This document shows, piece after piece, positions 1-64,000 of a stretch of DNA of 64,000 nt. Position 1 is the first letter of the stretch. The number at the start of each line of letters is the position of its first letter. Location: assembly GCF_005887635.2 (NCBI RefSeq), contig NZ_CP040818.1, positions 1,052,001-1,116,000 on the forward strand, in the 5' to 3' direction. The position numbers and the translations under genes were made by a program. This DNA is from Paroceanicella profunda. Lineage in GTDB: Bacteria > Pseudomonadota > Alphaproteobacteria > Rhodobacterales > Rhodobacteraceae. The notes under the pieces were generated by a model. It did not search any database. It was not told the DNA's origin and saw nothing but the letters and a program-made list of their open reading frames with translations.

Positions 1-1
1 G

Positions 2-3000
2 GTGGCCCGGGTGCTGGGCGGCGCGGGCTACTGGCGCTACGGGCTGGAGCAATACGCCCGCCGGCTGGCCGAGGAGGGCATACCCTTCGCCGCCCTGCCC
101 GGCGACGACAAGCCGGATGACGAGCTGCGCCGCCTCTCCACCGTGAGCGACGAGGCCTGGGAACTGCTCTGGGGCTACCTCGTTGAAGGCGGGCCGGAGA
201 ATTCCGCCAACTTCCTGCGCGCCACCCGCGCCCTGCTGGGGGAGGGCGCGGCACCGCCGCCGGCAAGGCCGCTGCTGCGCGCGGGCATCTACTGGCCGGG
301 CGAGGGGCTGACCGGCCCCGACACCCTGCGCGCCGGCTGGACGGAGGGCGCCCCGGTGGTGCCGCTCATCTTCTACCGCGCGCTGGTGCAGGGCGCGGGG
401 CTCAACCCGGTGAACCGCATGGTGCGCGCCCTGCTGCGCCGGGGGCTGAACCCGCTTCCGGTCTTCGTCGCCTCGCTGAAGGACCCGCTCTCGGTCGCCA
501 CACTCGAGAGCCTGTTCGCCGAGGCGGCGCCGGACGTCATCCTCAACGCCACCAGCTTCGCGGTGGGCGGCGGCGCGCCGCTCGACCGGTTCGGCGCCCC
601 GGTGCTGCAGGTGGTCTTCGCCGCCTCCGACGAGGAGACATGGGAGCGCGGCACCGCCGGCCTCGCCCCGCGCGACATCGCGATGAACGTGGCCCTGCCC
701 GAGCTCGACGGCCGCATCCTCACCCGCGCGGTGAGCTTCAAGGGCGAGGCCTATTTCGACGAGGCCACCGAGTGCCCGATCACCGCCTACCGCGCCCGGG
801 GCGACCGGATCGACTTCACCGCCGATCTCGCCGCCGGCTGGGCCCGGCTGCGCGCCCGGCCCGTGGCCGAGCGCCGGGTGGCGCTGGTGCTGGCGAACTA
901 CCCCAACAAGGACGGCCGCCTCGCCAACGGCGTGGGGCTAGACACGCCGGAGGCCACGGTGCACGCTCTGCGCCTGATGCAGGCGGAAGGCTACGCGGTG
1001 GAGCCCCCGGCCTCGGGCGCTGCCCTGATGGCGCGCATCACCGCCGGCCCCACCAACTGGCTCACCGACCGCGCGGCGCGCGCGGGCGGCGAGCGGCTGT
1101 CGCTCGAAGCCTACCGCGCCTTCCACGCCACCCTGCCGCATGACCTGCGCCGCGAGATGGAGGCCCGCTGGGGCCCGCCGGAGGACGACCCGTTCTGCGG
1201 CCCGGACGGCTTCGCCCTCTCCATCTTCCGGCACGGCAACGCGGTGGTCGGCATCCAGCCGGCCCGGGGCTACAACATCGACCCCAAGGAGACCTACCAC
1301 GCGCCCGACCTGGTGCCGCCGCACAACTACCTCGCCTTCTACGCCTGGCTGCGGCAGGAATTCGGCGCCGATGCCATCGTGCACATGGGCAAGCACGGCA
1401 ATCTCGAATGGCTGCCGGGCAAGGCGGTGGCCCTGTCGGAGAGCTGCTGGCCCGAGGCGGTGCTGGGCCCGGTGCCGCATGTCTACCCGTTCATCGTCAA
1501 CGACCCCGGCGAGGGCACGCAGGCCAAGCGCCGCGCCGCGGCGGTGATCATCGACCACCTCACCCCGCCGCTCACCCGCGCCGAGAGCTACGGCCCGCTG
1601 CGCGACCTCGAGGCGCTGGTGGACGAGTATTACGAGGCCGCGGGCGTCGACCGCCGGCGGCTGGAGCATCTCGCCCGCGAGATCCTCACCCTCACCGCCG
1701 CGAGCGGCATCGACGCGGATGCCGGCATCTCCGGGCTCGACGAGGAGGCCGCGCTCACCAGGCTCGACGCCTGGCTCTGCGACCTGAAGGAGGCGCAGAT
1801 CCGCGACGGGCTGCACATCTTCGGCCGCAGCCCGGAGGGGCGGCTGGCCCGCGACCTCGTGCAGGCCCTCGTCCGCCTGCCGCGCGGCAACGCGCCGGGC
1901 GAGGCCTCGCTCATCCGCGCGCTCGCCGCCGACCTCGGCCTCGGTGCGGCCTTCGACCCGCTCGACTGCGCCATGGCCGCGCCCTGGGCCGGGCCGCGCC
2001 CCGAGGCGCTCGCCCGCGCCCTGCCCGGCACCTGGCGCAGCAACGGCGACACGGTGGAGCGGCTGGAAACCCTCGCAGCCACCCTGCTGGAGGCGGTGAT
2101 GGGGGGCGCGGAGGACGCGGCGGCCGGCTGGCCCGCCACACAGGCGGTGCTGGAAGAGGTGCGCGCGCGCCTGGCCCCGGCCGTGGCGGCCTGCGGCCCG
2201 GCGGAGGGGAAGGGGCTCCTCACCGCCCTTTCCGGGCAGTTCGTCGCCCCCGCGCCATCCGGCGCGCCGACGCGGGGCCGGCCGGACGTGCTGCCCACCG
2301 GGCGCAACTTCTACTCGGTCGACACCCGCGCCGTGCCCACGCCCACCGCCTGGACACTGGGCTGGAAATCCGCCTCCGCCCTCGTGGAGCGCCACTTGCA
2401 AGACGAGGGCGACTGGCCGCGCGCCCTGCTGGTCACCGCCTGGGGCACGGCGAACATGCGCACGGGGGGCGATGACATCGCCCAGGCCCTCGCGCTGATG
2501 GGCGTGCGCCCGACATGGGACACCTCGAGCCGCCGGGTGACCGGGTTCGAGATCATGCCGGCCGGCGTGCTGGGGCGGCCGCGGGTGGACGTGACGCTGC
2601 GCGTCTCCGGCTTCTTCCGCGACGCCTTCCCCGGGCTGATCGACCTGTTCGACAGCGCCGCCCGCGCGGTGATGGCCCTCGACGAGCCGGAGGAGGACAA
2701 CCCCGCCGCCGCCCGCTTCCGCGCCGAGGGGTCGGGCGAGGCCGCCGGCTACCGGGTGTTCGGCGCCAAGCCCGGGGCCTACGGCGCCGGCCTCCAGGCG
2801 CTGATCGACGAGCGCATCTGGGCCGAGCGCGCCGACCTCGGCGCCGCCTGGCTCGACTGGGGCGGCTATGCCTACGGCCGCGGGGCAGAAGGCGCCCGGG
2901 CCCGCGCCGCGCTGGAAACCCGGGTGGCGCGGCTCGAAGGCATCGTCCAGAACCAGGACAACCGCGAGCACGACCTGCTCGATTCCGACGATTACTACCA

Positions 3001-3442
3001 GTTCGAGGGGGGCGCCGCCGCTGCCGTGGCCGCCCTGCAGGGCCGCGACCGACCGATATGGCACAACGACCACTCCCGCCCGGAGCGCCCGGTGATCCGC
3101 TCGCTCGAGGAGGAGATCGGCCGGGTCGTGCGCTCGCGCGTGGTGAACCCGAAGTGGATCGCCGGCGTGCAGCGCCACGGCTACAAGGGCGCCTTCGAGA
3201 TGGCCGCCACGGTGGATTATCTCTTCGCCTTCGCCGCCACCACCCGGGCGGTGCGCAGCCACCATTTCGACCTCGTGCACCAGGCCTACCTGGAGGATGA
3301 GACGGTGCGCGATTTCATCGCCGAAGCGAACCCCGCCGCCCTCGGCGAGATCGCCGCCCGGCTGACCGAGGCCATCGACCGCGGCCTCTGGCAACCGCGC
3401 TCCAACTCCGCCCGGGCCCTGCTGGAGACGCTGACCGGCTGA
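2..3442 (+). CDS. cobN: Cobaltochelatase subunit CobN, 5'-truncated by the window edge
   Basis: Large subunit of the ATP-dependent aerobic cobaltochelatase, which with CobS and CobT inserts Co2+ into hydrogenobyrinic acid a,c-diamide in cobalamin synthesis; it acts in the cytoplasm. The 1,146 visible residues carry CobN/magnesium-chelatase-H hallmarks: the HMGKHGNLEWLPGK block near residue 461 and the QNQDNREHD block near residue 983. Family members are usually about 1,250 residues, so roughly 100 N-terminal residues probably lie left of the window; the GTG at base 2 is only the first in-frame codon, not a start. The stop is at 3440-3442. cobO lies about 1.7 kb downstream on the same strand, separated by a repeat-rich gap and two small genes. 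Identity is secure. Confidence 0.96.
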   Translation: MARVLGGAGYWRYGLEQYARRLAEEGIPFAALPGDDKPDDELRRLSTVSDEAWELLWGYLVEGGPENSANFLRATRALLGEGAAPPPARPLLRAGIYWPGEGLTGPDTLRAGWTEGAPVVPLIFYRALVQGAGLNPVNRMVRALLRRGLNPLPVFVASLKDPLSVATLESLFAEAAPDVILNATSFAVGGGAPLDRFGAPVLQVVFAASDEETWERGTAGLAPRDIAMNVALPELDGRILTRAVSFKGEAYFDEATECPITAYRARGDRIDFTADLAAGWARLRARPVAERRVALVLANYPNKDGRLANGVGLDTPEATVHALRLMQAEGYAVEPPASGAALMARITAGPTNWLTDRAARAGGERLSLEAYRAFHATLPHDLRREMEARWGPPEDDPFCGPDGFALSIFRHGNAVVGIQPARGYNIDPKETYHAPDLVPPHNYLAFYAWLRQEFGADAIVHMGKHGNLEWLPGKAVALSESCWPEAVLGPVPHVYPFIVNDPGEGTQAKRRAAAVIIDHLTPPLTRAESYGPLRDLEALVDEYYEAAGVDRRRLEHLAREILTLTAASGIDADAGISGLDEEAALTRLDAWLCDLKEAQIRDGLHIFGRSPEGRLARDLVQALVRLPRGNAPGEASLIRALAADLGLGAAFDPLDCAMAAPWAGPRPEALARALPGTWRSNGDTVERLETLAATLLEAVMGGAEDAAAGWPATQAVLEEVRARLAPAVAACGPAEGKGLLTALSGQFVAPAPSGAPTRGRPDVLPTGRNFYSVDTRAVPTPTAWTLGWKSASALVERHLQDEGDWPRALLVTAWGTANMRTGGDDIAQALALMGVRPTWDTSSRRVTGFEIMPAGVLGRPRVDVTLRVSGFFRDAFPGLIDLFDSAARAVMALDEPEEDNPAAARFRAEGSGEAAGYRVFGAKPGAYGAGLQALIDERIWAERADLGAAWLDWGGYAYGRGAEGARARAALETRVARLEGIVQNQDNREHDLLDSDDYYQFEGGAAAAVAALQGRDRPIWHNDHSRPERPVIRSLEEEIGRVVRSRVVNPKWIAGVQRHGYKGAFEMAATVDYLFAFAATTRAVRSHHFDLVHQAYLEDETVRDFIAEANPAALGEIAARLTEAIDRGLWQPRSNSARALLETLTG

Positions 3443-3446
3443 ACGG

Positions 3447-3496
3447 CGCGCCGAGGGCCGCGCCCGACCCCGGCCCGTGCGCGGGCCCTCGGCGCG
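3447..3496 (+). terminator. Stem-loop directly after cobN
   Basis: Five bases after the cobN stop, CGCGCCGAGGGCC (3447-3459) is followed by its perfect complement GGCCCTCGGCGCG (3484-3496). The 13-bp stem encloses a 24-nt loop. There is no T-run, so it may act as an RNA 3'-end stabiliser or a weak terminator rather than a classical intrinsic terminator. Its left arm overlaps a copy of the 16-base end of the dispersed element described at 3701. Confidence 0.5.
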
Positions 3497-3700
3497 GCAC
3501 CCCGGTGTCGCGCGGACTGCGGGCGACACCACCGGCGCCTCCTGCGAGGCGCGCTCAGAGCGGGCCGGATTGGGAGCGCGAGCGGACGCCCGCGCGGCCG
3601 CGCAGCTCCGAAGCACGAAAACGCTGCAAGGCGGTGCCGCACCTGTCCGACAGGCCACCGCTGCGCTCTGAGCGGCCACCACGCCCGTGCGGCGCACTGA

Positions 3701-3853
3701 GGGCCGCGCCCGACCTGGAGGGCGCGCACTCCGCCTGGTCTGTGTGGCGCCTTCAGGCATCGGTGACGCGCGTGCCGCGATCGACACCGCCGACGCGCCC
3801 TCCGGGGGGAGGTCGGGCGCGGCCCGGGTTGAAACCCGGGCGGGACGGGGGTG
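3701..3853 (+). repeat. Dispersed inverted-repeat element, copy 1
   Basis: GGGCCGCGCCCGACCT (3701-3716) pairs perfectly with AGGTCGGGCGCGGCCC (3810-3825), enclosing about 93 bp. The right end is followed at once by a small CCCGGG/CCCGGG hairpin and a G-rich run. The same arrangement, with the same 16-base ends, the same GCGCCCTCC...GGGGGGAGG block before the right end and the same trailing hairpin, recurs at 20785-20943. The middle portions differ. No coding capacity; this looks like a non-autonomous REP/MITE-like sequence, but no target-site duplication was identified. Confidence 0.65.
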
Positions 3854-3940
3854 GTGGGCGCAGCGCGGAAGGGGAGCCGGTGGCAGGCCCCGCATTGTCG
3901 GCGGATCTGCCGGCCTGCACGGCCAGCCCCCTGAATCAAC

Positions 3941-4195
3941 CGGATCCGGTTCTCGATAGCCCCGCGGCCGCACACGGCACGAAAGGCCACGGTGGACCTG
4001 AAGGGCACCCGCTCCGGCCGGCCCGCACGGGCATTCCGAGGCATCGATGCCGGCCTACGCGGTCTGTCCCCGGCACCAGTCGGATCCGGACCTCGATGGC
4101 CACACGCCCGTACTTGGCACGGAAGGGCGCTGCCGAACGGGAGGGCACTCGCTCCGGCTGGTCCGCGCGGGCACTCCGAAGCGTCGATGACGCGC
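3941..4195 (+). repeat. Imperfect tandem duplication, period 140 bp
   Basis: Bases 3941-4055 and 4081-4195 align at an exact 140-base offset. Both begin CGGATCCGG, continue with CTCGAT, and share a GGCACG-AAGG stretch, a CTCCGGC block and a G-GGCA-TCCGA-GC-TCGATG end. A more diverged relative of the last part occurs at about 3737-3770. The copies differ at many positions, so the duplication is old. No gene is evident in either unit. Confidence 0.55.
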
Positions 4196-4345
4196 GCGCT
4201 GCGGATGACGCCTCCGTCGCACCCCCCGGGCGCGGCCCGAGTGTGCCCTCCGGGCGGTGGGCCCCGAGCTTCGCGCAATCGACCGGGAACTCTGGACGTG
4301 CCCGGCCCGGCGGGCCTAGGCTCCGGCGGAAGGGAGGGCATGCGG

Positions 4346-4726
4346 ATGCGACACGGACATTGCCTCTGCGGCGCGGTGGGATTCGAATGGGACGGACCGC
4401 CGAACTGGGTGGGCCACTGCCATTGCGAGAGCTGCCGACGCGCCACGGGCTCGCCGCTCACCAGCTTCGTGGGCGTTCCGGACAGCACCTGGCGCTGGAC
4501 CGGCACAGCCCCGGCGCGCTTCGCCTCCTCGCCCGGGGTGGAGCGGCTGTTCTGCCCCACCTGCGGCGCGCCCATAGCCTACCGCGCGGAGCGCTTCCCG
4601 GGCGAGACGCATTTCCACCTCGCGCTGGTGGACGACCCCGCCGGGCTCACCCCCACCGCGCATTTCCACTGGAAGGAGCGGGTGCGCTGGCTCGCCCATG
4701 CCGAAGACGGGCTGGCCCGGGAATGA
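4346..4726 (+). CDS. GFA/CENP-V-type zinc protein
   Basis: Small protein of about 126 residues with the cysteine pattern of the GFA (glutathione-dependent formaldehyde-activating enzyme) fold: C-L-C-G near the N-terminus, HCHCESC, then CPTCGAP, which bind structural and catalytic zinc in this family. The family is functionally broad and most members are not formaldehyde enzymes, so no substrate is assigned. I prefer the ATG at 4346 because a GGGAGGG ribosome site (4332-4338) sits 7 bases upstream; an in-frame ATG at 4340 is almost on top of that site. The stop overlaps the start of the next gene (ATGA). Family is secure, role unknown. Confidence 0.85.
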   Translation: MRHGHCLCGAVGFEWDGPPNWVGHCHCESCRRATGSPLTSFVGVPDSTWRWTGTAPARFASSPGVERLFCPTCGAPIAYRAERFPGETHFHLALVDDPAGLTPTAHFHWKERVRWLAHAEDGLARE

Positions 4727-5190
4727 CCGACATTCGTCGCCTGGGGCCGGACGACCCCGACATGCCCGCCGTGCACACGCTCGTCACCACGGCCTTCGCG
4801 TACATGGACGGGCGCGTGGACCCGCCCTCCTCCATCCACCGCACGGGGCTGGCGGAGATGCGCGCGATGGCGCGCGAGGGGCTGCTGCTCGCCGCCGGCC
4901 GGCCGCCGCTTGCCTGCGTGTTCTGCACGGCGACGCCCGGCGCGCTCTACCTCGGCAAGCTCGCGGTGGCGGAGGCGGCGCGGGGCCGGGGGCTCGCCCG
5001 CGCGCTGGTGCAGGCGGCGGAGGCGGAGGCGCGGGCCCGCGGCCTCGGCGCGCTGGAGCTGCAGACCCGGGTGGAACTCACCGAAAACCACGCCACCTTC
5101 GCCCGGCTGGGCTTCGCCGAGGTCGCGCGCACGGCGCATCCGGGCTATGACCGGCCCACGAGCCTCACCATGCGCAAGGAGCTGAGATGA
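4723..5190 (+). CDS. GNAT-family N-acetyltransferase
   Basis: A 155-residue acetyltransferase of the GNAT superfamily, transferring an acetyl group from acetyl-CoA to an unknown amine. The acetyl-CoA-binding motif A (LAVAEAARGRGLARAL, approximately residues 81-96) has the R-G-x-G-x-A pyrophosphate loop, and the motif-B region NHATFARLGF follows. It starts in the stop codon of the GFA gene (ATGA at 4723-4726) and ends in the start of cobO (ATGA at 5187-5190), so the three genes are almost certainly co-translated. Nothing shows a direct role in cobalamin synthesis. Confidence 0.9.
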   Translation: MTDIRRLGPDDPDMPAVHTLVTTAFAYMDGRVDPPSSIHRTGLAEMRAMAREGLLLAAGRPPLACVFCTATPGALYLGKLAVAEAARGRGLARALVQAAEAEARARGLGALELQTRVELTENHATFARLGFAEVARTAHPGYDRPTSLTMRKELR

Positions 5191-5795
5191 CCGACGATCC
5201 CGAACGCCACGCGATGAAGATGGCGCGCAAGAAGGCCTCGCGCGACAAGATCATGGCCACCAAGACCGACGAGAAGGGCCTGATCATCGTCCACACCGGC
5301 AAGGGCAAGGGCAAGTCCACCGCCGCCTTCGGGATGATCTTCCGCCACATCGCCCATGGCATGCCCTGCGCGGTGGTGCAGTTCATCAAGGGTGGCATGA
5401 GCACGGGCGAGCGCGACATGATCCTCGCGCGCTTCTCCGACCTGTGCGACTTCCACACCATGGGCGAGGGCTTCACCTGGGAGACCCAGGACCGCACCCG
5501 CGACATGGAGATGGCCCGCGCCGCCTGGGAGAAGGCCAAGGAGCTGATCCGCGACGAGCGCAACTCCATGGTGCTGCTCGACGAGATCAACATCGCGCTG
5601 CGCTATGACTATATCCCCATCGAGGAGGTGCTGGAGTTCCTCGCCACCGAGAAACCGCACATGACCCATGTGGTGCTCACCGGGCGCAACGCGAAGCCGG
5701 AGCTGATCGAACTCGCCGACATGGTGACCGAGATGGAGCTGGTGAAACACCCGTTCCGCTCCGGCGTGAAGGCGCAGAAGGGCGTGGAGTTCTGA
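5187..5795 (+). CDS. cobO: Cob(I)yrinic acid a,c-diamide adenosyltransferase
   Basis: Transfers the 5'-deoxyadenosyl group of ATP to the cobalt of corrinoids, the adenosylation step after CobN-dependent cobalt insertion. At 202 residues it has the normal CobO/BtuR length. The P-loop VHTGKGKGKST lies around residues 35-45, followed by the VQFIKGG and LLDEIN segments conserved in BtuR/CobO and a final FRSGVKAQKGVEF tail typical of the family. The start overlaps the GNAT stop. With cobN upstream this is part of an aerobic-type cobalamin locus extending left of the window. Confidence 0.96.
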   Translation: MTDDPERHAMKMARKKASRDKIMATKTDEKGLIIVHTGKGKGKSTAAFGMIFRHIAHGMPCAVVQFIKGGMSTGERDMILARFSDLCDFHTMGEGFTWETQDRTRDMEMARAAWEKAKELIRDERNSMVLLDEINIALRYDYIPIEEVLEFLATEKPHMTHVVLTGRNAKPELIELADMVTEMELVKHPFRSGVKAQKGVEF

Positions 5796-6162
5796 GGCGG
5801 GGCCCGGAAAGCAGCCGCCTTGCGGGCCCACACCGGGCCGAGCGTGGCATGACAGCCATGAGCGGCATCCACGCCCGGGCCCGACCCCGGCGGTGAAATG
5901 GCCGTCCGCCCGTGCCCTGCCGGTCACGGCCCGCCGCCCCCGCCCTGCGGCGCGCCCCTGCGGTCCCGGGGCTTGCGGCGTGGCCGGAATGGCCGGAAAG
6001 GGGGCATTCGGGCGCTCTCCGCCGGCACGCGCCCGGCCCCCGTACGCGATGGCACCACCTGTCGGGCGCGGCCCCGCGCGTGCCGGCGCGGACACGTGCA
6101 TCTCCAGCCCCGCCCGGGAACCGGACGCTTTCCCGTGTCACAGGAACGGCGCCGCCGGCGAC

Positions 6163-6198
6163 ACCGATGGGACCGATGGGACCGATGGGACCGATGGT
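6163..6198 (+). repeat. Tandem array of a 9-bp unit, four copies
   Basis: ACCGATGGG is repeated three times and followed by ACCGATGGT. Because the unit is a multiple of three it reads as repeating Gly-Thr-Asp in one frame, but no gene frame surrounds it. Confidence 0.85.
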
Positions 6199-6527
6199 GA
6201 CATGGGGGATGATCATCACCGCCCTGCTCGGGGGAGTTTCACCGCACCACGGATAGCGGGCAGAATTTTCCGGGATCCCGACATCCGGCCCCACACTCAC
6301 CGACGCGACGATGCGGACCGCGGCCGGCCGGACGCCAACAGGCGTGATCCGGCAGTGGCGGGGCGAGACCGGTCGGGCTGGCGGCCGCGCGGCAGTGGCT
6401 GCGGGCCGCCGCCCCCGGCACTGGTACCCGCAACGCGGGCGGATGCCTGGACCCGGAAGCGCGCTTCCGGCGGGAGCCCCGGCGGCGCGGAGACACTGCG
6501 CGCTGCCGGGGCCGGGACGGCCCGCCG

Positions 6528-6581
6528 CTCAGGCGGACGGCGGGCGGGCCGCGGCTCAGGCGGACGGCGGGCGGGCCGCGG
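6528..6581 (+). repeat. Perfect 27-bp direct duplication
   Basis: Bases 6528-6554 and 6555-6581 are identical (both begin CTCAGGCGGACGG and end GGGCCGCGG). It lies about 30 bp beyond the stop codon of the minus-strand VOC gene. Confidence 0.85.
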
Positions 6582-6611
6582 CGCGAGGGGGGCGCCGGGG
6601 CCCTCGACGGA

Positions 6612-7025
6612 TCAGCTGGCGAAGACGCCGTCGAAATCCTTGAAGCCCTTCACCTCGATCGGGTTGCCGCAGGGGTCGCGGAAGAACATCGTGCGCTGCT
6701 CGCCCGGCTCGCCCTCGAAGCGGATCACCGGCGGGATCTCGAAGGCGAGGCCGTGGGCGGTGAGCCGGTCGGCCAGCGCCAGCCAGTCCTCCAGCGGCAG
6801 GATGACGCCGAGATGGGGCATCGGCACCATGTGGTCGCCCACCTTGCCGGTGTTGGTGGTCTCGAAGGGCGTGCCCTTGTGCAGCGAAATCTGGTGGCCG
6901 AAGAAGTCGAAATCCACCCAGGTGTCGGTGCTGCGGCCTTCCTTGCAGCCGAGAACCTCGCCGTAGAAGCGGCGGGTCTCGTCGAGGTCGGTCACGTGGT
7001 AGGCGAGATGGAAGAGCGAACGCAT
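6612..7025 (-). CDS. VOC-family (glyoxalase-fold) protein
   Basis: A 137-residue vicinal-oxygen-chelate protein with two beta-alpha-beta-beta-beta modules. Likely metal ligands are the His of LAYHV near residue 8, the His of MPHLGV in the second half and the Glu of GNPIEVKGF near the C-terminus; RDPCGNPIE is the usual closing motif of glyoxalase-like dioxygenases. The start at 7025 follows an AAGGA ribosome site; an upstream extension to 7103 is low-complexity and overlaps the SDR gene. It is the last gene of a minus-strand run with the SDR (25-base gap). The substrate is unknown. Confidence 0.88.
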   Translation of the reverse strand: MRSLFHLAYHVTDLDETRRFYGEVLGCKEGRSTDTWVDFDFFGHQISLHKGTPFETTNTGKVGDHMVPMPHLGVILPLEDWLALADRLTAHGLAFEIPPVIRFEGEPGEQRTMFFRDPCGNPIEVKGFKDFDGVFAS

Positions 7026-7050
7026 TGCAGTGTCCTTGGTTGGAACGGTC

Positions 7051-7836
7051 TCAGACCGAGCGGATGGCGCCGCCGTCGCAGCGCAGGGTGATGCCGGTGA
7101 CATAGCTCGCCGGGGCGGAGCAGAGGAAGGCCGCGGCGGCGGCGAATTCCGCCACCGTGCCGTAGCGGCCCATGGGGATGGTGGCGCGCGAGGCGCTGCG
7201 CACCGCCTCGATGTCCCTGCCGGTGCGGCTGGCGGCGGCGGCGTCGAGCTGGTCGACGCGGGCGGTGTGGATGCGGCCGGGCAGCAGCATGTTCACGGTG
7301 ATGCCGTCGGCGGCCACCTCGCCCGAGAGGGTCTTCGACCAGCCGCGCAGGGCCGAGCGCAGGGTGTTGGACATCGCGAGCGTGGGGATCGGCTGCTCGA
7401 CGCCGGAGGAGGCGACGGTGAGCACCCGGCCCCAGCCGGCGGCCTTCATGTCGGCGAGCAGGATGTTGGTGAGCTCGATCACCGAGAACACCATCGCCTG
7501 CGCCTGGGCGGCCAGCACCCCGGGCTCCATGCCCTGCACGCCGCCCGGAGGGGGGCCGCCGGTGTTGTTCACCAGGATGTCGACCGAGCCCAGCACCTCG
7601 CGCGCCGTCGCCGCGAGGGCGGCGGGGGTGGCGGGGTCCGACAGGTCGGCCGACACCCAAGAGGCCTTGCCCCCCGAGGCGGTGATGGTGGCGACGGCCT
7701 CGGCGAGCGCCGCCTCGTCACGCCCGGTGAGCAGCACCTCCGCGCCCTCGGCGGCCAGCGCCGTGGCGATGCCGAGGCCGAGGCCCCGGGAGGAGGAGAG
7801 CACGAGCGCGCGGCGCCCGTTCAGTCCGAAATCCAT
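7051..7836 (-). CDS. SDR-family oxidoreductase with an atypical active site
   Basis: A 261-residue short-chain dehydrogenase/reductase. The nucleotide-binding loop is SSSRGLGLG (residues 14-22), the NNTGGPPPGG segment (90-99) replaces the usual NNAG, and VASSG supplies the catalytic-position Ser at about 143. The canonical YxxxK pair is absent: the aligned residues are Ser156 and Arg160 in AMSNTLR. The fold is intact, so it may bind NAD(P) and use altered chemistry or act non-catalytically. It lies 3 bases downstream of the DHDPS-like gene and is clearly co-transcribed. Confidence 0.88.
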   Translation of the reverse strand: MDFGLNGRRALVLSSSRGLGLGIATALAAEGAEVLLTGRDEAALAEAVATITASGGKASWVSADLSDPATPAALAATAREVLGSVDILVNNTGGPPPGGVQGMEPGVLAAQAQAMVFSVIELTNILLADMKAAGWGRVLTVASSGVEQPIPTLAMSNTLRSALRGWSKTLSGEVAADGITVNMLLPGRIHTARVDQLDAAAASRTGRDIEAVRSASRATIPMGRYGTVAEFAAAAAFLCSAPASYVTGITLRCDGGAIRSV

Positions 7837-7839
7837 GGA

Positions 7840-8763
7840 TCAGACCTCCTTCGCGAGTTTCTTGGCGAGCCGGCCCATCAGGCGCTCCAGCTCGGCGACA
7901 TCGGTGCCGGTGAGGCGCGGGCCCGGCGCGCGGGTGGCGGCACAGGCGATGGCCCCGCGCTTCATCAGCACGGTCTTGCGCACGGCGAGGCCCCAGCCGG
8001 GCTGCTGCTCGTGGCGCAGGATGGGCAGGTAGCGGTCGAACAGGTCCTCCGCCGCAGCCTGCTTGCCCTCCTGCCACAGGCGCACGGTCTCGACCAGCGC
8101 CTCGGGATAGGCGAAGCCGGTCATCGCGCCGTCCGCCCCGCGGGCCAGTTCCTGCGGCAGGTAGAGCCCGCCGTTGCCGCACAGGATGGAGAGGCGCGGC
8201 GCGCCCGTCGCCTCGGCCTCGCGCAGGGTGGTGATCTTGGTGAGGCCCGGGCAGTCCTCATGCTTGAGCATCACCATCTGCGGCAGGTCGGCCGAGAGCT
8301 CGAGGATGGTGCGCGAGGACACCGGGATGCCGGTGGACTGCGGGAAATCCTGGAAGACGATGGGCACGTCGCGGCCCAGCGCCCCGGCGACGGCGTGGAA
8401 ATAGGCGATCACGCGGTCCTCGCGCGGGCTGCCCTTCGAGGGGGCGACCATGAGGCCGGCGGCACCCTTCTCCATCGCGTAGAGGCCCAGCGCGGCGAGG
8501 TTGCCCAGCCCTGCGTCGGACACGCCCACCACCACAGGCAGGCTGGTGCGGGCCATCACCCGGTCGATCACGGCACGGCGCTCCTCGGGGGTGAGCTTGT
8601 CCGCCTCGCCCATCATGCCGAGGATGGTGAGGCCGGTGACCCCTGTCCCGACGTAGAAATCCACCAGCCGGTCGAGGCTGTCGAGGTCCAGCGCCCCGGT
8701 CTCGGTGAAGGGGGTGGCGCAGATGATGTAGACGCCGGATGTGGTGCGGTCGATCAGCGGCAT
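7840..8763 (-). CDS. DapA-superfamily (DHDPS/N-acetylneuraminate lyase type) aldolase
   Basis: A 307-residue TIM-barrel class I aldolase. The Schiff-base lysine is Lys167 in VMLKHEDCPG. It is probably not dihydrodipicolinate synthase: the GTTGE motif is changed to GMMGE (residues 49-53) and the catalytic Tyr of the YNxP motif is Gln138 (FQDFP). The family includes hydroxyproline, sugar-acid and 2-oxoacid lyases, so the substrate is open. It lies between an aminotransferase and an SDR in an operon that starts with pxpA, suggesting breakdown of an amino-acid-derived 2-oxoacid. The start ATG at 8761-8763 lies 11 bases after the upstream stop. Confidence 0.85.
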   Translation of the reverse strand: MPLIDRTTSGVYIICATPFTETGALDLDSLDRLVDFYVGTGVTGLTILGMMGEADKLTPEERRAVIDRVMARTSLPVVVGVSDAGLGNLAALGLYAMEKGAAGLMVAPSKGSPREDRVIAYFHAVAGALGRDVPIVFQDFPQSTGIPVSSRTILELSADLPQMVMLKHEDCPGLTKITTLREAEATGAPRLSILCGNGGLYLPQELARGADGAMTGFAYPEALVETVRLWQEGKQAAAEDLFDRYLPILRHEQQPGWGLAVRKTVLMKRGAIACAATRAPGPRLTGTDVAELERLMGRLAKKLAKEV

Positions 8764-8774
8764 TCTCGGGTTCC

Positions 8775-9626
8775 TCAGATGGCGCGCGACAGGCGGTCGG
8801 CGATGTAGATCTCGCGCAGGCGGCGGGTGACGGGGCCGGGCGTGCCGTCGCCCACGGGCCTGCCGTCCACGGAGATGACCGGCAGCACGAAGTTCGTGGC
8901 GGAGGTGATGAAGGCCTCGTCGGCGAGCTGCGCCTCGCGCAGGGTGAAGGCGCGCTCCACTACGGAAATGCCGGCGGCGCGGGCGAGATCGAGCGTGGAG
9001 GCGCGGGTGATCCCGTGCAGGATGGCGGTGGAGAGCGGCCGGGTGATCAGCGTGCCGCCCAGGACGATGTGCGCGGTGGCGGAACTGGCCTCGGTCACGG
9101 TGCCGTCCTCCACCAGCCAGGCGTCATCGGCGCCGGCGGCCTTGGCCTGCATCTTGGCCATGGAGGGGTAGAGGAGCTGCACGGTCTTGATGTCGCGGCG
9201 CGCCCAGCGCAGGTCGGGCAGCGAGATCACCGAGATGCCGCGCTCCGCCTGCGGGTTTTCCAGCACGCGCTTGGCCTGGGTGAAGAGCGAGAGCGTGGGC
9301 TCGGGCGCGGCGGGGAACACGAAGTCACGGTCGGCCGGGCCGCGGGAAATCTGGAGGTAGATCAGCCCCTCGTCGAGCGCGTTTCGCGCCACGATCTCGC
9401 GGTGCACGGCGAGCAGCTCCTCGGGCGTGAGCGGGCAGGGAATGCCGAGCTCGGAGAGCGAGCGCTGCAGCCGCGCGGCATGGCCCTCGTACTCCACCAG
9501 CTTGCCGCCGACGACACCCGTCACCTCGTAGATCGCGTCCGCGAAGAGGTAGCCGCGGTCGAAGATCGACACCTGTGCCTCGGTCTCGGGCATGAAGGCG
9601 CCCTTGTGCCAGACGGTGCGGGTCAT
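8775..9626 (-). CDS. Class IV aminotransferase, D-amino-acid-transaminase type
   Basis: A 283-residue fold-type IV PLP enzyme. The PLP lysine is Lys147 in RRDIKTVQLL, and the FDRGYLFADAIYE segment (residues 22-34) and LHGITRAS segment match D-alanine aminotransferase (Dat) more than IlvE. It would exchange the amino group between D-amino acids and 2-oxoglutarate or pyruvate. The start at 9626 overlaps the pxpA stop (ATGA). In this neighbourhood it could feed on D-amino acids released by the hydantoinase/D-carbamoylase enzymes encoded at 22-25 kb. Family assignment is strong, the stereospecificity is inferred. Confidence 0.85.
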   Translation of the reverse strand: MTRTVWHKGAFMPETEAQVSIFDRGYLFADAIYEVTGVVGGKLVEYEGHAARLQRSLSELGIPCPLTPEELLAVHREIVARNALDEGLIYLQISRGPADRDFVFPAAPEPTLSLFTQAKRVLENPQAERGISVISLPDLRWARRDIKTVQLLYPSMAKMQAKAAGADDAWLVEDGTVTEASSATAHIVLGGTLITRPLSTAILHGITRASTLDLARAAGISVVERAFTLREAQLADEAFITSATNFVLPVISVDGRPVGDGTPGPVTRRLREIYIADRLSRAI

Positions 9627-10405
9627 GCCGGGGCTCCGGGGGTGCGGAAGGGGGCGATGGCGATGCCCTCGGCCTCCAGCGCGCGGCGCAGCTCGGCGGC
9701 CATGGTCACGGCGCCCGGCGTGTCGCCGTGCATGCACAGGGTGGCGGCGGTCACCGGCAGTTTCCCGCCCCCGGTGGTGGGGATGAACCCGTCACGCACC
9801 ATGGTGAGCACCTGGTCCACGCAGTGCGCGGTGTCATGAATGACCGCGCCGGGCTGGCTGCGGGGGGTGAGCGCGCCGGCATCGGTGTAGGTGCGGTCGG
9901 CGAACACCTCGCAGGCCACGGGCAGGCCGGCGGCTTCCGCGGCGGTCATCAGCTCGGAATAGGGCAGGGTGACGAAGGTGAGCGTGGGGTCCACCGCCTG
10001 CGCGGCGCGCACGCAGACCTCGGCCAGGCCGCGGTCCTCGGCGGCCATGTTGCCCAGCGCGCCATGCGTCTTCACATGGGTGATCGGCCAGCCCAGCGCC
10101 TGCGCCATGCCCTGGATGGCGGCGATCTGGTAGATGATCTGGGCCTCCAGGTCCTCCGGGCGCTCGCCGGAGATGCGGCGGCGGCCGAAGCCGTAGAGGT
10201 CCATGAACGAGGGGTGCGCGCCCACGGCCACGCCGCGCGCCTTCGCGCCGAGAATCGTGTCGCGCATCACCGAGGGGTCGCCGGCATGGAAGCCGCAGGC
10301 CACGTTCGCGGTGGTGATCAGCTCCAGCATCGCGGTGTCGTCGCCTATGGTGTAGGCGCCGAAGCTTTCGCCCATGTCGCAGTTGAGATCGATCGAGATC
10401 GCCAT
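9623..10405 (-). CDS. pxpA: 5-oxoprolinase subunit PxpA (LamB/YcsF family)
   Basis: 260-residue LamB/YcsF-family protein; with PxpB and PxpC it forms the prokaryotic ATP-dependent 5-oxoprolinase that opens pyroglutamate to glutamate. Family hallmarks are at the N-terminus (IDLNCDMGESFGAY), then ANVACGFHAGDP, AHPSFMDLYGFGRR and VKTHGALGN. The start is ATG at 10403-10405 behind a GGAAGGGA ribosome site; the open frame extends 47 codons upstream into the promoter region. It heads the minus-strand operon. pxpB and pxpC are not adjacent but lie in the divergent operon at 13.5-15.3 kb. Confidence 0.95.
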   Translation of the reverse strand: MAISIDLNCDMGESFGAYTIGDDTAMLELITTANVACGFHAGDPSVMRDTILGAKARGVAVGAHPSFMDLYGFGRRRISGERPEDLEAQIIYQIAAIQGMAQALGWPITHVKTHGALGNMAAEDRGLAEVCVRAAQAVDPTLTFVTLPYSELMTAAEAAGLPVACEVFADRTYTDAGALTPRSQPGAVIHDTAHCVDQVLTMVRDGFIPTTGGGKLPVTAATLCMHGDTPGAVTMAAELRRALEAEGIAIAPFRTPGAPA

Positions 10406-10603
10406 GTGGCCGTCCCTTCCGTGCTGCTGCGCCGGGCAATTACCTGCCTCCGAAGCGCATAATTTCATCATTGCGTCCGCGCTGCGAAAAAATTCGGCGC
10501 TGCGTCTGGCATGTCTTGCCATACAGGTGGTATACCGAAATGACAAGAGTTCAACGGGCCCGATCCCGACGCATCGCTATCCCCAACACGGAGCCGATCT
10601 GAC
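10406..10603. promoter_or_regulatory. Divergent promoter region with GTATAC-core palindrome
   Basis: This 198-bp gap separates pxpA (minus) from the TRAP operon (plus) and is locally less GC-rich. It contains the palindrome GGTATACC at 10529-10536 within TGGTATACCG. GTATAC-centred palindromes are typical operators of FCD-type GntR regulators, and two such regulators are encoded in the plus-strand operon. A single operator here could control both directions. No start site can be fixed from sequence alone. Confidence 0.5.
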
Positions 10604-11584
10604 ATGAAACACCTGTCCCGCGCCGCCTTCGGCGCCTTCCTCGCCACCCTCGCCCTGCCCGCCGCGGCCCAGACCGCCTGGGACATGTCGGTGGTCTGGC
10701 CCGAGGGCAACTTCCACACCCAGGACGCGATGAAATTCGCCGAGGCGGTGAAGGAGGTGACCAACGGCGACGTGGTCATCACCGTGCATTCCGGCGGCGC
10801 CCTGGGCATCAAGGGCCCCGAGGGCATGGCCGCGGTGCGCGACGGGCTGGTGCCGATCGCCGACATCCTGATGAGCCAGCAGGTGGGCGAGGCGCCGGTG
10901 CTGGGCGTCGAGACCCTGCCCTACCTGGCCCCGACGATGGCCGACCTCGCGCTGCTGCACAAGTTCTACCGCCCCAAGGTGGAGGAAGTGGCCGAATCGA
11001 TGAACCAGAAGCTGCTCTACATGGTGCCCTGGCCGGGCCAGGCCGTGTACTCGAAGAACCCGATCAACACGATCGCGGATCTCGACGGCCTGCAGCTGCG
11101 CGTGGTGGACGCGAACGGGCATGACTTCTTCACCCGCCTCGGCGCCGCGCCGCTGCAGATGCCCTGGGGCGAGGTGGTGCCCTCGCTGGCCGCCGGCACC
11201 ATCTCCGGCGTGACGACCTCCTCCTCCTCGGGCGTGGACGGCGCGTTCTGGGAGTTCCTCGACAACATGAGCACCTTCAACTGGCAGGCTTCCTCCAACA
11301 TCGTCACCGTGAACCTGGACGCCTGGAACGAACTCTCCGCCGAGGACCAGGACGCGATCGAGGCCGTGGCCGAGAAGCTGGAGGGTGACTTCTGGCTGGC
11401 CAGCAAGGCCGAGGACGAGAAGAAGATCGCCGTGCTCAAGGAGCATGGCATGACCGTCACCGCCCCCTCGCCGGAGCTGAAGGCCGCCCTGATGGAGCGC
11501 GCGAAGCCGATGTGGGACGCCTTCAAGGAGCGCGTGCCCGAGGCCGCGCCCTACATCGACGCCTACCTCGCCGCGCGCCAGTAA
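10604..11584 (+). CDS. TRAP transporter solute-binding protein (DctP family)
   Basis: Periplasmic binding protein of a tripartite ATP-independent transporter. 326 residues; signal peptide of about 23 residues ending in PAAAQ-T. DctP-family features include the mid-protein LRVVDANGHDFFTRLGAAPLQMPWGEV region with the substrate-carboxylate Arg in the LQLRV segment. It opens an operon with dctQ and dctM homologues and pxpBC, so its ligand may be 5-oxoproline or a related carboxylate; this is inference from context only. The gap to dctQ carries a perfect hairpin. Confidence 0.93.
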   Translation: MKHLSRAAFGAFLATLALPAAAQTAWDMSVVWPEGNFHTQDAMKFAEAVKEVTNGDVVITVHSGGALGIKGPEGMAAVRDGLVPIADILMSQQVGEAPVLGVETLPYLAPTMADLALLHKFYRPKVEEVAESMNQKLLYMVPWPGQAVYSKNPINTIADLDGLQLRVVDANGHDFFTRLGAAPLQMPWGEVVPSLAAGTISGVTTSSSSGVDGAFWEFLDNMSTFNWQASSNIVTVNLDAWNELSAEDQDAIEAVAEKLEGDFWLASKAEDEKKIAVLKEHGMTVTAPSPELKAALMERAKPMWDAFKERVPEAAPYIDAYLAARQ

Positions 11585-11593
11585 GCCGGCACC

Positions 11594-11623
11594 GGCCGCG
11601 GGCGGCATGCCCCGCCCGCGGCC
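11594..11623 (+). other. Intra-operon hairpin between dctP and dctQ
   Basis: GGCCGCGGGCGG (11594-11605) and CCGCCCGCGGCC (11612-11623) form a perfect 12-bp stem with a 6-nt loop starting 9 bases after the dctP stop. There is no T-run. Such hairpins commonly protect the upstream mRNA and give more binding protein than membrane subunits. Confidence 0.6.
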
Positions 11624-11669
11624 CCTCCCCCTCCGCCCCCACCTTCCACGCGCCAGCCGGAGCTTTCCC

Positions 11670-12212
11670 ATGGACGAGACGAGATCCGAGCGGTTCGGGC
11701 CGCTGATCCGCGGCATCGACCGGATCACCCTTGCGGGGGGCGTGCTTGCCGCTGCCTGCCTGATGGCCCTGTTCGGCCTCATCTTCGCCGAGGTTCTGGC
11801 GCGCAACATCTGGGGCACCAGCCTGTCCTTCAGCTGGGACTACGCCGCCTACATGATGGGCGCGTGCTTCCTGCTGGCCGGCGGCAGCGCGCTGCGCGGC
11901 GGTGCGCATGTGCGGGTGACGGCGCTGCACGAGGCGGTGCCGCGCCGGGCGGTCTGGGTGATGGACCTCGCGGCCTGCGTGGTGGGGCTCGCGGTCACCG
12001 CCTTCATTCTCTGGGCCCTGGGGCACATGGCCTGGCTCTCCTTCGGGCGCGGCACCACGGCCTCCTCCGTGGTCAAGACCCCGCTGTGGATCCCGCAACT
12101 GGTGCTCGCCCTGGGCGCGCTGATCTTCGTGGCCCAGATGCTCGCCCAGCTGCTGCGGGTGCTGCGCGGCGAGACGATCATCGAGGAACCGAAAACCGAG
12201 GAGGCCGCGTGA
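11670..12212 (+). CDS. TRAP transporter small permease (DctQ family)
   Basis: 180-residue membrane protein with four predicted transmembrane segments (around residues 20-42, 55-77, 93-115 and 133-155), as usual for DctQ. The start ATG at 11670 has a GGAG about 9 bases upstream; an upstream extension to 11607 would include the hairpin and is Pro/Arg-rich. The stop overlaps the dctM start (TGATG at 12210-12214). It serves as the accessory membrane subunit between the binding protein and the large permease. Confidence 0.9.
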   Translation: MDETRSERFGPLIRGIDRITLAGGVLAAACLMALFGLIFAEVLARNIWGTSLSFSWDYAAYMMGACFLLAGGSALRGGAHVRVTALHEAVPRRAVWVMDLAACVVGLAVTAFILWALGHMAWLSFGRGTTASSVVKTPLWIPQLVLALGALIFVAQMLAQLLRVLRGETIIEEPKTEEAA

Positions 12213-13516
12213 TGGGCAAGATCGGACTCACCCTGCTGGGGCTGCTCGCCCTGCTGCTCGGCACCGGTGTCTGGGTGGGGTTGGGCCTCATCGGCGCGGG
12301 CATCGGCACGCTCGCGCTGTTCAAGCCGACGATGCCGGTGGAGAAGCTCTTCGCCCAGCAGGCCTGGAACTCCGCCGTGAGCATGGAGATGCTCGCCCTG
12401 CCGCTGTTCATCCTGATGGCCGAGATCCTGTTCCGCACCCGGCTCTCCGAGGCGCTGTTCACCGGGCTCGCGCCCTGGACCCGCCGCCTGCCGGGCCGGC
12501 TGAGCCATATCACCGTGCTCTCCTCCACGCTCTTCGCCGCCGTCTCCGGCTCCTCCGCCGCCACCACGGCCACGGTGGGGCGCATCTCGGCTTCCGAGCT
12601 GATCGGCCGCGGCTATGACCGCAACCTGATCATCGGCAGCCTCGCGGGCGCCGGCACCCTGGGCTTCCTCATCCCGCCCTCGGTGATCATGATCATCTAC
12701 GGGGTGCTGGCGGAGGAATCGATCCTCAAGCTGTTCATGGCCGGCATCCTGCCCGGCGGCCTGCTGGCGCTCTCCTACATGGGCTATCTCGGCATCCGCG
12801 CCGTCATGGATCCCTCGCTGGTGGGCGAGGCCCCGCCCCACACCACGCTGCTGGAAAAGCTCGCCGCCCTGCGCGGGCTGGGCCCGGTGCTGCTGCTCAT
12901 CCTCGCGGTGATCGGCTCCATGTACGGCGGCATCGCCTCGCCCACCGAGGCGGCCTCCGTGGGCGTGGCCGGGGCCATCCTGATCGGGCTGTTCCAGCGC
13001 ACGCTCTCGGTGAAAACCCTCGCCGAGGCCGCCTACCACGCCGCCCAGACCTCGGCGATGATCGGGCTGATCATCATCGGGGCGATGTTCCTCTCCGTCT
13101 CGCTGGGCTATCTCGGCCTGCCGCGCTACATCGCCGGCGAGATCCAGGCGCTCGGCCTCTCGCCTTTCGCGCTCATCGTGGTGCTGCTGGTGTTCTACGT
13201 CATCCTGGGCTGCCTGATGGAGGGCATGTCGTCGATCGTGATGACCCTGCCCATCACCCTGCCGCTGGTGCTCGCCGCCGGCTACGACAAGGTGTGGTTC
13301 GGCGTGTTCCTGGTGCTGGTGGTGGAGATGGCGCAGATCACGCCCCCGGTGGGGTTCAACCTCATCGTCATCCAGCGTATCACCGGCGACCGGATCGGCA
13401 CCATCGCCCGCGCGGCGCTGCCGTTCTTCTTCATCATGGCCGCCTTCGCGCTGGTGATCGCCGTTTTCCCCGGCATCGTCACCTGGCTGCCCGACACGCT
13501 CTCCGCACGGAACTGA
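12212..13516 (+). CDS. TRAP transporter large permease (DctM family)
   Basis: 434-residue transporter subunit with about 12 hydrophobic segments, including the conserved SGSSAATTATVG region, the GFLIPPSVIMIIYG segment and the EMAQITPPVGFNL segment near the C-terminus, which are DctM/TRAP signatures. It catalyses Na+-driven uptake of the ligand delivered by the DctP protein. Start by TGATG overlap with dctQ. pxpB follows after 8 bases, tying transport to 5-oxoproline metabolism. Confidence 0.93.
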   Translation: MGKIGLTLLGLLALLLGTGVWVGLGLIGAGIGTLALFKPTMPVEKLFAQQAWNSAVSMEMLALPLFILMAEILFRTRLSEALFTGLAPWTRRLPGRLSHITVLSSTLFAAVSGSSAATTATVGRISASELIGRGYDRNLIIGSLAGAGTLGFLIPPSVIMIIYGVLAEESILKLFMAGILPGGLLALSYMGYLGIRAVMDPSLVGEAPPHTTLLEKLAALRGLGPVLLLILAVIGSMYGGIASPTEAASVGVAGAILIGLFQRTLSVKTLAEAAYHAAQTSAMIGLIIIGAMFLSVSLGYLGLPRYIAGEIQALGLSPFALIVVLLVFYVILGCLMEGMSSIVMTLPITLPLVLAAGYDKVWFGVFLVLVVEMAQITPPVGFNLIVIQRITGDRIGTIARAALPFFFIMAAFALVIAVFPGIVTWLPDTLSARN

Positions 13517-13524
13517 CACCTGCC

Positions 13525-14244
13525 ATGACTCCCCGCATCCTCGCCGCCGGCGACCAGGCCCTCACCGTCGAACTCTCCTGCGAGGTGGACGAGGCGGTGA
13601 ACGCGCGGGTCATCGCGCTGGCGCGCTCCCTCGCCGACGACCCCATCCCCGGGGTGGAGGAGACGGTGCCCACCTACCGCTCGCTCCTCGTGCTCTACGA
13701 CCCCGGGGCGGTGCGCGGCGCGGCCCTGGGGCCGGCGCTGCTCGCCCGGCTGGAGACGCTCGACGTGCGCCCCGGCGCCGCCCGGCTGTGGCGCGTGCCG
13801 GTGGAATACGGCGGCGAGACCGGGCTGGACCTGGAGGAGATGGCCCGCATGAAGGAGATGAGCCCGGACGAGCTCATCGCCCTGCACGGCTCGGCCGAGT
13901 ACCGGGTGCACATGATCGGCTTCGCGCCGGGCTTCACCTATCTCGGCGGGCTGCCGGAGCGGCTGCACACCCCGCGCCGGGCCACGCCGCGCCAGGTCGT
14001 CGCCGCCTCCTCCATCGGCATCGGCGGCAAGCAGGCGAGCGTGAACTCGGTGGCCGGCCCCTCCGGCTGGCGCTTCCTCGGGCGCACGCCGCTGGTGCCC
14101 TTCGACCCTGCGCGGGAGGAGCCCTTCCTGTTCCGCGCCGGAGACCGCATCCGCTTCCACCCCGTCACGTCCGCCGAGGCCGCAAGGCTCGACGCGGCGC
14201 TGGCCCGCGGCGAAACCCCGGTCACCCCGGAGGTGGCGGCATGA
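13525..14244 (+). CDS. pxpB: 5-oxoprolinase subunit PxpB (KipI family)
   Basis: 239 residues of the KipI/allophanate-hydrolase subunit 1 family, about the usual length for PxpB. Motifs are VPTYRSLLVLYDP, VHMIGFAPGFTYLGGLP and the GIGGKQASVNSVAGPSGW block expected before the C-terminal domain. PxpB and PxpC form the ATP-dependent part of 5-oxoprolinase with PxpA. The start ATG at 13525 is 8 bases after the dctM stop; the stop overlaps pxpC (ATGA at 14241-14244). Confidence 0.95.
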   Translation: MTPRILAAGDQALTVELSCEVDEAVNARVIALARSLADDPIPGVEETVPTYRSLLVLYDPGAVRGAALGPALLARLETLDVRPGAARLWRVPVEYGGETGLDLEEMARMKEMSPDELIALHGSAEYRVHMIGFAPGFTYLGGLPERLHTPRRATPRQVVAASSIGIGGKQASVNSVAGPSGWRFLGRTPLVPFDPAREEPFLFRAGDRIRFHPVTSAEAARLDAALARGETPVTPEVAA

Positions 14245-15260
14245 GCGCGCTGCTGAAGATCCGCCGCGCCTCGCCCATGCTCACCGTGCAGGACCGCGGC
14301 CGCCGCGGGCTGCTGCATGCCGGCGTCTCCGGCTCGGGGCCCATGGACCCGCCGGCCTTCGCGCTGGCCAATGCCCTCGTGGGCAACGGGCCGGAGGCGG
14401 CGGGGCTGGAATACGCCGGCTTCGGCGGCACGTTCGAGGTCACCGCCCCGGTGCGCATCGCCGTCACCGGCGGCGAGGCGCAGCTGAGCCGCGACGGCGC
14501 CGCCCTCGCCCCCTGGGAGAGCCATGAGCTCGCCCCCGGCCAGGTGCTCGGCGTCGGCGCGCTGAAGGACGCGGTCTGGGGCTACCTCGCCGTCTCGGGC
14601 GGCATCGAGACCCCCCCGGTGCTGGGCGCCCGCGCCACCCACCTGCGCACCGGCCTCGGCGGCCACGAAGGCCGCGCCCTGCGCGAGGGCGACGACCTGC
14701 CCCTGGGCGAGACCGCCATCGGTCCCTGCCTGCGCCTGCGCAGCCCCCTGCCGCGCGGCACCGGCCCGATCCGCGTGGTGCCCGGCCCGCAGGACGAGTT
14801 CTTCGACGAGGCCGCCTGGGCGGCCTTCGCCGGCGGCAGCTTCACCGTCTCCGCCACGCGCGACCGCATGGCCACCGCGCTGGAGGGCCAGGAGATCCGC
14901 GCCGCGAAGGGGCATGACATCGTCTCAGACGGCACGCCGCTGGGCTCGGTGCAGGTGCCCGGCTCCGGCCGGCCCATCGTGCTGATGGCCGAGCGGCAGA
15001 CCACAGGCGGCTATCCCAAGATCGCCACCGTCGCCTCGGCCGACCTGCCGCGCCTCGCGCAAACCCCCAGCGGCGGGGCGCTGAGCTTCACGAGGGTGAG
15101 CCGGGAGGAGGCGGAGGAGGCGGCGCTGGCCGCGCGCCGCGCCCTCGCCCGGGCCATCGACACGCTGGCACCCAAGGGCAGCCTGCAGCTCAGCTCGGAA
15201 TACCTGCTGTCGGTCAACCTGATCGACGGCGTGGTGGGGCCGGAAGCGGCCGAGCCATGA
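14241..15260 (+). CDS. pxpC: 5-oxoprolinase subunit PxpC (KipA/biotin-dependent carboxyltransferase family)
   Basis: 339 residues of the KipA/UPF0271-associated family. It opens with the VQDRGRRGLLHAGVSGSGPMDP motif characteristic of KipA/urea-amidolyase-like subunits, then GLEYAGFGGTFEV and the VPGPQDEFFD block, ending with RQTTGGYPKIATVASADLPR. With PxpA and PxpB it forms 5-oxoprolinase. ATGA overlaps link it to pxpB upstream and to the gntR gene downstream. Confidence 0.95.
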   Translation: MSALLKIRRASPMLTVQDRGRRGLLHAGVSGSGPMDPPAFALANALVGNGPEAAGLEYAGFGGTFEVTAPVRIAVTGGEAQLSRDGAALAPWESHELAPGQVLGVGALKDAVWGYLAVSGGIETPPVLGARATHLRTGLGGHEGRALREGDDLPLGETAIGPCLRLRSPLPRGTGPIRVVPGPQDEFFDEAAWAAFAGGSFTVSATRDRMATALEGQEIRAAKGHDIVSDGTPLGSVQVPGSGRPIVLMAERQTTGGYPKIATVASADLPRLAQTPSGGALSFTRVSREEAEEAALAARRALARAIDTLAPKGSLQLSSEYLLSVNLIDGVVGPEAAEP

Positions 15261-15928
15261 GCCCGCTGTCGCTGGCCCGCCAGGCCCATGCCCGCATCAT
15301 CGAGATGATCTTCTCCGGCGCCATCGCCCCCGGCGACGCCCTGCAGGAGGCGAAGCTGGGCGATGTGCTGGAGATGTCGCGCACCCCGGTGCGCGAGGCG
15401 ATCAAGCGCATCGAGGCGGAGGGGCTGGCGGCCCGCGACGGGCGCTTCCTGCGCGTGCGCAGGCTCACCCGCGCGGAGGTGGAGGAGATCTTCTTCCTGC
15501 GCGGCGCGCTGGAGAGCTACAGCGCCGGCGCCGCCACCTCCCTCCCCGCCGCCGATCTCGACGCCATCGAGGCCCGCATCCGCGCCCTGATGGACACCGG
15601 CCCCGAGGCAGGCAGCCCCGGCGAGGAGGAGGAGGAGGGCGAGGAGCACTGGCGGGTGGACAACGCCTTCCACCGCCTGCTCGCCGGCGCCACCGGCAAT
15701 GCCGTCCTGCTGCGCACGGTCGACGACCTGCGCCTGCGCACCTGCATGTTCGACCACACCCAGGTGCCCGAGCGCTTCCGTCGCGGCTGCGAGGAGCACC
15801 TGCGCATTCTCGACGCCCTGCGCGCCGCCGACGGCCCCGCCGCCGCGCGCCTGATGGCCGCCCATGTGGCCGGCGCGCGCGACGCCATCCTCGCCCGTAT
15901 CGACACTCTCTCCGGACAGACCCGATGA
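15257..15928 (+). CDS. GntR-family regulator, FCD subfamily (first of two in the operon)
   Basis: 223-residue transcription factor: N-terminal winged helix (residues about 5-70, with the RTPVREAIKRIEAEGL recognition region) and C-terminal all-helical FCD ligand domain with the metal/ligand positions VDNAFHRLL, EEHLRIL and AAHVAGARD. An acidic EEEEEGEE insert (about residues 122-130) interrupts the FCD domain. Start and stop overlap neighbours (ATGA on both sides). It likely controls its own operon, perhaps through the GTATAC palindrome at 10529; effector unknown. Confidence 0.92.
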   Translation: MSPLSLARQAHARIIEMIFSGAIAPGDALQEAKLGDVLEMSRTPVREAIKRIEAEGLAARDGRFLRVRRLTRAEVEEIFFLRGALESYSAGAATSLPAADLDAIEARIRALMDTGPEAGSPGEEEEEGEEHWRVDNAFHRLLAGATGNAVLLRTVDDLRLRTCMFDHTQVPERFRRGCEEHLRILDALRAADGPAAARLMAAHVAGARDAILARIDTLSGQTR

Positions 15929-16875
15929 CCAGATGCCTGATCCTGCAACCCGTTCACGAGGCCGGCCTTTCCCTGCTGCGCGCGAACGGCATCACCCCGG
16001 TGCCCTGCCCCGCCCCGGACATGGAGACCGTGGCACGCCTCATCCCCGGCTGCGCCGCCGCCATCACCCGGGACGCCGGCTTCTCCGCCGCGGCCTTCGC
16101 GGCCGCCGACGCACTGAGGGTGGTGGTGGTGCACGGCGCCGGCCATGACGCGGTGGACAAGGAGGCCGCCACCGCCCGCGGCGTGCTGGTGTGCAACACG
16201 CCCGGCGCGAACGCCCGCTCGGTGAGCGAACTGGCGCTCGGCCTCGCCCTCGCCGCCGCCCGGGCCATTCCCGCCGCCGATGCCGCGGAGCGCGCCGGCC
16301 GGCCCGGCTTCCGCGAGGCGCACTCCTGTACCGAGCTTTCCGGCAAGACCGCGCTGATCGTGGGCTGGGGCGCCACGGGCGCCGGGCTGGGCCGGATGCT
16401 CGCCGTCGCCCTGGGCATGCGGGTGCTCGTCCACTCCCCCCGCGCCACCGACGTGGGCGGCTTCGAGCGGGTGGCCAGCCTCGCGGAGGGGCTGGCGCAG
16501 GCCGATCTCGTCTCGCTGCACACGCCGCTGCGCCCGGAAACCCGGGGGCTGATCGGCCCGGATGCGCTGGCGGCGCTGAAGCCCGGCGCCATCCTGGTGA
16601 ACACCGCCCGCGCCGGGCTGGTGGACGAGGCCGCGCTGGCCGCGGCACTCGCCTCCGGGCGGCTGGCCGCCGCCGGGCTCGACGTCTATTCGCCGGAGGC
16701 GCCGCGCGGCCCGCTGGGGAAAAGCCCCCGGGTGGTCTTCACACCCCATCTCGGAGGCACTACCGAGGAGGCGCTCCGCCGGGTCGCCATCGGTGCGGCG
16801 GGGCATGTCATCGCCGCCCTCTCCGGGCAGCGCCCCGCAACGGCCCTCAACGCCCCGGAACCGGACTTCGCATGA
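15925..16875 (+). CDS. D-2-hydroxyacid dehydrogenase (PGDH-like)
   Basis: 316-residue NAD-dependent D-isomer 2-hydroxyacid dehydrogenase. Rossmann motif GWGATGAGLG at about residues 150-159; catalytic Arg in NTARAGLVDE, Glu in the DVYSPEAP region and His in FTPHLGGTT. No ACT domain and short length, so it is not a biosynthetic SerA. It would reduce a 2-oxoacid or oxidise a 2-hydroxyacid. Overlaps both neighbours in the operon (ATGA). Confidence 0.9.
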   Translation: MTRCLILQPVHEAGLSLLRANGITPVPCPAPDMETVARLIPGCAAAITRDAGFSAAAFAAADALRVVVVHGAGHDAVDKEAATARGVLVCNTPGANARSVSELALGLALAAARAIPAADAAERAGRPGFREAHSCTELSGKTALIVGWGATGAGLGRMLAVALGMRVLVHSPRATDVGGFERVASLAEGLAQADLVSLHTPLRPETRGLIGPDALAALKPGAILVNTARAGLVDEAALAAALASGRLAAAGLDVYSPEAPRGPLGKSPRVVFTPHLGGTTEEALRRVAIGAAGHVIAALSGQRPATALNAPEPDFA

Positions 16876-18122
16876 CCCACGTGATCGACGAGACCATCGA
16901 CCGCCTGCTGACCCGCATCAACGCCATCAGCCTGCCCGGGCCGGGCTTCACCCGCCCCTCCTACAGCCCGCTGGAGACCGAGGCGCACGGCGTGGTGGCC
17001 GAGGAGGCCGAGGCGCTGGGGCTCGAGGTCACGCGCGATGCCGGCATGAACCTCTTCGCCCGCCTGCCGGGCCGCGACCGCACGGCGCCCGCGCTCCACA
17101 TCGGCTCGCATGTCGACACGGTGCCCTATGGCGGCGCCTATGACGGCACGGCGGGCGTGGCCGGGGCCATGGCCCTCGCGGCCGCCTTCGTGCGGAGCGG
17201 CGAAACCCCGCCCACGGACATCGTCGTCACCGTCACCCGGGCGGAGGAGAGCGTGTGGTTCCCGGTGTCCTACATCGGCTCGCGCGCGGCCCTCTGCCGG
17301 CTGAAGCCGGAGGAGATGGAGGCCGTGCGCTGCGACACCGGCCGGACCCTCGCCGATCACATGCGCGACGAGGGCGCGGACCCGGACGCGGTGCTGCGCG
17401 GCCCCGGCCTCGCCCCCGCGCAGTTCATCGAGCTGCACATCGAGCAGGGCCCGGTGCTGTTCGACGCCGACGAGCCCTTCGCCATCGTGAAGGGCGTGCG
17501 CGGCGGCCTGCGCTACCGCAACGCGCGCATCGAGGGCACCTGGGCGCATTCCGGCGGCGCCCCGCGCGGCGCGCGCGCCGACGCGGTCTTCGCCCTCGCC
17601 GATCTCGTCACCGGGCTGGACCGGGTGTGGGGCGAGGTGCTGGCCGAGGGGCATGACCTCGCCGTCACCTTCGGCCGGGTGGACGCCGCCACCGACGAGC
17701 ACGCCTTCGCCAAGGTGCCGGGCCTCTGCGACTTCTGCCTCGACCTGCGCTCGGACGACGTGGCGGTGCTGGAACGGATGGACGCCGAGCTGAAGGCGCA
17801 GATCGCAGCCATCGAGGCCGCGCGCGGCGTGCGCTTCGCGCTCGGGGCCCAGTCGCGCAGCACGCCCTCGCCGCTCTCCGCCACGCTGGGCGGCCGGCTG
17901 GCGGAGGCCGCCGCGCCGCTGGGCCACGCGCCGCGCCGCATCCTCTCCGGCGGCGGGCATGACGCGGCGGCCTTCGCCCAGGCGGGCTGGGAGTCCGTGA
18001 TGGTGTTCCTGCGCAACTGGGACGGCAGCCACAACCCGAAGGAGGGCATGGACCCCGCGGACCTCGGCCAGGCCGTGCGGATGATCCACGCCGCCTTCGC
18101 AGACCGGCAGGCCCGGCCATGA
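16872..18122 (+). CDS. M20-family amidohydrolase, hydantoinase/N-carbamoylase type
   Basis: 416-residue dinuclear-metal amidase of the AtzF/HyuC/allantoate amidohydrolase group. Metal-site motifs: HIGSHVDTVPYGGAYDGTAG (approximately residues 76-95), the acidic RAEES segment near residue 124, IELHIEQGPVL near residue 188 and SGGGHDAAAFAQAG close to the C-terminus. Family members hydrolyse N-carbamoyl-L-amino acids, allantoate or beta-ureidopropionate. The usual EEExxRF signature is altered to EESVWFP. Start overlaps the dehydrogenase stop; its stop overlaps the second gntR. It could be an L-specific counterpart of the D-carbamoylase at 24.5 kb. Confidence 0.87.
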   Translation: MTHVIDETIDRLLTRINAISLPGPGFTRPSYSPLETEAHGVVAEEAEALGLEVTRDAGMNLFARLPGRDRTAPALHIGSHVDTVPYGGAYDGTAGVAGAMALAAAFVRSGETPPTDIVVTVTRAEESVWFPVSYIGSRAALCRLKPEEMEAVRCDTGRTLADHMRDEGADPDAVLRGPGLAPAQFIELHIEQGPVLFDADEPFAIVKGVRGGLRYRNARIEGTWAHSGGAPRGARADAVFALADLVTGLDRVWGEVLAEGHDLAVTFGRVDAATDEHAFAKVPGLCDFCLDLRSDDVAVLERMDAELKAQIAAIEAARGVRFALGAQSRSTPSPLSATLGGRLAEAAAPLGHAPRRILSGGGHDAAAFAQAGWESVMVFLRNWDGSHNPKEGMDPADLGQAVRMIHAAFADRQARP

Positions 18123-18784
18123 CCGACCCCGCCGCCGCCCCGGGCACCCTGGCCCAGCAGGCCTACGGCGCCCTGAAGAGCCGCATCCTGGAGGGGGGAT
18201 TCGCCCCCGAGGACATGCTCACCGAGCGCGGGCTGGCGGCGGCCTCCGGTGTCTCGCGCACGCCGCTGCGCGCGGCCATCTCCCGGCTGGAGGCCGAAGG
18301 GGTGATCGCCCGGCTGCCCGGCGGCGCGCTGATGATCCGCCCGGTCACCGCGGAAACCCTGCTGGAAATCGTGCAGACCCGCCGCCTGCTGGAAGCCGCC
18401 GCCGCCGCCCGTGCGGCGGAGCGCATCGCCGCCGGAGCGCCCCTGCCCGCCACGCTGGAGGCCTCGCGCGACACCATGCGCGCCTATGCGGAGGGGCGCG
18501 ACACCGCCTTCGACACCTTCTGGGCCGATGACGACGCCTTCCACGCCGCCGTGGCCGAAACCGCCGGCCTGCAGCTCCTCCCCGAGCTCCTGGCGCAGAT
18601 GCGCGCCGAGGCCCGGCGCTGCACCATCACCCGCGCGCATGACCGTTTCGCCGAGCAGGCGGCCGAGCATCTCGCGGTGATCGAGGCCATCGCCGCCGGC
18701 CGCCCCGACGCAGCCCGCGCCGCGATGGAGGCGCATCTGGAGAGCGTGCGCGCCCGTTTCCTCGGCTGGCTCGGCCGGCCCTGA
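18119..18784 (+). CDS. GntR-family regulator, FCD subfamily (second)
   Basis: 221-residue regulator with an N-terminal winged helix (SRTPLRAAISRLEAEGV recognition region, approximately residues 44-60) and an FCD domain with DDAFHAAV, EHLAVIEAI and MEAHLESV ligand-site helices. It starts within the stop codon of the M20 gene. Having two FCD regulators in one operon suggests two effectors or two promoters; an 18-base gap separates it from the M24 gene. Confidence 0.92.
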   Translation: MTDPAAAPGTLAQQAYGALKSRILEGGFAPEDMLTERGLAAASGVSRTPLRAAISRLEAEGVIARLPGGALMIRPVTAETLLEIVQTRRLLEAAAAARAAERIAAGAPLPATLEASRDTMRAYAEGRDTAFDTFWADDDAFHAAVAETAGLQLLPELLAQMRAEARRCTITRAHDRFAEQAAEHLAVIEAIAAGRPDAARAAMEAHLESVRARFLGWLGRP

Positions 18785-18802
18785 CCCCTGAAAGACCCCG
18801 AG

Positions 18803-19966
18803 ATGACCCCTTCTCCCCTGCCCCGCGGCTGCGAGGCCGCCTTCCCCGAGACCGAGTTCGCGCAGCGCCAGGCGCGCGCCCGCGCCGCCCTCGCCGCCGC
18901 CGGATTCGAGGCGCTGGTCGTCACCGGGCCGGAGAACATCTTCTGGCTCACCGGGCGGCAGACGGCGGGGTATTTCGCCTTCCAGGCCCTCGTGCTGCCG
19001 CTGGAGGGCGCGCCGCAACTGCTCGTGCGGCTGCTGGAGGCGCCCGGGGCGGCGGCGAACACCTTCGTGCCGCTCACCACCTGGGCGGATGGCGAGAGCC
19101 CGGCCGGCGCGCTGGCCGCCCTTCTGGCGCGCATGGGCCTCACCCGCCCGGCGCTGGAGCGGCAGGGCTGGTTCGTCTCGCCCGACATGATCGCGCGCAT
19201 CGAGGCGGCGGTGGGCGCCGGCCCGCTGCCGGACGGCTCGGGCCTGCTGGAGCCGCTGCGCATGGTCAAGTCCGCCGCGGAGCGCGCCGCCATCCGCACC
19301 GCCGCCGTCAGCGCGGAGGCCGGCATGCGGGCCGCCCTGGACACCTGCCGCGCCGGGGTGAGCGAGAACGACATCGCCGCAGCGATGCTCTCCGCCGCCA
19401 CCCGCGCCGGGTCCGAGGCGATGGCGATGGAGCCGCTGGTCTCCTCCGGCCCGCGCTCCGGCCTGCCGCACATGACCTGGCGCCGCCGCGTGCTGGAGTC
19501 GGGAGACCCGGTGTTCCTGGAACTCGCCGGCAGCCACGCCCGCTACCACGCCGCGCTGATGCGCAGCGTCTGGATCGGCACCCCCCCGGCGGAGGCCCGC
19601 GCGATGATGGATTGCGCGCTGGAGGCCCTCGCCGCCGCCCTCGCGGCCATCCGCCCCGGCGCCCCCTGCTCCGCCTCGCATGACGCCGCGCAGGCGGTGA
19701 TCGACGCCGCCGGCCACACCTCCGCCTTCGGCAAGCGCATCGGCTATTCCATGGGCGTGGCCTTCGCGCCGGACTGGGGCGAGGGCGCGGTGCTGAGCCT
19801 GTTCACCGGGGTGGAGACGGAGCTTCGGGAGGGCATGGTCTTCCACCTCCCCGCCACGCTGCGCGCCTTCGGCACCTGGACGGTGGGCGCAAGCGAGACG
19901 GTCATCGTCACCGCCACCGGCTGCGAACCGCTCTCCGCCCTGCCGCGCGACATCGCCGTACGCTGA
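18803..19966 (+). CDS. M24-fold (creatinase/ectoine-hydrolase-like) protein
   Basis: 387-residue pita-bread protein: an N-terminal creatinase-type domain (about 1-155) and the C-terminal M24 catalytic domain. The metal ligands of true M24 peptidases are lost: the aspartates of the DxG...D pair are Glu and Ala, the GHG histidine motif reads GYSMG, and the first glutamate is Pro. The RIGYSMG-PDWGE region and the HARYH motif resemble the metal-free creatinase/DoeA-type hydrolases. A C-N hydrolase acting on a small cyclic or ureido compound fits better than an aminopeptidase. It is the last gene of the operon. Confidence 0.8.
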   Translation: MTPSPLPRGCEAAFPETEFAQRQARARAALAAAGFEALVVTGPENIFWLTGRQTAGYFAFQALVLPLEGAPQLLVRLLEAPGAAANTFVPLTTWADGESPAGALAALLARMGLTRPALERQGWFVSPDMIARIEAAVGAGPLPDGSGLLEPLRMVKSAAERAAIRTAAVSAEAGMRAALDTCRAGVSENDIAAAMLSAATRAGSEAMAMEPLVSSGPRSGLPHMTWRRRVLESGDPVFLELAGSHARYHAALMRSVWIGTPPAEARAMMDCALEALAAALAAIRPGAPCSASHDAAQAVIDAAGHTSAFGKRIGYSMGVAFAPDWGEGAVLSLFTGVETELREGMVFHLPATLRAFGTWTVGASETVIVTATGCEPLSALPRDIAVR

Positions 19967-19984
19967 GCGCTCCGGCCCCCCCGG

Positions 19985-20008
19985 CGCCGGGCAAAGGTCC
20001 GCCCGGCG
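19985..20008 (+). terminator. Hairpin after the M24 gene
   Basis: CGCCGGGC (19985-19992) and GCCCGGCG (20001-20008) form an 8-bp stem 18 bases after the operon's last stop codon, without a following T-run. Weak candidate transcript end. Confidence 0.35.
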
Positions 20009-20082
20009 GCGCGCCCGCGCTGCGCTTCCGGCCGGCCCGGGGTCGGCTTGCAATGCCGCCGGGCCGCCGCTACGCCGGTGCG

Positions 20083-20448
20083 ATGATCGTGCTCGAGAAC
20101 ATCATCAGCGACCGCGGCTCGAAATACGCGGTCTCCGGCGGCCCCTGCGCCTCGGAGGAGGAGGCCCGCGCCTTCATCGCCACGCTGAAGCGCCGGAAGA
20201 AATTCGCGAAGGCCACCCACAACACATGGGGCCTGCTGACCGCCGGCGGCCCGATCAAGAACGATGACGGCGAGAGCGGCGCCGGCATGGTGATCCTGCG
20301 GATGCTGGAGCGCGAGGGCCTCACCGGACAGATCGTCGTCGTCACCCGATGGTACGGCGGCAAGCACCTCGGCGGAGACCGCTTCCGCCACGTGCAGGAC
20401 GCGGTGCGGATCTACCTCGACCACGCGAGGCGCGCCGCCGAGGGTTGA
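20083..20448 (+). CDS. IMPACT/YigZ N-terminal-domain protein
   Basis: About 121 residues matching the UPF0029/IMPACT fold: FAKATHNTWGL, then DDGESGAGMVILRML, VVVVTRWYGGKHLGGDRF. Compared with YigZ it lacks the C-terminal DUF1949 domain, so it is a single-domain member. Family function is poorly defined (YigZ/YvyE relatives; IMPACT in eukaryotes binds GCN1). I use ATG 20083 because homology-like sequence starts with MIVLENIISDRG; an in-frame ATG at 20053 would add ten Pro/Arg-rich residues, and neither has a clear ribosome site. It stands alone, before a tandem array. Confidence 0.8.
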   Translation: MIVLENIISDRGSKYAVSGGPCASEEEARAFIATLKRRKKFAKATHNTWGLLTAGGPIKNDDGESGAGMVILRMLEREGLTGQIVVVTRWYGGKHLGGDRFRHVQDAVRIYLDHARRAAEG

Positions 20449-20548
20449 CGGCCGGACACGGGCCCGCGCGCGGGGGCCGAGGCAGCCCCGCGGCCCCCGG
20501 TCACAGCCTCCCCGCCCACCGCCGGTCGCCGGCCCCTCCCGGAACGCC

Positions 20549-20723
20549 GGGCATCGGGCATCGGGCATCGGGCATCGGGCATCGGGCATCGGGCATCGGG
20601 CATCGGGCATCGGGCATCGGGCATCGGGCATCGGGCATCGGGCATCGGGCATCGGGCATCGGGCATCGGGCATCGGGCATCGGGCATCGGGCATCGGGCA
20701 TCGGGCATCGGGCATCGGGCATC
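20549..20723 (+). repeat. Heptanucleotide tandem array, 25 perfect copies
   Basis: GGGCATC is repeated exactly 25 times (175 bp) with no mismatch seen. Because 7 is not a multiple of 3, all frames stay open through it, producing artificial repeating peptides on both strands. It lies 100 bp downstream of the IMPACT-domain gene and 424 bp from the convergent lysR end. Perfect copies imply recent expansion by slippage. Confidence 0.97.
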
Positions 20724-20784
20724 GAAGACCTCCCGCAGCCGCGCGGATCGCACAAGCACTTTCCCGCTCCGATCTTGGCACGAA

Positions 20785-20943
20785 GGGCCGCGCCCGACCC
20801 CTGGGCGGGCGCCGCCGCGCTTGTGGTCAGCGGTTTATCCCGAAAGCCCCGAAGGAGGGCTGAACTCCGAATGACATCGCCATCGCGCCCTCCCGGGGGG
20901 AGGGTCGGGCGCGGCCCGGGCTGGTCGCCCGGGCGGAAGGGGG
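20785..20943 (+). repeat. Dispersed inverted-repeat element, copy 2
   Basis: GGGCCGCGCCCGACCC (20785-20800) and GGGTCGGGCGCGGCCC (20902-20917) are perfect 16-bp inverted ends, 133 bp overall, followed by a CCCGGG...CCCGGG hairpin and a G-run as in copy 1 at 3701. The internal sequence differs from copy 1 except for the block just before the right end. The rest of the 20449-21146 gap holds the 7-bp array and GC-rich sequence without a recognisable gene. Confidence 0.65.
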
Positions 20944-21146
20944 GAGCGCGCCGGGTGTCCGGTTGGCCGGGACGCCCGGCCGACATCCCGCGCCGGCCGG
21001 ACGGGCCCGGAGGGACCGGCCGGCCCGGGCCGGGCTCCGCGGTCCCCTTGCGGGACCCGGTCCCGGACCGTGCTGCGTCAGGGGCGACCGGTCGAGACCT
21101 CCTCCGCCGGGCCGGCCCGGGCGCTATATCAGGAAGCCTGAATGTT

Positions 21147-22085
21147 TCACGTGAAGGCCCCGGGCGCCTGGAACACCGCCCTCAGCTCCGCGATGAAGCT
21201 GTGCAGCAGCCGCGAGCGCGGCACGCCGCGGCGCAGGATCAGCACGGCGGTCACCTCGGAGGGCGGCATGAACGGGCGCGACACCATCCCCGGCGTGGCG
21301 TGGAACTGCGCGGTGAACGGGTCCACCACGGCCGCGCCCAGCTCGGCGTTCGCCAGCACCGCGGCGGTGGAGCAGTAGCGCACCTCCACCCGGGGGTCGT
21401 ACTCCGCGCCGTCGCGCTCGAAGGCGGTCTGCAGCAGCTTGCCGAGGCGGGATTCGTTCACCAGCCCGATGAAGCCGCTCTGCGCGAGGTCGCGCGCCGT
21501 CACCTCGGCGCGCGCGGCGAGCTCCGAGGCCGCCGGCACCAGCGCCACCATGTGGCCGCGGTGCAGCACCTCCACATGCACCGCCGGGTGCCGCTCCAGC
21601 GCCAGCGCCAGGCCGATGTCCGCCGTGCCGTCCTTCACCGCCTCCAGCACGTTCTCCAGCCGGCGCACGTCGTAGGAGACGGAGACCTCCGGCCGGTCGC
21701 GCAGCAGGTTGCGCAGCGCGGCCGGGGCCACCGTGTGGCCCAGCGGCGGCGTGGCGATGATGCGCAACCGCCCCGAATGGCCCTGCCGGATGTCGCGCGC
21801 CCGCGAGGTGAAGCCGCGCAGCAGGCCGAAGACCGGGCGGATCTCCTCGAACAGCAGCGTCGCCTCCTCCGTGGGGTGCAGGCGGCGGTGCAGGCGCTCG
21901 AACAGGGTCACGCCCAGCTGGCTCTCCATCTGGCGCAGCCCGTTGGAGACCGCGGGCTGCGAGATGCCCAGCAGTTCCGCCGCCTCCACCGTGGTTTCGC
22001 AGCGCATCATCGCCCCGAAGATCTCCAGCAGGCGCAGCGACACCTCGGGCGCCTGACCCTGCGGGGGACGGCCGGGGGCGGACAT
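21147..22085 (-). CDS. LysR-family transcriptional regulator
   Basis: 312-residue LysR-type regulator. N-terminal helix-turn-helix (approximately residues 15-75: TTVEAAELLGISQPAVSNGLRQME, then LGVTLFER) and a C-terminal periplasmic-binding-like effector domain. It is the last gene of the minus-strand hydantoin cluster, 12 bases after the racemase, rather than divergent from a target promoter, so it probably regulates the cluster in trans from further upstream. Start ATG at 22085; the first 15 residues are not conserved in character. Confidence 0.92.
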   Translation of the reverse strand: MSAPGRPPQGQAPEVSLRLLEIFGAMMRCETTVEAAELLGISQPAVSNGLRQMESQLGVTLFERLHRRLHPTEEATLLFEEIRPVFGLLRGFTSRARDIRQGHSGRLRIIATPPLGHTVAPAALRNLLRDRPEVSVSYDVRRLENVLEAVKDGTADIGLALALERHPAVHVEVLHRGHMVALVPAASELAARAEVTARDLAQSGFIGLVNESRLGKLLQTAFERDGAEYDPRVEVRYCSTAAVLANAELGAAVVDPFTAQFHATPGMVSRPFMPPSEVTAVLILRRGVPRSRLLHSFIAELRAVFQAPGAFT

Positions 22086-22097
22086 GCGCGCCGCGCC

Positions 22098-22769
22098 TCA
22101 GGCCGCGCGGGCGAGGATCGCCCCGAGCGCCATGGCCACGGCCGCCTGGGTGGGGTCGATCACCGGGACGCCGAGCGCCTCTTCCGCCGCGGCGCGGTGG
22201 TTGGCCATGCCGGCGCAGCCGAGCACGACCGCCCCGGCCCCGAGCGCCTTCAGCCGCTCCCCGACGCCGATCAGCCGCGCGAGCGTCTCCGCGCCATGGC
22301 CGCTCTCGGCCACGGTGACACCGCCGAGCGCCAGCTCGCCGGCCAGCCGGTGCTCCACGCCCATGCGGCGCAGGTAGCGGATGTGCCGCGGGATGGAGCC
22401 TTCCGCGATGGCGATCACGCCGAACCGGTCGGCCCGCGCCATGGCGGTGAGCGCCCCGCATTCCTGGATGCCGTAGACCGGCATGCGCGCCACGGAGCGG
22501 GTCACGTCGATGCCCGGGTCGGAATAGCAGGCGATGACGAGGGCGGAGGCGTCGGGCCGGCTCTCGGCGAGGGCCGCCACCCGCAGGCCGGCCTCGTCCA
22601 CGTCGCGCTGGGTCATGATGCCCGGCGGGCTCTCGGGGATGGTGAGGCACTCGATGGCCGGGCCGCCGGGCACGCGGAAGCGCTCCAGCGCCGCGGAGAG
22701 CCCGTCGGTGACCGATTGCGAGGAGTTCGGGTTGACGACCAGGATCGGGCCGGGGGTCATGCCGTTCAT
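22098..22769 (-). CDS. Asp/Glu/hydantoin racemase family protein
   Basis: 223-residue cofactor-independent racemase of the HyuE/Asp-Glu racemase family. The two catalytic cysteines are Cys81 (IACYSDPG) and Cys185 (VLGCAGM), and VVNPNSS at residues 11-17 is the usual N-terminal motif of hydantoin racemases. It overlaps the hydantoinase stop (ATGA-type, 22766-22769). Together these would racemise 5-substituted hydantoins so that the D-specific hydantoinase and carbamoylase can use both enantiomers. Family secure; substrate inferred from neighbours. Confidence 0.87.
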   Translation of the reverse strand: MNGMTPGPILVVNPNSSQSVTDGLSAALERFRVPGGPAIECLTIPESPPGIMTQRDVDEAGLRVAALAESRPDASALVIACYSDPGIDVTRSVARMPVYGIQECGALTAMARADRFGVIAIAEGSIPRHIRYLRRMGVEHRLAGELALGGVTVAESGHGAETLARLIGVGERLKALGAGAVVLGCAGMANHRAAAEEALGVPVIDPTQAAVAMALGAILARAA

Positions 22770-24229
22770 GGAGCCACCTTCGCGCCGAAGTTGCGGGCCG
22801 GGTCCAGCTCCGGCGCGGTGTAGCCCGGCATCCCGGTGAGGGAAACCGGCTTGCGCGCCACGAAGCGGCCGCGCCCGCGCCCGGCCTTCAGCTCCCGGTT
22901 CTCGATCACGATCTCGCCGCGCGACAGCACGGTCTGCGGCCAGCCGGTGATCTCCATGCCCTCGAAGGGCGTGTAGTCCATGTTGTCATGCTGGTCGGCG
23001 AGGGTGGCGGTGCGGGTCTCCTCCGGGTTCCAGATGGCGATGTCCGCGTCCATGCCGGGCGCGATGGAGCCCTTGGTGTCCATGCCGAAGGTCTTCGCCG
23101 CGTTGGTCGAGGACAGGCCGACGAACTGCTGCAGCGTGATCCGCCCCTTCACCACCCCTTCGGAGAAGAGATAGGGCAGGCGCATGCCGATGCCGGGCAT
23201 GCCGTTGGAGATCTTCGGATAGGGCGCGTCGCGCCCGTTCAGGAACTTGCCGGTCTCGTCGAAGCGGTAGGGCGCGTGGTCGGAGGAGACGGAGGCGAAG
23301 GTGCCGGCCTGGATATGGCGCCAGAGCACGGCCTGGCCTTCCGCGTCGCGCACCGGGGGCGAGCAGATGAACTTCGCGCCCTCCATGCCCGGGCGGTCCA
23401 GGTCCTCACGGGTGAGGGCGAGGTATTGCGGGCAGGTCTCGGCGAAGAGCTTGGTGCCGCGGAGCCGCTCGCGCTGCACGATCTCCGCGCCCTCCGGGGT
23501 GGAGACATGCACGATGAACAGCGGCGCGTCGACGAGCTTGGCGAGGCTGACGGCGCGGTGGATCGCCTCCTCCTCCGCCAGCGCGGGGCGGGAGATGGCG
23601 TGGTATTTCGGCTCGGTCAGCCCGGCCTCGGCCAGGCGGCGGTTCATCCATTTCACCATGTCGTTGTTCTCGGCATGGACCATGGTGAGCGCGCCATGTG
23701 CCTTGGCGACGGTGAGGATGTTGAGCATCCCGCCATCGCCGAGGTTCATCAGATCGTAGGTCATGAAGACCTTGAACGAGGTGATGCCGCGGGCGAAGGC
23801 GCGCGGCAGCTCCTCGGTGAGCACCTTCGGCGTGGGGTCGGAGATGATCAGGTGATAGGAATAGTCGAGCACCGAGTTCGGCGCCGCGCGGTCGTCATAG
23901 GTCGCGATCACGTCGTCGACCGACTGGCCGCGATGCTGGGCGGCGAAGGGCACGAAGCTCGAATTCCCCCCGAAGGCGGCGGAGACGGAGCCGGAGTAGT
24001 AGTCATCCGCCGACATCACGCCCGAGGAGCTCTCCTGCGCGATGTGGCAATGGGCCTCGATGCCGCCGGGCAGCACCAGCCGGCCGGAGGCGTCGATGCG
24101 GGTGGCCCCGCCGTCGATCCGCTCCGCCAGCGCGGCGATGCGCCCGCCGCGGATGCCGATATCGCCCTTCCAGGTGTCGGTTGCCGTGGCGATGGTGCCG
24201 CCGTGGATCACCGTGTCGAACGCGCTCAT
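22766..24229 (-). CDS. Dihydropyrimidinase/D-hydantoinase-type cyclic amidohydrolase
   Basis: 487-residue amidohydrolase-superfamily enzyme of the hydantoinase/dihydropyrimidinase group. Binuclear metal site: HCHIAQ (about residues 60-65), the carboxylated lysine in ITSFKVFM (near 153), HAEN, HVST and the Asp of SSDHAPY. It opens cyclic imides or hydantoins to N-carbamoyl compounds, matching the racemase after it and the carbamoylase upstream. Some residues of the dihydropyrimidinase loop are replaced (Cys-His-Ile in place of the usual H-T-H stretch). The start at 24229 has an AGGAG a little upstream. Confidence 0.88.
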   Translation of the reverse strand: MSAFDTVIHGGTIATATDTWKGDIGIRGGRIAALAERIDGGATRIDASGRLVLPGGIEAHCHIAQESSSGVMSADDYYSGSVSAAFGGNSSFVPFAAQHRGQSVDDVIATYDDRAAPNSVLDYSYHLIISDPTPKVLTEELPRAFARGITSFKVFMTYDLMNLGDGGMLNILTVAKAHGALTMVHAENNDMVKWMNRRLAEAGLTEPKYHAISRPALAEEEAIHRAVSLAKLVDAPLFIVHVSTPEGAEIVQRERLRGTKLFAETCPQYLALTREDLDRPGMEGAKFICSPPVRDAEGQAVLWRHIQAGTFASVSSDHAPYRFDETGKFLNGRDAPYPKISNGMPGIGMRLPYLFSEGVVKGRITLQQFVGLSSTNAAKTFGMDTKGSIAPGMDADIAIWNPEETRTATLADQHDNMDYTPFEGMEITGWPQTVLSRGEIVIENRELKAGRGRGRFVARKPVSLTGMPGYTAPELDPARNFGAKVAP

Positions 24230-24540
24230 GCCTCGTCTCTCCTGTCGTCTCTCGTCCCGTGCCGCCGCGCCCCGGGCCTGACCCGGGGCCTCCCGGCCCG
24301 CCTGTTCACCCGGCCCGCCTGTTCACCCGACTCGCCTGCTCACCCGGTCGGCCCGCCCACCTGGCCGGCCTGACGACCCGGCAGGCCCGCGCCGACTGCC
24401 CGCACCGCCTCCCGGCCCCCCGCGAGGCCCCGGGCCCGGCCCGGAGCGCCGGCACGCGGAGTGACCATGCGGCGCGGCGGGGGCGGGTTCAACCCGGTTC
24501 TGCGCGCCCGGACCGGGCTGGCCGGACCGGGCGGGGCCGC
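24230..24540. repeat. Gap between carbamoylase and hydantoinase with a 17-bp x4 array
   Basis: Within this 311-bp gap, bases 24294-24361 are four head-to-tail units of 17 bp: CGGCCCGCCTGTTCACC twice, then two increasingly diverged copies. No gene is seen in the gap. It interrupts an otherwise continuous minus-strand operon. Confidence 0.75.
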
Positions 24541-25467
24541 TCATGCCGGTTCGATCACCCCGGTCTGCGAGGTGATGCGCCCGTAATGCTCGATGCGCCG
24601 GTGGCGGGCGAAATCGAAGATGGTGGATTTGCCGAAGGCGCAGTCCGCGAAGTCGCAGGGGGCGAAGATCAGCTCATCCTCCTCGCTCGACGCCTCGGCG
24701 AGGATGAAGCCGTTCGGGTCCACGATCACCGAGCCGCCCATCAGCGGGTGGCCGTCCTCCACGCCCGCCTTGGCGATGCCGGCCACGAAAGTGGCGTTCT
24801 GGTAGGCGCCGGCCTGCAGCGAGAGCTTCGAGTGGAACAGGCGCTTCGCCAGCCCCTCGTCGCCCATCTGGCTGTTCACCGAGGGGGTGTTGTAGCCCAG
24901 CGTGATCAGCTCCACGCCCTGCAGGCCCATCACCCGGTAGGTCTCCGGCCAGCGGCGGTCGTTGCAGATCGCCATGCCCATGATCACGCCCTCGTTGCGC
25001 CAGACGTTGAAGCCGAGGTCGCCCGGCTCGAAGTAGCGCTTCTCCAGGTGCTGGTGGCTGCGCTCGGGGTCGTATTCCACATGGCCGGGCAGGTGGACCT
25101 TTCGGTACTTGCCCACGATCTCGCCCTTGCGGTCGGTCACGATGGAGGTGTTGAAATGCCGGCCCTCGGGGGTGAGCTCGGCATAGCCGAAGGTGATGGC
25201 GATGCCGAGATCGCGCGCCCGGTCGAACAGCGGCTGCGTGGCGCCGTTCGGCATCTCGCGCTCGAACCACTGGTCCACCTCGGCCTGGTCTTCCATGTAC
25301 CAGCGCGGGAAGAAGGTGGTGAGGGCAAGCTCGGGGTAGACGAGCATCTCCACGCCCTTCGCGGCCGCCTGCTCCAGCAGGTCGATCATGCGGGCGACGA
25401 CGGCTTCGCGGCTGTCGGCCTTCTGGATGGCGCCCATCTGGGCGCCGCCGATCACGAGTTTGGTCAT
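24541..25467 (-). CDS. N-carbamoyl-D-amino acid hydrolase (nitrilase superfamily)
   Basis: 308-residue carbon-nitrogen hydrolase with the Glu46-Lys124-Cys169 triad (VYPELAL, KYRKVHLPG, MAICNDRRW). Length and the RRWPETYRVMGLQGVELITLGYNTP region match the D-carbamoylase group (Agrobacterium DCase, 304 residues) closely. It hydrolyses N-carbamoyl-D-amino acids to D-amino acid, CO2 and ammonia, downstream of the hydantoinase. The ATG at 25465-25467 has a strong GGAGGAAA ribosome site; the frame extends 22 codons further into the permease gene region. Sits 22 bases after an ABC permease gene. Confidence 0.9.
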   Translation of the reverse strand: MTKLVIGGAQMGAIQKADSREAVVARMIDLLEQAAAKGVEMLVYPELALTTFFPRWYMEDQAEVDQWFEREMPNGATQPLFDRARDLGIAITFGYAELTPEGRHFNTSIVTDRKGEIVGKYRKVHLPGHVEYDPERSHQHLEKRYFEPGDLGFNVWRNEGVIMGMAICNDRRWPETYRVMGLQGVELITLGYNTPSVNSQMGDEGLAKRLFHSKLSLQAGAYQNATFVAGIAKAGVEDGHPLMGGSVIVDPNGFILAEASSEEDELIFAPCDFADCAFGKSTIFDFARHRRIEHYGRITSQTGVIEPA

Positions 25468-25489
25468 TTTGCGGGTTTCCTCCGTAGGA

Positions 25490-26155
25490 TCAGGCTGCAA
25501 GGCCGCGCTGGAACCGGCTGACGAGCCGGACAAGGGGCCAGAGCAGGACGAGATAGATGAGCGCCGCCAGCATGATGGGCGAGGCGTTGTAGGTGAGCGA
25601 GCGGGCCATGTTGGCCGAATAGAGCAGCTCGCCGAGCGAGACGACCGAAGCCAGCGAGGTGAGCTTGACCACCTCGATCGTGTTCGACAGCAGGTCGGGC
25701 AGCACGTTGCGCACCGCCTGCGGCAGGATCACCCAGGCGATGGTCTGGGCCTGGGTGAGGCCGGTGGAGCGCGCCGCCTCCCACTGCCCGCGCGGGATGG
25801 ACTGGATGCCCGCACGGTACACCTCGCCGTAGTAGGACGAGTTGTTGAGGAAGAAGGCGAGCACCACGGCCAGGAACGGCGAGATCTGCACCCCCGCGAA
25901 GGGCAGCCCGGAATAGACGAAGATCAGCAGCACCAGCGGCGGCAGGGCGCGGAAGAAATCCGTCACCACCACCGAGGGCCAGCGCAGCCAGCGCCGCGGC
26001 GACAGGCAGCCGAGCGCCAGGAAGAACCCGCCGACGAGCCCCAGCAGCACCACCGCGGCGCAGAGCTTCGCCGTCATCCACAGCCCCTGCAGCAGGAAGG
26101 GCAGCGCGCGGGCCATCACGTCGAGGTTGAAGAACTGGTCGAGGAAAAGCTCCAT
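25490..26155 (-). CDS. Polar amino acid ABC transporter permease (HisMQ type), second
   Basis: 221-residue inner-membrane permease with about five hydrophobic segments and the EAA loop YRAGIQSIPRGQWEAARSTGLT typical of HisMQ-family permeases that contact the ATPase. Four bases separate it from the upstream permease. Together with that permease, the ATPase and the binding protein it forms a complete importer for an amino acid or its N-carbamoyl/hydantoin derivative. Confidence 0.92.
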   Translation of the reverse strand: MELFLDQFFNLDVMARALPFLLQGLWMTAKLCAAVVLLGLVGGFFLALGCLSPRRWLRWPSVVVTDFFRALPPLVLLIFVYSGLPFAGVQISPFLAVVLAFFLNNSSYYGEVYRAGIQSIPRGQWEAARSTGLTQAQTIAWVILPQAVRNVLPDLLSNTIEVVKLTSLASVVSLGELLYSANMARSLTYNASPIMLAALIYLVLLWPLVRLVSRFQRGLAA

Positions 26156-26159
26156 GGCG

Positions 26160-26833
26160 TCAGGCCTTCTTCCAGGCGAAGCGGCTTTCCAGCCAGCGCG
26201 CGACGATCACGAAGGGGATGAAGATGGCGAGATAGGCGAGCGCGCCCATGGTGAGCGGCGCCGCGGAGCCGGAGAAGCTCTGCGCCGTGGTGGCGGCGGA
26301 GAGGATCTCCGACACCCCGATCACCGAGCCCAGCGCCGTCATCTTGGTGATGGCGAGCGCGCGGTTGACCAGCGAGGGCACCGCCAGCCGGGCGGCCTGC
26401 GGCAGCGCCACGTGCAGCAGCGTCTCGCCGAAGGTGAGGCCGGTGGCGCGCCCTGCCTCCCACTGCCCGCGCGGCAACGAGGTGAAGCCGGCCCAGAAGA
26501 TCTCCTCCGCGAAGGCCGCCAGCGTGCCCGCCAGCACCACGAACAGCACCATCGGCCCGGAGAGGGTCAGCCCCACGTTCGGCAGGCCGAAGTAGAACAG
26601 CAGGATCACCACCAGCGGCGGCAGGGAGCGGCCGATGTCGGCGTAGCAGATGATGAAGACGTTCAGCCAGCGCAGGCCCAGCGTGCGCAGGCAGGCAAGC
26701 CCCAGCCCCACCGCCACCCCGGCGAGGATGATCACCACCGCCAGCAGCACCGTCACCCCCACCCCGTGCAGGATGTCGGGCAGGTATTTCGCCATGACGG
26801 CGGCGTTGAAGAAGGTCTCGATGAAGCGGTCCA

Positions 26834-26834
<1 letters not shown>
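26160..26834 (-). CDS. Polar amino acid ABC transporter permease (HisMQ type), first
   Basis: 224-residue HisMQ-family permease with the EAA loop FWAGFTSLPRGQWEAGRATGLT near residue 105. I take the ATG at 26832-26834, which overlaps the ATPase stop (TGATG); a GTG codon one position upstream also fits. Paralogous to the next permease, as usual for heterodimeric polar amino acid importers. Confidence 0.92.
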
Positions 26835-27574
<740 letters not shown>

Positions 27575-27810
27575 GGGCTCTCCGGAGTGAGGCAGGGCCG
27601 GCCCGCGGAAGCGGACGCGGCGGAAGGCTGTGTCGGCGCCCCGGCGCCCTGGCGGGCCGGAGCGCGGGGAAAGGCCCGGGCCGGGGAGGCGATCCCCGCT
27701 TCGGGCCGGTCGTCTCGCCGGCGTCGGGCCGGGCAAGGGGTCCGGCACCTGTCCGGATCTCGGCCCGGGCCCCGGGCCGGCCCGACGCCGGGTTCCGGGC
27801 CGGGCTGCGG

Positions 27811-27950
27811 CTCCGGCGTCAGTCCGGGCGTCGGCCGCGGCCCGGCTCCGGCGTCAGTCCGGATGTCGGCCGCGGCCCGGCTCCGGCGTCAGGCCGGGTG
27901 TCGGCCGCGGCCCGGCTCCGGCGTCAGGCCGGGTGTCGGCCGTGGCGCGG
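27811..27950 (-). repeat. Tandem array of a 35-bp unit, four copies
   Basis: Four consecutive 35-bp units start at 27811, 27846, 27881 and 27916; each begins CTCCGGCGTCAG and contains GTCGGCCG. Copies differ at a few positions. The array occupies the middle of the 27575-28081 gap between the binding-protein gene and the ATPase gene. The rest of the gap is GC-rich with scattered GGCCGG-type motifs and no gene. Confidence 0.85.
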
Positions 27951-28081
27951 TTCCGGCATCGGCCTTGGCGCCGGGATCGGGCCGGGGATCACATCCCGCT
28001 TCGCGGCCGGGCCGGGCCCCGGTTCTGGTCCCGTATCGGGGCCGGCCGGCGCCCGGACGCGGGCAGCCGGCCGGGCTGCGA

Positions 28082-28936
28082 TCAGGAGAGGTCGTCGCAG
28101 GACGGCGTGTGGTCGTCCTCCTCGTAGCCCGGGAAGCCGGGCACGCCGTAGCCCGGCGTGGGGGTGACGATGGTGGTACCCTCGGCGGGGGTGACGCCGA
28201 ACCACTTCTCGGAGAGCGCGGCCATGGAGCCGTCGAGCTTCAGGCATTCGATGGCGCGGTCCACCAGGTTGCGGGTGGCGGTGTCGTCCTTGCGGAAGGG
28301 CAGCGCCCAGACGAGGCCGGTCTCGTATTCGAAGGAGAGCTTGATGCGCGGGTTCTGCTTCGCGGCCCAGGCGGCGACGGTGGCACCGGCGAGGTTCGCG
28401 TCCGCCCGGCCGGTCATGACCGCCTGAACGGCGTCGGTGTTGGTGCCGTAGCTTTCCACCGTCCAGCCGTATTCCTCCGCGCGCTCGCGCAGGAAGCTGT
28501 CATAGGCCGAGCCCTTGTTCACCGCGATGGTCTTGCCCTTGAAATCCTCCAGCGAGGTGAAGTCGGCGGCATCGGCCGGCACCACGAAGCGGAAGTTCGT
28601 GTCCATGAACCCCTCGGTGAAGAGCAGGTTCTCCGCGCGCTCGGCGTTCACCGTGGTCGGAGCGGCGATGAAGTCGAACGTGCCGGCCTGCAGCGCCGGG
28701 ATGAGGCCGGAGAACTGGGTGGCGGTGATCTCCATGGTCTTGCCCAGCCGCTCGCCGATCAGGTTCGCGAGGTCGACGTTGAAGCCCTCCACGCCGCCGC
28801 TCATGCTCGGCATCGCGTGCGGGGCGAAGGTGCCGTCGAGCCCCACCTTGTAGGTGCCCTCGGCCAGGGCGGGCAGCGCGAGGAGCGAAGCGGTGAGGGC
28901 GAGGGCTGCGAGGCCGGCCTTCGGGGATCGGGTCAT
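28082..28936 (-). CDS. ABC transporter substrate-binding protein, family 3 (amino acid)
   Basis: 284-residue periplasmic binding protein; signal peptide of about 26 residues ending LPALAEG, then the GTYKVGLDGTFAPHAMPS strand and VEGFNVDLANLIGERLG, both family-3 SBP hallmarks. The acidic C-terminus (EEDDHTPSCDD) is unusual. The ATG at 28934-28936 follows AGGAG. It is the first gene of the minus-strand importer/hydantoin operon. Confidence 0.93.
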   Translation of the reverse strand: MTRSPKAGLAALALTASLLALPALAEGTYKVGLDGTFAPHAMPSMSGGVEGFNVDLANLIGERLGKTMEITATQFSGLIPALQAGTFDFIAAPTTVNAERAENLLFTEGFMDTNFRFVVPADAADFTSLEDFKGKTIAVNKGSAYDSFLRERAEEYGWTVESYGTNTDAVQAVMTGRADANLAGATVAAWAAKQNPRIKLSFEYETGLVWALPFRKDDTATRNLVDRAIECLKLDGSMAALSEKWFGVTPAEGTTIVTPTPGYGVPGFPGYEEDDHTPSCDDLS

Positions 28937-29262
28937 GAAACTCTCCTGGTTGGAATGCGGCTGTTTTTCGTTGCGGGTCGAGATGCACGTCCGGTGCGGG
29001 CGCGCGCTCGGAGCCGCTCCGGCGCTGCCCGACACTGCCATCCCGCTGTCATGCGGCAGAGTTCCCCGATCCCTGCCGCAGCGCAACACAAATCATTATT
29101 CTTATAGTTCTTGAATTATAATTCATAAATATAATAGCAGGCGCGCGGCTGCCCGCGGCGGCTGGCGTTCGCGCCGGATATCTGTTCAGAATGCCGGCAC
29201 ATGGGGAAGGCCGCCGCTTCGGCGGGCAGGGATCCGACAGCAGGGAAAAGCAGGGAAGAACG
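28937..29262. promoter_or_regulatory. Divergent promoter region with AT-rich palindrome
   Basis: Gap between the binding-protein gene (minus) and the glutamine-synthetase-like gene (plus). Bases 29090-29145 are strikingly AT-rich for this genome and contain the perfect palindrome TGAATTATAATTCA at 29112-29125. It is a good candidate for a shared operator or overlapping promoters; the LysR protein encoded at 21147 is a possible ligand. Confidence 0.5.
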
Positions 29263-30726
29263 ATGTCTGTGCAGCGCAGAAGCGACCTGGCCAATGGTCC
29301 GGTCGGGGGAATGGGCCTTCTGGCCGACGAGGATTTCGCACGGGCCGAGGAGTTGCTGACCCGCATGGCGGCGGAGGGAATCGAGACCGTCCGCCTCGCC
29401 TTCGCCGACCAGCACGGCGTGATCCGCGGCAAGACCGTCGTGGCGGAGGCCTTCGCCTCGGCGGTGAAGAGCGGCATGGCAGTCACCTCCACCCTGCTGC
29501 TGAAGGACACCTCGCACCGCACGGTCTTCCCGGTCTGGACCCGGGACGCGGGCTTCGGCGCCGGCATGCTCACCGGCGCGAGCGACATCCTGCTGGTGCC
29601 GGACCCGGCCACGTTCAGGGTGCTGCCCTGGTCGCCGCACTCGGCCTGGATCCTGTGCGACCTCTTCCTGAAGGACGGCACGCCGATCCCCTTCTCCTCG
29701 CGCACCATCCTGAAGGATTCGGTGGCGAAGCTGGCGGAGCGCGAGATGGCGCTCATCTGCGGGCTGGAGGTGGAATTCTACGTCTACGCGCTGGAGGACG
29801 AGCGCCTCACCCATGCCGAGACGGGGATGCCCCCCGCCCCGCCGAAGACCACCCTCGTCTCGCACGGCTACCAGTACCTCACCGAATCGCGCTACGACGC
29901 GCTGGAGGACATCATGGACGAGCTGCGCCGCAACGCGGTGGCGCTCGGCATGCCGGTGCGCTCCATGGAGGCGGAGTTCGGCCCCTCGCAATGCGAATTC
30001 ACCTTCGAACCGGCCACCGCGCTCGAACACGCCGACACCATGCTGCTGTTCCGCTCCATGGTGAAGGCGATCTGCGCGCGCCGCGGCCTGCACGCCACCT
30101 TCATGTGCCGCCCCCAGGTGGAGAACGGCATGGCCAGCGGCTGGCACCTGCACCAGTCCGTCGTCCACACCCGCACCGGCGAGAACCTGTTCATGCCGGG
30201 GGCGGACGGCGCGCTCACCCCGGCCGCGAACGGCTGGATCGCCGGGTTGCTGGCGCATGCGCAGGCCTCCTGCCTGCTCACCACGCCCACCGTGAACGGC
30301 TACAAGCGCTACCAGGCCTTCCAGCTCGCCCCCGACCGGGTGCAATGGGGGCGGGACAACAAGGGCGCGATGATCCGCGGGCTGATGGCCCCGGGCGACC
30401 GCGCCAGCCGGATCGAGAACCGCGTGGCCGAGCCCGCCGCCAACCCCTACCTCTACTTCGCCAGCCAGATCCTGGGCGGGCTGGACGGTATCCGCGCCGG
30501 CCGCGAAGCCCCCGCCCCGGTGGAAAACCCCTACGAGACCGACGCGAAACTGCTGCCCAAGAGCCTGATCGCCGCGGTGGAGGCCTTCGAGGCCTCCGAC
30601 ATGCTGCGCGCCGAACTGGGGGAGGATTTCGTCCGCTACCTCGCGCATATCAAGCGCGCGGAGTGGGAGCGCTACCTCTCCGTGGTCTCGGACTGGGAGC
30701 AGCGCGAGTATTTCTCCACCTTCTGA
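29263..30726 (+). CDS. Glutamine-synthetase-family ligase (GlnA/PuuA-like)
   Basis: 487-residue GS-fold enzyme. ATP/metal-site features: GLEVEFYVY, EFGPSQCEFTF, WHLHQSV, the NGYKRYQAFQLAP block and SRIENRVAEPAANPYLY. It lacks the GlnA adenylylation-loop Tyr context and is closer to gamma-glutamyl-amine synthetase-like relatives used in amine and amino acid catabolism. It would ligate glutamate to an amine using ATP. I prefer ATG 29263 behind CAGGGAAGAAC. It stands alone, divergent from the hydantoin/ABC operon. Confidence 0.88.
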   Translation: MSVQRRSDLANGPVGGMGLLADEDFARAEELLTRMAAEGIETVRLAFADQHGVIRGKTVVAEAFASAVKSGMAVTSTLLLKDTSHRTVFPVWTRDAGFGAGMLTGASDILLVPDPATFRVLPWSPHSAWILCDLFLKDGTPIPFSSRTILKDSVAKLAEREMALICGLEVEFYVYALEDERLTHAETGMPPAPPKTTLVSHGYQYLTESRYDALEDIMDELRRNAVALGMPVRSMEAEFGPSQCEFTFEPATALEHADTMLLFRSMVKAICARRGLHATFMCRPQVENGMASGWHLHQSVVHTRTGENLFMPGADGALTPAANGWIAGLLAHAQASCLLTTPTVNGYKRYQAFQLAPDRVQWGRDNKGAMIRGLMAPGDRASRIENRVAEPAANPYLYFASQILGGLDGIRAGREAPAPVENPYETDAKLLPKSLIAAVEAFEASDMLRAELGEDFVRYLAHIKRAEWERYLSVVSDWEQREYFSTF

Positions 30727-30880
30727 CGCGGGCCCCCGGGGGCGGCGGGGCCGGGACATGCCGTCTCCGCCCCGCGCTTGCGGGAGGAGAGGCCGGCACG
30801 GGCCCCGTTCCGGGCAGGATGCGCCTCCGCGCCCGGGCGCCCCGGGACCGCCGGTCAGCCGGGATGGCGCGGCGCGGCGG

Positions 30881-31132
30881 TCAGCTGAACCAGAGCACCA
30901 GTCCGAAGGCCAGCAGCCCCAGCACGACGAAGGAGCCGAGGGTGGGGCCGCCACGCCGCGTGTCCTCCGCCCGGGCGCGCGGGGTCGGCTTCGCGGCGGG
31001 TCCGGCAGCGGGTCTCGCGGCGGATTTCGCGGCGGATCGCGCGGCCTTCTCGGCCTCGCAGGCGGCGCAAACGCCATCGTCATAGGGGCCATGGCGGGGG
31101 CAATCGCCCGCCGGAGCGTAATAGCTGGACAT
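30881..31132 (-). CDS. Small zinc-ribbon membrane protein, unknown
   Basis: 83 residues, not assigned to a named family. From the N-terminus: CPRHGPYDDGVCAACE with Cys-His-Cys-Cys spacing suggesting a small zinc-binding knuckle (residues about 10-25), an Ala/Lys/Pro-rich linker, then one hydrophobic C-terminal helix (FVVLGLLAFGLVLWF). The architecture suggests a membrane-anchored protein with a short zinc-binding head. Start at 31132 is chosen for the MSSYYA context; an ATG 13 codons upstream is possible. No clear ribosome site. Confidence 0.55.
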   Translation of the reverse strand: MSSYYAPAGDCPRHGPYDDGVCAACEAEKAARSAAKSAARPAAGPAAKPTPRARAEDTRRGGPTLGSFVVLGLLAFGLVLWFS

Positions 31133-31300
31133 GAATTCTATCCGTTCTGATCGAGAGAAAAAAACATTCAAACAGGCTCAGCCTAGCACGGCCCGGCCCG
31201 GAAAATCAGGCCCTGTTTGCACCCGTCGGCATTTTCGGCCCGAGGGAGGCCCGGCGTGCCGGAGGCGGGGCCGCCCCGCGCACGCGACTGCTGCGCCCGG

Positions 31301-32413
31301 TCAGCGGCCCGTCGGGCCCGCCCCGCCTGTTGCTTCTGCCCTGCCGGCCGCCTCCGCCCCGTCCGCCGCTCCTGCTCCGCAAGTTGCGCCAGCCCTGCAG
31401 TCCGCCTCCGCCCCGTCCGCTGCTCCCGCCCCGCCAGTTGCTCCTGCCGCTCCCGCCCCGCCAGTTGGGCCGGCCCCGCCCGCCGCGGCTGCTGTGCCTG
31501 CCGGGCCGGTGCCCCCGGCCACCTCTTCCGCCCTGTCGGCCTCGAGGCGGGCGAGAAACGCCTCCGCGGCGGGGGAGAGGGCGAAGCCCCGGCGGCGATA
31601 GAGGCAGAAGTTGCGCCGCACTGCCGGCGCCTCCAGCTCCACGAACCGCACGCCGAAGCCGGCGGCGAAGGGCGCCACGTAGCGCGGGGCGGCGGTGACG
31701 CCCACGCCCCGGCCCACCAGCGCCAGCGCGGTGGTCATGTAGCGCGCCTCGGTGGCGCGGTGCAGGCGGAACCCGGGCTGGCCCGGATGCAGAAGCCGCT
31801 CCAGATGGGCGGCGAACTCATCGGAATAGAGCACCCAGGGCTCCGCCAGCACATCCGCCCAGGCCAGCCGCCGCGCCCCGGCCCAGCGGCTGCCGGCGTG
31901 GCACACGAGGTCGATGGGTTCGGCCCAGAGCAGGGTGCGCGTCACGTCGTCCGGCACCGGGCGCTCCGGGCCCACGCCGATCTCCGCGTCATGCCGGCGC
32001 ACCGCCTCGCCCACCTCGTCCGCGGTCACGTCGATGATGCCCAGCGAAATGTCCGGATATTCGGCGTGGAAGCGCTCGACGCTGCGCGGCAGAAGGCTGC
32101 AGGCGAACATCTGCGGCGCGGCGATGCGCAGGGAGCCGCGGCGCAGCTCCCGCAGGTCTCGCGCGCCGTCGAACACTTCCTGCAGGTCGGCGAGCATGCG
32201 CTGCGCGGCCGGCAGCAGCCCCAGCCCCGCCTCGGTGAGCGAGACAGCCCGCGTGGTCCGTACGAAGAGCGGCAGGCCGAAATCCGCCTCCAGCTGGCGC
32301 ACCAGCATGCTCACCGCCGATTGCGTGAGGTGGAGCCGCACGGCCGCCTCGGTGAAGCTGCGCGCCTCGGCCACCGCCACGAAGGCCCGGAGCTGGCGCA
32401 GGGTGATATTCAT
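31301..32413 (-). CDS. LysR-family regulator with a low-complexity C-terminal tail
   Basis: 370 residues. Normal LysR body (about 1-300): N-terminal HTH with FTEAAVRLHLTQSAVSMLVRQLE and the effector domain. It is followed by about 70 residues of almost only Gly, Ala, Thr, Glu and Pro (GGAGPTGGAGAAG-type repeats), which family members normally lack; the DNA there looks like a degenerate GC-rich microsatellite. The gene is divergent from the DadA-like gene with a 111-bp gap carrying an inverted repeat, so it probably regulates dadA-hyuAB-tctCBA. Confidence 0.9.
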   Translation of the reverse strand: MNITLRQLRAFVAVAEARSFTEAAVRLHLTQSAVSMLVRQLEADFGLPLFVRTTRAVSLTEAGLGLLPAAQRMLADLQEVFDGARDLRELRRGSLRIAAPQMFACSLLPRSVERFHAEYPDISLGIIDVTADEVGEAVRRHDAEIGVGPERPVPDDVTRTLLWAEPIDLVCHAGSRWAGARRLAWADVLAEPWVLYSDEFAAHLERLLHPGQPGFRLHRATEARYMTTALALVGRGVGVTAAPRYVAPFAAGFGVRFVELEAPAVRRNFCLYRRRGFALSPAAEAFLARLEADRAEEVAGGTGPAGTAAAAGGAGPTGGAGAAGATGGAGAADGAEADCRAGATCGAGAADGAEAAGRAEATGGAGPTGR

Positions 32414-32427
32414 CAGCCCTCCTGATC

Positions 32428-32448
32428 AACAAAGCAGAAAACTTTGTT
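32428..32448. promoter_or_regulatory. Candidate LysR operator between lysR and the DadA-like gene
   Basis: AACAAAG (32428-32434), 7 bases, then CTTTGTT (32442-32448) form a perfect inverted repeat in the only AT-rich part of the divergent gap. Position next to the lysR start and 77 bases before the oxidase start suits a LysR-type recognition site. Confidence 0.5.
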
Positions 32449-32524
32449 TGCATGATAAATCACCTGTGTCGAGTATGGCCCCTGCGGACGGGTGGGTTTT
32501 CAGGTCGGGGAGGCGGGGCGCAGC

Positions 32525-33826
32525 ATGCATATTGCCGTGATCGGTGCGGGAATCGTGGGCGTCTGCACCGCGGCCTGGCTTCAGCGCGACGGCCATGAGG
32601 TGACCATCATCGACCCGCTGGAGGCCGGGGAGGCCTGTTCCTTCGGCAACGCGGGCTCGCTCTCGCCCTCCGCCTGCCTGCCGGTGGGCATGCCGGGCAT
32701 GTGGAAGAAGGTGCCCGGCTGGCTGATGGACCCGACGGGGCCGCTGACCATCCGCCCCTCCTACCTGCCCTCCGTGGCGCCCTGGCTGCTGCGCTTCCTG
32801 CGCGCCTCGCGCCGGGCGGAGGTGGAACGCATCGCCACGGCCATGCGCGGGCTGCTCGCCCCGGTGTTCGACGCCTACACGCCGCTGTTGCAGCGCGCCG
32901 CGGCCACCGGGCTGGTGCGGCGCACCGGTTGCCTCTACGTCTACTCCTCCCGCGAAACGGCGCAGCAGTGGAGCTGGGGGATGAACCTGCGCCGGTCGCT
33001 GGGGGTGGAGCTGCGCGACGTGGAGCGCGAGGAGCTGGAGGCGCTGGAGCCGGACCTGCGCGGCCGCTTCCGCTTCGGCATCCTGGCGCCGGAGAACGGC
33101 TCGGCGGCGGACCCCTCCGCGCTGGTGAAGTCCATCTACGTGCGCTGCCTGGCCGACGGGGCCTCGCACCTCACGCAGCGGGTGAGCGGCTTTTCCATCC
33201 GCGACGGGCTGGTGGAGCAGGTGCGCTTCCGGGGCGACGCGCCGCTCGATGTGGACGCCGTGGTGGTCGCGGCCGGGGCCTGGTCGGCGGAGCTGGCCCG
33301 GGCGGTGGGGCTCTCGGTTCCGCTGGAGAGCCAGCGCGGCTACCACGTGACGGTGCAGAGCACCAACCTCGCCCTGCGCCACACGGTCATGGCGATGGAA
33401 CACAACCTGATGGTGAACCCGATGGACGTGGGCCTGCGGCTGGCCGGAACGGTGGAACTGGCCGGCCTGCGGGCCCCGCCGGACTATGCCCGGGCCGACA
33501 TGCTGCTGGCGCGCGGGCGCGAGCTGTTCCCGCATCTCGACACCAGCCGGGTGACGCGCTGGATGGGCCACCGCCCCTGCCTGCCCGACAGCATGCCGGT
33601 GATCGGCCGGGCGCCGCGGGTGGGGAACGTGTTCCTCGGCTTCGGCCACGGGCACGTGGGCATGTGCGGCGGGGCCACCACCGGGCGCGAGATCGCGGCG
33701 CTGGTGGCGGGGCGCGCGCCGGAGATCGACCTCTCCCCCTTCTCGCCCACGCGGTTCCGCCCGGGCGCGGCGCGGCGCCGGGCGGCGGCAGGTGCCGTCG
33801 CCACGGGCGGCGACGCGGCGGCATGA
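32525..33826 (+). CDS. DadA-like FAD-dependent D-amino acid oxidoreductase
   Basis: 433-residue FAD/DAO-family protein with the N-terminal dinucleotide loop VIGAGIVGVCTAAWL, the FGNAGSLSPSA segment typical of DadA-type D-amino acid dehydrogenases and a C-terminal FGHGHVGMCGG FAD motif. It would oxidise a D-amino acid (or related amine acid) to the 2-oxoacid and pass electrons to the respiratory chain or O2. Start ATG 32525. It overlaps hyuA (ATGA at 33823), linking amine oxidation to hydantoin/oxoproline opening. Confidence 0.88.
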   Translation: MHIAVIGAGIVGVCTAAWLQRDGHEVTIIDPLEAGEACSFGNAGSLSPSACLPVGMPGMWKKVPGWLMDPTGPLTIRPSYLPSVAPWLLRFLRASRRAEVERIATAMRGLLAPVFDAYTPLLQRAAATGLVRRTGCLYVYSSRETAQQWSWGMNLRRSLGVELRDVEREELEALEPDLRGRFRFGILAPENGSAADPSALVKSIYVRCLADGASHLTQRVSGFSIRDGLVEQVRFRGDAPLDVDAVVVAAGAWSAELARAVGLSVPLESQRGYHVTVQSTNLALRHTVMAMEHNLMVNPMDVGLRLAGTVELAGLRAPPDYARADMLLARGRELFPHLDTSRVTRWMGHRPCLPDSMPVIGRAPRVGNVFLGFGHGHVGMCGGATTGREIAALVAGRAPEIDLSPFSPTRFRPGAARRRAAAGAVATGGDAAA

Positions 33827-36009
33827 CGGGCTGGGCGCTCGGCATCGACACGGGCGGGACCTATCTCGACCTGGTCGCCCTCGGGCCCTCGGGCCGGCGG
33901 CTGAGCGCGAAGGCGCCGCTCGGGCCGGGCCGCAGCGCCGCGGTGCTGGACGCGCTGGAGCGCTTCCTCGCCGGGGCCGGCATCGCCCCCGCCGCCGTGG
34001 CCCGGGTGGTGCATGGCACCACGCTGGTCACCAACCTGCTGCTGGAGCAGGATGCGCCGCCGGTGGCCGTGGTCACCAACCGCGGGTTCGAGGACGTGCT
34101 GGCCATCGGCCGGCAGAACCGCCGCGCCCTCTACGCCGTCCGCCCCCGGGGCGAGGCGCCGCTGGCGCTGTTCCCGGAGGCCCTGCGCCACGGCATCGCC
34201 GGGCGGATCGACGCGCAGGGCCGCGAGATCGCCCCGCTCGACCCGGCCGAACTGGCCGCCCTGGGCGCGGCGCTCGCCGCATCCGGGGTGCAGGCGGCGG
34301 CTATCTGCCTGCTGCACGCGGTGCGCAACCCGGGCCATGAGCGTGCCGTGCAGGCCGCGTTGCGCGCCGCCTGCCCCGGCCTCGCGCTGTCGCTGTCGCA
34401 TGAGGTGAGCGCCCTGCCCGGAGAGGCGGAGCGCTTCCTCGCCACCGCGCTGGACGCCTACGTGAAGCCCGCGCTCTCGCGCTATCTGGAGGACCTGGGC
34501 GCCGGGCTGGCCGCGCGCGGCCTGCCCTGTCCGGAGCTGGTGACCTCCGACGCCACGCTGGCCACCGCGCATGCCGCGGCGCACCGCCCGCTGCGGCTCG
34601 CCATGTCGGGCCCGGCGAGCGCGCTGCGCGGCTTCGCCCTCGGCGCCGGCCCCGGCGCCGGCCCGGTGGTGAGCCTGGAGACCGGCGGCACCACCACCGA
34701 CATCGGGCTCATCGAGGCGGGCACGCCGCTGTTCACCCGCAGGCTGGACCTGGGGCGGTTCAGCCTCGCCACCCATGCCGCCGACGTGGCATCGGTGGCG
34801 GTGGGGGGCGGCTCCGTCGCCTCGGTGAACGCCGCCGGCGCGCTGCGCCTCGGGCCGCGCTCGGCCGGGGCGGTGCCCGGGCCGGCGGCGATGGGCCGGG
34901 GCGGAGAGGAACCCACCCTCACCGATGCGCTGCTGCTGCTCGGCCGCCTGCCCGCCACCCTGGCCGGCGGCCTGCGGCTGGACCGCGCGGCGGCGGAGCG
35001 CGCGATGCTGCCGCTGGCCCGCGCGCTCGGCTGCCCGCTTCCCGCCGCCGCCGAGGCTGTGCTGGCCGCCGCCACCGCGGCCATCGCCGAGGCGGTGAAG
35101 CTCCACGCCTTTCGCCGCGGCATCGACCCGGCCGATGCCCGCCTGCTGGCCGGTGGCGGGGGCGGCCCGCAACACGCCGCGGAAGTGGCCCTCGCCGCCG
35201 GGTTCCGCGAGGTGATCGTGCTGCCCGATGCCGGGGTGATCTCGGCCCTCGGCGGGCTGGCGGGCAGCACCGTGGACGTGTGCGAATGCGCCCCCGACGT
35301 GCCGCTCGACGCAGCCCACTTCCCCCGCCTGCGCGCCGCGGCCGTCGCCCTGGCCGCGCCGGCCGTGCCCACCCCCCCGGCTGCACCCCCAGCCCCGGCC
35401 GTGCCCGCAGCCCCGGCCGCGCCCGCAACCCTGGCGGCGCCCGCAACCCTGGCGGCGCCCACCGTGCTGGTGGCGCCCACTGCGCTGGCGGCGCCCAGCA
35501 CCTTGGCTGCACCCGCTGCCACGGCCGTGCCCGCTGCTCCGGTCGCACCCGATGTGATGGCCCCCGGCGCTGCGCTGGCCGATCCGCCGGTGCGGAGCGG
35601 CCCCGCGTGCGTGAGCTGGACTGCCGGCGTGCTCTACGAGGGTCAGGCCGAGCCGCTGGCCATCGCCTTCGACCCCGCCGCGGATGACGCCGCCAGCCTC
35701 GGCGCGCGGTTCGACGCCCGGCACGCCCGCTTGCGCGGCCACGCCCTCGACCTGCCGCGCCGGGTGATGTGGCTGCGGCGCGCCGCCGATCGCGGCGATG
35801 CCGCCCTCTCACCCGCCTCCGCGCCCGAGGCGCCCGCAGCGCCGGGGGCGGCATGGCGCCTCGCGGGCGGCGGTGTCCTGCCGGAGGGCGGCGCGGGGCC
35901 CCGGGCGCTCTTCGCCGAGCAGACCACGGTCTGGGTGCCCGAGGGCTGGTGCTGGCGCATCGGGCCGGCCGGGGCACTGCACCTCACCCCCGGGGAGCCG
36001 GGCGCATGA
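33823..36009 (+). CDS. hyuA: Hydantoinase/oxoprolinase family, A subunit, with Ala/Pro insertion
   Basis: 728-residue ATP-dependent hydantoinase/N-methylhydantoinase A subunit. Actin-like ATPase motifs are GIDTGGTYLDLVALG at residues 6-20 and VVSLETGGTTTDIGLI near residue 282; GGGGGPQHAAEVA follows near 443. An 80-residue stretch (about 507-590) consists of Ala, Pro, Thr, Leu and Val in imperfect hexapeptides (ATLAAP, TALAAP). It lies just before the C-terminal domain, is encoded by 18-bp repeats and is probably a recent expansion. Without it the length would be usual for HyuA. ATGA overlaps bind it to dadA and hyuB. Confidence 0.93.
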   Translation: MTGWALGIDTGGTYLDLVALGPSGRRLSAKAPLGPGRSAAVLDALERFLAGAGIAPAAVARVVHGTTLVTNLLLEQDAPPVAVVTNRGFEDVLAIGRQNRRALYAVRPRGEAPLALFPEALRHGIAGRIDAQGREIAPLDPAELAALGAALAASGVQAAAICLLHAVRNPGHERAVQAALRAACPGLALSLSHEVSALPGEAERFLATALDAYVKPALSRYLEDLGAGLAARGLPCPELVTSDATLATAHAAAHRPLRLAMSGPASALRGFALGAGPGAGPVVSLETGGTTTDIGLIEAGTPLFTRRLDLGRFSLATHAADVASVAVGGGSVASVNAAGALRLGPRSAGAVPGPAAMGRGGEEPTLTDALLLLGRLPATLAGGLRLDRAAAERAMLPLARALGCPLPAAAEAVLAAATAAIAEAVKLHAFRRGIDPADARLLAGGGGGPQHAAEVALAAGFREVIVLPDAGVISALGGLAGSTVDVCECAPDVPLDAAHFPRLRAAAVALAAPAVPTPPAAPPAPAVPAAPAAPATLAAPATLAAPTVLVAPTALAAPSTLAAPAATAVPAAPVAPDVMAPGAALADPPVRSGPACVSWTAGVLYEGQAEPLAIAFDPAADDAASLGARFDARHARLRGHALDLPRRVMWLRRAADRGDAALSPASAPEAPAAPGAAWRLAGGGVLPEGGAGPRALFAEQTTVWVPEGWCWRIGPAGALHLTPGEPGA

Positions 36010-37643
36010 GCGCCGGTGCGCTGCCGCCGCGGGTGCTGACCCGGCTGGAGCCGATGCGCCTGTCGCTGCAGGCCGCGGCGGACCGGATGCAGGAGAGCCT
36101 GATCGGCGGCGCCTTCTCCTCCATCGCGCGGGAGAGCGGGGACGGCGCGGCGGCGCTGTTCCTGGCTGACGGGCGGCTGATCGCGCAGGCCAATTCGCTA
36201 CCGCTGCTGCTGGGCGCGCTCGGGCCCGCGGTGGCCGCCGTGCTGGAGCGGTTTCCCCCCGGGGACATGCGCGAGGGCGAGGCCTATCTGCTCAACGATC
36301 CCTGGGCCGGCGGCGCGCACCTGCCGGACCTCACGCTGGTGCGGCCGGCCTTCGCGGAGGGGCGGCTGGTCGGCTTCGCCGCCGCGTCGCTGCACCACCA
36401 GGACATCGGCGGCACCCAGCCGGGCTCCATCCCGCCGGACGCCACCTCGATCTTCCACGAGGGCCTGCGCATCCCGCCGCTGCGCGCCTTCGTGCAGGAC
36501 CGGCCGGACCCGGGCATCCTCGCCCTGCTCGGCGCGAACTCGCGCACGCCGGCGCTGCTGCGGGGAGACCTGGGCGCCCAGCTTGCCGCCACCCGGCTGG
36601 GCGGCGCGGAACTGGCCGGGCTGGCCGCGCGCGAGGGGGCGGGCTTCGCCCCGCTCACCGAGGCGCTGATCGACCAGTCCGCCCGCCTCACCGCCGCCGC
36701 CCTCGCCGCCCGGCCCGATGGCACCGCCACCTGGGAGGACGCGCTCGACGGCGACGGCATCAGCCCGGACCCGGTGCCCATCCGCGTCACGCTGGTGAAG
36801 CGCGGGGCCCGGCTGGCGATCGATTTCACCGGCTCCGCGCCGCAGACCGCCGGGCCGGTGAACGCGGCCCCGGCGGCCATGATGGCCGCGGCGCTGTTCT
36901 TCATGCGCTCCCTGGCGCCGGACGCGCCGAACAACGCCGGCTGCCTCGCCGCCCTCACCCTCACCCTTCCCGAAGGCAGCGTGGTGAACCCGCGCTTCCC
37001 GGCGGCGGTGAATGCGCGCACCGGCACGGTGAAACTGGCCTGCAACGCCATCCTCGGCGCCTGGAGCCGCATCTGCCCGGAGGTGGCCGCCGCGGCCCAT
37101 GCCGGCGTGGCCGCGGTGCTGGCCTTCGGCGGGGAGGACGGCGCGGGGGCGCCGTTCTTCCTCACCGAGATCGTCGCCAGCGGGGCGGGTGCCAGTGCCG
37201 ACGGGCCGGGGGCCGAGGGGCTCTCCACCGACGTGGGCAACGCGCGCAACATGCCCGTAGAGCTGCTGGAGGCCCGGCTGCCGGTGCGGGTGGAGGGCTA
37301 CGGGCTCGCCCCTAACTCCGGCGGCGCGGGCGCACAGCCGGGCGGGCGCGGAATCGCCCGCTCCTGGCGGCTGCTGGAGGGGCGGGGCACGGTGTCCTAC
37401 CGCTCCGAGCGCCACGCCACCCGGGCGCGCGGCGCCTGCGGCGGCGGTGACGGCGCGCCCTCCGCCGCCTGGGTGGAGCGGGCCGACGGCACGCGCCTCT
37501 CCCTGCCCGCAAGGGCCCGGTTCGACTGGGCCGCGGGCGACGTGTTTCATGTGCAGACAGCCGGAGGCGGCGGCTGGGGCCGACCCGGGACCACCCAGAA
37601 CAACCAGCACGGTCCAACAGACGGAGATCCCGATGACCCATGA
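36006..37643 (+). CDS. hyuB: Hydantoinase/oxoprolinase family, B subunit
   Basis: 545-residue HyuB subunit. Family signatures include LLNDPWAGGAHLPDLTLVRP, HHQDIGGTQPGSIP, DFTGSAPQTAGPVNA and NARNMPVELLEARLPVRVEGYGLAPNSGGAGAQPGGRG. HyuAB enzymes open hydantoin, N-methylhydantoin, 5-oxoproline or related lactams with ATP; acetone carboxylase is also a relative. It starts within the hyuA stop and its last codons overlap tctC by 11 bases. Substrate not determinable, but this is a third cyclic-amide-opening system in the window. Confidence 0.93.
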   Translation: MSAGALPPRVLTRLEPMRLSLQAAADRMQESLIGGAFSSIARESGDGAAALFLADGRLIAQANSLPLLLGALGPAVAAVLERFPPGDMREGEAYLLNDPWAGGAHLPDLTLVRPAFAEGRLVGFAAASLHHQDIGGTQPGSIPPDATSIFHEGLRIPPLRAFVQDRPDPGILALLGANSRTPALLRGDLGAQLAATRLGGAELAGLAAREGAGFAPLTEALIDQSARLTAAALAARPDGTATWEDALDGDGISPDPVPIRVTLVKRGARLAIDFTGSAPQTAGPVNAAPAAMMAAALFFMRSLAPDAPNNAGCLAALTLTLPEGSVVNPRFPAAVNARTGTVKLACNAILGAWSRICPEVAAAAHAGVAAVLAFGGEDGAGAPFFLTEIVASGAGASADGPGAEGLSTDVGNARNMPVELLEARLPVRVEGYGLAPNSGGAGAQPGGRGIARSWRLLEGRGTVSYRSERHATRARGACGGGDGAPSAAWVERADGTRLSLPARARFDWAAGDVFHVQTAGGGGWGRPGTTQNNQHGPTDGDPDDP

Positions 37644-38640
37644 CACCCGCCACCCGGGCGGACGCCGCGGCGTCCTGCTCGGCCTCGCCCTTGCCGTCGC
37701 CGCGGCGCTCCTGCCCGGCGCCGGCCCGGCCGCCGCGCAGGACTACCCGGACCGGCCGGTCACCATCGTGGTGCCCTTCCCGCCCGGCGGTTCCACCGAC
37801 CTTCTGGCCCGCAAGATCGCCGAGAAGATCTCCGGCCCGCTGGGCCAGCCCGTGGTGGTGGAGAACCGCGCCGGCGCCGGCGGCGCGGTGGGGGCGAGCT
37901 ATGTCGCCCGCTCCGACCCGGACGGCTACACGCTGCTGATGGGCGTCACCGGCTCGAACGCCATCTCCTCGGTGCTGCGCGACGACCTGCCCTACGAGCC
38001 GCTGAAGGATTTCGCCCCGGTGAGCCTGGTGGTGAGCGCGCCGCTGGTGCTGGTGGTGAACGCGGACTCCGACTTCACCTCGGTGCAGGACGTGATCGAC
38101 TATGCGAAGGCCGAACCGCAGGCCTTCACCCACGGCTCGCCCGGCATCGGCACCTCGATGCACCTCACCGGGGAGCTGTTCGCGCTGGAGACCGGGACCG
38201 AGCTGGTCCACGTGCCCTATGCCGGCAGCGCCGCGGCGATGCAGGACCTGCTGGGCAGGCAGCTCGACGCCATGTTCGCCGACCTGCTGGTAAGCTCGGA
38301 ATACATCCGCAGCGGCCGGTTGCGGGCGCTGGCCGTCACCTCCGCCGCGCGCCACCCGATGTTGCCGGACGTGCCCACCGTGGCCGAAGCCGGCGTGCCC
38401 GGCTTCCAGGCCACCTCCTGGCAGGGCGTCTTCGCCCCCGCCGGCACGCCGGAGCCGGTGCTGGACACGCTCTACAAGGTGGTGACCGCCGCGCTGACCG
38501 ACGCTGACCTGCAGGCCTTCTTCCCCGAGCGCGGCTTCATGGTGGAGGGCCGCACCCCGGCCGCGAGCCAGGAGTTCATCGCCTCGGAGATCGAGAAATG
38601 GGGCAAGGTGGTCGATGCCGCCGGGCTGAAGACCAACTGA
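37633..38640 (+). CDS. tctC: Tripartite tricarboxylate transporter binding protein (TctC/Bug family)
   Basis: 335-residue periplasmic Bug-family receptor: twin-Arg-containing signal region (GGRRGVLLGLALAVAAALLPGAGPAAAQ), then YPDRPVTIVVPFPPGGSTD and the GSPGIGTSMHLTGELF segment typical of TctC/Bug. It overlaps hyuB by 11 bases, so it is co-translated with the HyuAB enzyme whose substrate it may import. A 342-bp gap with two hairpins and a tandem array separates it from tctB. Confidence 0.93.
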   Translation: MTHDTRHPGGRRGVLLGLALAVAAALLPGAGPAAAQDYPDRPVTIVVPFPPGGSTDLLARKIAEKISGPLGQPVVVENRAGAGGAVGASYVARSDPDGYTLLMGVTGSNAISSVLRDDLPYEPLKDFAPVSLVVSAPLVLVVNADSDFTSVQDVIDYAKAEPQAFTHGSPGIGTSMHLTGELFALETGTELVHVPYAGSAAAMQDLLGRQLDAMFADLLVSSEYIRSGRLRALAVTSAARHPMLPDVPTVAEAGVPGFQATSWQGVFAPAGTPEPVLDTLYKVVTAALTDADLQAFFPERGFMVEGRTPAASQEFIASEIEKWGKVVDAAGLKTN

Positions 38641-38681
38641 GCCGGGGCCGGCCCGACGCCGCTGCGGCGGAGGCCCCGGCT
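38640..38681 (+). other. Hairpin directly after tctC
   Basis: AGCCGGGGCC (38640-38649) pairs perfectly with GGCCCCGGCT (38672-38681), with a second nested stem CGCCGC/GCGGCG inside the loop. It starts in the last base of the tctC stop codon. No T-run; likely an mRNA stability or partial termination element. Confidence 0.6.
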
Positions 38682-38731
38682 GCCCTCGCCCGTGCCAGGC
38701 GGTGACGGAAACGCCCCGGAGCCGCAGGGCC

Positions 38732-38914
38732 GGCACCTTTCCGGACCCGGCACCTTTCCGGACCCGGCACCTTTCCGGACCCGGCACCTTTCCGGACCCG
38801 GCACCTTTCCGGACCCGGCACCTTTCCGGACCCGGCACCTTTCCGGACCCGGCACCTTTCCGGACCCGGCACCTTTCCGGACCCGGCACCTTTCCGGACC
38901 CGGCACCTTTCCGG
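38732..38914 (+). repeat. Tandem array of a 17-bp unit, 10 full copies plus a partial one
   Basis: GGCACCTTTCCGGACCC is repeated ten times without visible mismatch (38732-38901), then a 13-base partial copy (38902-38914). It lies in the gap between tctC and tctB. The last copy forms the left arm of a strong hairpin with an inverted copy immediately beyond. Confidence 0.97.
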
Positions 38915-38951
38915 GCGGGCGCCGCTGGGGCGGCGCGCCCGGAAAGGTGCC
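38902..38951 (+). other. Strong hairpin closing the 17-bp array
   Basis: GGCACCTTTCCGGGC (38902-38916) is perfectly complementary to GCCCGGAAAGGTGCC (38937-38951). Inside it GCGCCGC/GCGGCGC adds 7 bp after a two-base bulge, with a 4-nt loop. Every upstream array copy contains GGCACCTTTCCGG, so each could pair with the same right arm instead. It ends 31 bases before the tctB start. Confidence 0.75.
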
Positions 38952-38982
38952 GGCGGACTGGAGAACCATGGAGGAGCCAGGC

Positions 38983-39432
38983 ATGTCCCGGCAGCGTTAC
39001 AACAGGGCAGAGATCCTCGCCGCGGCGGGGCTGGTCGCCTTCGGCCTCGCGGTGATCGCCCTGGCGGCGGACTACCCGCTTGGCGGGCTGCGGCGGCCCG
39101 GACCGGGGTTCTTTCCCATCCTCGCCGGCACGGTGCTGGTGGTGCTGGCGCTTGCCATCCTGGCCGAGGTGCGCGGCCTCGCCACCCGGCCGGTGTTCCG
39201 GCTGCGGCCCTTCGTGGCGGTGAGCCTCGGCATCGCGGGCTTCGCGCTCACGGTGGAGCGGGCGGGGCTGGTGCCGGCCACCGTCATCCTGGTGCTGGTG
39301 AGCGGGCTGGGCGAGGCGCGCACCAGCCTGCTCAGCCTCGCCGGGGTGGCGCTGTTCCTCAGCGTGCTGGGGGTGCTGCTGTTCATCGACGGGCTGGGCA
39401 TGCCGCTCACAGCCATCCGGGGGGTGCTCTGA
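38983..39432 (+). CDS. tctB: Tripartite tricarboxylate transporter small membrane subunit TctB
   Basis: 149-residue TctB-family membrane protein with four hydrophobic segments (about residues 9-26, 43-62, 73-92 and 116-135) and the GPGFFPILAG motif typical of TctB. The ATG at 38983 has a clear GGAGGAG ribosome site 6 bases upstream; an earlier in-frame ATG at 38968 lacks one. It is followed directly by tctA. Confidence 0.9.
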   Translation: MSRQRYNRAEILAAAGLVAFGLAVIALAADYPLGGLRRPGPGFFPILAGTVLVVLALAILAEVRGLATRPVFRLRPFVAVSLGIAGFALTVERAGLVPATVILVLVSGLGEARTSLLSLAGVALFLSVLGVLLFIDGLGMPLTAIRGVL

Positions 39433-40962
39433 ATGGAAGGCTTCCTGTCGAACGTCGGGCTGGGCCTCTCCACCGCGCTCTCGCCGGTCTCGCTGCTGTT
39501 CTGCGTCATCGGGGTGACGGTGGGGATGGGCGTGGGCGTGCTGCCGGGCATCGGGCCGCTGGCGGCGATCTCCCTCGCCCTGCCGCTCACCTATTACGTG
39601 GACCCCACCTCGGCGCTGATCATGCTGGCGGGCATCTTCTACGGCGCGCAATACGGCGGCTCCACCGCCTCAATCCTGCTGAACCTGCCGGGCACGGCCA
39701 CCTCCGCCGTCACCTGCCTCGACGGCTACCCGATGGCGCAGAAGGGCCAGGCGGCGCTGGCGCTGCTCGTGACCGCGATCAACTCCTTCGCCGGCTGCTC
39801 CTTCGCCATCCTGCTGGTGATGGGCTTCGCGCCGGCCATCGCGGAAGCGGCGCTTGCCTTCGGCTCCGCCGAATATTTCTCGGTGATGATCCTCGGGCTG
39901 GTGGCGGCCTCCACCCTCTCCGTCGGCTCGCCGCTGAAGGGGCTGGCGATGGTGGTGTTCGGCATCGCCCTCGGCCTGTGCGGCACGGACGTGAACACCG
40001 GCTATTTCCGCTACACCTTCGGCATCCTGGAGCTGTCGGACGGGCTGAGCCTGATCGCGGTGGCCATGGGGCTGTTCGGCGTGGCCGAGATCCTCGCCAA
40101 CATCGGCACCGGGGCGGCCCCGGCGCTGGCCGCGCGCGACCTCTCCTTCCGCGCCATGCTGCCCACGAAGGCGGAATGGAAGCAGATCTGGGCGCCCACC
40201 GCCCGCGGCGCGGTGATCGGCAGCTTCATCGGCGCGCTGCCCGGCACCGGGCCCGGCATCGCCTCCTTCATGGCCTATGCCTTCGAGAAACGCATCGCGA
40301 AGGACCCATCGCGCTTCGGCAAGGGCGCGCTGGAGGGGATCTCGGCGCCGGAGGCGGCCAACAACGCCTCGGTGCAGGCGGCCTTCATCCCCACCCTGTC
40401 GCTCGGCATTCCGGGAGACGCGGTGATGGCGGTGCTGATGGGCGCGATGATGCTGCATGGCATCATCCCCGGCCCCTCCTTCATCGCCGAGCAGCCGGCG
40501 ATGTTCTGGGGGCTGGTGATGAGCTTCTGGGTGGGCAACCTGGTGCTGCTGGTGCTCAACATCCCGCTGATCGGGCTCTGGGTGCGGCTGCTCGCCATCC
40601 CCTACCGGCTGCTCTACCCGGCCATCCTGGTGTTCATCTGCATCGGCGTCTACTCCGCCAGCAACAACGTGTTCGACATCTGGGTGGTGCTGGTGTTCGG
40701 GCTCATCGGCTACGTGATGCGGCAGTTCAGCTACCCCGCCGCGCCGGTGCTGCTGGGCTTCATCCTCGGGCCGCTGCTGGAGGAGCATTTCCGCCGCGCG
40801 CTGCTGCTGTCGCGCGGGCATCTCACCGTCTTCGCGGAGCGCCCGATCAGCGCGGTGTTCCTCGGGCTCACGCTCATGCTGCTGGTGCTGTCCTTCACGC
40901 CGATGCTGCGCCGGCGCTTCCGCCGCGCCCGGGCCGCGGCGGCGGCGGCTCCGGAGGACTGA
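39433..40962 (+). CDS. tctA: Tripartite tricarboxylate transporter large subunit TctA
   Basis: 509-residue transporter subunit with about 11-12 transmembrane segments. TctA signatures are GVGVLPGIGPLAAISLALP, AGIFYGAQYGGSTASILLNLPG and IGALPGTGPGIASFMAYAFEK. Its start codon abuts the tctB stop. With TctC and TctB it completes a secondary, Na+- or H+-coupled importer in the dadA-hyuAB operon. The convergent iclR ends only 3 bases beyond. Confidence 0.94.
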   Translation: MEGFLSNVGLGLSTALSPVSLLFCVIGVTVGMGVGVLPGIGPLAAISLALPLTYYVDPTSALIMLAGIFYGAQYGGSTASILLNLPGTATSAVTCLDGYPMAQKGQAALALLVTAINSFAGCSFAILLVMGFAPAIAEAALAFGSAEYFSVMILGLVAASTLSVGSPLKGLAMVVFGIALGLCGTDVNTGYFRYTFGILELSDGLSLIAVAMGLFGVAEILANIGTGAAPALAARDLSFRAMLPTKAEWKQIWAPTARGAVIGSFIGALPGTGPGIASFMAYAFEKRIAKDPSRFGKGALEGISAPEAANNASVQAAFIPTLSLGIPGDAVMAVLMGAMMLHGIIPGPSFIAEQPAMFWGLVMSFWVGNLVLLVLNIPLIGLWVRLLAIPYRLLYPAILVFICIGVYSASNNVFDIWVVLVFGLIGYVMRQFSYPAAPVLLGFILGPLLEEHFRRALLLSRGHLTVFAERPISAVFLGLTLMLLVLSFTPMLRRRFRRARAAAAAAPED

Positions 40963-40965
40963 CGC

Positions 40966-41736
40966 TCACATCCGCCCGGCCAGCGCCCGGGCGATTTCAC
41001 TCAGCGCGGCGGCCAGCTCCGGCGCCGCGTCCGGGTGGGGCACCCGGGCGATGACCCCGGCCACGCCCACGGCGCCGGCAATCTCCCCCGCCCCGCCGCG
41101 CACCGGGGCGGCCAGCGCGGCCACGCCGGGCTCGAACTCCTCCGCCACATAGGCGAGACCGCGGTTGCGCGCCGCGGCGATGCGCGCGCCGATCTCTGCC
41201 CGGTCCAGACAGGTGGCCGCGGTGTGCGCGACGAGCGGAGCCCCGGCCAGCACCTCCTCCAGTTCCGCGGGCGTGAGCGCGGCGCAGACCGCCCGGCCCA
41301 GCCCGGAGGTGAGCAGCGGCAGCGCCGTGCCGGTGGTGAAGCCGGTGGAGATCAGCGAGGGCTCGCCCGGCGCATGGGCGAGGTAGAGCGCCTCGAATCC
41401 GTCGCGCATGGCGAAGGACACCGGCAGGCCCAGCCGCCGCGTGGCCTCCGCCAGCAGCGGTTGCAGCACCGCGCCCACCCGGCGCGCGTCGAGGAACGCC
41501 CGGCCCAGCCGCAACACCCTTGGGGTGAGGCGGTAGCGCTGCTCGCGCTCCTCCGCATAGCCCTCCGCCACGAGGGTGAGCACCAGCCGGCGCGCCGCCG
41601 CGCGGTCCAGCCCGGTCTTGCGCGCGATCTGCGGCACGGACATGTCGCGGTCCTCGGCGTCGAAGGCGCCGATCACCCGAAGCCCGTTCGCGAAGGTGGA
41701 GGCGGTGTCGCCGCGCTTGAGGTCCCTGCTCATCAT
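40966..41736 (-). CDS. IclR-family transcriptional regulator
   Basis: 256-residue IclR-type regulator: N-terminal winged helix (MSVPQIARKTGLDRAAARRLVLTLVAEGY, approximately residues 32-60) and C-terminal GAF-like effector domain with LYLAHAPGEP and TSGLGRAVCAALTP. Start at the first of two ATG codons (41736) behind AAGGA. It is divergent from the TRAP/Rieske operon and is the probable regulator; PcaR/PobR-like IclR proteins usually respond to aromatic acids. Confidence 0.93.
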   Translation of the reverse strand: MMSRDLKRGDTASTFANGLRVIGAFDAEDRDMSVPQIARKTGLDRAAARRLVLTLVAEGYAEEREQRYRLTPRVLRLGRAFLDARRVGAVLQPLLAEATRRLGLPVSFAMRDGFEALYLAHAPGEPSLISTGFTTGTALPLLTSGLGRAVCAALTPAELEEVLAGAPLVAHTAATCLDRAEIGARIAAARNRGLAYVAEEFEPGVAALAAPVRGGAGEIAGAVGVAGVIARVPHPDAAPELAAALSEIARALAGRM

Positions 41737-41824
41737 CTTTCCGGTCCTTGCTGCACTGCGGCGCGGATTTTTCTTGTCGGGTTCACGGATATAGCTAGCA
41801 TGGGAATCAAATAAACAACATTCG

Positions 41825-41839
41825 TTCGATAATCGAGCA
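41825..41839. promoter_or_regulatory. Candidate IclR operator
   Basis: GTTCGATAATCGAGC is a near-perfect inverted repeat (GTTCGAT/ATCGAGC) in an AT-rich divergent gap (41737-41885), 46 bases before the TRAP binding-protein start. It closely resembles, from memory, the published PcaR-type site GTTCGATAATCGCAC of the IclR family. Confidence 0.6.
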
Positions 41840-41885
41840 AACCAGCGGAAAATCATATCCGCGAGTCAGCAAGGAGGGGTCCGCC

Positions 41886-42905
41886 ATGCGGAACATGTTG
41901 ATGGGCGCGATCGCGCTCGGGGGAATTGCAGCAGCCTCGCTGGCCGGTGCGGCCGAGGTGAACCTGCGCTACGCGCATTTCATGGGCGCGCAATCCTGGC
42001 AGCAGCAGAAGATCTTCCAGGACTGGGCCGACGCCGTGTCCGCCGAATCGAACGGCGACATCGCGGTCACGGTCTACCCTGCCCAGACCCTGGGCAAGGC
42101 GCCGGCCGGCTACGACAACGCCAAGAACGGCATCGCCGACATTGCCTGGACCGTGCAGGGCTACACGGCGAACCGCTTCCCGCTGAGCCAGATCGTCGAG
42201 CTTCCGGGCCTGTTCAAGACCGGCGCCGTGGGCTCCTGCGCCTTCCAGAAGCTCTATGATTCCGGCGCGCTGGACGAGGAGTACAAGGACACCCACGTGC
42301 TCTTCGTGCACACCCATTCCCCCGGCCACCTGCACACCAACGGCGTGGAGGTGAAGACGCTGGAGGACCTGAAGGGCCTGAAGATCCGCCGCCCCACCAC
42401 CGTGGTGGGCAACCTGCTGACCGAGCTCGGCGCCGAGCCGGTGGGCATGCCCGCGCCGGCCACCTACGAGGCGATGCAGCGCGGCACCATCGACGGCTAC
42501 ATGCTGCCCTGGGAATCGGTGAAGAGCTTCCGGGTGTTCGAAGTCACCCAGCATCACACGGAGTTCGGCTTCTACGCGCTCGCCTTCGTCTCCACCATGA
42601 ACAAGGCGAAATACGAGAGCCTGACGCCCGAGGAAAAGAAGGTCATCGACGACAATTCCGGCATGAAATGGGCGGTGACCGCCGGAACCGGCTATGACGA
42701 GGCCGACAAGGAGGGCCTCGCGCTCGCCAAGGAAACCGGCACCTTCACCACCATCGACGGCGCGGAGCGCGCGAAATGGGAGGCCGCCGCCCAGCGCGCA
42801 ACCGACTCCTATATCGAGGAACTGGAGGCCGAGGGCCTGCCCGGCCGCGCCACCTATGACGCGGTGAAGGGCTATGTCTCCGAGTGCGAAACCGAGCTGA
42901 ACTGA
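41886..42905 (+). CDS. TRAP transporter solute-binding protein (DctP family), second system
   Basis: 339-residue periplasmic binding protein with a signal peptide ending ASLAGAAE. DctP-family features: IFQDWADAVSAESNGDIAVTVYPAQTLG and the LKGLKIRRPTTVVGNLLTELGAEPVGMP ligand region. First gene of a TRAP system plus Rieske oxygenase controlled by an IclR regulator, so an aromatic acid is a plausible ligand. Unlike the first TRAP operon, only 8 bases and no hairpin separate it from dctQ. Confidence 0.93.
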   Translation: MRNMLMGAIALGGIAAASLAGAAEVNLRYAHFMGAQSWQQQKIFQDWADAVSAESNGDIAVTVYPAQTLGKAPAGYDNAKNGIADIAWTVQGYTANRFPLSQIVELPGLFKTGAVGSCAFQKLYDSGALDEEYKDTHVLFVHTHSPGHLHTNGVEVKTLEDLKGLKIRRPTTVVGNLLTELGAEPVGMPAPATYEAMQRGTIDGYMLPWESVKSFRVFEVTQHHTEFGFYALAFVSTMNKAKYESLTPEEKKVIDDNSGMKWAVTAGTGYDEADKEGLALAKETGTFTTIDGAERAKWEAAAQRATDSYIEELEAEGLPGRATYDAVKGYVSECETELN

Positions 42906-42913
42906 GCGGGGCC

Positions 42914-43420
42914 ATGACGCGCCTCGTCGATACGCTGGCCAGGGCGCTCTCCGCCCTGGCCTTCGCCGCCACCGTGGCGCTGCTCGGCGTGGTGGCCTGG
43001 AACGTGTTCTGGCGCGCGGTGTTCGACGCCAGCGGCACACGGGTGAACCTGATGTTCCCCGGCGCCATCGACGCGGCGCAATACCTGCTGCTGGTGGCGG
43101 TGTTCGCCGCACTGCCCTGGGCGGAGCGGGCCGGGTTCATCCGGGTCGACATCCTGATCCACCGGCTGCCGCGGCTGCTCGCCAGCGGGCTGGAACGGCT
43201 GTGGGACCTGTCGGTGGCCGCCTTCGGCGCGGCCTGCTGCTGGCTGTTCACCCTCGAAACGCTGGAGACCTTCGCGCGCGGCGACGCCACGCAGGACCTG
43301 CAGATGCCGCTGTGGTGGTTCACCGGCATCGCCGCGCTCGGCTCGGCCGCGCTGGCGCTGATGGGCCTGTCGCTGGCGCTCACCGGCCGGCCGCCCGCGA
43401 CTGAAGGAGGGCTCACATGA
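42914..43420 (+). CDS. TRAP transporter small permease (DctQ family), second system
   Basis: 168-residue membrane protein with four hydrophobic segments, as usual for DctQ. Start ATG 42914; stop overlaps the dctM start (ATGA at 43417-43420). Accessory membrane subunit for the large permease that follows. Confidence 0.9.
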   Translation: MTRLVDTLARALSALAFAATVALLGVVAWNVFWRAVFDASGTRVNLMFPGAIDAAQYLLLVAVFAALPWAERAGFIRVDILIHRLPRLLASGLERLWDLSVAAFGAACCWLFTLETLETFARGDATQDLQMPLWWFTGIAALGSAALALMGLSLALTGRPPATEGGLT

Positions 43421-44721
43421 GCCCGCAGGAAATCGGCTTCATCGCCATCGCCATCCTGCTGGGGCTGATCCTGGTGGGCATGCCGGTGGGCATCGCGATG
43501 TGTTTCATCGGCGTGGGCGGGTTTGCGGCGATCGTCGGCCCGGAGCCGGCGCTGAACATCCTGAAGACCGGCGCCTTCGAGACCGCCTCGAACTATTCCT
43601 ACACGCTCATCCCGCTGTTCATGCTGATGGGCGCGTTCATCTCGCGCGCCGGGCTGTCGCGCGACCTGTTCCTCGCGGCGCGGCGCTTCACCGGCGGGTG
43701 GAACGGCGGGCTGGCCGTGGCCGGCATCACGGCGAGCGCGGGGTTCTCCGCGGTCTGCGGCTCCTCGCTCGCCACCGCCTCGACGATGACCCGCGTCGCC
43801 TATGGCGAGATGCGCGCGCAGGGCTACGACCCGCGCCTGGCCGCAGGCTCGCTCGCCGCCGGCGGCACGCTGGGCATCATGATCCCGCCTTCCATCGCGC
43901 TGCTGCTCTACGCGCTGATCACCGAAACCTCGGTGGGTGACATGTTCCTGGCCGGGTTCCTGCCGGGGCTGCTGGCCTATGTGCTCTACGTGATCACCGC
44001 CGCGCTGATGGCCCGGGTCTGGCCGCCGGAGCCGGGCCACGCGCCCGACAGGTTCGACGAACCGCTCTCCACCGCCCTGCGCCAGGTGGCCCCGGTGGTG
44101 GTGCTGTTCGGGCTGGTGATGGGCGGGCTCTACGGCGGGCTCTTCACCCCCACGGAGGCCGGCGGCGCGGGGGCCGCGCTCGCCCTCGTCTTCGCCCTGT
44201 GGCGCGGCATGCGCTGGGAGGGGTTCCGCGACGCGGTGATCGAGGCGGTGGAGACCACGGCCTCCATCTTCGTGATCCTGATCGGGGCGGAGGTGTTCGG
44301 CTTCCTGCTCTCGGTCAGCCAGCTCTCCTTCGGCATGGCCGACTACATCCGCGCGGCGGGCTGGGAGCCCTGGCAGGTGCTGGGCGCCATCCTGGTGTTC
44401 TACGTGGTGCTGGGCTGCTTCATGGAGAGCCTCGCCATGATCCTGCTCACCGTGCCGATCTTCTTCCCGCTGGTCACCGATGCGGGGTTCGACCCGATCT
44501 GGTTCGGCATCATCGCCGTGGTGACGGTGGAGACCGGGCTGATCTCGCCCCCGGTGGGCATGAACCTCTTCGTGGTGCGCGCCGCGGCGCCGGGCCTTGC
44601 CCTGCGCGACGTGATGACCGGCGTTCTGCCCTTCGTGGCGGCCGATATCGTCCGCCTCGCCATCCTGATCGCCTTCCCGGCGATCTCGCTCCTGCTGCCC
44701 CGCCTGCTGGGCGGCGGCTGA
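43417..44721 (+). CDS. TRAP transporter large permease (DctM family), second system
   Basis: 434-residue DctM-family transporter with about 12 hydrophobic segments and motifs parallel to the first system (AVCGSSLATASTMTRVA, GTLGIMIPPSIALLLYA, VETGLISPPVGMNLFV). Catalyses Na+-dependent uptake. A 29-base gap leads to the Rieske oxygenase gene, which probably acts on the imported compound. Confidence 0.93.
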   Translation: MSPQEIGFIAIAILLGLILVGMPVGIAMCFIGVGGFAAIVGPEPALNILKTGAFETASNYSYTLIPLFMLMGAFISRAGLSRDLFLAARRFTGGWNGGLAVAGITASAGFSAVCGSSLATASTMTRVAYGEMRAQGYDPRLAAGSLAAGGTLGIMIPPSIALLLYALITETSVGDMFLAGFLPGLLAYVLYVITAALMARVWPPEPGHAPDRFDEPLSTALRQVAPVVVLFGLVMGGLYGGLFTPTEAGGAGAALALVFALWRGMRWEGFRDAVIEAVETTASIFVILIGAEVFGFLLSVSQLSFGMADYIRAAGWEPWQVLGAILVFYVVLGCFMESLAMILLTVPIFFPLVTDAGFDPIWFGIIAVVTVETGLISPPVGMNLFVVRAAAPGLALRDVMTGVLPFVAADIVRLAILIAFPAISLLLPRLLGGG

Positions 44722-44750
44722 CACACTGACCCTTCGGAGGAAACCGAGCC

Positions 44751-46067
44751 ATGATGAGCCAGGACCGCAATGACGAGCTCACCCTTGTCGGCCGCAAGCA
44801 GCCCGCCGGCCGCGTGCTGCGCCGCTACTGGATGCCCGCCGCGCTGAGCGATGAGCTGATGACCGCCCGCCCGGTGGTGCCCGTCACCCTGATGGGTGAG
44901 AAACTGGTGCTGTTCCGCGACAATTCCGGCGCGCTGGGGCTGATCGGCCGGCACTGCCCGCACCGCGGCGCCGACCTGTGCTTCGGCCGGCGCGAGGACA
45001 ACGGGCTGCGCTGCCCCTTCCACGGCTGGCATTTCGACGTGGAGGGCAATTGCGTGGAGATGCCGGCCGAGCCCGAAGGCAGCCGCATGCACGAGAAGAT
45101 CCACACCACCGCCTATCCGGTGGTGGAGCGCAACGGCATCGTCTGGGCCTACATGGGCCCGGGCGAGCCGCCGGCCTTCCCGGAGTTCGACTGTTTCCGC
45201 GCGCCGGACACCCATGTCTTCGCCTTCAAGGGCCTGTGGGAGTGCAACTGGCTGCAGGCGATGGAAGTGGGCATCGACCCCGCCCATGCCTCCTTCCTGC
45301 ACCGCTTCCTGCAGGACGAGGACCCGGCGGACAGCTACGGCAAGCAGTTCCGCGACACCTCCTCGGGCTCCGACATGCCGATGACCCGGGTGCTGCGCGA
45401 GTTCCCGCGCCCGGAGATCCGCGTGGAGCAGACCGACTACGGCATGCGCCTCATCGCGCTGCGCGACCTGCTCAACGGCCAGATGCATGTGCGGGTGACC
45501 AACCAGGTGTTCCCCTGCGCCATCCACATCCCGCTCTCCAACGAGATGAGCATCACCCAGTGGCACGTGCCGGTGGATGACGAGACCTGCTACTGGTACG
45601 CGATGTTCACCTCCTTCGGCGCGCCGGTGGACAAGGCGAAGATGCGCGACCAGCGCCTGAAGGAGCACCGCCTGCCGGACTATGCGCCGCTGAAGAACCG
45701 CCGCAACAACTACGGCTACAACCCCGACGAGCAGGAGCGCGAGACCTATACGGGCATGGGGCTGGACATCAACGTGCATGACCAGTGGGCGGTCGAGAGC
45801 ATGGGCCGCATCCAGGACCGCACGGACGAGCACCTGGGCAAGTCCGACGTGGGCATCGTGACCTACCGGCGGATGCTGCGCGCGGCCATCGCGGCGGAGG
45901 CCGCGGGCGAGGGCGCGATGCCGCTCTCCGGCACGCCGGAGGAGCTGGCGGCCATCCGCGGCCCGGTCTCGGTGGACACCGTGGCGGCGAAGGAGGGCTG
46001 GGAGCAGGCCTGGACGAAGGTCGACACCGCCCGCCGCGCCGCCGCGCCCTGGCCCGCCACGCTCTGA
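44751..46067 (+). CDS. Phthalate-4,5-dioxygenase-type Rieske oxygenase, catalytic subunit
   Basis: 438-residue ring-hydroxylating or demethylating oxygenase. Rieske [2Fe-2S] ligands C69-x-H71 and C88-x2-H91 in CPHRG...CPFHGW; mononuclear iron ligands in DPAHASFLH (Asp176 bridge, His179, His184). Overall arrangement and the MEVGIDPAHASFLHR region match the phthalate 4,5-dioxygenase/Pht3 group. It needs an electron donor; no reductase or ferredoxin is encoded nearby on this operon. Start ATG 44751 behind GGAGGAAA (a second ATG follows). The substrate is inferred to be an aromatic acid brought in by the TRAP system. Confidence 0.9.
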   Translation: MMSQDRNDELTLVGRKQPAGRVLRRYWMPAALSDELMTARPVVPVTLMGEKLVLFRDNSGALGLIGRHCPHRGADLCFGRREDNGLRCPFHGWHFDVEGNCVEMPAEPEGSRMHEKIHTTAYPVVERNGIVWAYMGPGEPPAFPEFDCFRAPDTHVFAFKGLWECNWLQAMEVGIDPAHASFLHRFLQDEDPADSYGKQFRDTSSGSDMPMTRVLREFPRPEIRVEQTDYGMRLIALRDLLNGQMHVRVTNQVFPCAIHIPLSNEMSITQWHVPVDDETCYWYAMFTSFGAPVDKAKMRDQRLKEHRLPDYAPLKNRRNNYGYNPDEQERETYTGMGLDINVHDQWAVESMGRIQDRTDEHLGKSDVGIVTYRRMLRAAIAAEAAGEGAMPLSGTPEELAAIRGPVSVDTVAAKEGWEQAWTKVDTARRAAAPWPATL

Positions 46068-46274
46068 CGGGGGAGGCCGGGAAGGCCCTGGCCCGGCTGC
46101 CCCCTTCCGGGCGTCCGGGGCGGAGAGGCTCCGGGTGACAAGGCCCTCCGGCGCATGGCCCGCGCCGGGGGCCGGCTTCCCCCGCCGCGCGCTGGCCCGC
46201 CGCGGGGGCCGCGCCGCAGCCCGTGCGATGCGACTTGCGCCGCTCTCATATATCCCTAGGTTGGGAGCACATAT

Positions 46275-46292
46275 CTTGCACTCAAGCTTGCA
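46275..46292. promoter_or_regulatory. Repeat/palindrome upstream of the third gntR gene
   Basis: CTTGCA occurs at 46275-46280 and again at 46287-46292, framing the perfect palindrome CAAGCTTG (46283-46290), just 7 bases before the gntR start. The surrounding 60 bases are unusually AT-rich. A plausible autoregulatory operator. Confidence 0.4.
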
Positions 46293-46299
46293 TTCGAAA

Positions 46300-47001
46300 A
46301 TGACCTATGACCCCGCCGGCGACGGAGAGGGCGCCTCCGCGCAGGCGCTGTCGCGCATCCGTGCCCTCATCACCGGAGACCGCGCCCTGCGGCCCGGCAT
46401 GCGGCTGCCCACCGAGCGCAGCCTGGCCGAGCATATCGGGGTGAGCCGCCGTGCCGTGCGCCGCGCGCTGGACACCCTGGAGATCGAGGGGCGGATCTGG
46501 CGCCGGCAGGGCTCCGGCACCTTCGTGGGGCGCAAGCCGGAACGCTGGAACGAACGCATCGTCGGCATCGCCGCCCGGACCGACCCGGCGGAGGTGATGG
46601 AAGCCCGGCTGGTGCTCGAACCCGCGCTTGCCGCGCTCGCCGCCCGGCGCGCCGAATTCGGCGATGCCACCGAGCTTCAGGCCATCCTGCGGCGCATCGC
46701 CGAGGGACCGGACGAGGACGCGCGGGACCGCGCCGATGGCGCCCTGCACCACAAGATCGCCCAGATGTCCGGAAACGCCATCCTCCTGGCCGCCTTCGAG
46801 GTGATGGAGCGGGTGCGCGAGGACCCGGTCTGGCGCTCGATGCGCGCCAACGCCCGCAGCCCCGCGCGCGAACGGCTCTACGCCAGCCAGCACGCCGAGA
46901 TCATCATCGCCATCGCCGCCCGAGACCCCGCCGGCGCCGAGCGCGCCATGCGCACCCACCTCAGCGCCCTGCGCGACAACGTGATCGGCGCCGCCGAGTG
47001 A
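46300..47001 (+). CDS. GntR-family regulator, FCD subfamily (third in the window)
   Basis: 233-residue regulator: winged helix with TERSLAEHIGVSRRAVRRALDTLEIEGRIWRRQGSGTFV (roughly residues 40-77, the GSGTFV wing is typical of GntR) and a shorter FCD-type ligand domain with DGALHHKIAQMSGN, QHAEIIIAIAA and MRTHLSALRDN. I start at ATG 46300, the first codon after an AT-rich promoter-like stretch; upstream frame is Arg/Pro-rich. Its target is unknown; it follows the Rieske gene by 232 bp and may be independent. Confidence 0.9.
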   Translation: MTYDPAGDGEGASAQALSRIRALITGDRALRPGMRLPTERSLAEHIGVSRRAVRRALDTLEIEGRIWRRQGSGTFVGRKPERWNERIVGIAARTDPAEVMEARLVLEPALAALAARRAEFGDATELQAILRRIAEGPDEDARDRADGALHHKIAQMSGNAILLAAFEVMERVREDPVWRSMRANARSPARERLYASQHAEIIIAIAARDPAGAERAMRTHLSALRDNVIGAAE

Positions 47002-47064
47002 CCCCCCGGGCGGGGGGCCGCTCCCCGGTCAGCCCCGGCGTGGCCCCGCCGACCGTGCTCCCAA

Positions 47065-47240
47065 CCCACCCGCAGCGCGGCTCTCGGCCCACCCGTAGCG
47101 CGGCTCTCGGCCCACCCGTAGCGCGGCTCTCGGCCCACCCGTAGCGCGGCTCTCGGCCCACCCGTAGCGCGGCTCTCGGCCCACCCGTAGCGCGGCTCTC
47201 GGCCCACCCGTAGCGCGGCTCTCGGCCCACCCGTAGCGCG
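47065..47240 (-). repeat. Tandem array of a 23-bp unit, seven copies plus a partial
   Basis: A 23-bp unit (beginning CCCACCCGTAGCGCGG and ending CTCTCGG) is repeated from 47065 to 47225 seven times, plus 15 bases of an eighth; only the first copy has a C for T change. It fills half of the convergent gap between gntR and the FhuB-like gene. In the minus reading it yields the artificial peptide GWAESRATGG-PRAALRVG. Confidence 0.95.
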
Positions 47241-47360
47241 CGGCGCCCTTCGGACGCGCGCGCGGACAGCCGGGGGCGTCGCGCTCCCCCGGCGACCACG
47301 CCCGCGCCCCCCGGCGGGCACGGCGCGCCCCGCCCTGCGGCCCTTGCTGCGTGCCCTGCC

Positions 47361-49334
47361 TCAGCGGCGCAGGCGGAACGCGAGATAGGGCAGGCAGACC
47401 AGCGCGGCAGTGAGGCCGGCCGGCAGGTCGTAGGGAAAGGCCACCCAGGCGCCGAGCCCCTGCGCCACGCCCATGGCCAGCGCGCCGACGCAGACCGCCC
47501 CCGCCAGGTGCTCCGCCGCGCGGACAAGCCCGAGGCGGAGCGCCACCTGCGGCCCGATCAGCCCGACGAAACTGTAGGGACCGATGGCGAAGGTTGCCGC
47601 CACGCTCAGCCCCGCCGCCAGCAACAGCAGCACCGCGCGCGCGAGGCCCAGCCGCAGCCCGGTGGCCTGGGCCGCCTCCGCCCCCAGCGACAGCAGGTCC
47701 AGCCAGCGGGTGACCAGCGCCAGCGGCGCCAGCAGCACCAGCGCCGCGAGCCCGAGCCACAGCGCCTGCTCCGGCCGCGCGCCCCAGGTGGAGCCCGCCA
47801 CCCAGAGCATGAGCTCGATGCTGCGCGGGTCGCCGAAGGCAAGGAACAGGCTGGTGAGCCCGTCCAGCAGGAAGGTGAGCAGAACGCCGGCCAGCAGCAC
47901 GGTTTCCGGGGCGAAGCGGGTGCGCGCACCGATGCGCATCAGCACCGCCAGAACCGCCAGCGCCCCCGCCACCATGCAGCCGATCTTCAGCGCCGGCCCC
48001 GCCGTGGGGCTGAGCAGGAAGGCCGCGATCAGGCCCAGCGTCACCCCCGGGCCGATGCCGGTCATCTCCGGCGTGGCGAGCGGGTTGCGCAGCAGCCGTT
48101 GCAGCAGGGCCCCCGCGGCGGCCACCATGCCGCCGGCCAGCACCGCCAGCGCCATGCGCGGCCATGTCTCGGGAACGAAGCCGAAGGTCCAGCCCTCCGG
48201 CCCGCGCGCGACAAGGCAGGCCCCCACGGCCACGACCAGCGCCGCCGCACCGACACCGGCGATCCGGGCCACGGGCCGGGCCGCGCGCGGCTGCGCCTCG
48301 CCGCGCGGCGGCAGGGCGCGCGGGCGGTTGCGCAGCGCAAGCCACAGCAGCAGCGGCGCACCGATGAGCGCGGTGAGCGCGCCGGCCGGCGGATCGCCCG
48401 GCAACTGCCGCGTCACCTGGTCGACGACCAGCAGCAGCCCGCCGCCGGCCGCCGCCGCCCCGCACAGGCGCGGGCCGAGGCGCCGCGCCCCCGCCAGCCG
48501 CGCCACATGCGGCGCGGCGAGGGCCACGAACCCCATGGACCCGATCGCCGCCGAGGCCGTGGCGGAGAGCAGGATCGCCGCCGCGCAGGCGCCCCAACGC
48601 CAGGTTCCCGCGTTCAGCCCCGCCGCCCGCGCCGCCTGCCCGCCCAGCGCCAGCAGGCCCAGCGGCCGCACCAGCAGCGCCGAGAGCACCCCGCCCAGCG
48701 CCAGCGCCGGCAGCAGGAACAGCGTGTCGCCCCAGCCGTCCTGCGTGAGCGAGCCGGCGCCCCAGAGGAACATCGCCTGCAGGTATTCCTGGTTGAAGAT
48801 CCGCAGCGCCGCGGCGGCCGAGGCGCAGAACAGCGCCACCACCAGCCCGGCGAGGATCAGCCGCAGCGGCGAGGCCCGCTCGCCCCCCGCCATCAGCCGC
48901 ACCAGCGCGAAGCTGGCGAAGCCGCCGGCCAGCGCCCCGGCCAGCAGGGTGCCGCGCCCGGCATCGGGCAACGCCAGCAGGACAATGGACATCACCAGCC
49001 CGGCGCCCGCGTCCACCCCCAGCGTGCCGGGGGCCGCCAGCGGATTTTCCAGCGCCTGTTGCAGCAGGACACCGGCCAGCCCCAGCATCGCCCCGCCGAT
49101 CAGCGCCACCGTCACCCGCGGCAGCACCGCGTAGTGGAACACCAGCATGTCCGGCCTGTCCGCCGGCGGCGCCAGCGCGGCGCTGAGCCAGTCCGCCGGG
49201 GCGAGGTCCTGCCCCAGGCTCAGCAGGGTCACCGCCAGCGCCACCAGCCCGCCGGCGAGGGCGAGCATCAGCCCGGGCCGCGGCACCGGCCCCCTGCGCG
49301 GCAGCACGCCGCCCGCTCCCGGCGCGCCGCTCAT
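47361..49334 (-). CDS. FhuB-like fused iron-chelate ABC permease
   Basis: 657-residue membrane protein made of two consecutive FecCD/BtuC-type permease halves (about 1-330 and 331-657), the FhuB architecture. Each half has the NPLAxP...G motif (NPLAAPGTLGVDAGA, then NPLATPEMTGIGPG) and the GPYSFVGLIGPQ / GSMGFVALAAPHVAR segment. Start at 49334 overlaps the binding-protein stop (ATGA). It imports a ferric siderophore or heme with the following FhuD-like protein; the cognate ATPase (FhuC) is not in this window. Confidence 0.9.
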   Translation of the reverse strand: MSGAPGAGGVLPRRGPVPRPGLMLALAGGLVALAVTLLSLGQDLAPADWLSAALAPPADRPDMLVFHYAVLPRVTVALIGGAMLGLAGVLLQQALENPLAAPGTLGVDAGAGLVMSIVLLALPDAGRGTLLAGALAGGFASFALVRLMAGGERASPLRLILAGLVVALFCASAAAALRIFNQEYLQAMFLWGAGSLTQDGWGDTLFLLPALALGGVLSALLVRPLGLLALGGQAARAAGLNAGTWRWGACAAAILLSATASAAIGSMGFVALAAPHVARLAGARRLGPRLCGAAAAGGGLLLVVDQVTRQLPGDPPAGALTALIGAPLLLWLALRNRPRALPPRGEAQPRAARPVARIAGVGAAALVVAVGACLVARGPEGWTFGFVPETWPRMALAVLAGGMVAAAGALLQRLLRNPLATPEMTGIGPGVTLGLIAAFLLSPTAGPALKIGCMVAGALAVLAVLMRIGARTRFAPETVLLAGVLLTFLLDGLTSLFLAFGDPRSIELMLWVAGSTWGARPEQALWLGLAALVLLAPLALVTRWLDLLSLGAEAAQATGLRLGLARAVLLLLAAGLSVAATFAIGPYSFVGLIGPQVALRLGLVRAAEHLAGAVCVGALAMGVAQGLGAWVAFPYDLPAGLTAALVCLPYLAFRLRR

Positions 49335-50197
49335 GACAGCGCCTCCCCGGCCAGCTGCGCGAAGCGCATCGCCGCGGGCAGTTCCCCGTACGCCCAGACG
49401 GCGTCGATCACCCGCAGCCGGCCGGCGCGCGCGAAGGGCAGATGCGCCCAGAGCCCGTCGCCCGCCATCGCCTGCCGCGCCGTGGCCGGAACCGGCCCCA
49501 CCACCAGCACCATCGCATCCGGATAGGCGGCGAGATCCTCGACCCTGGCATTCGCGAAGCCCCAGAAGTTCACCGGGTCGCGCCAGGCGCCCTCCAGCCC
49601 GATCGCGGCGAGCACGTCGCAGTAGAGGCTGCCCTTGCCGAAGACACGCAGGTGCCGCCCATCCGCGAAGCTGATCGGCAGCACGGGGCGGGAGGCACCG
49701 TCCCCGCGGCCGCGCGCCATCCGGGCGAAGAGCGCATCCGCCTGCGCCACCAGCGCCGCCCCGGCCTCCGCACGGCCCAGCTTCGCGGCCAGCGCCACGG
49801 CATTCTCCCGGTTGGCCGCCAGCGGCGCGCCGCGCGCGTCGAAGCTGGAATAGGACAGCGGCGCGCCGATCCCCTCCATCAGGGGCAGCAGGGCCGCGAA
49901 CTGCGGCGTGGCGAGGATGTAATCGGGCTTCAGCGCCCGCACGAAGGCGAGGTTGGGCTGCAGGCGCAGGCCGATGTCGGGCACTTCCGGCGGCATGGCG
50001 GGCTCGGCCACCCAGTCCGCATAGGGGCCGAGTTCGGCCACGCCGACCGGCGTCACGCCCAGGGCCATCGAGAGCCCGGCCAAGCCCCATTCCAGCGCCA
50101 CCACGCGCGGCACCGGAGGCGCCGCCCGGCCCTGCAGCGGCGCGAGGGCCAGCGCGGCGGCGGCACCGGCCAGGAGGGAGCGTCGGGGGATCGTCAT
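49331..50197 (-). CDS. FhuD-like iron-chelate/heme periplasmic binding protein
   Basis: 288-residue cluster A binding protein of the FhuD/TroA-type fold. N-terminus IPRRSLLAGAAAALALAPLQGRAA is a twin-arginine-style signal. Domain features include VVALEWGLAGLSMALGVTPVGVAE and PDIGLRLQPNLAFVRALKPDYILA. Start ATG at 50195-50197 with GAGGA 8 bases upstream; the frame continues 42 codons upstream without support. Paired with the FhuB-like permease. Whether the ligand is a siderophore or heme cannot be told. Confidence 0.88.
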   Translation of the reverse strand: MTIPRRSLLAGAAAALALAPLQGRAAPPVPRVVALEWGLAGLSMALGVTPVGVAELGPYADWVAEPAMPPEVPDIGLRLQPNLAFVRALKPDYILATPQFAALLPLMEGIGAPLSYSSFDARGAPLAANRENAVALAAKLGRAEAGAALVAQADALFARMARGRGDGASRPVLPISFADGRHLRVFGKGSLYCDVLAAIGLEGAWRDPVNFWGFANARVEDLAAYPDAMVLVVGPVPATARQAMAGDGLWAHLPFARAGRLRVIDAVWAYGELPAAMRFAQLAGEALS

Positions 50198-50798
50198 GGC
50201 AGTGTCCTCACGGCTGAGGGGCCTCGCGGCAAAGCGCGGGGGCGGATCGTGGACAGGTCGGGAAAGGGCTGCGGGCTGGCGCACGCCCCGCGCTGGAGGC
50301 GAAGACGCGCTGGCGGTCGGCACACCCCGTGCCTAGCGGAGCGCGGATGACGGACGCAAGGGAAAACCGGTGCCTCACGCAGCGCACTCGGCACCTCGCC
50401 CCCGCGATGCCGGGCCCGCCCGGGGCCCCGCCCCTCCACGCCGAAGTGCCCGGAGGCCGGCGGTCCGTCGGGCGGAGTGGCGTCCGGCGCCTCGCCCGAA
50501 CACTCCCCCGGGCCCGGCCGGTGCACGAGCCTCCTGCCCCGCCAGCGGGCGCAGAGCGGGTCGGGCGGGCGGGCGCCCGCCCGTCCGCGCGAAGCTATCG
50601 GGGTGGTGTCTGGCGCGTCGCTCGAACGCTGCCGGCGCGCAGCCTTCTGACCCGCGAGCGGGGACAGGGTGCGGAGCGCGCCGTGGGGTGCCGCCACGCT
50701 GACCGTGAGGCCGGCGTACCCGGAGGGGCAGCGTGGAGCCGTCTTCGCGGGGGCGCAGGGTGTAGCGGAGAGGCCCGGAGGCCTCCCCGCGGCGAGGA
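50198..50798. other. Gap of 0.6 kb between the FhuD-like gene and the hemophore-like genes
   Basis: No credible gene. An imperfect repeat is present: the stretch from 50477 (GTGGCGTCCGGCGCCTCGCC) recurs in diverged form at about 50603 (GTGGTGTCTGGCGCGTCGCT), an offset of about 126 bases. The hemophore genes and the fhuBD genes are on the same strand, but this gap may separate their transcripts. Confidence 0.5.
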
Positions 50799-51746
50799 TC
50801 AGCCGAAGGTGAAATTGTCGGCGCCGAGGTCCGCCACGTCGACCCCGAGCAGCACCAGCCGGTTGCCGCTGTCGTCGTTGATCACCGTGTTGTCGCCCAC
50901 CTGCACGGCGGCGGCCTGCACGTCGGCGAAATCGTCGAACTGGCCGGCTTCGTAGGCGATCACGTCGCCCACGGCGGCGTTGAAGTCCACGATCCGGTCA
51001 TTGCCGGTGTCCGACGTATCGAAGACGAAGATGTCCACGTTGCCGCCGCCGGCCAGCCGGTCGTCGCCGGCGCCGCCGGTGATCACGTCGCGCCCGGCGC
51101 CGCCGAACAGCAGGTCGTTGCCCGCGCCGCCGTAGAGCCAGTCGCGGCCGTTGCCGCCGTAGAGCCAGTCGTCGCCGTTGTTGCCCATCAGGCGGTCGTT
51201 GCCGTCGCCGCCCGAGAGCATGTCGTCGCCGCCGCGGCCGCGCATCACGTCGGCGGTGCTGCTGCCGGTCACCACGTCGTCGCCGTAGCTGCCCCAGAGG
51301 TTGTTGCGCTCGGTGGAGAGCATCTCGCGCAGGGTGGAAGTGTTGCCGGCCGGCGCGGTGCCGTCGGACATCAGGTCATAGACCAGCCCGTGCACGTCGT
51401 CGCCGTTGTCGGAATCGAGCGGCGCGGAGAAGGCCAGCGACACGTCGGTCTGGTTCAGCGCCAGCGTGGCGCCCTGCGCGTAGCCGCCGTAGCCGAAGGA
51501 AATGGCGGAGATGGTGCCGTCCACGGTGTGGCTGGAGAAGGTGTATTCCAGGTCGCCGTCCACGTAGAAGGCCTGCTCCGAATCGTCCGGCGTTGCGGTC
51601 ACGCTTCCGGTGCTGCCCATGTAGGCGCCCGAGAAGCCGTTGCTGAACGCGCCGAAGCCCGAGAGGGTGAAGCTCGAGTCGAAGTCGGCGAAATAGCCGG
51701 CGAGGTCGATGCCGGCGTTGTTTTCAAGCGTGATGGTGATGGTCAT
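50799..51746 (-). CDS. HasA-type hemophore domain fused to RTX tail, copy B
   Basis: 315 residues, no signal peptide. N-terminal about 1-140 resembles HasA hemophores: FDSSFTLSGFGAFSN, then YVDGDLEYTFSSHTVDGTISAISFG and DDVHGLVYDLMSDGTAP. These align with the HasA loop holding the heme-ligand Tyr75 and its His83 partner (here Tyr68 and His73). Residues about 160-235 are RTX nonapeptides (GGxGxDxUx, e.g. GGAGNDLLF, GGAGDDRLA) that bind Ca2+ outside the cell, followed by a DIFVF/DRIVDF-type C-terminal domain. This implies secretion by a type I system, which is not encoded here. It follows copy A by 57 bases with a hairpin between. Confidence 0.8.
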   Translation of the reverse strand: MTITITLENNAGIDLAGYFADFDSSFTLSGFGAFSNGFSGAYMGSTGSVTATPDDSEQAFYVDGDLEYTFSSHTVDGTISAISFGYGGYAQGATLALNQTDVSLAFSAPLDSDNGDDVHGLVYDLMSDGTAPAGNTSTLREMLSTERNNLWGSYGDDVVTGSSTADVMRGRGGDDMLSGGDGNDRLMGNNGDDWLYGGNGRDWLYGGAGNDLLFGGAGRDVITGGAGDDRLAGGGNVDIFVFDTSDTGNDRIVDFNAAVGDVIAYEAGQFDDFADVQAAAVQVGDNTVINDDSGNRLVLLGVDVADLGADNFTFG

Positions 51747-51765
51747 GTGACTCTCCGGGGAGGGT

Positions 51766-51789
51766 CCGGGCGGCGGGGATGCCGCCCGG
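51766..51789 (-). other. Hairpin between the two hemophore-like genes
   Basis: CCGGGCGGC (51766-51774) and GCCGCCCGG (51781-51789) form a perfect 9-bp stem with a 6-nt loop in the 57-base gap. May set the ratio of copy A to copy B. Confidence 0.5.
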
Positions 51790-51803
51790 GGCTGCGGATC
51801 GGA

Positions 51804-52721
51804 TCAGACGAACTGGAAGTCGCCCGCCGAGAGGCTGTCGGCGTCCACGCCGGCCAGCAGGATGCCGTCGCCGTCACCGAGGTCGATGTAGGCGTTGCCG
51901 CCCTGCTCGGAGATGCTGAGATCCTCGAAGCCGGAGAAATCGGAGGCGGAGAGGCGGATGAAATCCAGACCCACGGTGAAGTCGTTGATCCGGTCCACGC
52001 CGAGGTCGGAGCCGCGGAACACGAAGGTGTCCGCGCCCTTGCCGCCGGCGAGGATGTCGTCGCCCGCGCCGCCGCGCAGCAGGTCGTTGCCGCGGCCGCC
52101 GTAAAGCTTGTCGTCGCCCGCGCCGCCGAACAGCCGGTCATTGCCGATGTTGCCGACGAGCACGTCCGCGCCCTGGCCGCCGTAGAACACGTCGCGGCCC
52201 CAGCCGCCGGTCATGTGGTCGTCTGCCGACGTGCCGTTGAAGCGGTCATTGCCGGCCGAACCGACGAGGTCGACGCCGGTGAGATCGAGCAGGGAGACGA
52301 GGGTGGAGGTGTTGCCCTCCGGCGCGGTGCCGTCGGACATCAGGTCATAGACCAGCCCGTGCACGTCATCGCCGTCGGCGGTGGCGAGGTCGGGCGTGAA
52401 GTCGATGGTGAAGTCGGTGGAGCCGAGCGACAGGTCGAAGAGGCCCGTCTCCGTGTTGAGCACCGCGTCGCCGTCGGTGCCGAAGGAGATGGTGTCGATG
52501 GTGCCGTCCACGTGGTGGTTGGAGAACTGGTAGCCCAGGTCGCCGTCCACCAGGAAGGCGAGGGCCTCGGCGTCGCCGGACGTGCCCATGTAATCGCCCG
52601 AGAAGGTCGACATGTTGGAGAAGGCGCCGAAGCCCGACAGCGAGAAGTTCGCGTCGAAATTGGCGAAATAGGCGTCGAGATCGATGCCGGTTGCGGCGAG
52701 CAGCGTGACGGTGGTCTGCAT
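51804..52721 (-). CDS. HasA-type hemophore domain fused to RTX tail, copy A
   Basis: 305 residues, no signal peptide, paralogous to copy B: the GIDLxxYFAxFDxxFxLSGFGAFSN start and the DDVHGLVYDLMSDGTAP segment are shared. The HasA-like loop reads VDGDLGYQFSNHHVDGTIDTISFG, giving Tyr64 with His69/His70 at the heme-ligand positions. No His is found where HasA His32 lies. RTX repeats (GGAGDDKLYGG, GGRGNDLLRGG, GGAGDDILAGG) occupy about 170-222 and end in a DTFVF/DRINDF domain. The GAGGGGAT ribosome site precedes ATG 52721. It lies 88 bases after the TonB-dependent receptor, consistent with one operon receptor-A-B. Confidence 0.8.
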   Translation of the reverse strand: MQTTVTLLAATGIDLDAYFANFDANFSLSGFGAFSNMSTFSGDYMGTSGDAEALAFLVDGDLGYQFSNHHVDGTIDTISFGTDGDAVLNTETGLFDLSLGSTDFTIDFTPDLATADGDDVHGLVYDLMSDGTAPEGNTSTLVSLLDLTGVDLVGSAGNDRFNGTSADDHMTGGWGRDVFYGGQGADVLVGNIGNDRLFGGAGDDKLYGGRGNDLLRGGAGDDILAGGKGADTFVFRGSDLGVDRINDFTVGLDFIRLSASDFSGFEDLSISEQGGNAYIDLGDGDGILLAGVDADSLSAGDFQFV

Positions 52722-52809
52722 GGGTATCCCCTCAGATACAGGTTCATTTCAGGAAGGTGCCCTGCTGCCGTGCGACTGCGGGTGGCCGGGGCGAAACGGG
52801 TGGTGCGGC

Positions 52810-55008
52810 TCAGAACTTCATGTGCAGCGTGAGCGAGGCGGTGCGCCCCGGCGCCGGGTAGGCCGAGCTGCCGAGCGGGTCGACATAGGCCACGTCCGTG
52901 AGATTCTCCACCGAGAGGCGCAGCGCGGCCGTCTCGGTGATCTGCCAGGAACCGTAGAGATCGAATGTGGTGAAGGCGTCGAGGTTGTAGCTCGACAGGT
53001 CGTTCTCCGACGCGGAGACATGGGTGACGCGCCCGCCCAGCTCCACCACGCGGTCGAACACCCGCACCCCGCCTTCCAGCGACCAGCGCAGGTCCGGCGG
53101 CACGACGCTGGCCTGGGTGGAACCCTCCGCCGGGCTGGTGCGGTCATCGTAGATGTAGGCGTCGTAGCGCTGCGAGATGTCGGAATCGAGCGTGGCGAGG
53201 CTGCCGCGCAGGTAGAAGCCGCCGGCGTCGTAATCCGCCGAGAGCTCCACGCCCTGGAAGCGCGAGGTGCCCTCGTAGTTCACGTAGGCGGAGTAGGACA
53301 GGTCGTCGCCGCCCGCCGGGCTGCCGTAGACCGTGGCGAGGCCGATGTAATCCGACACCCGGCGCTCGAACACCGTGGCCCCGAGGCGGAACCTGTCCTG
53401 CAGGAGGAGGTCGTGCCCCTCCCAGGTGAGGCCGCCCTCCAACGTGCGCGACAGCTCCGGGCGCAGGTTCGGGTTCGGGCCGAAATAGGCGTTGAAGCCG
53501 ATGTGCTGGCCGCCGAACACCGTTTCCATGATGGTGGGCGGGCGGTAGCCCTCGGTGTAGCGGGTGAACAGGCGCAGGCCGTCGGCGATCTCGTAGGCGA
53601 TGCCGGCGGAGGGCACGAAGCGGCCGCCGGAACTGTCCACGTCCACGTCCTGGTAGCCGCCGGTGCGGGTGCCGCCGGCATCGGTGCTGCGCACGTAGGT
53701 GCTGGCGGTGCCGCTGAGCGAATAGGCATCGTAGCGCAGGCCGGCGGAGAGGCTCCAGCGCCCGATGTCGTACTGGCCGGAGAGGAAGCCGGAGGCCACG
53801 TCGCGCTCGCCCACCGGGTTCGCGCCGGAGAACCACACGTTGTCCGGGTCGTCCGCCTGGGTGGCGGCGAGCGAGACGGTGCCGGTGCTGTCCTGGAAGG
53901 CCTCGAACCCGTAGGTGAGCGCGACATCCCCCGGCCCCGCGGCGAAGCGGCTGGTGTTGGACAGGCTGCCGCCCCAGGTGTTGAGCGCGTAGTCCACCGA
54001 GAAGGAATCGTAGCTCGGGCGCGGCGGGCGGTACTCGTCGCTGTCCAGCGTGGTGATCCACAGCCTGGCGGAGAGGTCGATCAGGTCATCGTCCGGGGCA
54101 TAGTCCCAGCTCAGCGTGCCGGTGCTGGTGCTGAGCGTCGTCTCGTCGATGTAGGCGCCCTCGCCGGTGCCGAACTCGGAGCGGTAGCCGAGGTAGCCGA
54201 TCTCCACCCGGCTGGCGGGCGACAGGTCCAGCGTGGCGCGGCCCAGCCCGGACCAGCTGTCCGAGCCGGTGAAGCTCACGTCGGAATTCGAATCGAAGGG
54301 TGTGCCGGCGGCGGTGGTGACCGAGCCGTTGCGGCCGATCTCGTAGTCGCCCGTCTCGCGGTGGCTGAGTGCGAAGACCAGCGACAGCCGCTCGTTCAGC
54401 CGGGCGGCGCCGGCGGCGAAGCCGCTGAAATCCATGCCGTTCGTGCCGGTGGTGCCGATCAGCTCGCCGGCGGTGTCACGCCCCTCCAGCAGGTCCTCGG
54501 CGCGCAGGGTGCGGAAGTTCACCGAGCCCGCCAGCGTGGCGGCGGAGCCCACGGTGGCGTTCACCGCCTTGTCCACCTCCACGGCGCGGACCATGTTCGG
54601 GTCGATGTAGACCAGCGCGGTGGAGCCGTGGCCGGACTGCTGGAAGTTCTGCCGCGCGCCGTCGATCATCATGTTCACGCGGGTCTGGTCCTGCAGGCCG
54701 CGGATGTTCACGTTCACGCCGGGGTTCTGCGGGTCCTCCGAGGCGGTGACGTTGGGCACGTCGCGCAGCAGGTCGGAGGCGGTGCGCGGCGGGGTGCGGG
54801 CGATCTGCTCGGCCGTCACCTCCTCCACCGGCGCCCCCACCGGGGCGGGCGCGGCGTTCTCCACGATGATCGGGTCGAGCGCGATCTCGCGGTCCTGCTC
54901 CTGCGCGCGGACCGCGACGCCCGGAAGGGCGGCTGCGGCAAGCAGGCAGAGCGGAAGGGCGACAGCACGGCGCTGTGCGGAAAGGCGCTGGTCGAAATGG
55001 AGGGTCAT
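52810..55008 (-). CDS. TonB-dependent heme/hemoglobin-type outer-membrane receptor
   Basis: 732-residue outer-membrane receptor: signal peptide ending AVRAQE, a TonB-box-like LDPIIVEN, a plug domain (ARTPPRTASDLLRDVPNVTAS to SVNFRT) and a beta-barrel ending in an aromatic residue (HMKF). Heme-receptor hallmarks occur in order: YRPP (FRAP-box equivalent, 488-491), His502 and NPNL (512-515). In characterised receptors the His between the two boxes contacts heme. I use ATG 55008; the frame continues to 55110 without a signal-like sequence. Together with the two hemophore-like proteins it suggests heme capture. Confidence 0.9.
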   Translation of the reverse strand: MTLHFDQRLSAQRRAVALPLCLLAAAALPGVAVRAQEQDREIALDPIIVENAAPAPVGAPVEEVTAEQIARTPPRTASDLLRDVPNVTASEDPQNPGVNVNIRGLQDQTRVNMMIDGARQNFQQSGHGSTALVYIDPNMVRAVEVDKAVNATVGSAATLAGSVNFRTLRAEDLLEGRDTAGELIGTTGTNGMDFSGFAAGAARLNERLSLVFALSHRETGDYEIGRNGSVTTAAGTPFDSNSDVSFTGSDSWSGLGRATLDLSPASRVEIGYLGYRSEFGTGEGAYIDETTLSTSTGTLSWDYAPDDDLIDLSARLWITTLDSDEYRPPRPSYDSFSVDYALNTWGGSLSNTSRFAAGPGDVALTYGFEAFQDSTGTVSLAATQADDPDNVWFSGANPVGERDVASGFLSGQYDIGRWSLSAGLRYDAYSLSGTASTYVRSTDAGGTRTGGYQDVDVDSSGGRFVPSAGIAYEIADGLRLFTRYTEGYRPPTIMETVFGGQHIGFNAYFGPNPNLRPELSRTLEGGLTWEGHDLLLQDRFRLGATVFERRVSDYIGLATVYGSPAGGDDLSYSAYVNYEGTSRFQGVELSADYDAGGFYLRGSLATLDSDISQRYDAYIYDDRTSPAEGSTQASVVPPDLRWSLEGGVRVFDRVVELGGRVTHVSASENDLSSYNLDAFTTFDLYGSWQITETAALRLSVENLTDVAYVDPLGSSAYPAPGRTASLTLHMKF

Positions 55009-55079
55009 TGGGGGCCCGGTGCGGAAAAGGAGAAAACCGATCGAGGCTTCCCCGGTGCACAGGGTGGCGGTACGACACG

Positions 55080-55110
55080 AGTAACTTACTAAATCTCTCG
55101 GAAACGTCAA
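55080..55110 (-). promoter_or_regulatory. Promoter-like region of the heme receptor gene
   Basis: On the minus strand TTGACG (complement of 55105-55110) is a good -35 box, followed about 17 bases on by an AT-rich AAGTTA region. The perfect 11-base palindrome AGTAACTTACT (55080-55090) overlaps the presumed -10 element and could be an iron-responsive operator; it is not a clear match to Fur, RirA or Irr consensus. Confidence 0.4.
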
Positions 55111-55689
55111 TCACCTTCCTGCGGCCGCGACGCGCTGACGCTGCTCCCGGGGCGGGGGAGAGGGCGCCGACGGGGAGATCCCTGCCGGCCCGCAGGCGGC
55201 GTCGCCCCTCGGGGAGGGGCAGGGAAGGGCGCCCGCCTCCGCCCCGGCGGGACCCGGCCTGCCGCGCCGACGATGCCGGCGCGCAGGCGGCAGGGCCTCG
55301 TGGCCGGGCCCCGATCCGCCCCGGGGCGGCACCGGGCCCGGGGCGGGGCCGCTCCGGGGCGGAGCCCATGTCTTTAACGCTGCATCGCCTGTCGCTTTCC
55401 GGCAGGTGGCCGGGGCGCGCTTGCGGCAATGTGGCCCCGTCCGGACAGGGCGTTGCGTGGGAGCGCAGCGCCATCCTGCCGGGCCCGTGACAGGTCGGAA
55501 ACCGACGGAACGCTCTCTCCCCTCCAGCCCCGGCGCCGCACCCTGGCCGGGCCGGAGCCCGTTTCCGCCCCGGGACCGCCCCGGCGGCACCCCGGCCCGG
55601 CACCCCCGGGCCGACAGCCGAACCGGCCCCTCGCTTCGGGGGACCGCATGCCAACCCGGCCCCGAGCGGCCACTTGAGAGACACGGGCA
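55111..55689. other. Gap of 0.58 kb between the receptor gene and gbcA
   Basis: Divergent gap, GC-rich, no recognisable gene on either strand and no clear operator for gbcA. The AT-poor sequence contains short GCCCCGG/CCGGGGC-type complementary motifs only. Confidence 0.45.
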
Positions 55690-56928
55690 ATGGACGCCAC
55701 TTCACGGATTGCAGGCCTGCTGGCACGGCAGCGCACGGGCTTCAGCCTCGAGCAGCCCTTCTACACCGACGACGAGATCTTCGCGCAGGACATGGCGGCG
55801 ATCTGGCACCGCGACTGGCTGTTCGCCGGGCATGACTGCGAGATCCCGAAGGCGGGCGACCATTTCACCTGGCGCGTGGGCGATGCCGAGGCCCTGGTGG
55901 TGCGCGGCGCCGACGGAAAGATCCGCGCCTTCCACAACTCCTGCCGCCACCGCGGCTCGCGCATCTGCCAGTCCCACAAGGGTTCGGCGCCCAAGCTGGT
56001 GTGCCCCTACCACCAGTGGACCTACGAGCTGGACGGCCGCCTGCTCTATGCCCGCGAGATGGGCCCGGGCTTCGACGCCTCCAGGTACGGGCTGAAGCCG
56101 GTGCATTGCGAGAGCGTCTCGGGCTACGTCTTCATCTGCTTCGCCGCCGAGGCCCCGGATTTCAGCGCCTTCCGCGCCGAGGTGGAGCCCTACCTCGCCC
56201 CGCACCGCATCGCAGAGGCGAAGGTGGCGCATGAAACCACCATCGTGGAGAACGGCAACTGGAAGCTGGTGTGGGAGAACAACCGCGAGTGCTACCACTG
56301 CGCCGGCTCCCACCCCGAACTGTGCCGCACCTACTCGGACGCGGCCACCCTCACCGGCGTTGTCGGCGTGGAGGGCGATGCCGAGGTGAACGCCCACTGG
56401 GCGCGCTGCGAGGCGGAGGGCCTGCCCTCGAAGTTCCGCCTGTCGGAGGACGGCCAGTACCGGGTGATGCGCATGCCGCTGCTGCGCGATTCGGAGAGCT
56501 TCACCATGTCGGGCAAGCGCGCGGTGGCGCTGCCGCTGGGCGGCGTGCGCACCCCGCGGGCCGGCTCGCTGCTGATGTTCCACTACCCCACCCTGTGGAA
56601 CCATTGCCTGGGCGACCACGCGGTGACCTTCCGCGTCACCCCGCTGGATGCCGGGCGCACCGAGGTCACCACCCGCTGGCTGGTCCACAAGGACGCGGTG
56701 GAGGGCCGGGACTACGACCTGAAGACCCTCACCGAGGTCTGGCTCGCCACCAATGACGAGGACCGCCGCCTGGTGGAGCAGAACCAGCTCGGCATCCGCT
56801 CGCCCGCCTACGAGCCCGGCCCCTATGCCGCGGACCATGAGAGCGGCGTCGCCCAGTTCGTGGACTGGTACTGCAACACCATGCGCGCCCGCCTGCCGGG
56901 TGCGGCCCTCCACGTGGCGGCAGAATGA
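55690..56928 (+). CDS. gbcA: Glycine-betaine demethylase-type Rieske oxygenase subunit
   Basis: 412-residue Rieske monooxygenase alpha subunit. [2Fe-2S] ligands C85-x-H87 and C105-x2-H108 (CRHRGSRIC, CPYHQW), mononuclear-iron site in NRECYHCAGSHPEL (about residues 198-211). The order oxygenase then ferredoxin-NAD reductase, and the domain pattern, are those of GbcAB, which demethylates glycine betaine to dimethylglycine; stachydrine and carnitine-type oxygenases are close relatives, so the substrate is probable not certain. The stop overlaps gbcB (ATGA at 56925-56928). Confidence 0.87.
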   Translation: MDATSRIAGLLARQRTGFSLEQPFYTDDEIFAQDMAAIWHRDWLFAGHDCEIPKAGDHFTWRVGDAEALVVRGADGKIRAFHNSCRHRGSRICQSHKGSAPKLVCPYHQWTYELDGRLLYAREMGPGFDASRYGLKPVHCESVSGYVFICFAAEAPDFSAFRAEVEPYLAPHRIAEAKVAHETTIVENGNWKLVWENNRECYHCAGSHPELCRTYSDAATLTGVVGVEGDAEVNAHWARCEAEGLPSKFRLSEDGQYRVMRMPLLRDSESFTMSGKRAVALPLGGVRTPRAGSLLMFHYPTLWNHCLGDHAVTFRVTPLDAGRTEVTTRWLVHKDAVEGRDYDLKTLTEVWLATNDEDRRLVEQNQLGIRSPAYEPGPYAADHESGVAQFVDWYCNTMRARLPGAALHVAAE

Positions 56929-58016
56929 GCCGCATGCCGCGGAAGGACTTCAAGCCGCTCGATGCGCGTCGGTTCTGGACCGACGCGCAGGAGCTCGAAT
57001 GCACGATGATCCTGCCCGAAGCCCCGGGGGTGAAAACCTTCTGCTTCAAGACCACCGACGACAGCTGGTTCAAGTATTTCCCCGGCCAGTTCATCACCAT
57101 CGAGCTGCCCACCCCGGGCGAGAAGCTGCTGCGCACCTACACGCTGTCCTCCAGCCCGTCGCGGCCGCTGTCCATCGCCATCACGGTGAAGGCGCAGCGC
57201 GGCAGCCTCGGCTCGCAGTGGATGCTCGACCACGTGCAGGTGGGCGACAGGTTCCGCGCCTACGGGCCGGGCGGGCTGTTCACCTTCCACAACCACCCGG
57301 CGGAGAAGTACCTGTTCATCTCCGCGGGCTCGGGCATCACGCCGATGATGTCGATGACCCGCTGGCTCTACGACGACGGCGCGCACACCGACATCACCTT
57401 CGTGCATGCCGCCCGCCGCCCCTCGGACATCATCTTCCGCGCCGAGCTGGAGCGCATGGCCCAGCGCCTGCCGGACCTGCACATCTCCTTCGTGATCGAG
57501 GAGGACGACCCCTACGTGGCCTGGACCGGCTACCGCGGCCGGCTGAGCCAGCTCATGCTGCCGCTGATGGCGCCGGACTACCTGGAGCGCGAGATCTTCT
57601 GCTGCGGCCCCGCGCCCTTCATGCAGGAGGTGCGCGACATCCTGCACTCCGTGGGCTTCGACATGGAGCATTACCACGAGGAGAACTTCCTCGCCCCCGT
57701 CCTCGCCGAAAGCGAGCGCGAGGAGCCGGACGACGTCATCCCCGACGAGGATTCCCGCGCCGCCGTGATCTTTGCCGCCTCCGGCGTGGAGGCCGCCTGC
57801 CGGGAGACGGACACGGTGCTGGCCGTCGCCAAGGCCGCCGGGCTCAACATTCCCTCGGCCTGCCAGTTCGGGGTGTGCGGAACCTGCAAGGTGCGCAAGC
57901 TCTCCGGCGAGGTGCACATGGTCCACAATGGCGGGATTTCGGACGATGACATTGCGTCCGGGCATATCCTCGCCTGCTGCTCGAATCCGATAGGGCGGGT
58001 GGAAGTCGACGTTTGA
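56925..58016 (+). CDS. gbcB: Glycine-betaine demethylase-type reductase (FAD/NAD plus plant-type ferredoxin)
   Basis: 363 residues: N-terminal FAD-binding domain (LRTYTLSSSP), NAD-binding domain (ISAGSGITPMMSM, CCGPAPFMQEV) and a C-terminal [2Fe-2S] ferredoxin with CQFGVCGTC (Cys313, 318, 321) and a fourth Cys in LACCSNP near residue 350. It carries electrons from NADH to GbcA. The alternative ATG at 56934 is 3 codons in. No separate terminator was recognised behind it. Confidence 0.9.
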   Translation: MSRMPRKDFKPLDARRFWTDAQELECTMILPEAPGVKTFCFKTTDDSWFKYFPGQFITIELPTPGEKLLRTYTLSSSPSRPLSIAITVKAQRGSLGSQWMLDHVQVGDRFRAYGPGGLFTFHNHPAEKYLFISAGSGITPMMSMTRWLYDDGAHTDITFVHAARRPSDIIFRAELERMAQRLPDLHISFVIEEDDPYVAWTGYRGRLSQLMLPLMAPDYLEREIFCCGPAPFMQEVRDILHSVGFDMEHYHEENFLAPVLAESEREEPDDVIPDEDSRAAVIFAASGVEAACRETDTVLAVAKAAGLNIPSACQFGVCGTCKVRKLSGEVHMVHNGGISDDDIASGHILACCSNPIGRVEVDV

Positions 58017-58353
58017 GCGTGGAATCTGTTGCCGACACCTGCATCGCGCTGCATACTGCCGCCTGCATGACGTATTTCGTCGCGTGGGGAATGACAGGAC
58101 GACCGACCCCGGGGGGGGCAGGCTTTCCACAAAATAACGGACGATGACGCTCTGATTTGCAACCGGGGAGTGTGCCTGCGCGGCATGCTGTCCGGCGGAG
58201 CGCCGTCAGACACCTGTCCATGCGCGGCTCTGCGACACATGCACAACATGTCCACCCCGGACCGCTGGTCCCCGGGGGCCGGTCTGCGTGCGCGCGCTGC
58301 CGGGCCCCGCATCGGCCCGGGCCTTTGAAGAGCCCTTCAAGGAGCGCGCCCGA
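58017..58353. other. Gap of 337 bp after gbcB
   Basis: Less GC-rich than the surroundings, for example TTTCCACAAAATAACGG near 58127-58143, so it may hold the promoter for the small gene at 58354. No gene or clear terminator recognised. Confidence 0.4.
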
Positions 58354-58725
58354 ATGACCGATTTCCTTCCCGACGACGCACGGCGCGTCGGGCAAGCCCT
58401 CGCCAGGCTGATCCGGGCCATGGACGACCCGGATCAGAGCAATGTCCGGCCGATACGCCCCGAATGGCGGCCCCGGGGAATGACCGCCGAGGAAGCGATG
58501 ATCCGCTGGGCGATGGTGGTGCCGCTGGGCACGTCGCTCAGCGCGGCGGCCCGGGCCGCCCTGGACCAGCATCTGGCGGACACGCCGCTCCGGGGCGAGG
58601 CGCTGCGGCTCATCGCCTATCTCGAAGCCGCAGCCGCGCCGGATGTCGCGGCCCCTGCCAGCCCGGCGCCCGAGGCGACCGAGTCAGCCCGCATCCTCCC
58701 CCTGCGCTACACCGCCCTGCGCTGA
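58354..58725 (+). CDS. Hypothetical protein, 123 residues
   Basis: Not recognised. The protein is hydrophilic and mostly helical in character: MTDFLPDDARRVGQ, a central region RPIRPEWRPRGMTAEEAMIRWAM, then an Ala-rich segment. No membrane segment, signal or cysteine motif. Start ATG 58354 has AAGGAG with 8-base spacing; normal codon bias and a following terminator support it as a real gene. Confidence 0.65.
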   Translation: MTDFLPDDARRVGQALARLIRAMDDPDQSNVRPIRPEWRPRGMTAEEAMIRWAMVVPLGTSLSAAARAALDQHLADTPLRGEALRLIAYLEAAAAPDVAAPASPAPEATESARILPLRYTALR

Positions 58726-58761
58726 GCAGGCCTGCCGGCCGCCACGGCCGGCCCGGACACG

Positions 58762-58796
58762 AAGGGGCTGCACGGAGATCTCCGCGCAGCCCCTTT
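58762..58796. terminator. Bidirectional intrinsic-type terminator
   Basis: AAGGGGCTGC (58762-58771) and GCAGCCCCTTT (58786-58796) form a 10-bp stem with a 14-nt loop that itself contains a CGGAGATCTCCG palindrome. A-run on one side and T-run on the other allow use by the hypothetical gene (plus) and by mscS (minus), which converge here. Confidence 0.75.
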
Positions 58797-59014
58797 CGCG
58801 CGCTTCCGCCTGCCCGGCGGGTCTTCCGGCAGGTGCGCCCCCGAAGAGGCGCCACCCGCAGCACACGGCAGCGGCGCCCGCCGCGACGCGGAGGGGCGGC
58901 CGACACCGCGCCGAGGGGCCGGTCGCGCCCGCGCGGGGGCACACGGGCGCCGCTCCGAATCGTCCGCCGCCCGGCGGGACGCGTCCCGGACGGCGGGCCG
59001 CCCGGGGCGTTGCG

Positions 59015-61414
59015 TCAGAGTTCGTCTTCCTCGATCGGCATGTCCGGGCCGCTGGGGGTCGGCTTGTCGGGGGATTTCGACGGCTCGGCCCTGGCCTCGA
59101 TCACGTTCGGCGCGGCCATTTCCTTCAGGCGCACGTTGGCGGCGGGGGCACGGCCTTCCTTGTCCTCGCCGAAGTAGATCGTCTGGTGCGGGAACGGGAT
59201 CTCGATGCCGCGCTCGTCGAAGATCCGCTTCAGGATCTCGTTGTAGGCCCGGCCCAGGCCCCATTGCTTGCCCGGTCGGGTGACGATGCGGCCGCGCACC
59301 ATGATGGCGCTGTCGCCGAAGGCGGTGAGGCCGTGCCACTCCAGCTCGCCGATGATCTGCGGCCCGTGCTCGGGGTCCTTCTTAAGCTCCTCGAACCCGT
59401 CCAGCATGGCCTGCTTGGCGTCCGCCACGCTCTCGCGATAGGCGATGCCCATCTCGCACACATAGGCGGAGAAGCCGCGCATGTAGTTCGACACCATGTC
59501 CACCGAGGAGAAGGGGATGATGTGGAACACCCCGTTCAGGTCGCGCAGCGACACCGAGCGGATGGTGAGCCGCTCCACCGAGCCGGTGGTGCCGCCCACG
59601 GTGACCACGTCGCCCACGTTGATGGCGCTCTCGAACTGGATGAAGATGCCGGTGATGATGTCCTGCACCAGCTTCTGCGCGCCGAAGCCGATGGCGAGGC
59701 CCAGCACGCCGGCCGAGGCGATGAGCGGCGCGATGTCCACCCCGATCTCGGAGAGCACGAACATGAGCGTGATCACCACGATGGCGATGGTGGCGGCGTT
59801 GCGCAGCAGGGTGAGCAGGGTCTGCTCCCGCGCGGTGGCCGGGCGGCCGAACTCCGGGTTCAGCCGGTAGTCGATCCAGGAGTTCATCGCCAGCCAGATC
59901 AGGAAGGAGACGGTGAGCATCACCAGCGCGCTGATCACCGTGCCGGTGAGCCGGACGCCCGTGTCGCTGTCGAACCAGGCGGCGAGGTCGAACACGCCCA
60001 CCGCCTGCAGCGCGATGCCGATCACCAGCAGCACGATGAGGGTGCGCAGCACGAAGAGCATCTTCGGCACGAAGCTGTTCAGGCGCCGCTCCAGCAGCGG
60101 CAGGCGCGAGGTCACCGTGTCCGGCAACACCACGCCGCGCACCATGGCCCGGGTGATCGCGTCGGATATGATCATCCCCACCGCGGCCACCAGCAGCACC
60201 TTGGCCACGCCCCAGAGCACCGGGAACAGCAGCCGGTCCGGCTGGACCATGATGACGAAGAACATCACCACGATGGCGATCAGCACCGGCACGTGCCAGT
60301 TGCGCGCGATGAAGCGGCGGATGGTGCCGCGCGAGCCGCGGTGGCCCTCGGCCACCAGCCAGTTGCCGAAGCGGCGGCGGTTGGCCAGCACCATCCAGAT
60401 CAGCAGGATCACCGTGACCAGCAGCACCACGCCGGAAACGGCGCGCCCGCCGGCGTAGGAGACATTGCTGCGGGCGATCGGCAGCAGCAGGAGCTGGCCG
60501 TAGCCCAGCACCGAGATGATCACCGCGAACCAGCGCGACAGGTAGCGCGCCACCGGGTCGGAGATGTTCACCGGCCGCAGCTGGCCCGAGGTCGGCGAGA
60601 GCACCGCGCGCATCACCACCTTCACCATCTCGATGGCGAGGAAGGCGTTGAGATAGAGCGACTGCGCGAGGCTGATGGAGCCCTGCTGCCCGGTGAGCAG
60701 CAGCGCCACCGCGTATCCCGCCGCCCAGGCGAGCGCGACGACCAGCGCGTCGACCAGCACCGAGGCCAGCAGGTAGGCCCATTTCTGGAACGCCGAATGC
60801 GTCGCGCGCCGGCCCATGCCGCGGTAGAGCCCGCGCGCCAGCCAGCGCAGCACGAGGAACACCACCACGGTGGAGACGATGGTGTAGGCCAGCTCGGAGA
60901 GCGCCTGGAGCAGCGCGCTCACCTCATCGGCGTTCAGGGCGGAGAAGATCCTGCCGGTTGCCTGCACCCGCTCACCGACGGTCACGGCGCTGGCGGCGAT
61001 GTCCTCGGCCGCGGAGCGGGTGAACTCGGCGAAATCGCGCACGAGGGTGGGGCCGGAGTCGGAGGCCGTCTTCGCCTCCGGCGCCCCGGCGGCCCCGGTG
61101 TCCGCGGCCGCGCCGTTCCCCGCCGGTGCGGAGGCGGAGGACGCGGAATCCGTCCCGTCCGCCTCCGCGATGCGCTGCAGCTCGGAGATCAGCGCGGTGC
61201 GCGCGCTCTCGTCCTGAAGGATGGTGACCAGCGCGCCGGCCTGCTTGCGGGCATCCGCCGTGGTACCCGCCGCGCCGCTCCCCTGCTCTGTCGCCGGACC
61301 TGCGCTTCCCGGGGTGTCCTGCGCCATGGCCGGGGCCTGGAGCATCAGGAACAGGGCGGCAATGCCCGTGATCAGGGCTGCAAGCAGCCCCCGCGGCAGA
61401 TGTGTCTGGGTCAA
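59015..61414 (-). CDS. Large MscS-family mechanosensitive channel
   Basis: 799 residues. Signal peptide (to about 32, AMAQD), a periplasmic Ala/Ser/Glu-rich region with helices (about 40-165), about 10 hydrophobic segments, then the conserved MscS pore and beta domain: the VLGLAIGFGAQKLVQDIITGIFIQFE segment and GDVVTVGGTTGSVERLTIRSVSLRDLNG. The C-terminus is long and hydrophilic. It resembles the YbiO/YjeP-sized members rather than small MscS. Function: osmotic safety valve in the inner membrane. Confidence 0.92.
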   Translation of the reverse strand: MTQTHLPRGLLAALITGIAALFLMLQAPAMAQDTPGSAGPATEQGSGAAGTTADARKQAGALVTILQDESARTALISELQRIAEADGTDSASSASAPAGNGAAADTGAAGAPEAKTASDSGPTLVRDFAEFTRSAAEDIAASAVTVGERVQATGRIFSALNADEVSALLQALSELAYTIVSTVVVFLVLRWLARGLYRGMGRRATHSAFQKWAYLLASVLVDALVVALAWAAGYAVALLLTGQQGSISLAQSLYLNAFLAIEMVKVVMRAVLSPTSGQLRPVNISDPVARYLSRWFAVIISVLGYGQLLLLPIARSNVSYAGGRAVSGVVLLVTVILLIWMVLANRRRFGNWLVAEGHRGSRGTIRRFIARNWHVPVLIAIVVMFFVIMVQPDRLLFPVLWGVAKVLLVAAVGMIISDAITRAMVRGVVLPDTVTSRLPLLERRLNSFVPKMLFVLRTLIVLLVIGIALQAVGVFDLAAWFDSDTGVRLTGTVISALVMLTVSFLIWLAMNSWIDYRLNPEFGRPATAREQTLLTLLRNAATIAIVVITLMFVLSEIGVDIAPLIASAGVLGLAIGFGAQKLVQDIITGIFIQFESAINVGDVVTVGGTTGSVERLTIRSVSLRDLNGVFHIIPFSSVDMVSNYMRGFSAYVCEMGIAYRESVADAKQAMLDGFEELKKDPEHGPQIIGELEWHGLTAFGDSAIMVRGRIVTRPGKQWGLGRAYNEILKRIFDERGIEIPFPHQTIYFGEDKEGRAPAANVRLKEMAAPNVIEARAEPSKSPDKPTPSGPDMPIEEDEL

Positions 61415-61529
61415 AACTGTCCTCGTCGGTCTCTTGTCCGGCTCGTTGTCGCGGCGCTCCTACTTCAGCCAAACTAGCGGCCATCCCTCCGGAGGCAACC
61501 GTTCGCGCCCCTTTTGGCGCCCCCTCCGG

Positions 61530-62702
61530 TCAGGCCACGCGCCGCCCCGCGCGCCAGGCGGCGCGCAGGTGGGTGCGCCCGCGCGTGCGCGCAACGTGGA
61601 GGAGGTCGGCCCGCAGGCCGGGCTCCAGCCGCCCGCGGTCCGTCAGCCCGGCGGCCCGCGCCGGGGCTTCCGAGACCATGCGCACCGTCTCCGGCAGGCC
61701 CTGCGGCAGGGCCGGGTCCGCCGCGATGGCGAAGGCCGCGTCGATCAGCGCGCGCGGCACGTAATCGGAGGCGAGAATGTCCACCAGCCCCGCCTCCAGC
61801 AGCTCGCGCACCGCGACATTGCCGCTCTGCGACCCGCCCCGGAGGTAGTTCGGCGCGCCGGCGACGATGGCGAGGCCCGCGGCCCGCGCCGCCTCCGCCG
61901 CCGCCCGGGTGGTGGGGAATTCCGACACCGCGACACCCTCGGCCACCGCCATGGCCACATGGGCGGGGCTGGCATCGTCATGGCTCAGCATCGGCAGGCC
62001 GTGTGCCCGGGCCAGGGCCACCACCTCGGCGCGCACCCGGCCGCCCTCGCGCGCCGAGCGCTCCAGGAGCGCGTCGGTCAGCTCGCGGCTCCGCTCCAGG
62101 GTGATCTGCAGGTCGCGGGCCATGCCGGTCACCCAGTCCGCGATATCGGTCACCTGCCGGTCGCCCGGGGTGTGGTCCATCACCGAGACGATCTGCGCCC
62201 GGTCGATGACCGAGGCGGCCAGCGCGGGGGTTGCCGGGTCGGTCACCTCGCAGCGCAGGTGCAGCAGGTGCTCGGCGCGGAACAGGCCCAGCGCCCGGCC
62301 CTCCTCCAGCGCGGCGACCAGATCGGCGAGGATCTCCCGCCGCTCCGGCCGGTGCTGGGCCGCGCCCACGGGCAGGCTGTCGAACACCGTGGTGATGCCG
62401 GAGCCGATCACCTGCGCATCATGGGCGAGGAAGGCGTTCAGCATGTCCCAGCGCACGGTGCTGCGCGGGAAGACGTGCTTCTCCACGTGGTCGGTGTGGA
62501 TGTCGACCAGCCCGGGCAGGAGAAACGCCCCGCCCATGTCACGCCCCGGGCTGCGGGTGAGCCCGGCGATGCGGCCGTGCTCGATGCGCAGGCCCCCCTC
62601 CAGCACCCGGTCCGGCAGCACCAGCATGGCGTTGGAGAGGGTGAAACAGGCGGCGTCATCGCCGGTGTCGGGCTGGGGGGCGGGCGTGTCGAGCGGGGTC
62701 AT
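61530..62702 (-). CDS. phnM: Alpha-D-ribose 1-methylphosphonate 5-triphosphate diphosphatase
   Basis: 390-residue amidohydrolase-fold PhnM, the C-P lyase pathway enzyme that releases pyrophosphate from ribose 1-methylphosphonate 5-triphosphate. Metal motif DIHTDHVEKH (His69, His72, His76), FRAEHLLHLRCEVT and SHDDASPAHVAMA are PhnM hallmarks. Start ATG at 62700-62702; the open frame extends further upstream but Pro/Arg-rich. No other phn gene is visible here, so the C-P lyase operon must be elsewhere or the gene is displaced. Confidence 0.92.
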   Translation of the reverse strand: MTPLDTPAPQPDTGDDAACFTLSNAMLVLPDRVLEGGLRIEHGRIAGLTRSPGRDMGGAFLLPGLVDIHTDHVEKHVFPRSTVRWDMLNAFLAHDAQVIGSGITTVFDSLPVGAAQHRPERREILADLVAALEEGRALGLFRAEHLLHLRCEVTDPATPALAASVIDRAQIVSVMDHTPGDRQVTDIADWVTGMARDLQITLERSRELTDALLERSAREGGRVRAEVVALARAHGLPMLSHDDASPAHVAMAVAEGVAVSEFPTTRAAAEAARAAGLAIVAGAPNYLRGGSQSGNVAVRELLEAGLVDILASDYVPRALIDAAFAIAADPALPQGLPETVRMVSEAPARAAGLTDRGRLEPGLRADLLHVARTRGRTHLRAAWRAGRRVA

Positions 62703-63370
62703 GCGGGGCGGTCTCCGGTCTGGGGCCAGGTCAGGATAGGGGCGCGGAGCGCGGGAGCAAGCTCCGCCGGCCCGGGGCCCCGCCATGCGACATCGCGGCA
62801 ACCCCCTCACGACGGCCGGGTGACAGTTTCATGACACGCCCGGGCGTGAGGCAGGGGCGCGCGCGCCATATCCGGTGCAGCCACGCCGGCCCCCCCCCCG
62901 GAAGGGCGTGCCGGCGCCACCTGCCCGGCTGCGCCACGCTCTCGTGCAAGTGTCGTCCCGCCGTCCGCGGTGCCCGGAGCCCCCCTGGGGCAGCAGCACG
63001 CGCGCGGAAGCCGGCCCGGAGGTCATGCCACCTGTCCCCTCACCGGAGCTACGCTCGCCTGGCAGCGTCACTCGCAGCGGACACCGGTCCGGAGGTCATG
63101 CAACCTGCATCGTCACCGGAGCCACGCTCACGGCACCGCGCCGCCCGCAGCGCGCCGCGTCTCCCCGGGCCACAGGCCCCTCGACCGCTCCCCGGAGGCA
63201 GCCCGGCCGCCCCGGGGCGTGGAGTATCTGCACATCCGAAGGCACCCCCGGCAGCGCCCCTCTCCAGCTCGCAGGCTCTCGCACGGAGCGGAACGGGATC
63301 GAAGCGGCGGGCGAGGGCCGCCCGGCGAATCCCCTGAAGGGCGCCGGGCGTGCCGCCACGCGCGCGGGGA
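62703..63370. repeat. Gap of 0.67 kb with an imperfect 73-bp direct repeat
   Basis: Bases from about 63017 and from about 63090 share CGGAGGTCATGC, ACCTG, TCACCGGAGC and ACGCTC in the same order at a 73-base offset. No credible gene in the remainder of the gap between phnM and tonB. Confidence 0.5.
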
Positions 63371-64000
63371 TCAGCGGCGGAACATCATCGGGATGGTGAA
63401 GGAGAAGCTGGCGCCCTCCAGCCCGTCCGGCGCCCGCGGGAAGGTGCCGACCCGGCGGATGGCGTCCAGCGCGGCCTCGTCGAGCGCGCTCACGCCCGAA
63501 CCCTTGCGGACGCTGGCCGAGATGACCGCCCCACCGCGCGCCACGGTGAGGGCGACATTCACCACGCCCTCCGCCCCGCGGGCCGAGCGCGGGTGGCGCT
63601 GGTTCCGGGCGATGGAGGAGCGCACCGCCGCCGCGTATTGCGCGCGCAGCGAGGCGATCCGGTCGCGCTCTGCGGCGGAGACGGTGACGGCATCGGTGCC
63701 GCGGGCCCGCTGGTTGGTCTCGCCCTGCCCGGCCACCGAGGGCGCCGCGGCGCTGCCGGTGCGCGCGGTGGCGGTGGGCCGGACCTGCTGCTGGGGCGCG
63801 GGCTTGCGCACCGCCTTGGGCGCGGTCCGCTCTGGGCGCTGCGGCGGGGCCTCGGCCACCTGCGGCGCAACGGCGCTTTGCGGCGGCGCGGCGGTGTCCG
63901 GCGCCTCGAAGACCGGCTCCGGCGGGGTCGGCGCATCGGGGCGGCGCGGCTGGTCGGGGCGCGGCGCGACGGGCGTGGCCTCCGACAGGGCCACGTCCGG
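63371..64000 (-). CDS. tonB: TonB-family energy transducer, N-terminus beyond the window
   Basis: At least 207 residues visible, reading in from the right edge. The proline-rich N-terminal part (about 1-90) would span the periplasm; the C-terminal about 90 residues have the TonB C-terminal fold: SIARNQRHPRSARGAEGVVNVALTVARGGAVISASVRKGSGVSALDEAALDAIRR. It transmits proton-motive energy to TonB-dependent receptors such as the heme receptor at 52.8 kb, though pairing is inferred. The GTG at 63992-63994 is unlikely to be the real start because the frame continues. Confidence 0.8.
   Translation of the reverse strand, partial: PDVALSEATPVAPRPDQPRRPDAPTPPEPVFEAPDTAAPPQSAVAPQVAEAPPQRPERTAPKAVRKPAPQQQVRPTATARTGSAAAPSVAGQGETNQRARGTDAVTVSAAERDRIASLRAQYAAAVRSSIARNQRHPRSARGAEGVVNVALTVARGGAVISASVRKGSGVSALDEAALDAIRRVGTFPRAPDGLEGASFSFTIPMMFRR

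What the first reader, a model, noticed from the sequence alone, without database searches (positions are those of the whole stretch)
50799..52721. Two tandem HasA-type hemophore domains joined to RTX tails
Seen: two paralogous, signal-less proteins begin with about 140 residues that match HasA hemophore features (heme-loop with Tyr, Asp-Asp-Val-His-Gly-Leu-Val-Tyr segment) and end with RTX calcium-binding nonapeptides. Known: classical HasA is about 190 residues, secreted by a type I system through a C-terminal signal, and has no RTX repeats. Inference: these are an RTX-hemophore architecture that folds outside the cell with Ca2+ and captures heme. Having two copies directly after a heme receptor strengthens this.
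Basis: partly seen in the sequence, partly recalled or inferred. Interest (0 to 1): 0.85.

Follow-up and report, generated by a model that had tools for sequence, protein, structure and literature searches.

The report
Twin calcium-tailed heme-scavenging proteins
Two neighbouring genes encode HasA-type heme-scavenging proteins that carry a calcium-binding RTX tail, unlike the textbook HasA, and they sit beside a heme receptor, part of an apparently overlooked heme-capture system of alphaproteobacteria.

Summary
Minus-strand genes A (51804-52721, 305 aa) and B (50799-51746, 315 aa) each join a HasA-type head (about 147 aa) to 8-9 RTX nonapeptides. Pfam's HasA model misses both full proteins, so the head was tested otherwise. 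A profile of 24 related heads finds only HasA in the PDB (24 of 24 hits at E<=1, best 2.6e-12). The AlphaFold model of head A (pLDDT 86) matches HasA in 33 of 33 PDB hits at E<=0.001. The only invariant columns in 52 heads are Tyr, His and Gly; Tyr and His align with HasA Tyr75 and His83. His32 is missing. The receptor upstream is HasR-like (1e-68) and the genome's only TonB-hemin match at E<=1e-30. The family sample gave 29 such genes in 16 of 394 genomes, all with RTX motifs. In 18 of 25 named loci a receptor homologue lies between two HasA-RTX genes. Best reading: Ca2+-folded, type-I-secreted hemophores feeding a HasR-like receptor; binding and export are inferred. New variant of a known kind.

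The parts
51804..52721 (-). Gene A: HasA-type hemophore with RTX tail, 305 aa
52281..52721 (-). A, HasA-type head (residues 1-147)
   Evidence: AF2 of residues 1-152: pLDDT 86.0, pTM 0.81; Foldseek best 4jet HasA, TM 0.75 by query length
52530..52532 (-). A, Tyr64 codon: predicted heme-iron ligand (HasA Tyr75 equivalent)
   Evidence: Invariant in 24 of 24 and 52 of 52 heads
52515..52517 (-). A, His69 codon: HasA His83 equivalent
   Evidence: Invariant in 24 of 24 and 52 of 52 heads
52020..52262 (-). A, RTX nonapeptides, 8 pattern matches (residues 154-234)
   Evidence: PF00353 6.3e-25; shuffle maximum 4
51804..52019 (-). A, C-terminal region with presumed type I secretion signal, ends SAGDFQFV
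   Evidence: signal function inferred
51766..51789 (-). Hairpin between genes A and B (9-bp stem)
   Evidence: z -3.19; stem identical and loop diverged in same-genus locus L021, where z is only -1.79
50799..51746 (-). Gene B: HasA-type hemophore with RTX tail, 315 aa
51312..51746 (-). B, HasA-type head (residues 1-145)
   Evidence: phmmer against PDB: HasA 9xpi E 7.7e-6; profile A7, of which it is a member, 1.2e-9; its own fold was not modelled well
51543..51545 (-). B, Tyr68 codon: predicted heme-iron ligand
   Evidence: Invariant
51528..51530 (-). B, His73 codon: HasA His83 equivalent
   Evidence: Invariant
51024..51293 (-). B, RTX nonapeptides, 9 pattern matches (residues 152-241)
   Evidence: PF00353 2.3e-25; mean pLDDT 74-83 for residues 171-230 in the otherwise poor single-sequence model
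52810..55110 (-). HasR-like TonB-dependent heme receptor (probable start 55008)
   Evidence: TIGR01785 4.3e-126; best PDB match HasR 1e-68, 235.6 bits against at most 95 for the next heme receptors; only TIGR01785 match at E<=1e-30 in the genome

Best explanation
Genes A and B encode secreted hemophores: a HasA-type heme-binding head fused to a Ca2+-binding RTX tail. Proposed working: in the Ca2+-poor cytosol the acidic RTX tail stays unfolded and keeps the protein export-competent (the job SecB does for classical HasA). A type I exporter (a PrtD plus HlyD-type pair is encoded elsewhere in the genome) exports it by its uncleaved C-terminus. Outside, Ca2+ folds the RTX roll, the head folds, and heme is held by Tyr64 (A) or Tyr68 (B), backed by His69 or His73, without the His32 ligand, as in Yersinia HasA. 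Heme is passed to the adjacent HasR-like receptor, then to an unlinked HmuTUV-like transporter, HemS and HmuQ. Shown computationally: HasA homology and fold, invariant Tyr and His, RTX repeats, HasR-like receptor, presence of an exporter pair and heme-handling genes. Inferred: heme binding, secretion, Ca2+ dependence, delivery, SecB replacement.
For: Profile of 24 heads against the PDB: 24 of 24 sequences at E<=1 are HasA; the 8-head profile of the window's own group: 18 of 18 at E<=10. Model of head A: 33 of 33 matches at E<=0.001 are HasA, next match E 0.046. Profile-profile with four tail-less HasA: 97.2%, E 3.3e-11. Invariant columns are only Tyr, His, Gly in 24 and 52 heads. RTX PF00353 in 24 of 24 proteins. 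Receptor HasR-like. A receptor homologue between two HasA-RTX genes in 18 of 25 named loci. Exporter pair over cut-offs: PrtD 689 against 510 bits, HlyD 362 against 209. HemS over cut-off, HmuQ 157.7 against 130. RTX biology and SecB dependence of HasA: passages of PMC3034196.
Against: PF06438 itself misses A and B, and matches only 6 of 24 relatives at E<=1. His32 is absent. No exporter gene was recognised beside the pair; the only PrtD match over the cut-off lies about 1.4 Mb away. In 4 of 16 genomes of the family sample no receptor homologue was found in the 17-18 kb read (L024, L025, L026, L102), and the genome's own third HasA-RTX gene also stands without one (L020). The ABC genes directly downstream look FhuD/FhuB-like, not HmuTU-like. 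No biochemistry exists.
Confidence: 0.85

Rival explanations
1. The proteins bind heme outside the cell but not for nutrition: they buffer toxic heme or keep it at the surface as a store.
For: In 4 of 16 family genomes (L024, L025, L026, L102) and for the third own gene (L020) no receptor homologue was found in the stretch read. Mesorhizobium L091 encodes a 1725-aa form with cadherin domains, suggesting surface structures.
Against: The pair sits next to the genome's only TIGR01785 match at E<=1e-30, which is HasR-like; 18 of 25 named loci place a receptor homologue between two such genes.
Confidence: 0.1
2. The HasA fold has been repurposed for another planar ligand or for binding the receptor or another protein, without iron-porphyrin chemistry.
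For: His32 is missing; head A is only 21-26% identical to solved HasA.
Against: Tyr and His of the heme site are the only invariant side chains besides a glycine in 52 heads, and Yersinia HasA, the best fold match, binds heme by Tyr75 alone (PMC9627568 passages).
Confidence: 0.05

Closest known systems
HasA hemophores (PF06438; Serratia HasAsm, Pseudomonas HasAp, Yersinia HasAyp)
   Same: Fold, Tyr75 and His83 positions, no N-terminal signal, HasR-type receptor gene adjacent
   Different: RTX tail of 8-9 nonapeptides and another C-terminus; no His32; two copies per receptor; PF06438 does not report A and B. A review passage on Serratia HasA says it contains no RTX domain (PMC8277102)
RTX proteins secreted by type I systems (serralysins, lipases)
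   Same: PF00353 repeats; 10 of 24 relatives also match PF08548, the serralysin C-terminus
   Different: The passenger is a HasA-type head, neither enzyme nor toxin
HasR (PDB 3csl, 5c58)
   Same: Best PDB match of the receptor, E 1e-68
   Different: The Pfam scan listed only plug and barrel families, so no HasR-type N-terminal signalling domain was detected (that domain of HasR is recalled)
HmuR direct heme uptake in Roseobacter (PMC5225302; abstract and passages seen)
   Same: Heme use in related bacteria through a TonB-dependent receptor
   Different: No occurrence of HasA, hemophore or secreted in the main text; here a hemophore step is predicted

Membership tests
HasA hemophore family | Match to the curated model PF06438 | tested here: not met
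   No hit at E<=1 for A or B; the third own gene passes at 48.5 bits against 26.3; 6 of 24 relatives match at E<=1
HasA hemophore family | Sequence homology by family profile | tested here: met
HasA hemophore family | HasA fold | tested here: met
   Head A only: AF2 pLDDT 86.0; Foldseek 33 of 33 at E<=0.001 are HasA, TM 0.67-0.76 by query length
HasA hemophore family | Tyr75 iron ligand and His83 partner | tested here: met
   Invariant in 52 of 52 heads; aligned to HasA
HasA hemophore family | His32 ligand on loop L1 | tested here: not met
   No His before the Tyr in A or B, nor in 14 of 24 heads altogether; the other 10 have one or two, and 6 of the 7 downstream-type heads share a His (HLDT) 22-24 residues before the Tyr, whose place in the fold was not tested. 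Yersinia HasA uses Tyr75 alone
HasA hemophore family | Short protein without RTX repeats, ending in LLAA-type residues | tested here: not met
   RTX present; four tail-less HasA loci (L066-L069) have no RTX motif and end in AA
HasA hemophore family | HasR-type receptor gene adjacent | tested here: met
HasA hemophore family | Heme binding and secretion | not testable with these tools
   Needs bench work
RTX type I substrates | Glycine-rich Ca2+-binding nonapeptides near the C-terminus | tested here: met
RTX type I substrates | Type I exporter in the genome | tested here: met
   PrtD and HlyD families over cut-off at C1:2543642 and neighbour; TolC not tested; substrate specificity unknown

The most novel reading that the evidence does not exclude
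These are not simply duplicated hemophores but non-equivalent partners that serve one receptor, for example a relay (one strips heme, the other docks) or a pair bridging the receptor, switched on by extracellular Ca2+. The pairing seems to have arisen at least twice: as receptor-flanking genes of two separate clades, and as a tandem duplication in the window's genus; in some Rhizobiales-type bacteria two heads are fused in one protein.
Probability: 0.25. Interest if true: 0.82.

Novelty: new variant of a known kind. Interest (0 to 1): 0.64.

Why it matters
The textbook HasA lacks RTX repeats and needs SecB to stay unfolded for export. An RTX-tailed HasA family offers a natural test of whether Ca2+-controlled folding replaces that chaperone. 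It also reveals predicted hemophores in Paracoccaceae, Roseobacteraceae and Rhizobiales-type bacteria; one study of a Roseobacter strain (PMC5225302, abstract and passages) describes direct heme uptake only. The standard Pfam scan misses the head in 18 of 24 proteins tested, so they would be labelled only as RTX or calcium-binding proteins. The hemophore-receptor-hemophore order poses a directly testable question: why one receptor is served by two hemophores.

Tried and rejected
Direct Pfam scan for HasA on the full proteins failed; replaced by family profiles, profile-profile comparison and fold. The single-sequence AF2 model of B was poor in the head (mean pLDDT 45 overall) and was used only for the RTX stretch; no good model of head B exists. 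Rejected: chance resemblance; the long plus-strand ORFs over the genes (51390-52832, 52684-55092), taken as antisense by-products of high G+C (judgement, not tested). RNA folding upstream of A (z 1.18) and downstream of B (z -1.42) gave nothing clear. I looked by eye at the DNA upstream of the receptor for iron-regulator boxes and claim none. The VIA-align library was not available. The A7 profile is not fully independent of Pfam: 2 of its 8 heads match PF06438. The downstream-gene profile A8 is weaker: best 8.5e-5; 19 of 21 hits at E<=10 are HasA, the other two unrelated at E 0.85 and 2.7.

Literature: ten searches. Several listings were capped (20 of 80, 15 of 16, 15 of 171, 8 of 40); 18, 29, 30 and 95 were listed in full (8, 4, 4, 2 papers); some found none. 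No title or abstract start shown described a HasA-RTX fusion. Read as passages found by search terms only: PMC2907700 (a filamentous haemagglutinin with a hasA-like domain), PMC8277102, PMC9627568, PMC3034196, PMC5225302. Subscription papers and preprints were not searched, so earlier description cannot be excluded.

Rows dropped: from the 25 named loci the head alignment A6 kept 50 domains that cover at least 120 profile positions and are not duplicates; shorter pieces were left out. Genome scans scored only part of their first-look candidates (for example at most 9 a genome), so the genome counts are lower bounds.

Full report
What is there. On the minus strand, a TonB-dependent receptor (52810-55110) is followed by gene A (51804-52721, 305 aa) and gene B (50799-51746, 315 aa). 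Neither A nor B begins with a recognisable signal peptide (read directly), and neither contains cysteine. Both end in RTX nonapeptides: PF00353 E 6.3e-25 and 2.3e-25, 8 and 9 pattern matches spaced by multiples of nine, against a shuffle mean of about 0.5 and a maximum of 4 in 1000 shuffles. The two heads are 60% identical.

Is the head HasA? The direct test is negative: Pfam's PF06438 is not reported at E<=1 for either full protein. Single-sequence comparison of the heads with the PDB puts HasA first, E 7.7e-6 for B and a weak 0.016 for A. A profile built from 24 heads out of 13 genomes (alignment A4) finds 24 distinct PDB sequences at E<=1, and all 24 are HasA (best 2.6e-12). The window's own group of 8 heads gives 18 of 18 HasA at E<=10 (best 1.2e-9); 2 of those 8 heads match PF06438 on their own. 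The group of 7 genes downstream of receptors gives 19 HasA of 21 at E<=10, best 8.5e-5. Profile-profile comparison with four tail-less HasA proteins gives 97.2% (E 3.3e-11) and 96.1% (E 3.3e-9). In a scan of a phylum sample, the profile of 52 RTX-type heads hit 5 of 398 genomes, all of them among the 6 of 398 genomes that PF06438 hits; three of the five carry tail-less HasA.

Fold. The AlphaFold2 model of head A (residues 1-152, 52-row alignment A6) has mean pLDDT 86.0 and pTM 0.81. Foldseek against the PDB lists 33 matches at E<=0.001; all 33 are HasA, the best being holo HasA of Yersinia pestis (E 2.1e-8, TM 0.75 by query length); the next, unrelated match has E 0.046. The single-sequence model of whole B is poor (mean pLDDT 45) except in the RTX stretch, 74-83 for residues 171-230.

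Heme site. In 24 heads the only invariant columns are a Tyr, a His and a Gly; in the alignment of 52 heads (50 from named loci plus A and B, partly the same genes) they are again the only three. They align with Tyr75, His83 and a Gly of HasA (the numbers are those of the literature). No histidine precedes the Tyr in A or B, nor in 14 of the 24 heads altogether; the other 10 have one or two, and 6 of 7 downstream-type heads share one in an HLDT motif 22-24 residues before the Tyr, whose place in the fold I did not test. In four tail-less HasA proteins a His at position 32 is invariant. Yersinia HasA binds heme by Tyr75 alone (PMC9627568, passages), so single-Tyr ligation is the natural prediction for A and B.

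Receptor and rest of the pathway. The receptor matches TIGR01785 (4.3e-126). Its best PDB match is HasR (1e-68, 235.6 bits), far ahead of the next heme receptors (at most 95 bits); the receptor of locus L030 is also closest to HasR (133 against 76 bits). It is the only TIGR01785 match at E<=1e-30 in the genome. Elsewhere the genome has a HemS gene over the family cut-off, in a cluster with ABC genes whose ATPase is best matched by a heme-transporter model (242 bits, below its 261 cut-off) and an HmuQ heme-degradation protein over cut-off (157.7 against 130); the names HmuT and HmuU are by position and by eye. A PrtD-type exporter ATPase with an HlyD-type partner, both over cut-off, lies about 1.4 Mb away. 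The genes directly downstream of B look like FhuD and FhuB and may be a separate unit.

Relatives. The same-family sample gave 16 of 394 genomes with 29 matches. Twenty-seven of these genes were read in fetched loci; the other two are A and B. All 29 have at least 4 RTX motifs, counted after the head except in L103:4890-5924 (whole ORF) and in A and B (slightly wider pattern). In 8 of the 16 genomes a receptor homologue lies between two HasA-RTX genes (L027-L033, L103); the receptors of L027-L033 were typed as TIGR01785, 6 of 7 over the cut-off and L033 3 bits under. In two genomes (the window's and its same-genus relative L021) the two genes follow the receptor in tandem. In L023 the single gene lies beside an hmu-like cluster, read by eye, with a receptor that matches TIGR01785 below its cut-off. 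In one genome (G698, L101) a receptor homologue lies about 350 bases away and was not typed. The remaining 4 of 16 (L024, L025, L026, L102) show none in the 17-18 kb read. A class sample gave 2 of 385, own and G558; the G558 protein (271 aa, beside a receptor homologue) shows only 2 RTX motifs.

Named relatives. A scan of genome contigs with the upstream-type heads found 25 loci: Pseudodonghicola, Albibacillus, Albimonas, Gemmobacter, Tropicimonas, Shimia, Methylopila, Mesorhizobium, Microvirga, Shinella, Bauldia and others. All 25 carry at least one RTX motif after the head; L094 has only one, in an ORF that ends early. In 18 of 25 a receptor homologue follows, and in all 18 a second HasA-RTX gene comes after it. 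Of the seven loci without a receptor homologue (L075, L076, L078-L081, L093), L076 ends at a contig edge. Seven ORFs hold two HasA-type heads in one protein. By contrast the four loci with tail-less HasA from other families of the phylum have no RTX motif and end in AA.

History. A tree of 70 heads puts A and B with their same-genus counterparts in a four-row clade (99/88), apart from the upstream-type and downstream-type clades of the receptor-flanking genes. The window's twin thus looks like a separate tandem duplication that predates the split from its same-genus relative, so two hemophores per receptor arose at least twice (inference). The tree is unrooted, and tail-less HasA sits among RTX-bearing heads with modest support, so gain or loss of the tail is not decided.

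Mechanism. RTX repeats are unstructured at low cytosolic calcium and keep the protein loosely folded for type I export; HasA export depends on SecB, and HasA cannot be transported once folded (PMC3034196, passages). I infer that the RTX tail takes over this anti-folding role, that the protein leaves by a PrtD-type exporter, folds outside with Ca2+, binds heme by Tyr and His, and hands it to the HasR-like receptor. Twelve of 24 proteins have Asp-Phe within the last five residues (counted by me), which resembles known metalloprotease secretion tails (recalled). A 9-bp hairpin between A and B keeps its stem but not its loop in the same-genus locus; it may set the ratio of the two products.

Novelty. 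A Chem Rev passage says that HasA contains no RTX domain (PMC8277102). Ten searches of an open-access library, some with capped listings, showed no HasA-RTX fusion (listed under Tried and rejected). I rate it a new variant of a known kind: HasA by homology and fold, but with a different export and folding module, missing His32, and a paired arrangement. Function is predicted, not demonstrated.

Noticed in passing
L020:9044-9937 (own genome C1, about 2.049 Mb): A third HasA-RTX gene of the same genome, without a receptor homologue in the 18 kb read; unlike A and B it passes the PF06438 cut-off.
   Followed up: partly
window 51766-51789: Strong hairpin between genes A and B; stem identical, loop diverged in the same-genus locus L021.
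   Followed up: partly
window 20548-20724, 38730-38914, 47065-47240: Perfect or nearly perfect tandem repeats: 7 bp x 25.3, 17 bp x 10.9, 23 bp x 7.7.
   Followed up: no
L079, L081, L091, L093, L094, L095, L096: Proteins with two HasA-type heads in one chain; L091 (Mesorhizobium) is 1725 aa with cadherin domains.
   Followed up: partly
L027, L028, L029, L030, L031, L033 (genes downstream of the receptor): Six of seven downstream-type heads share a His in an HLDT motif 22-24 residues before the invariant Tyr; it could be a second ligand or unrelated.
   Followed up: no
L110, L115, L116, L118, L119 (genome G1041): A relative of the same class has five HasA-type matches in one genome.
   Followed up: no
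L084: A metagenome-assembled genome titled Exiguobacterium profundum (Bacillota) holds an alphaproteobacterial-type HasA-RTX, receptor, HasA-RTX module; probably mislabelled or contaminated.
   Followed up: no
window 47361-50323: FhuD-like binding protein and fused FhuB-like permease directly downstream of B; I saw no ATPase gene beside them by eye, but did not test it.
   Followed up: no
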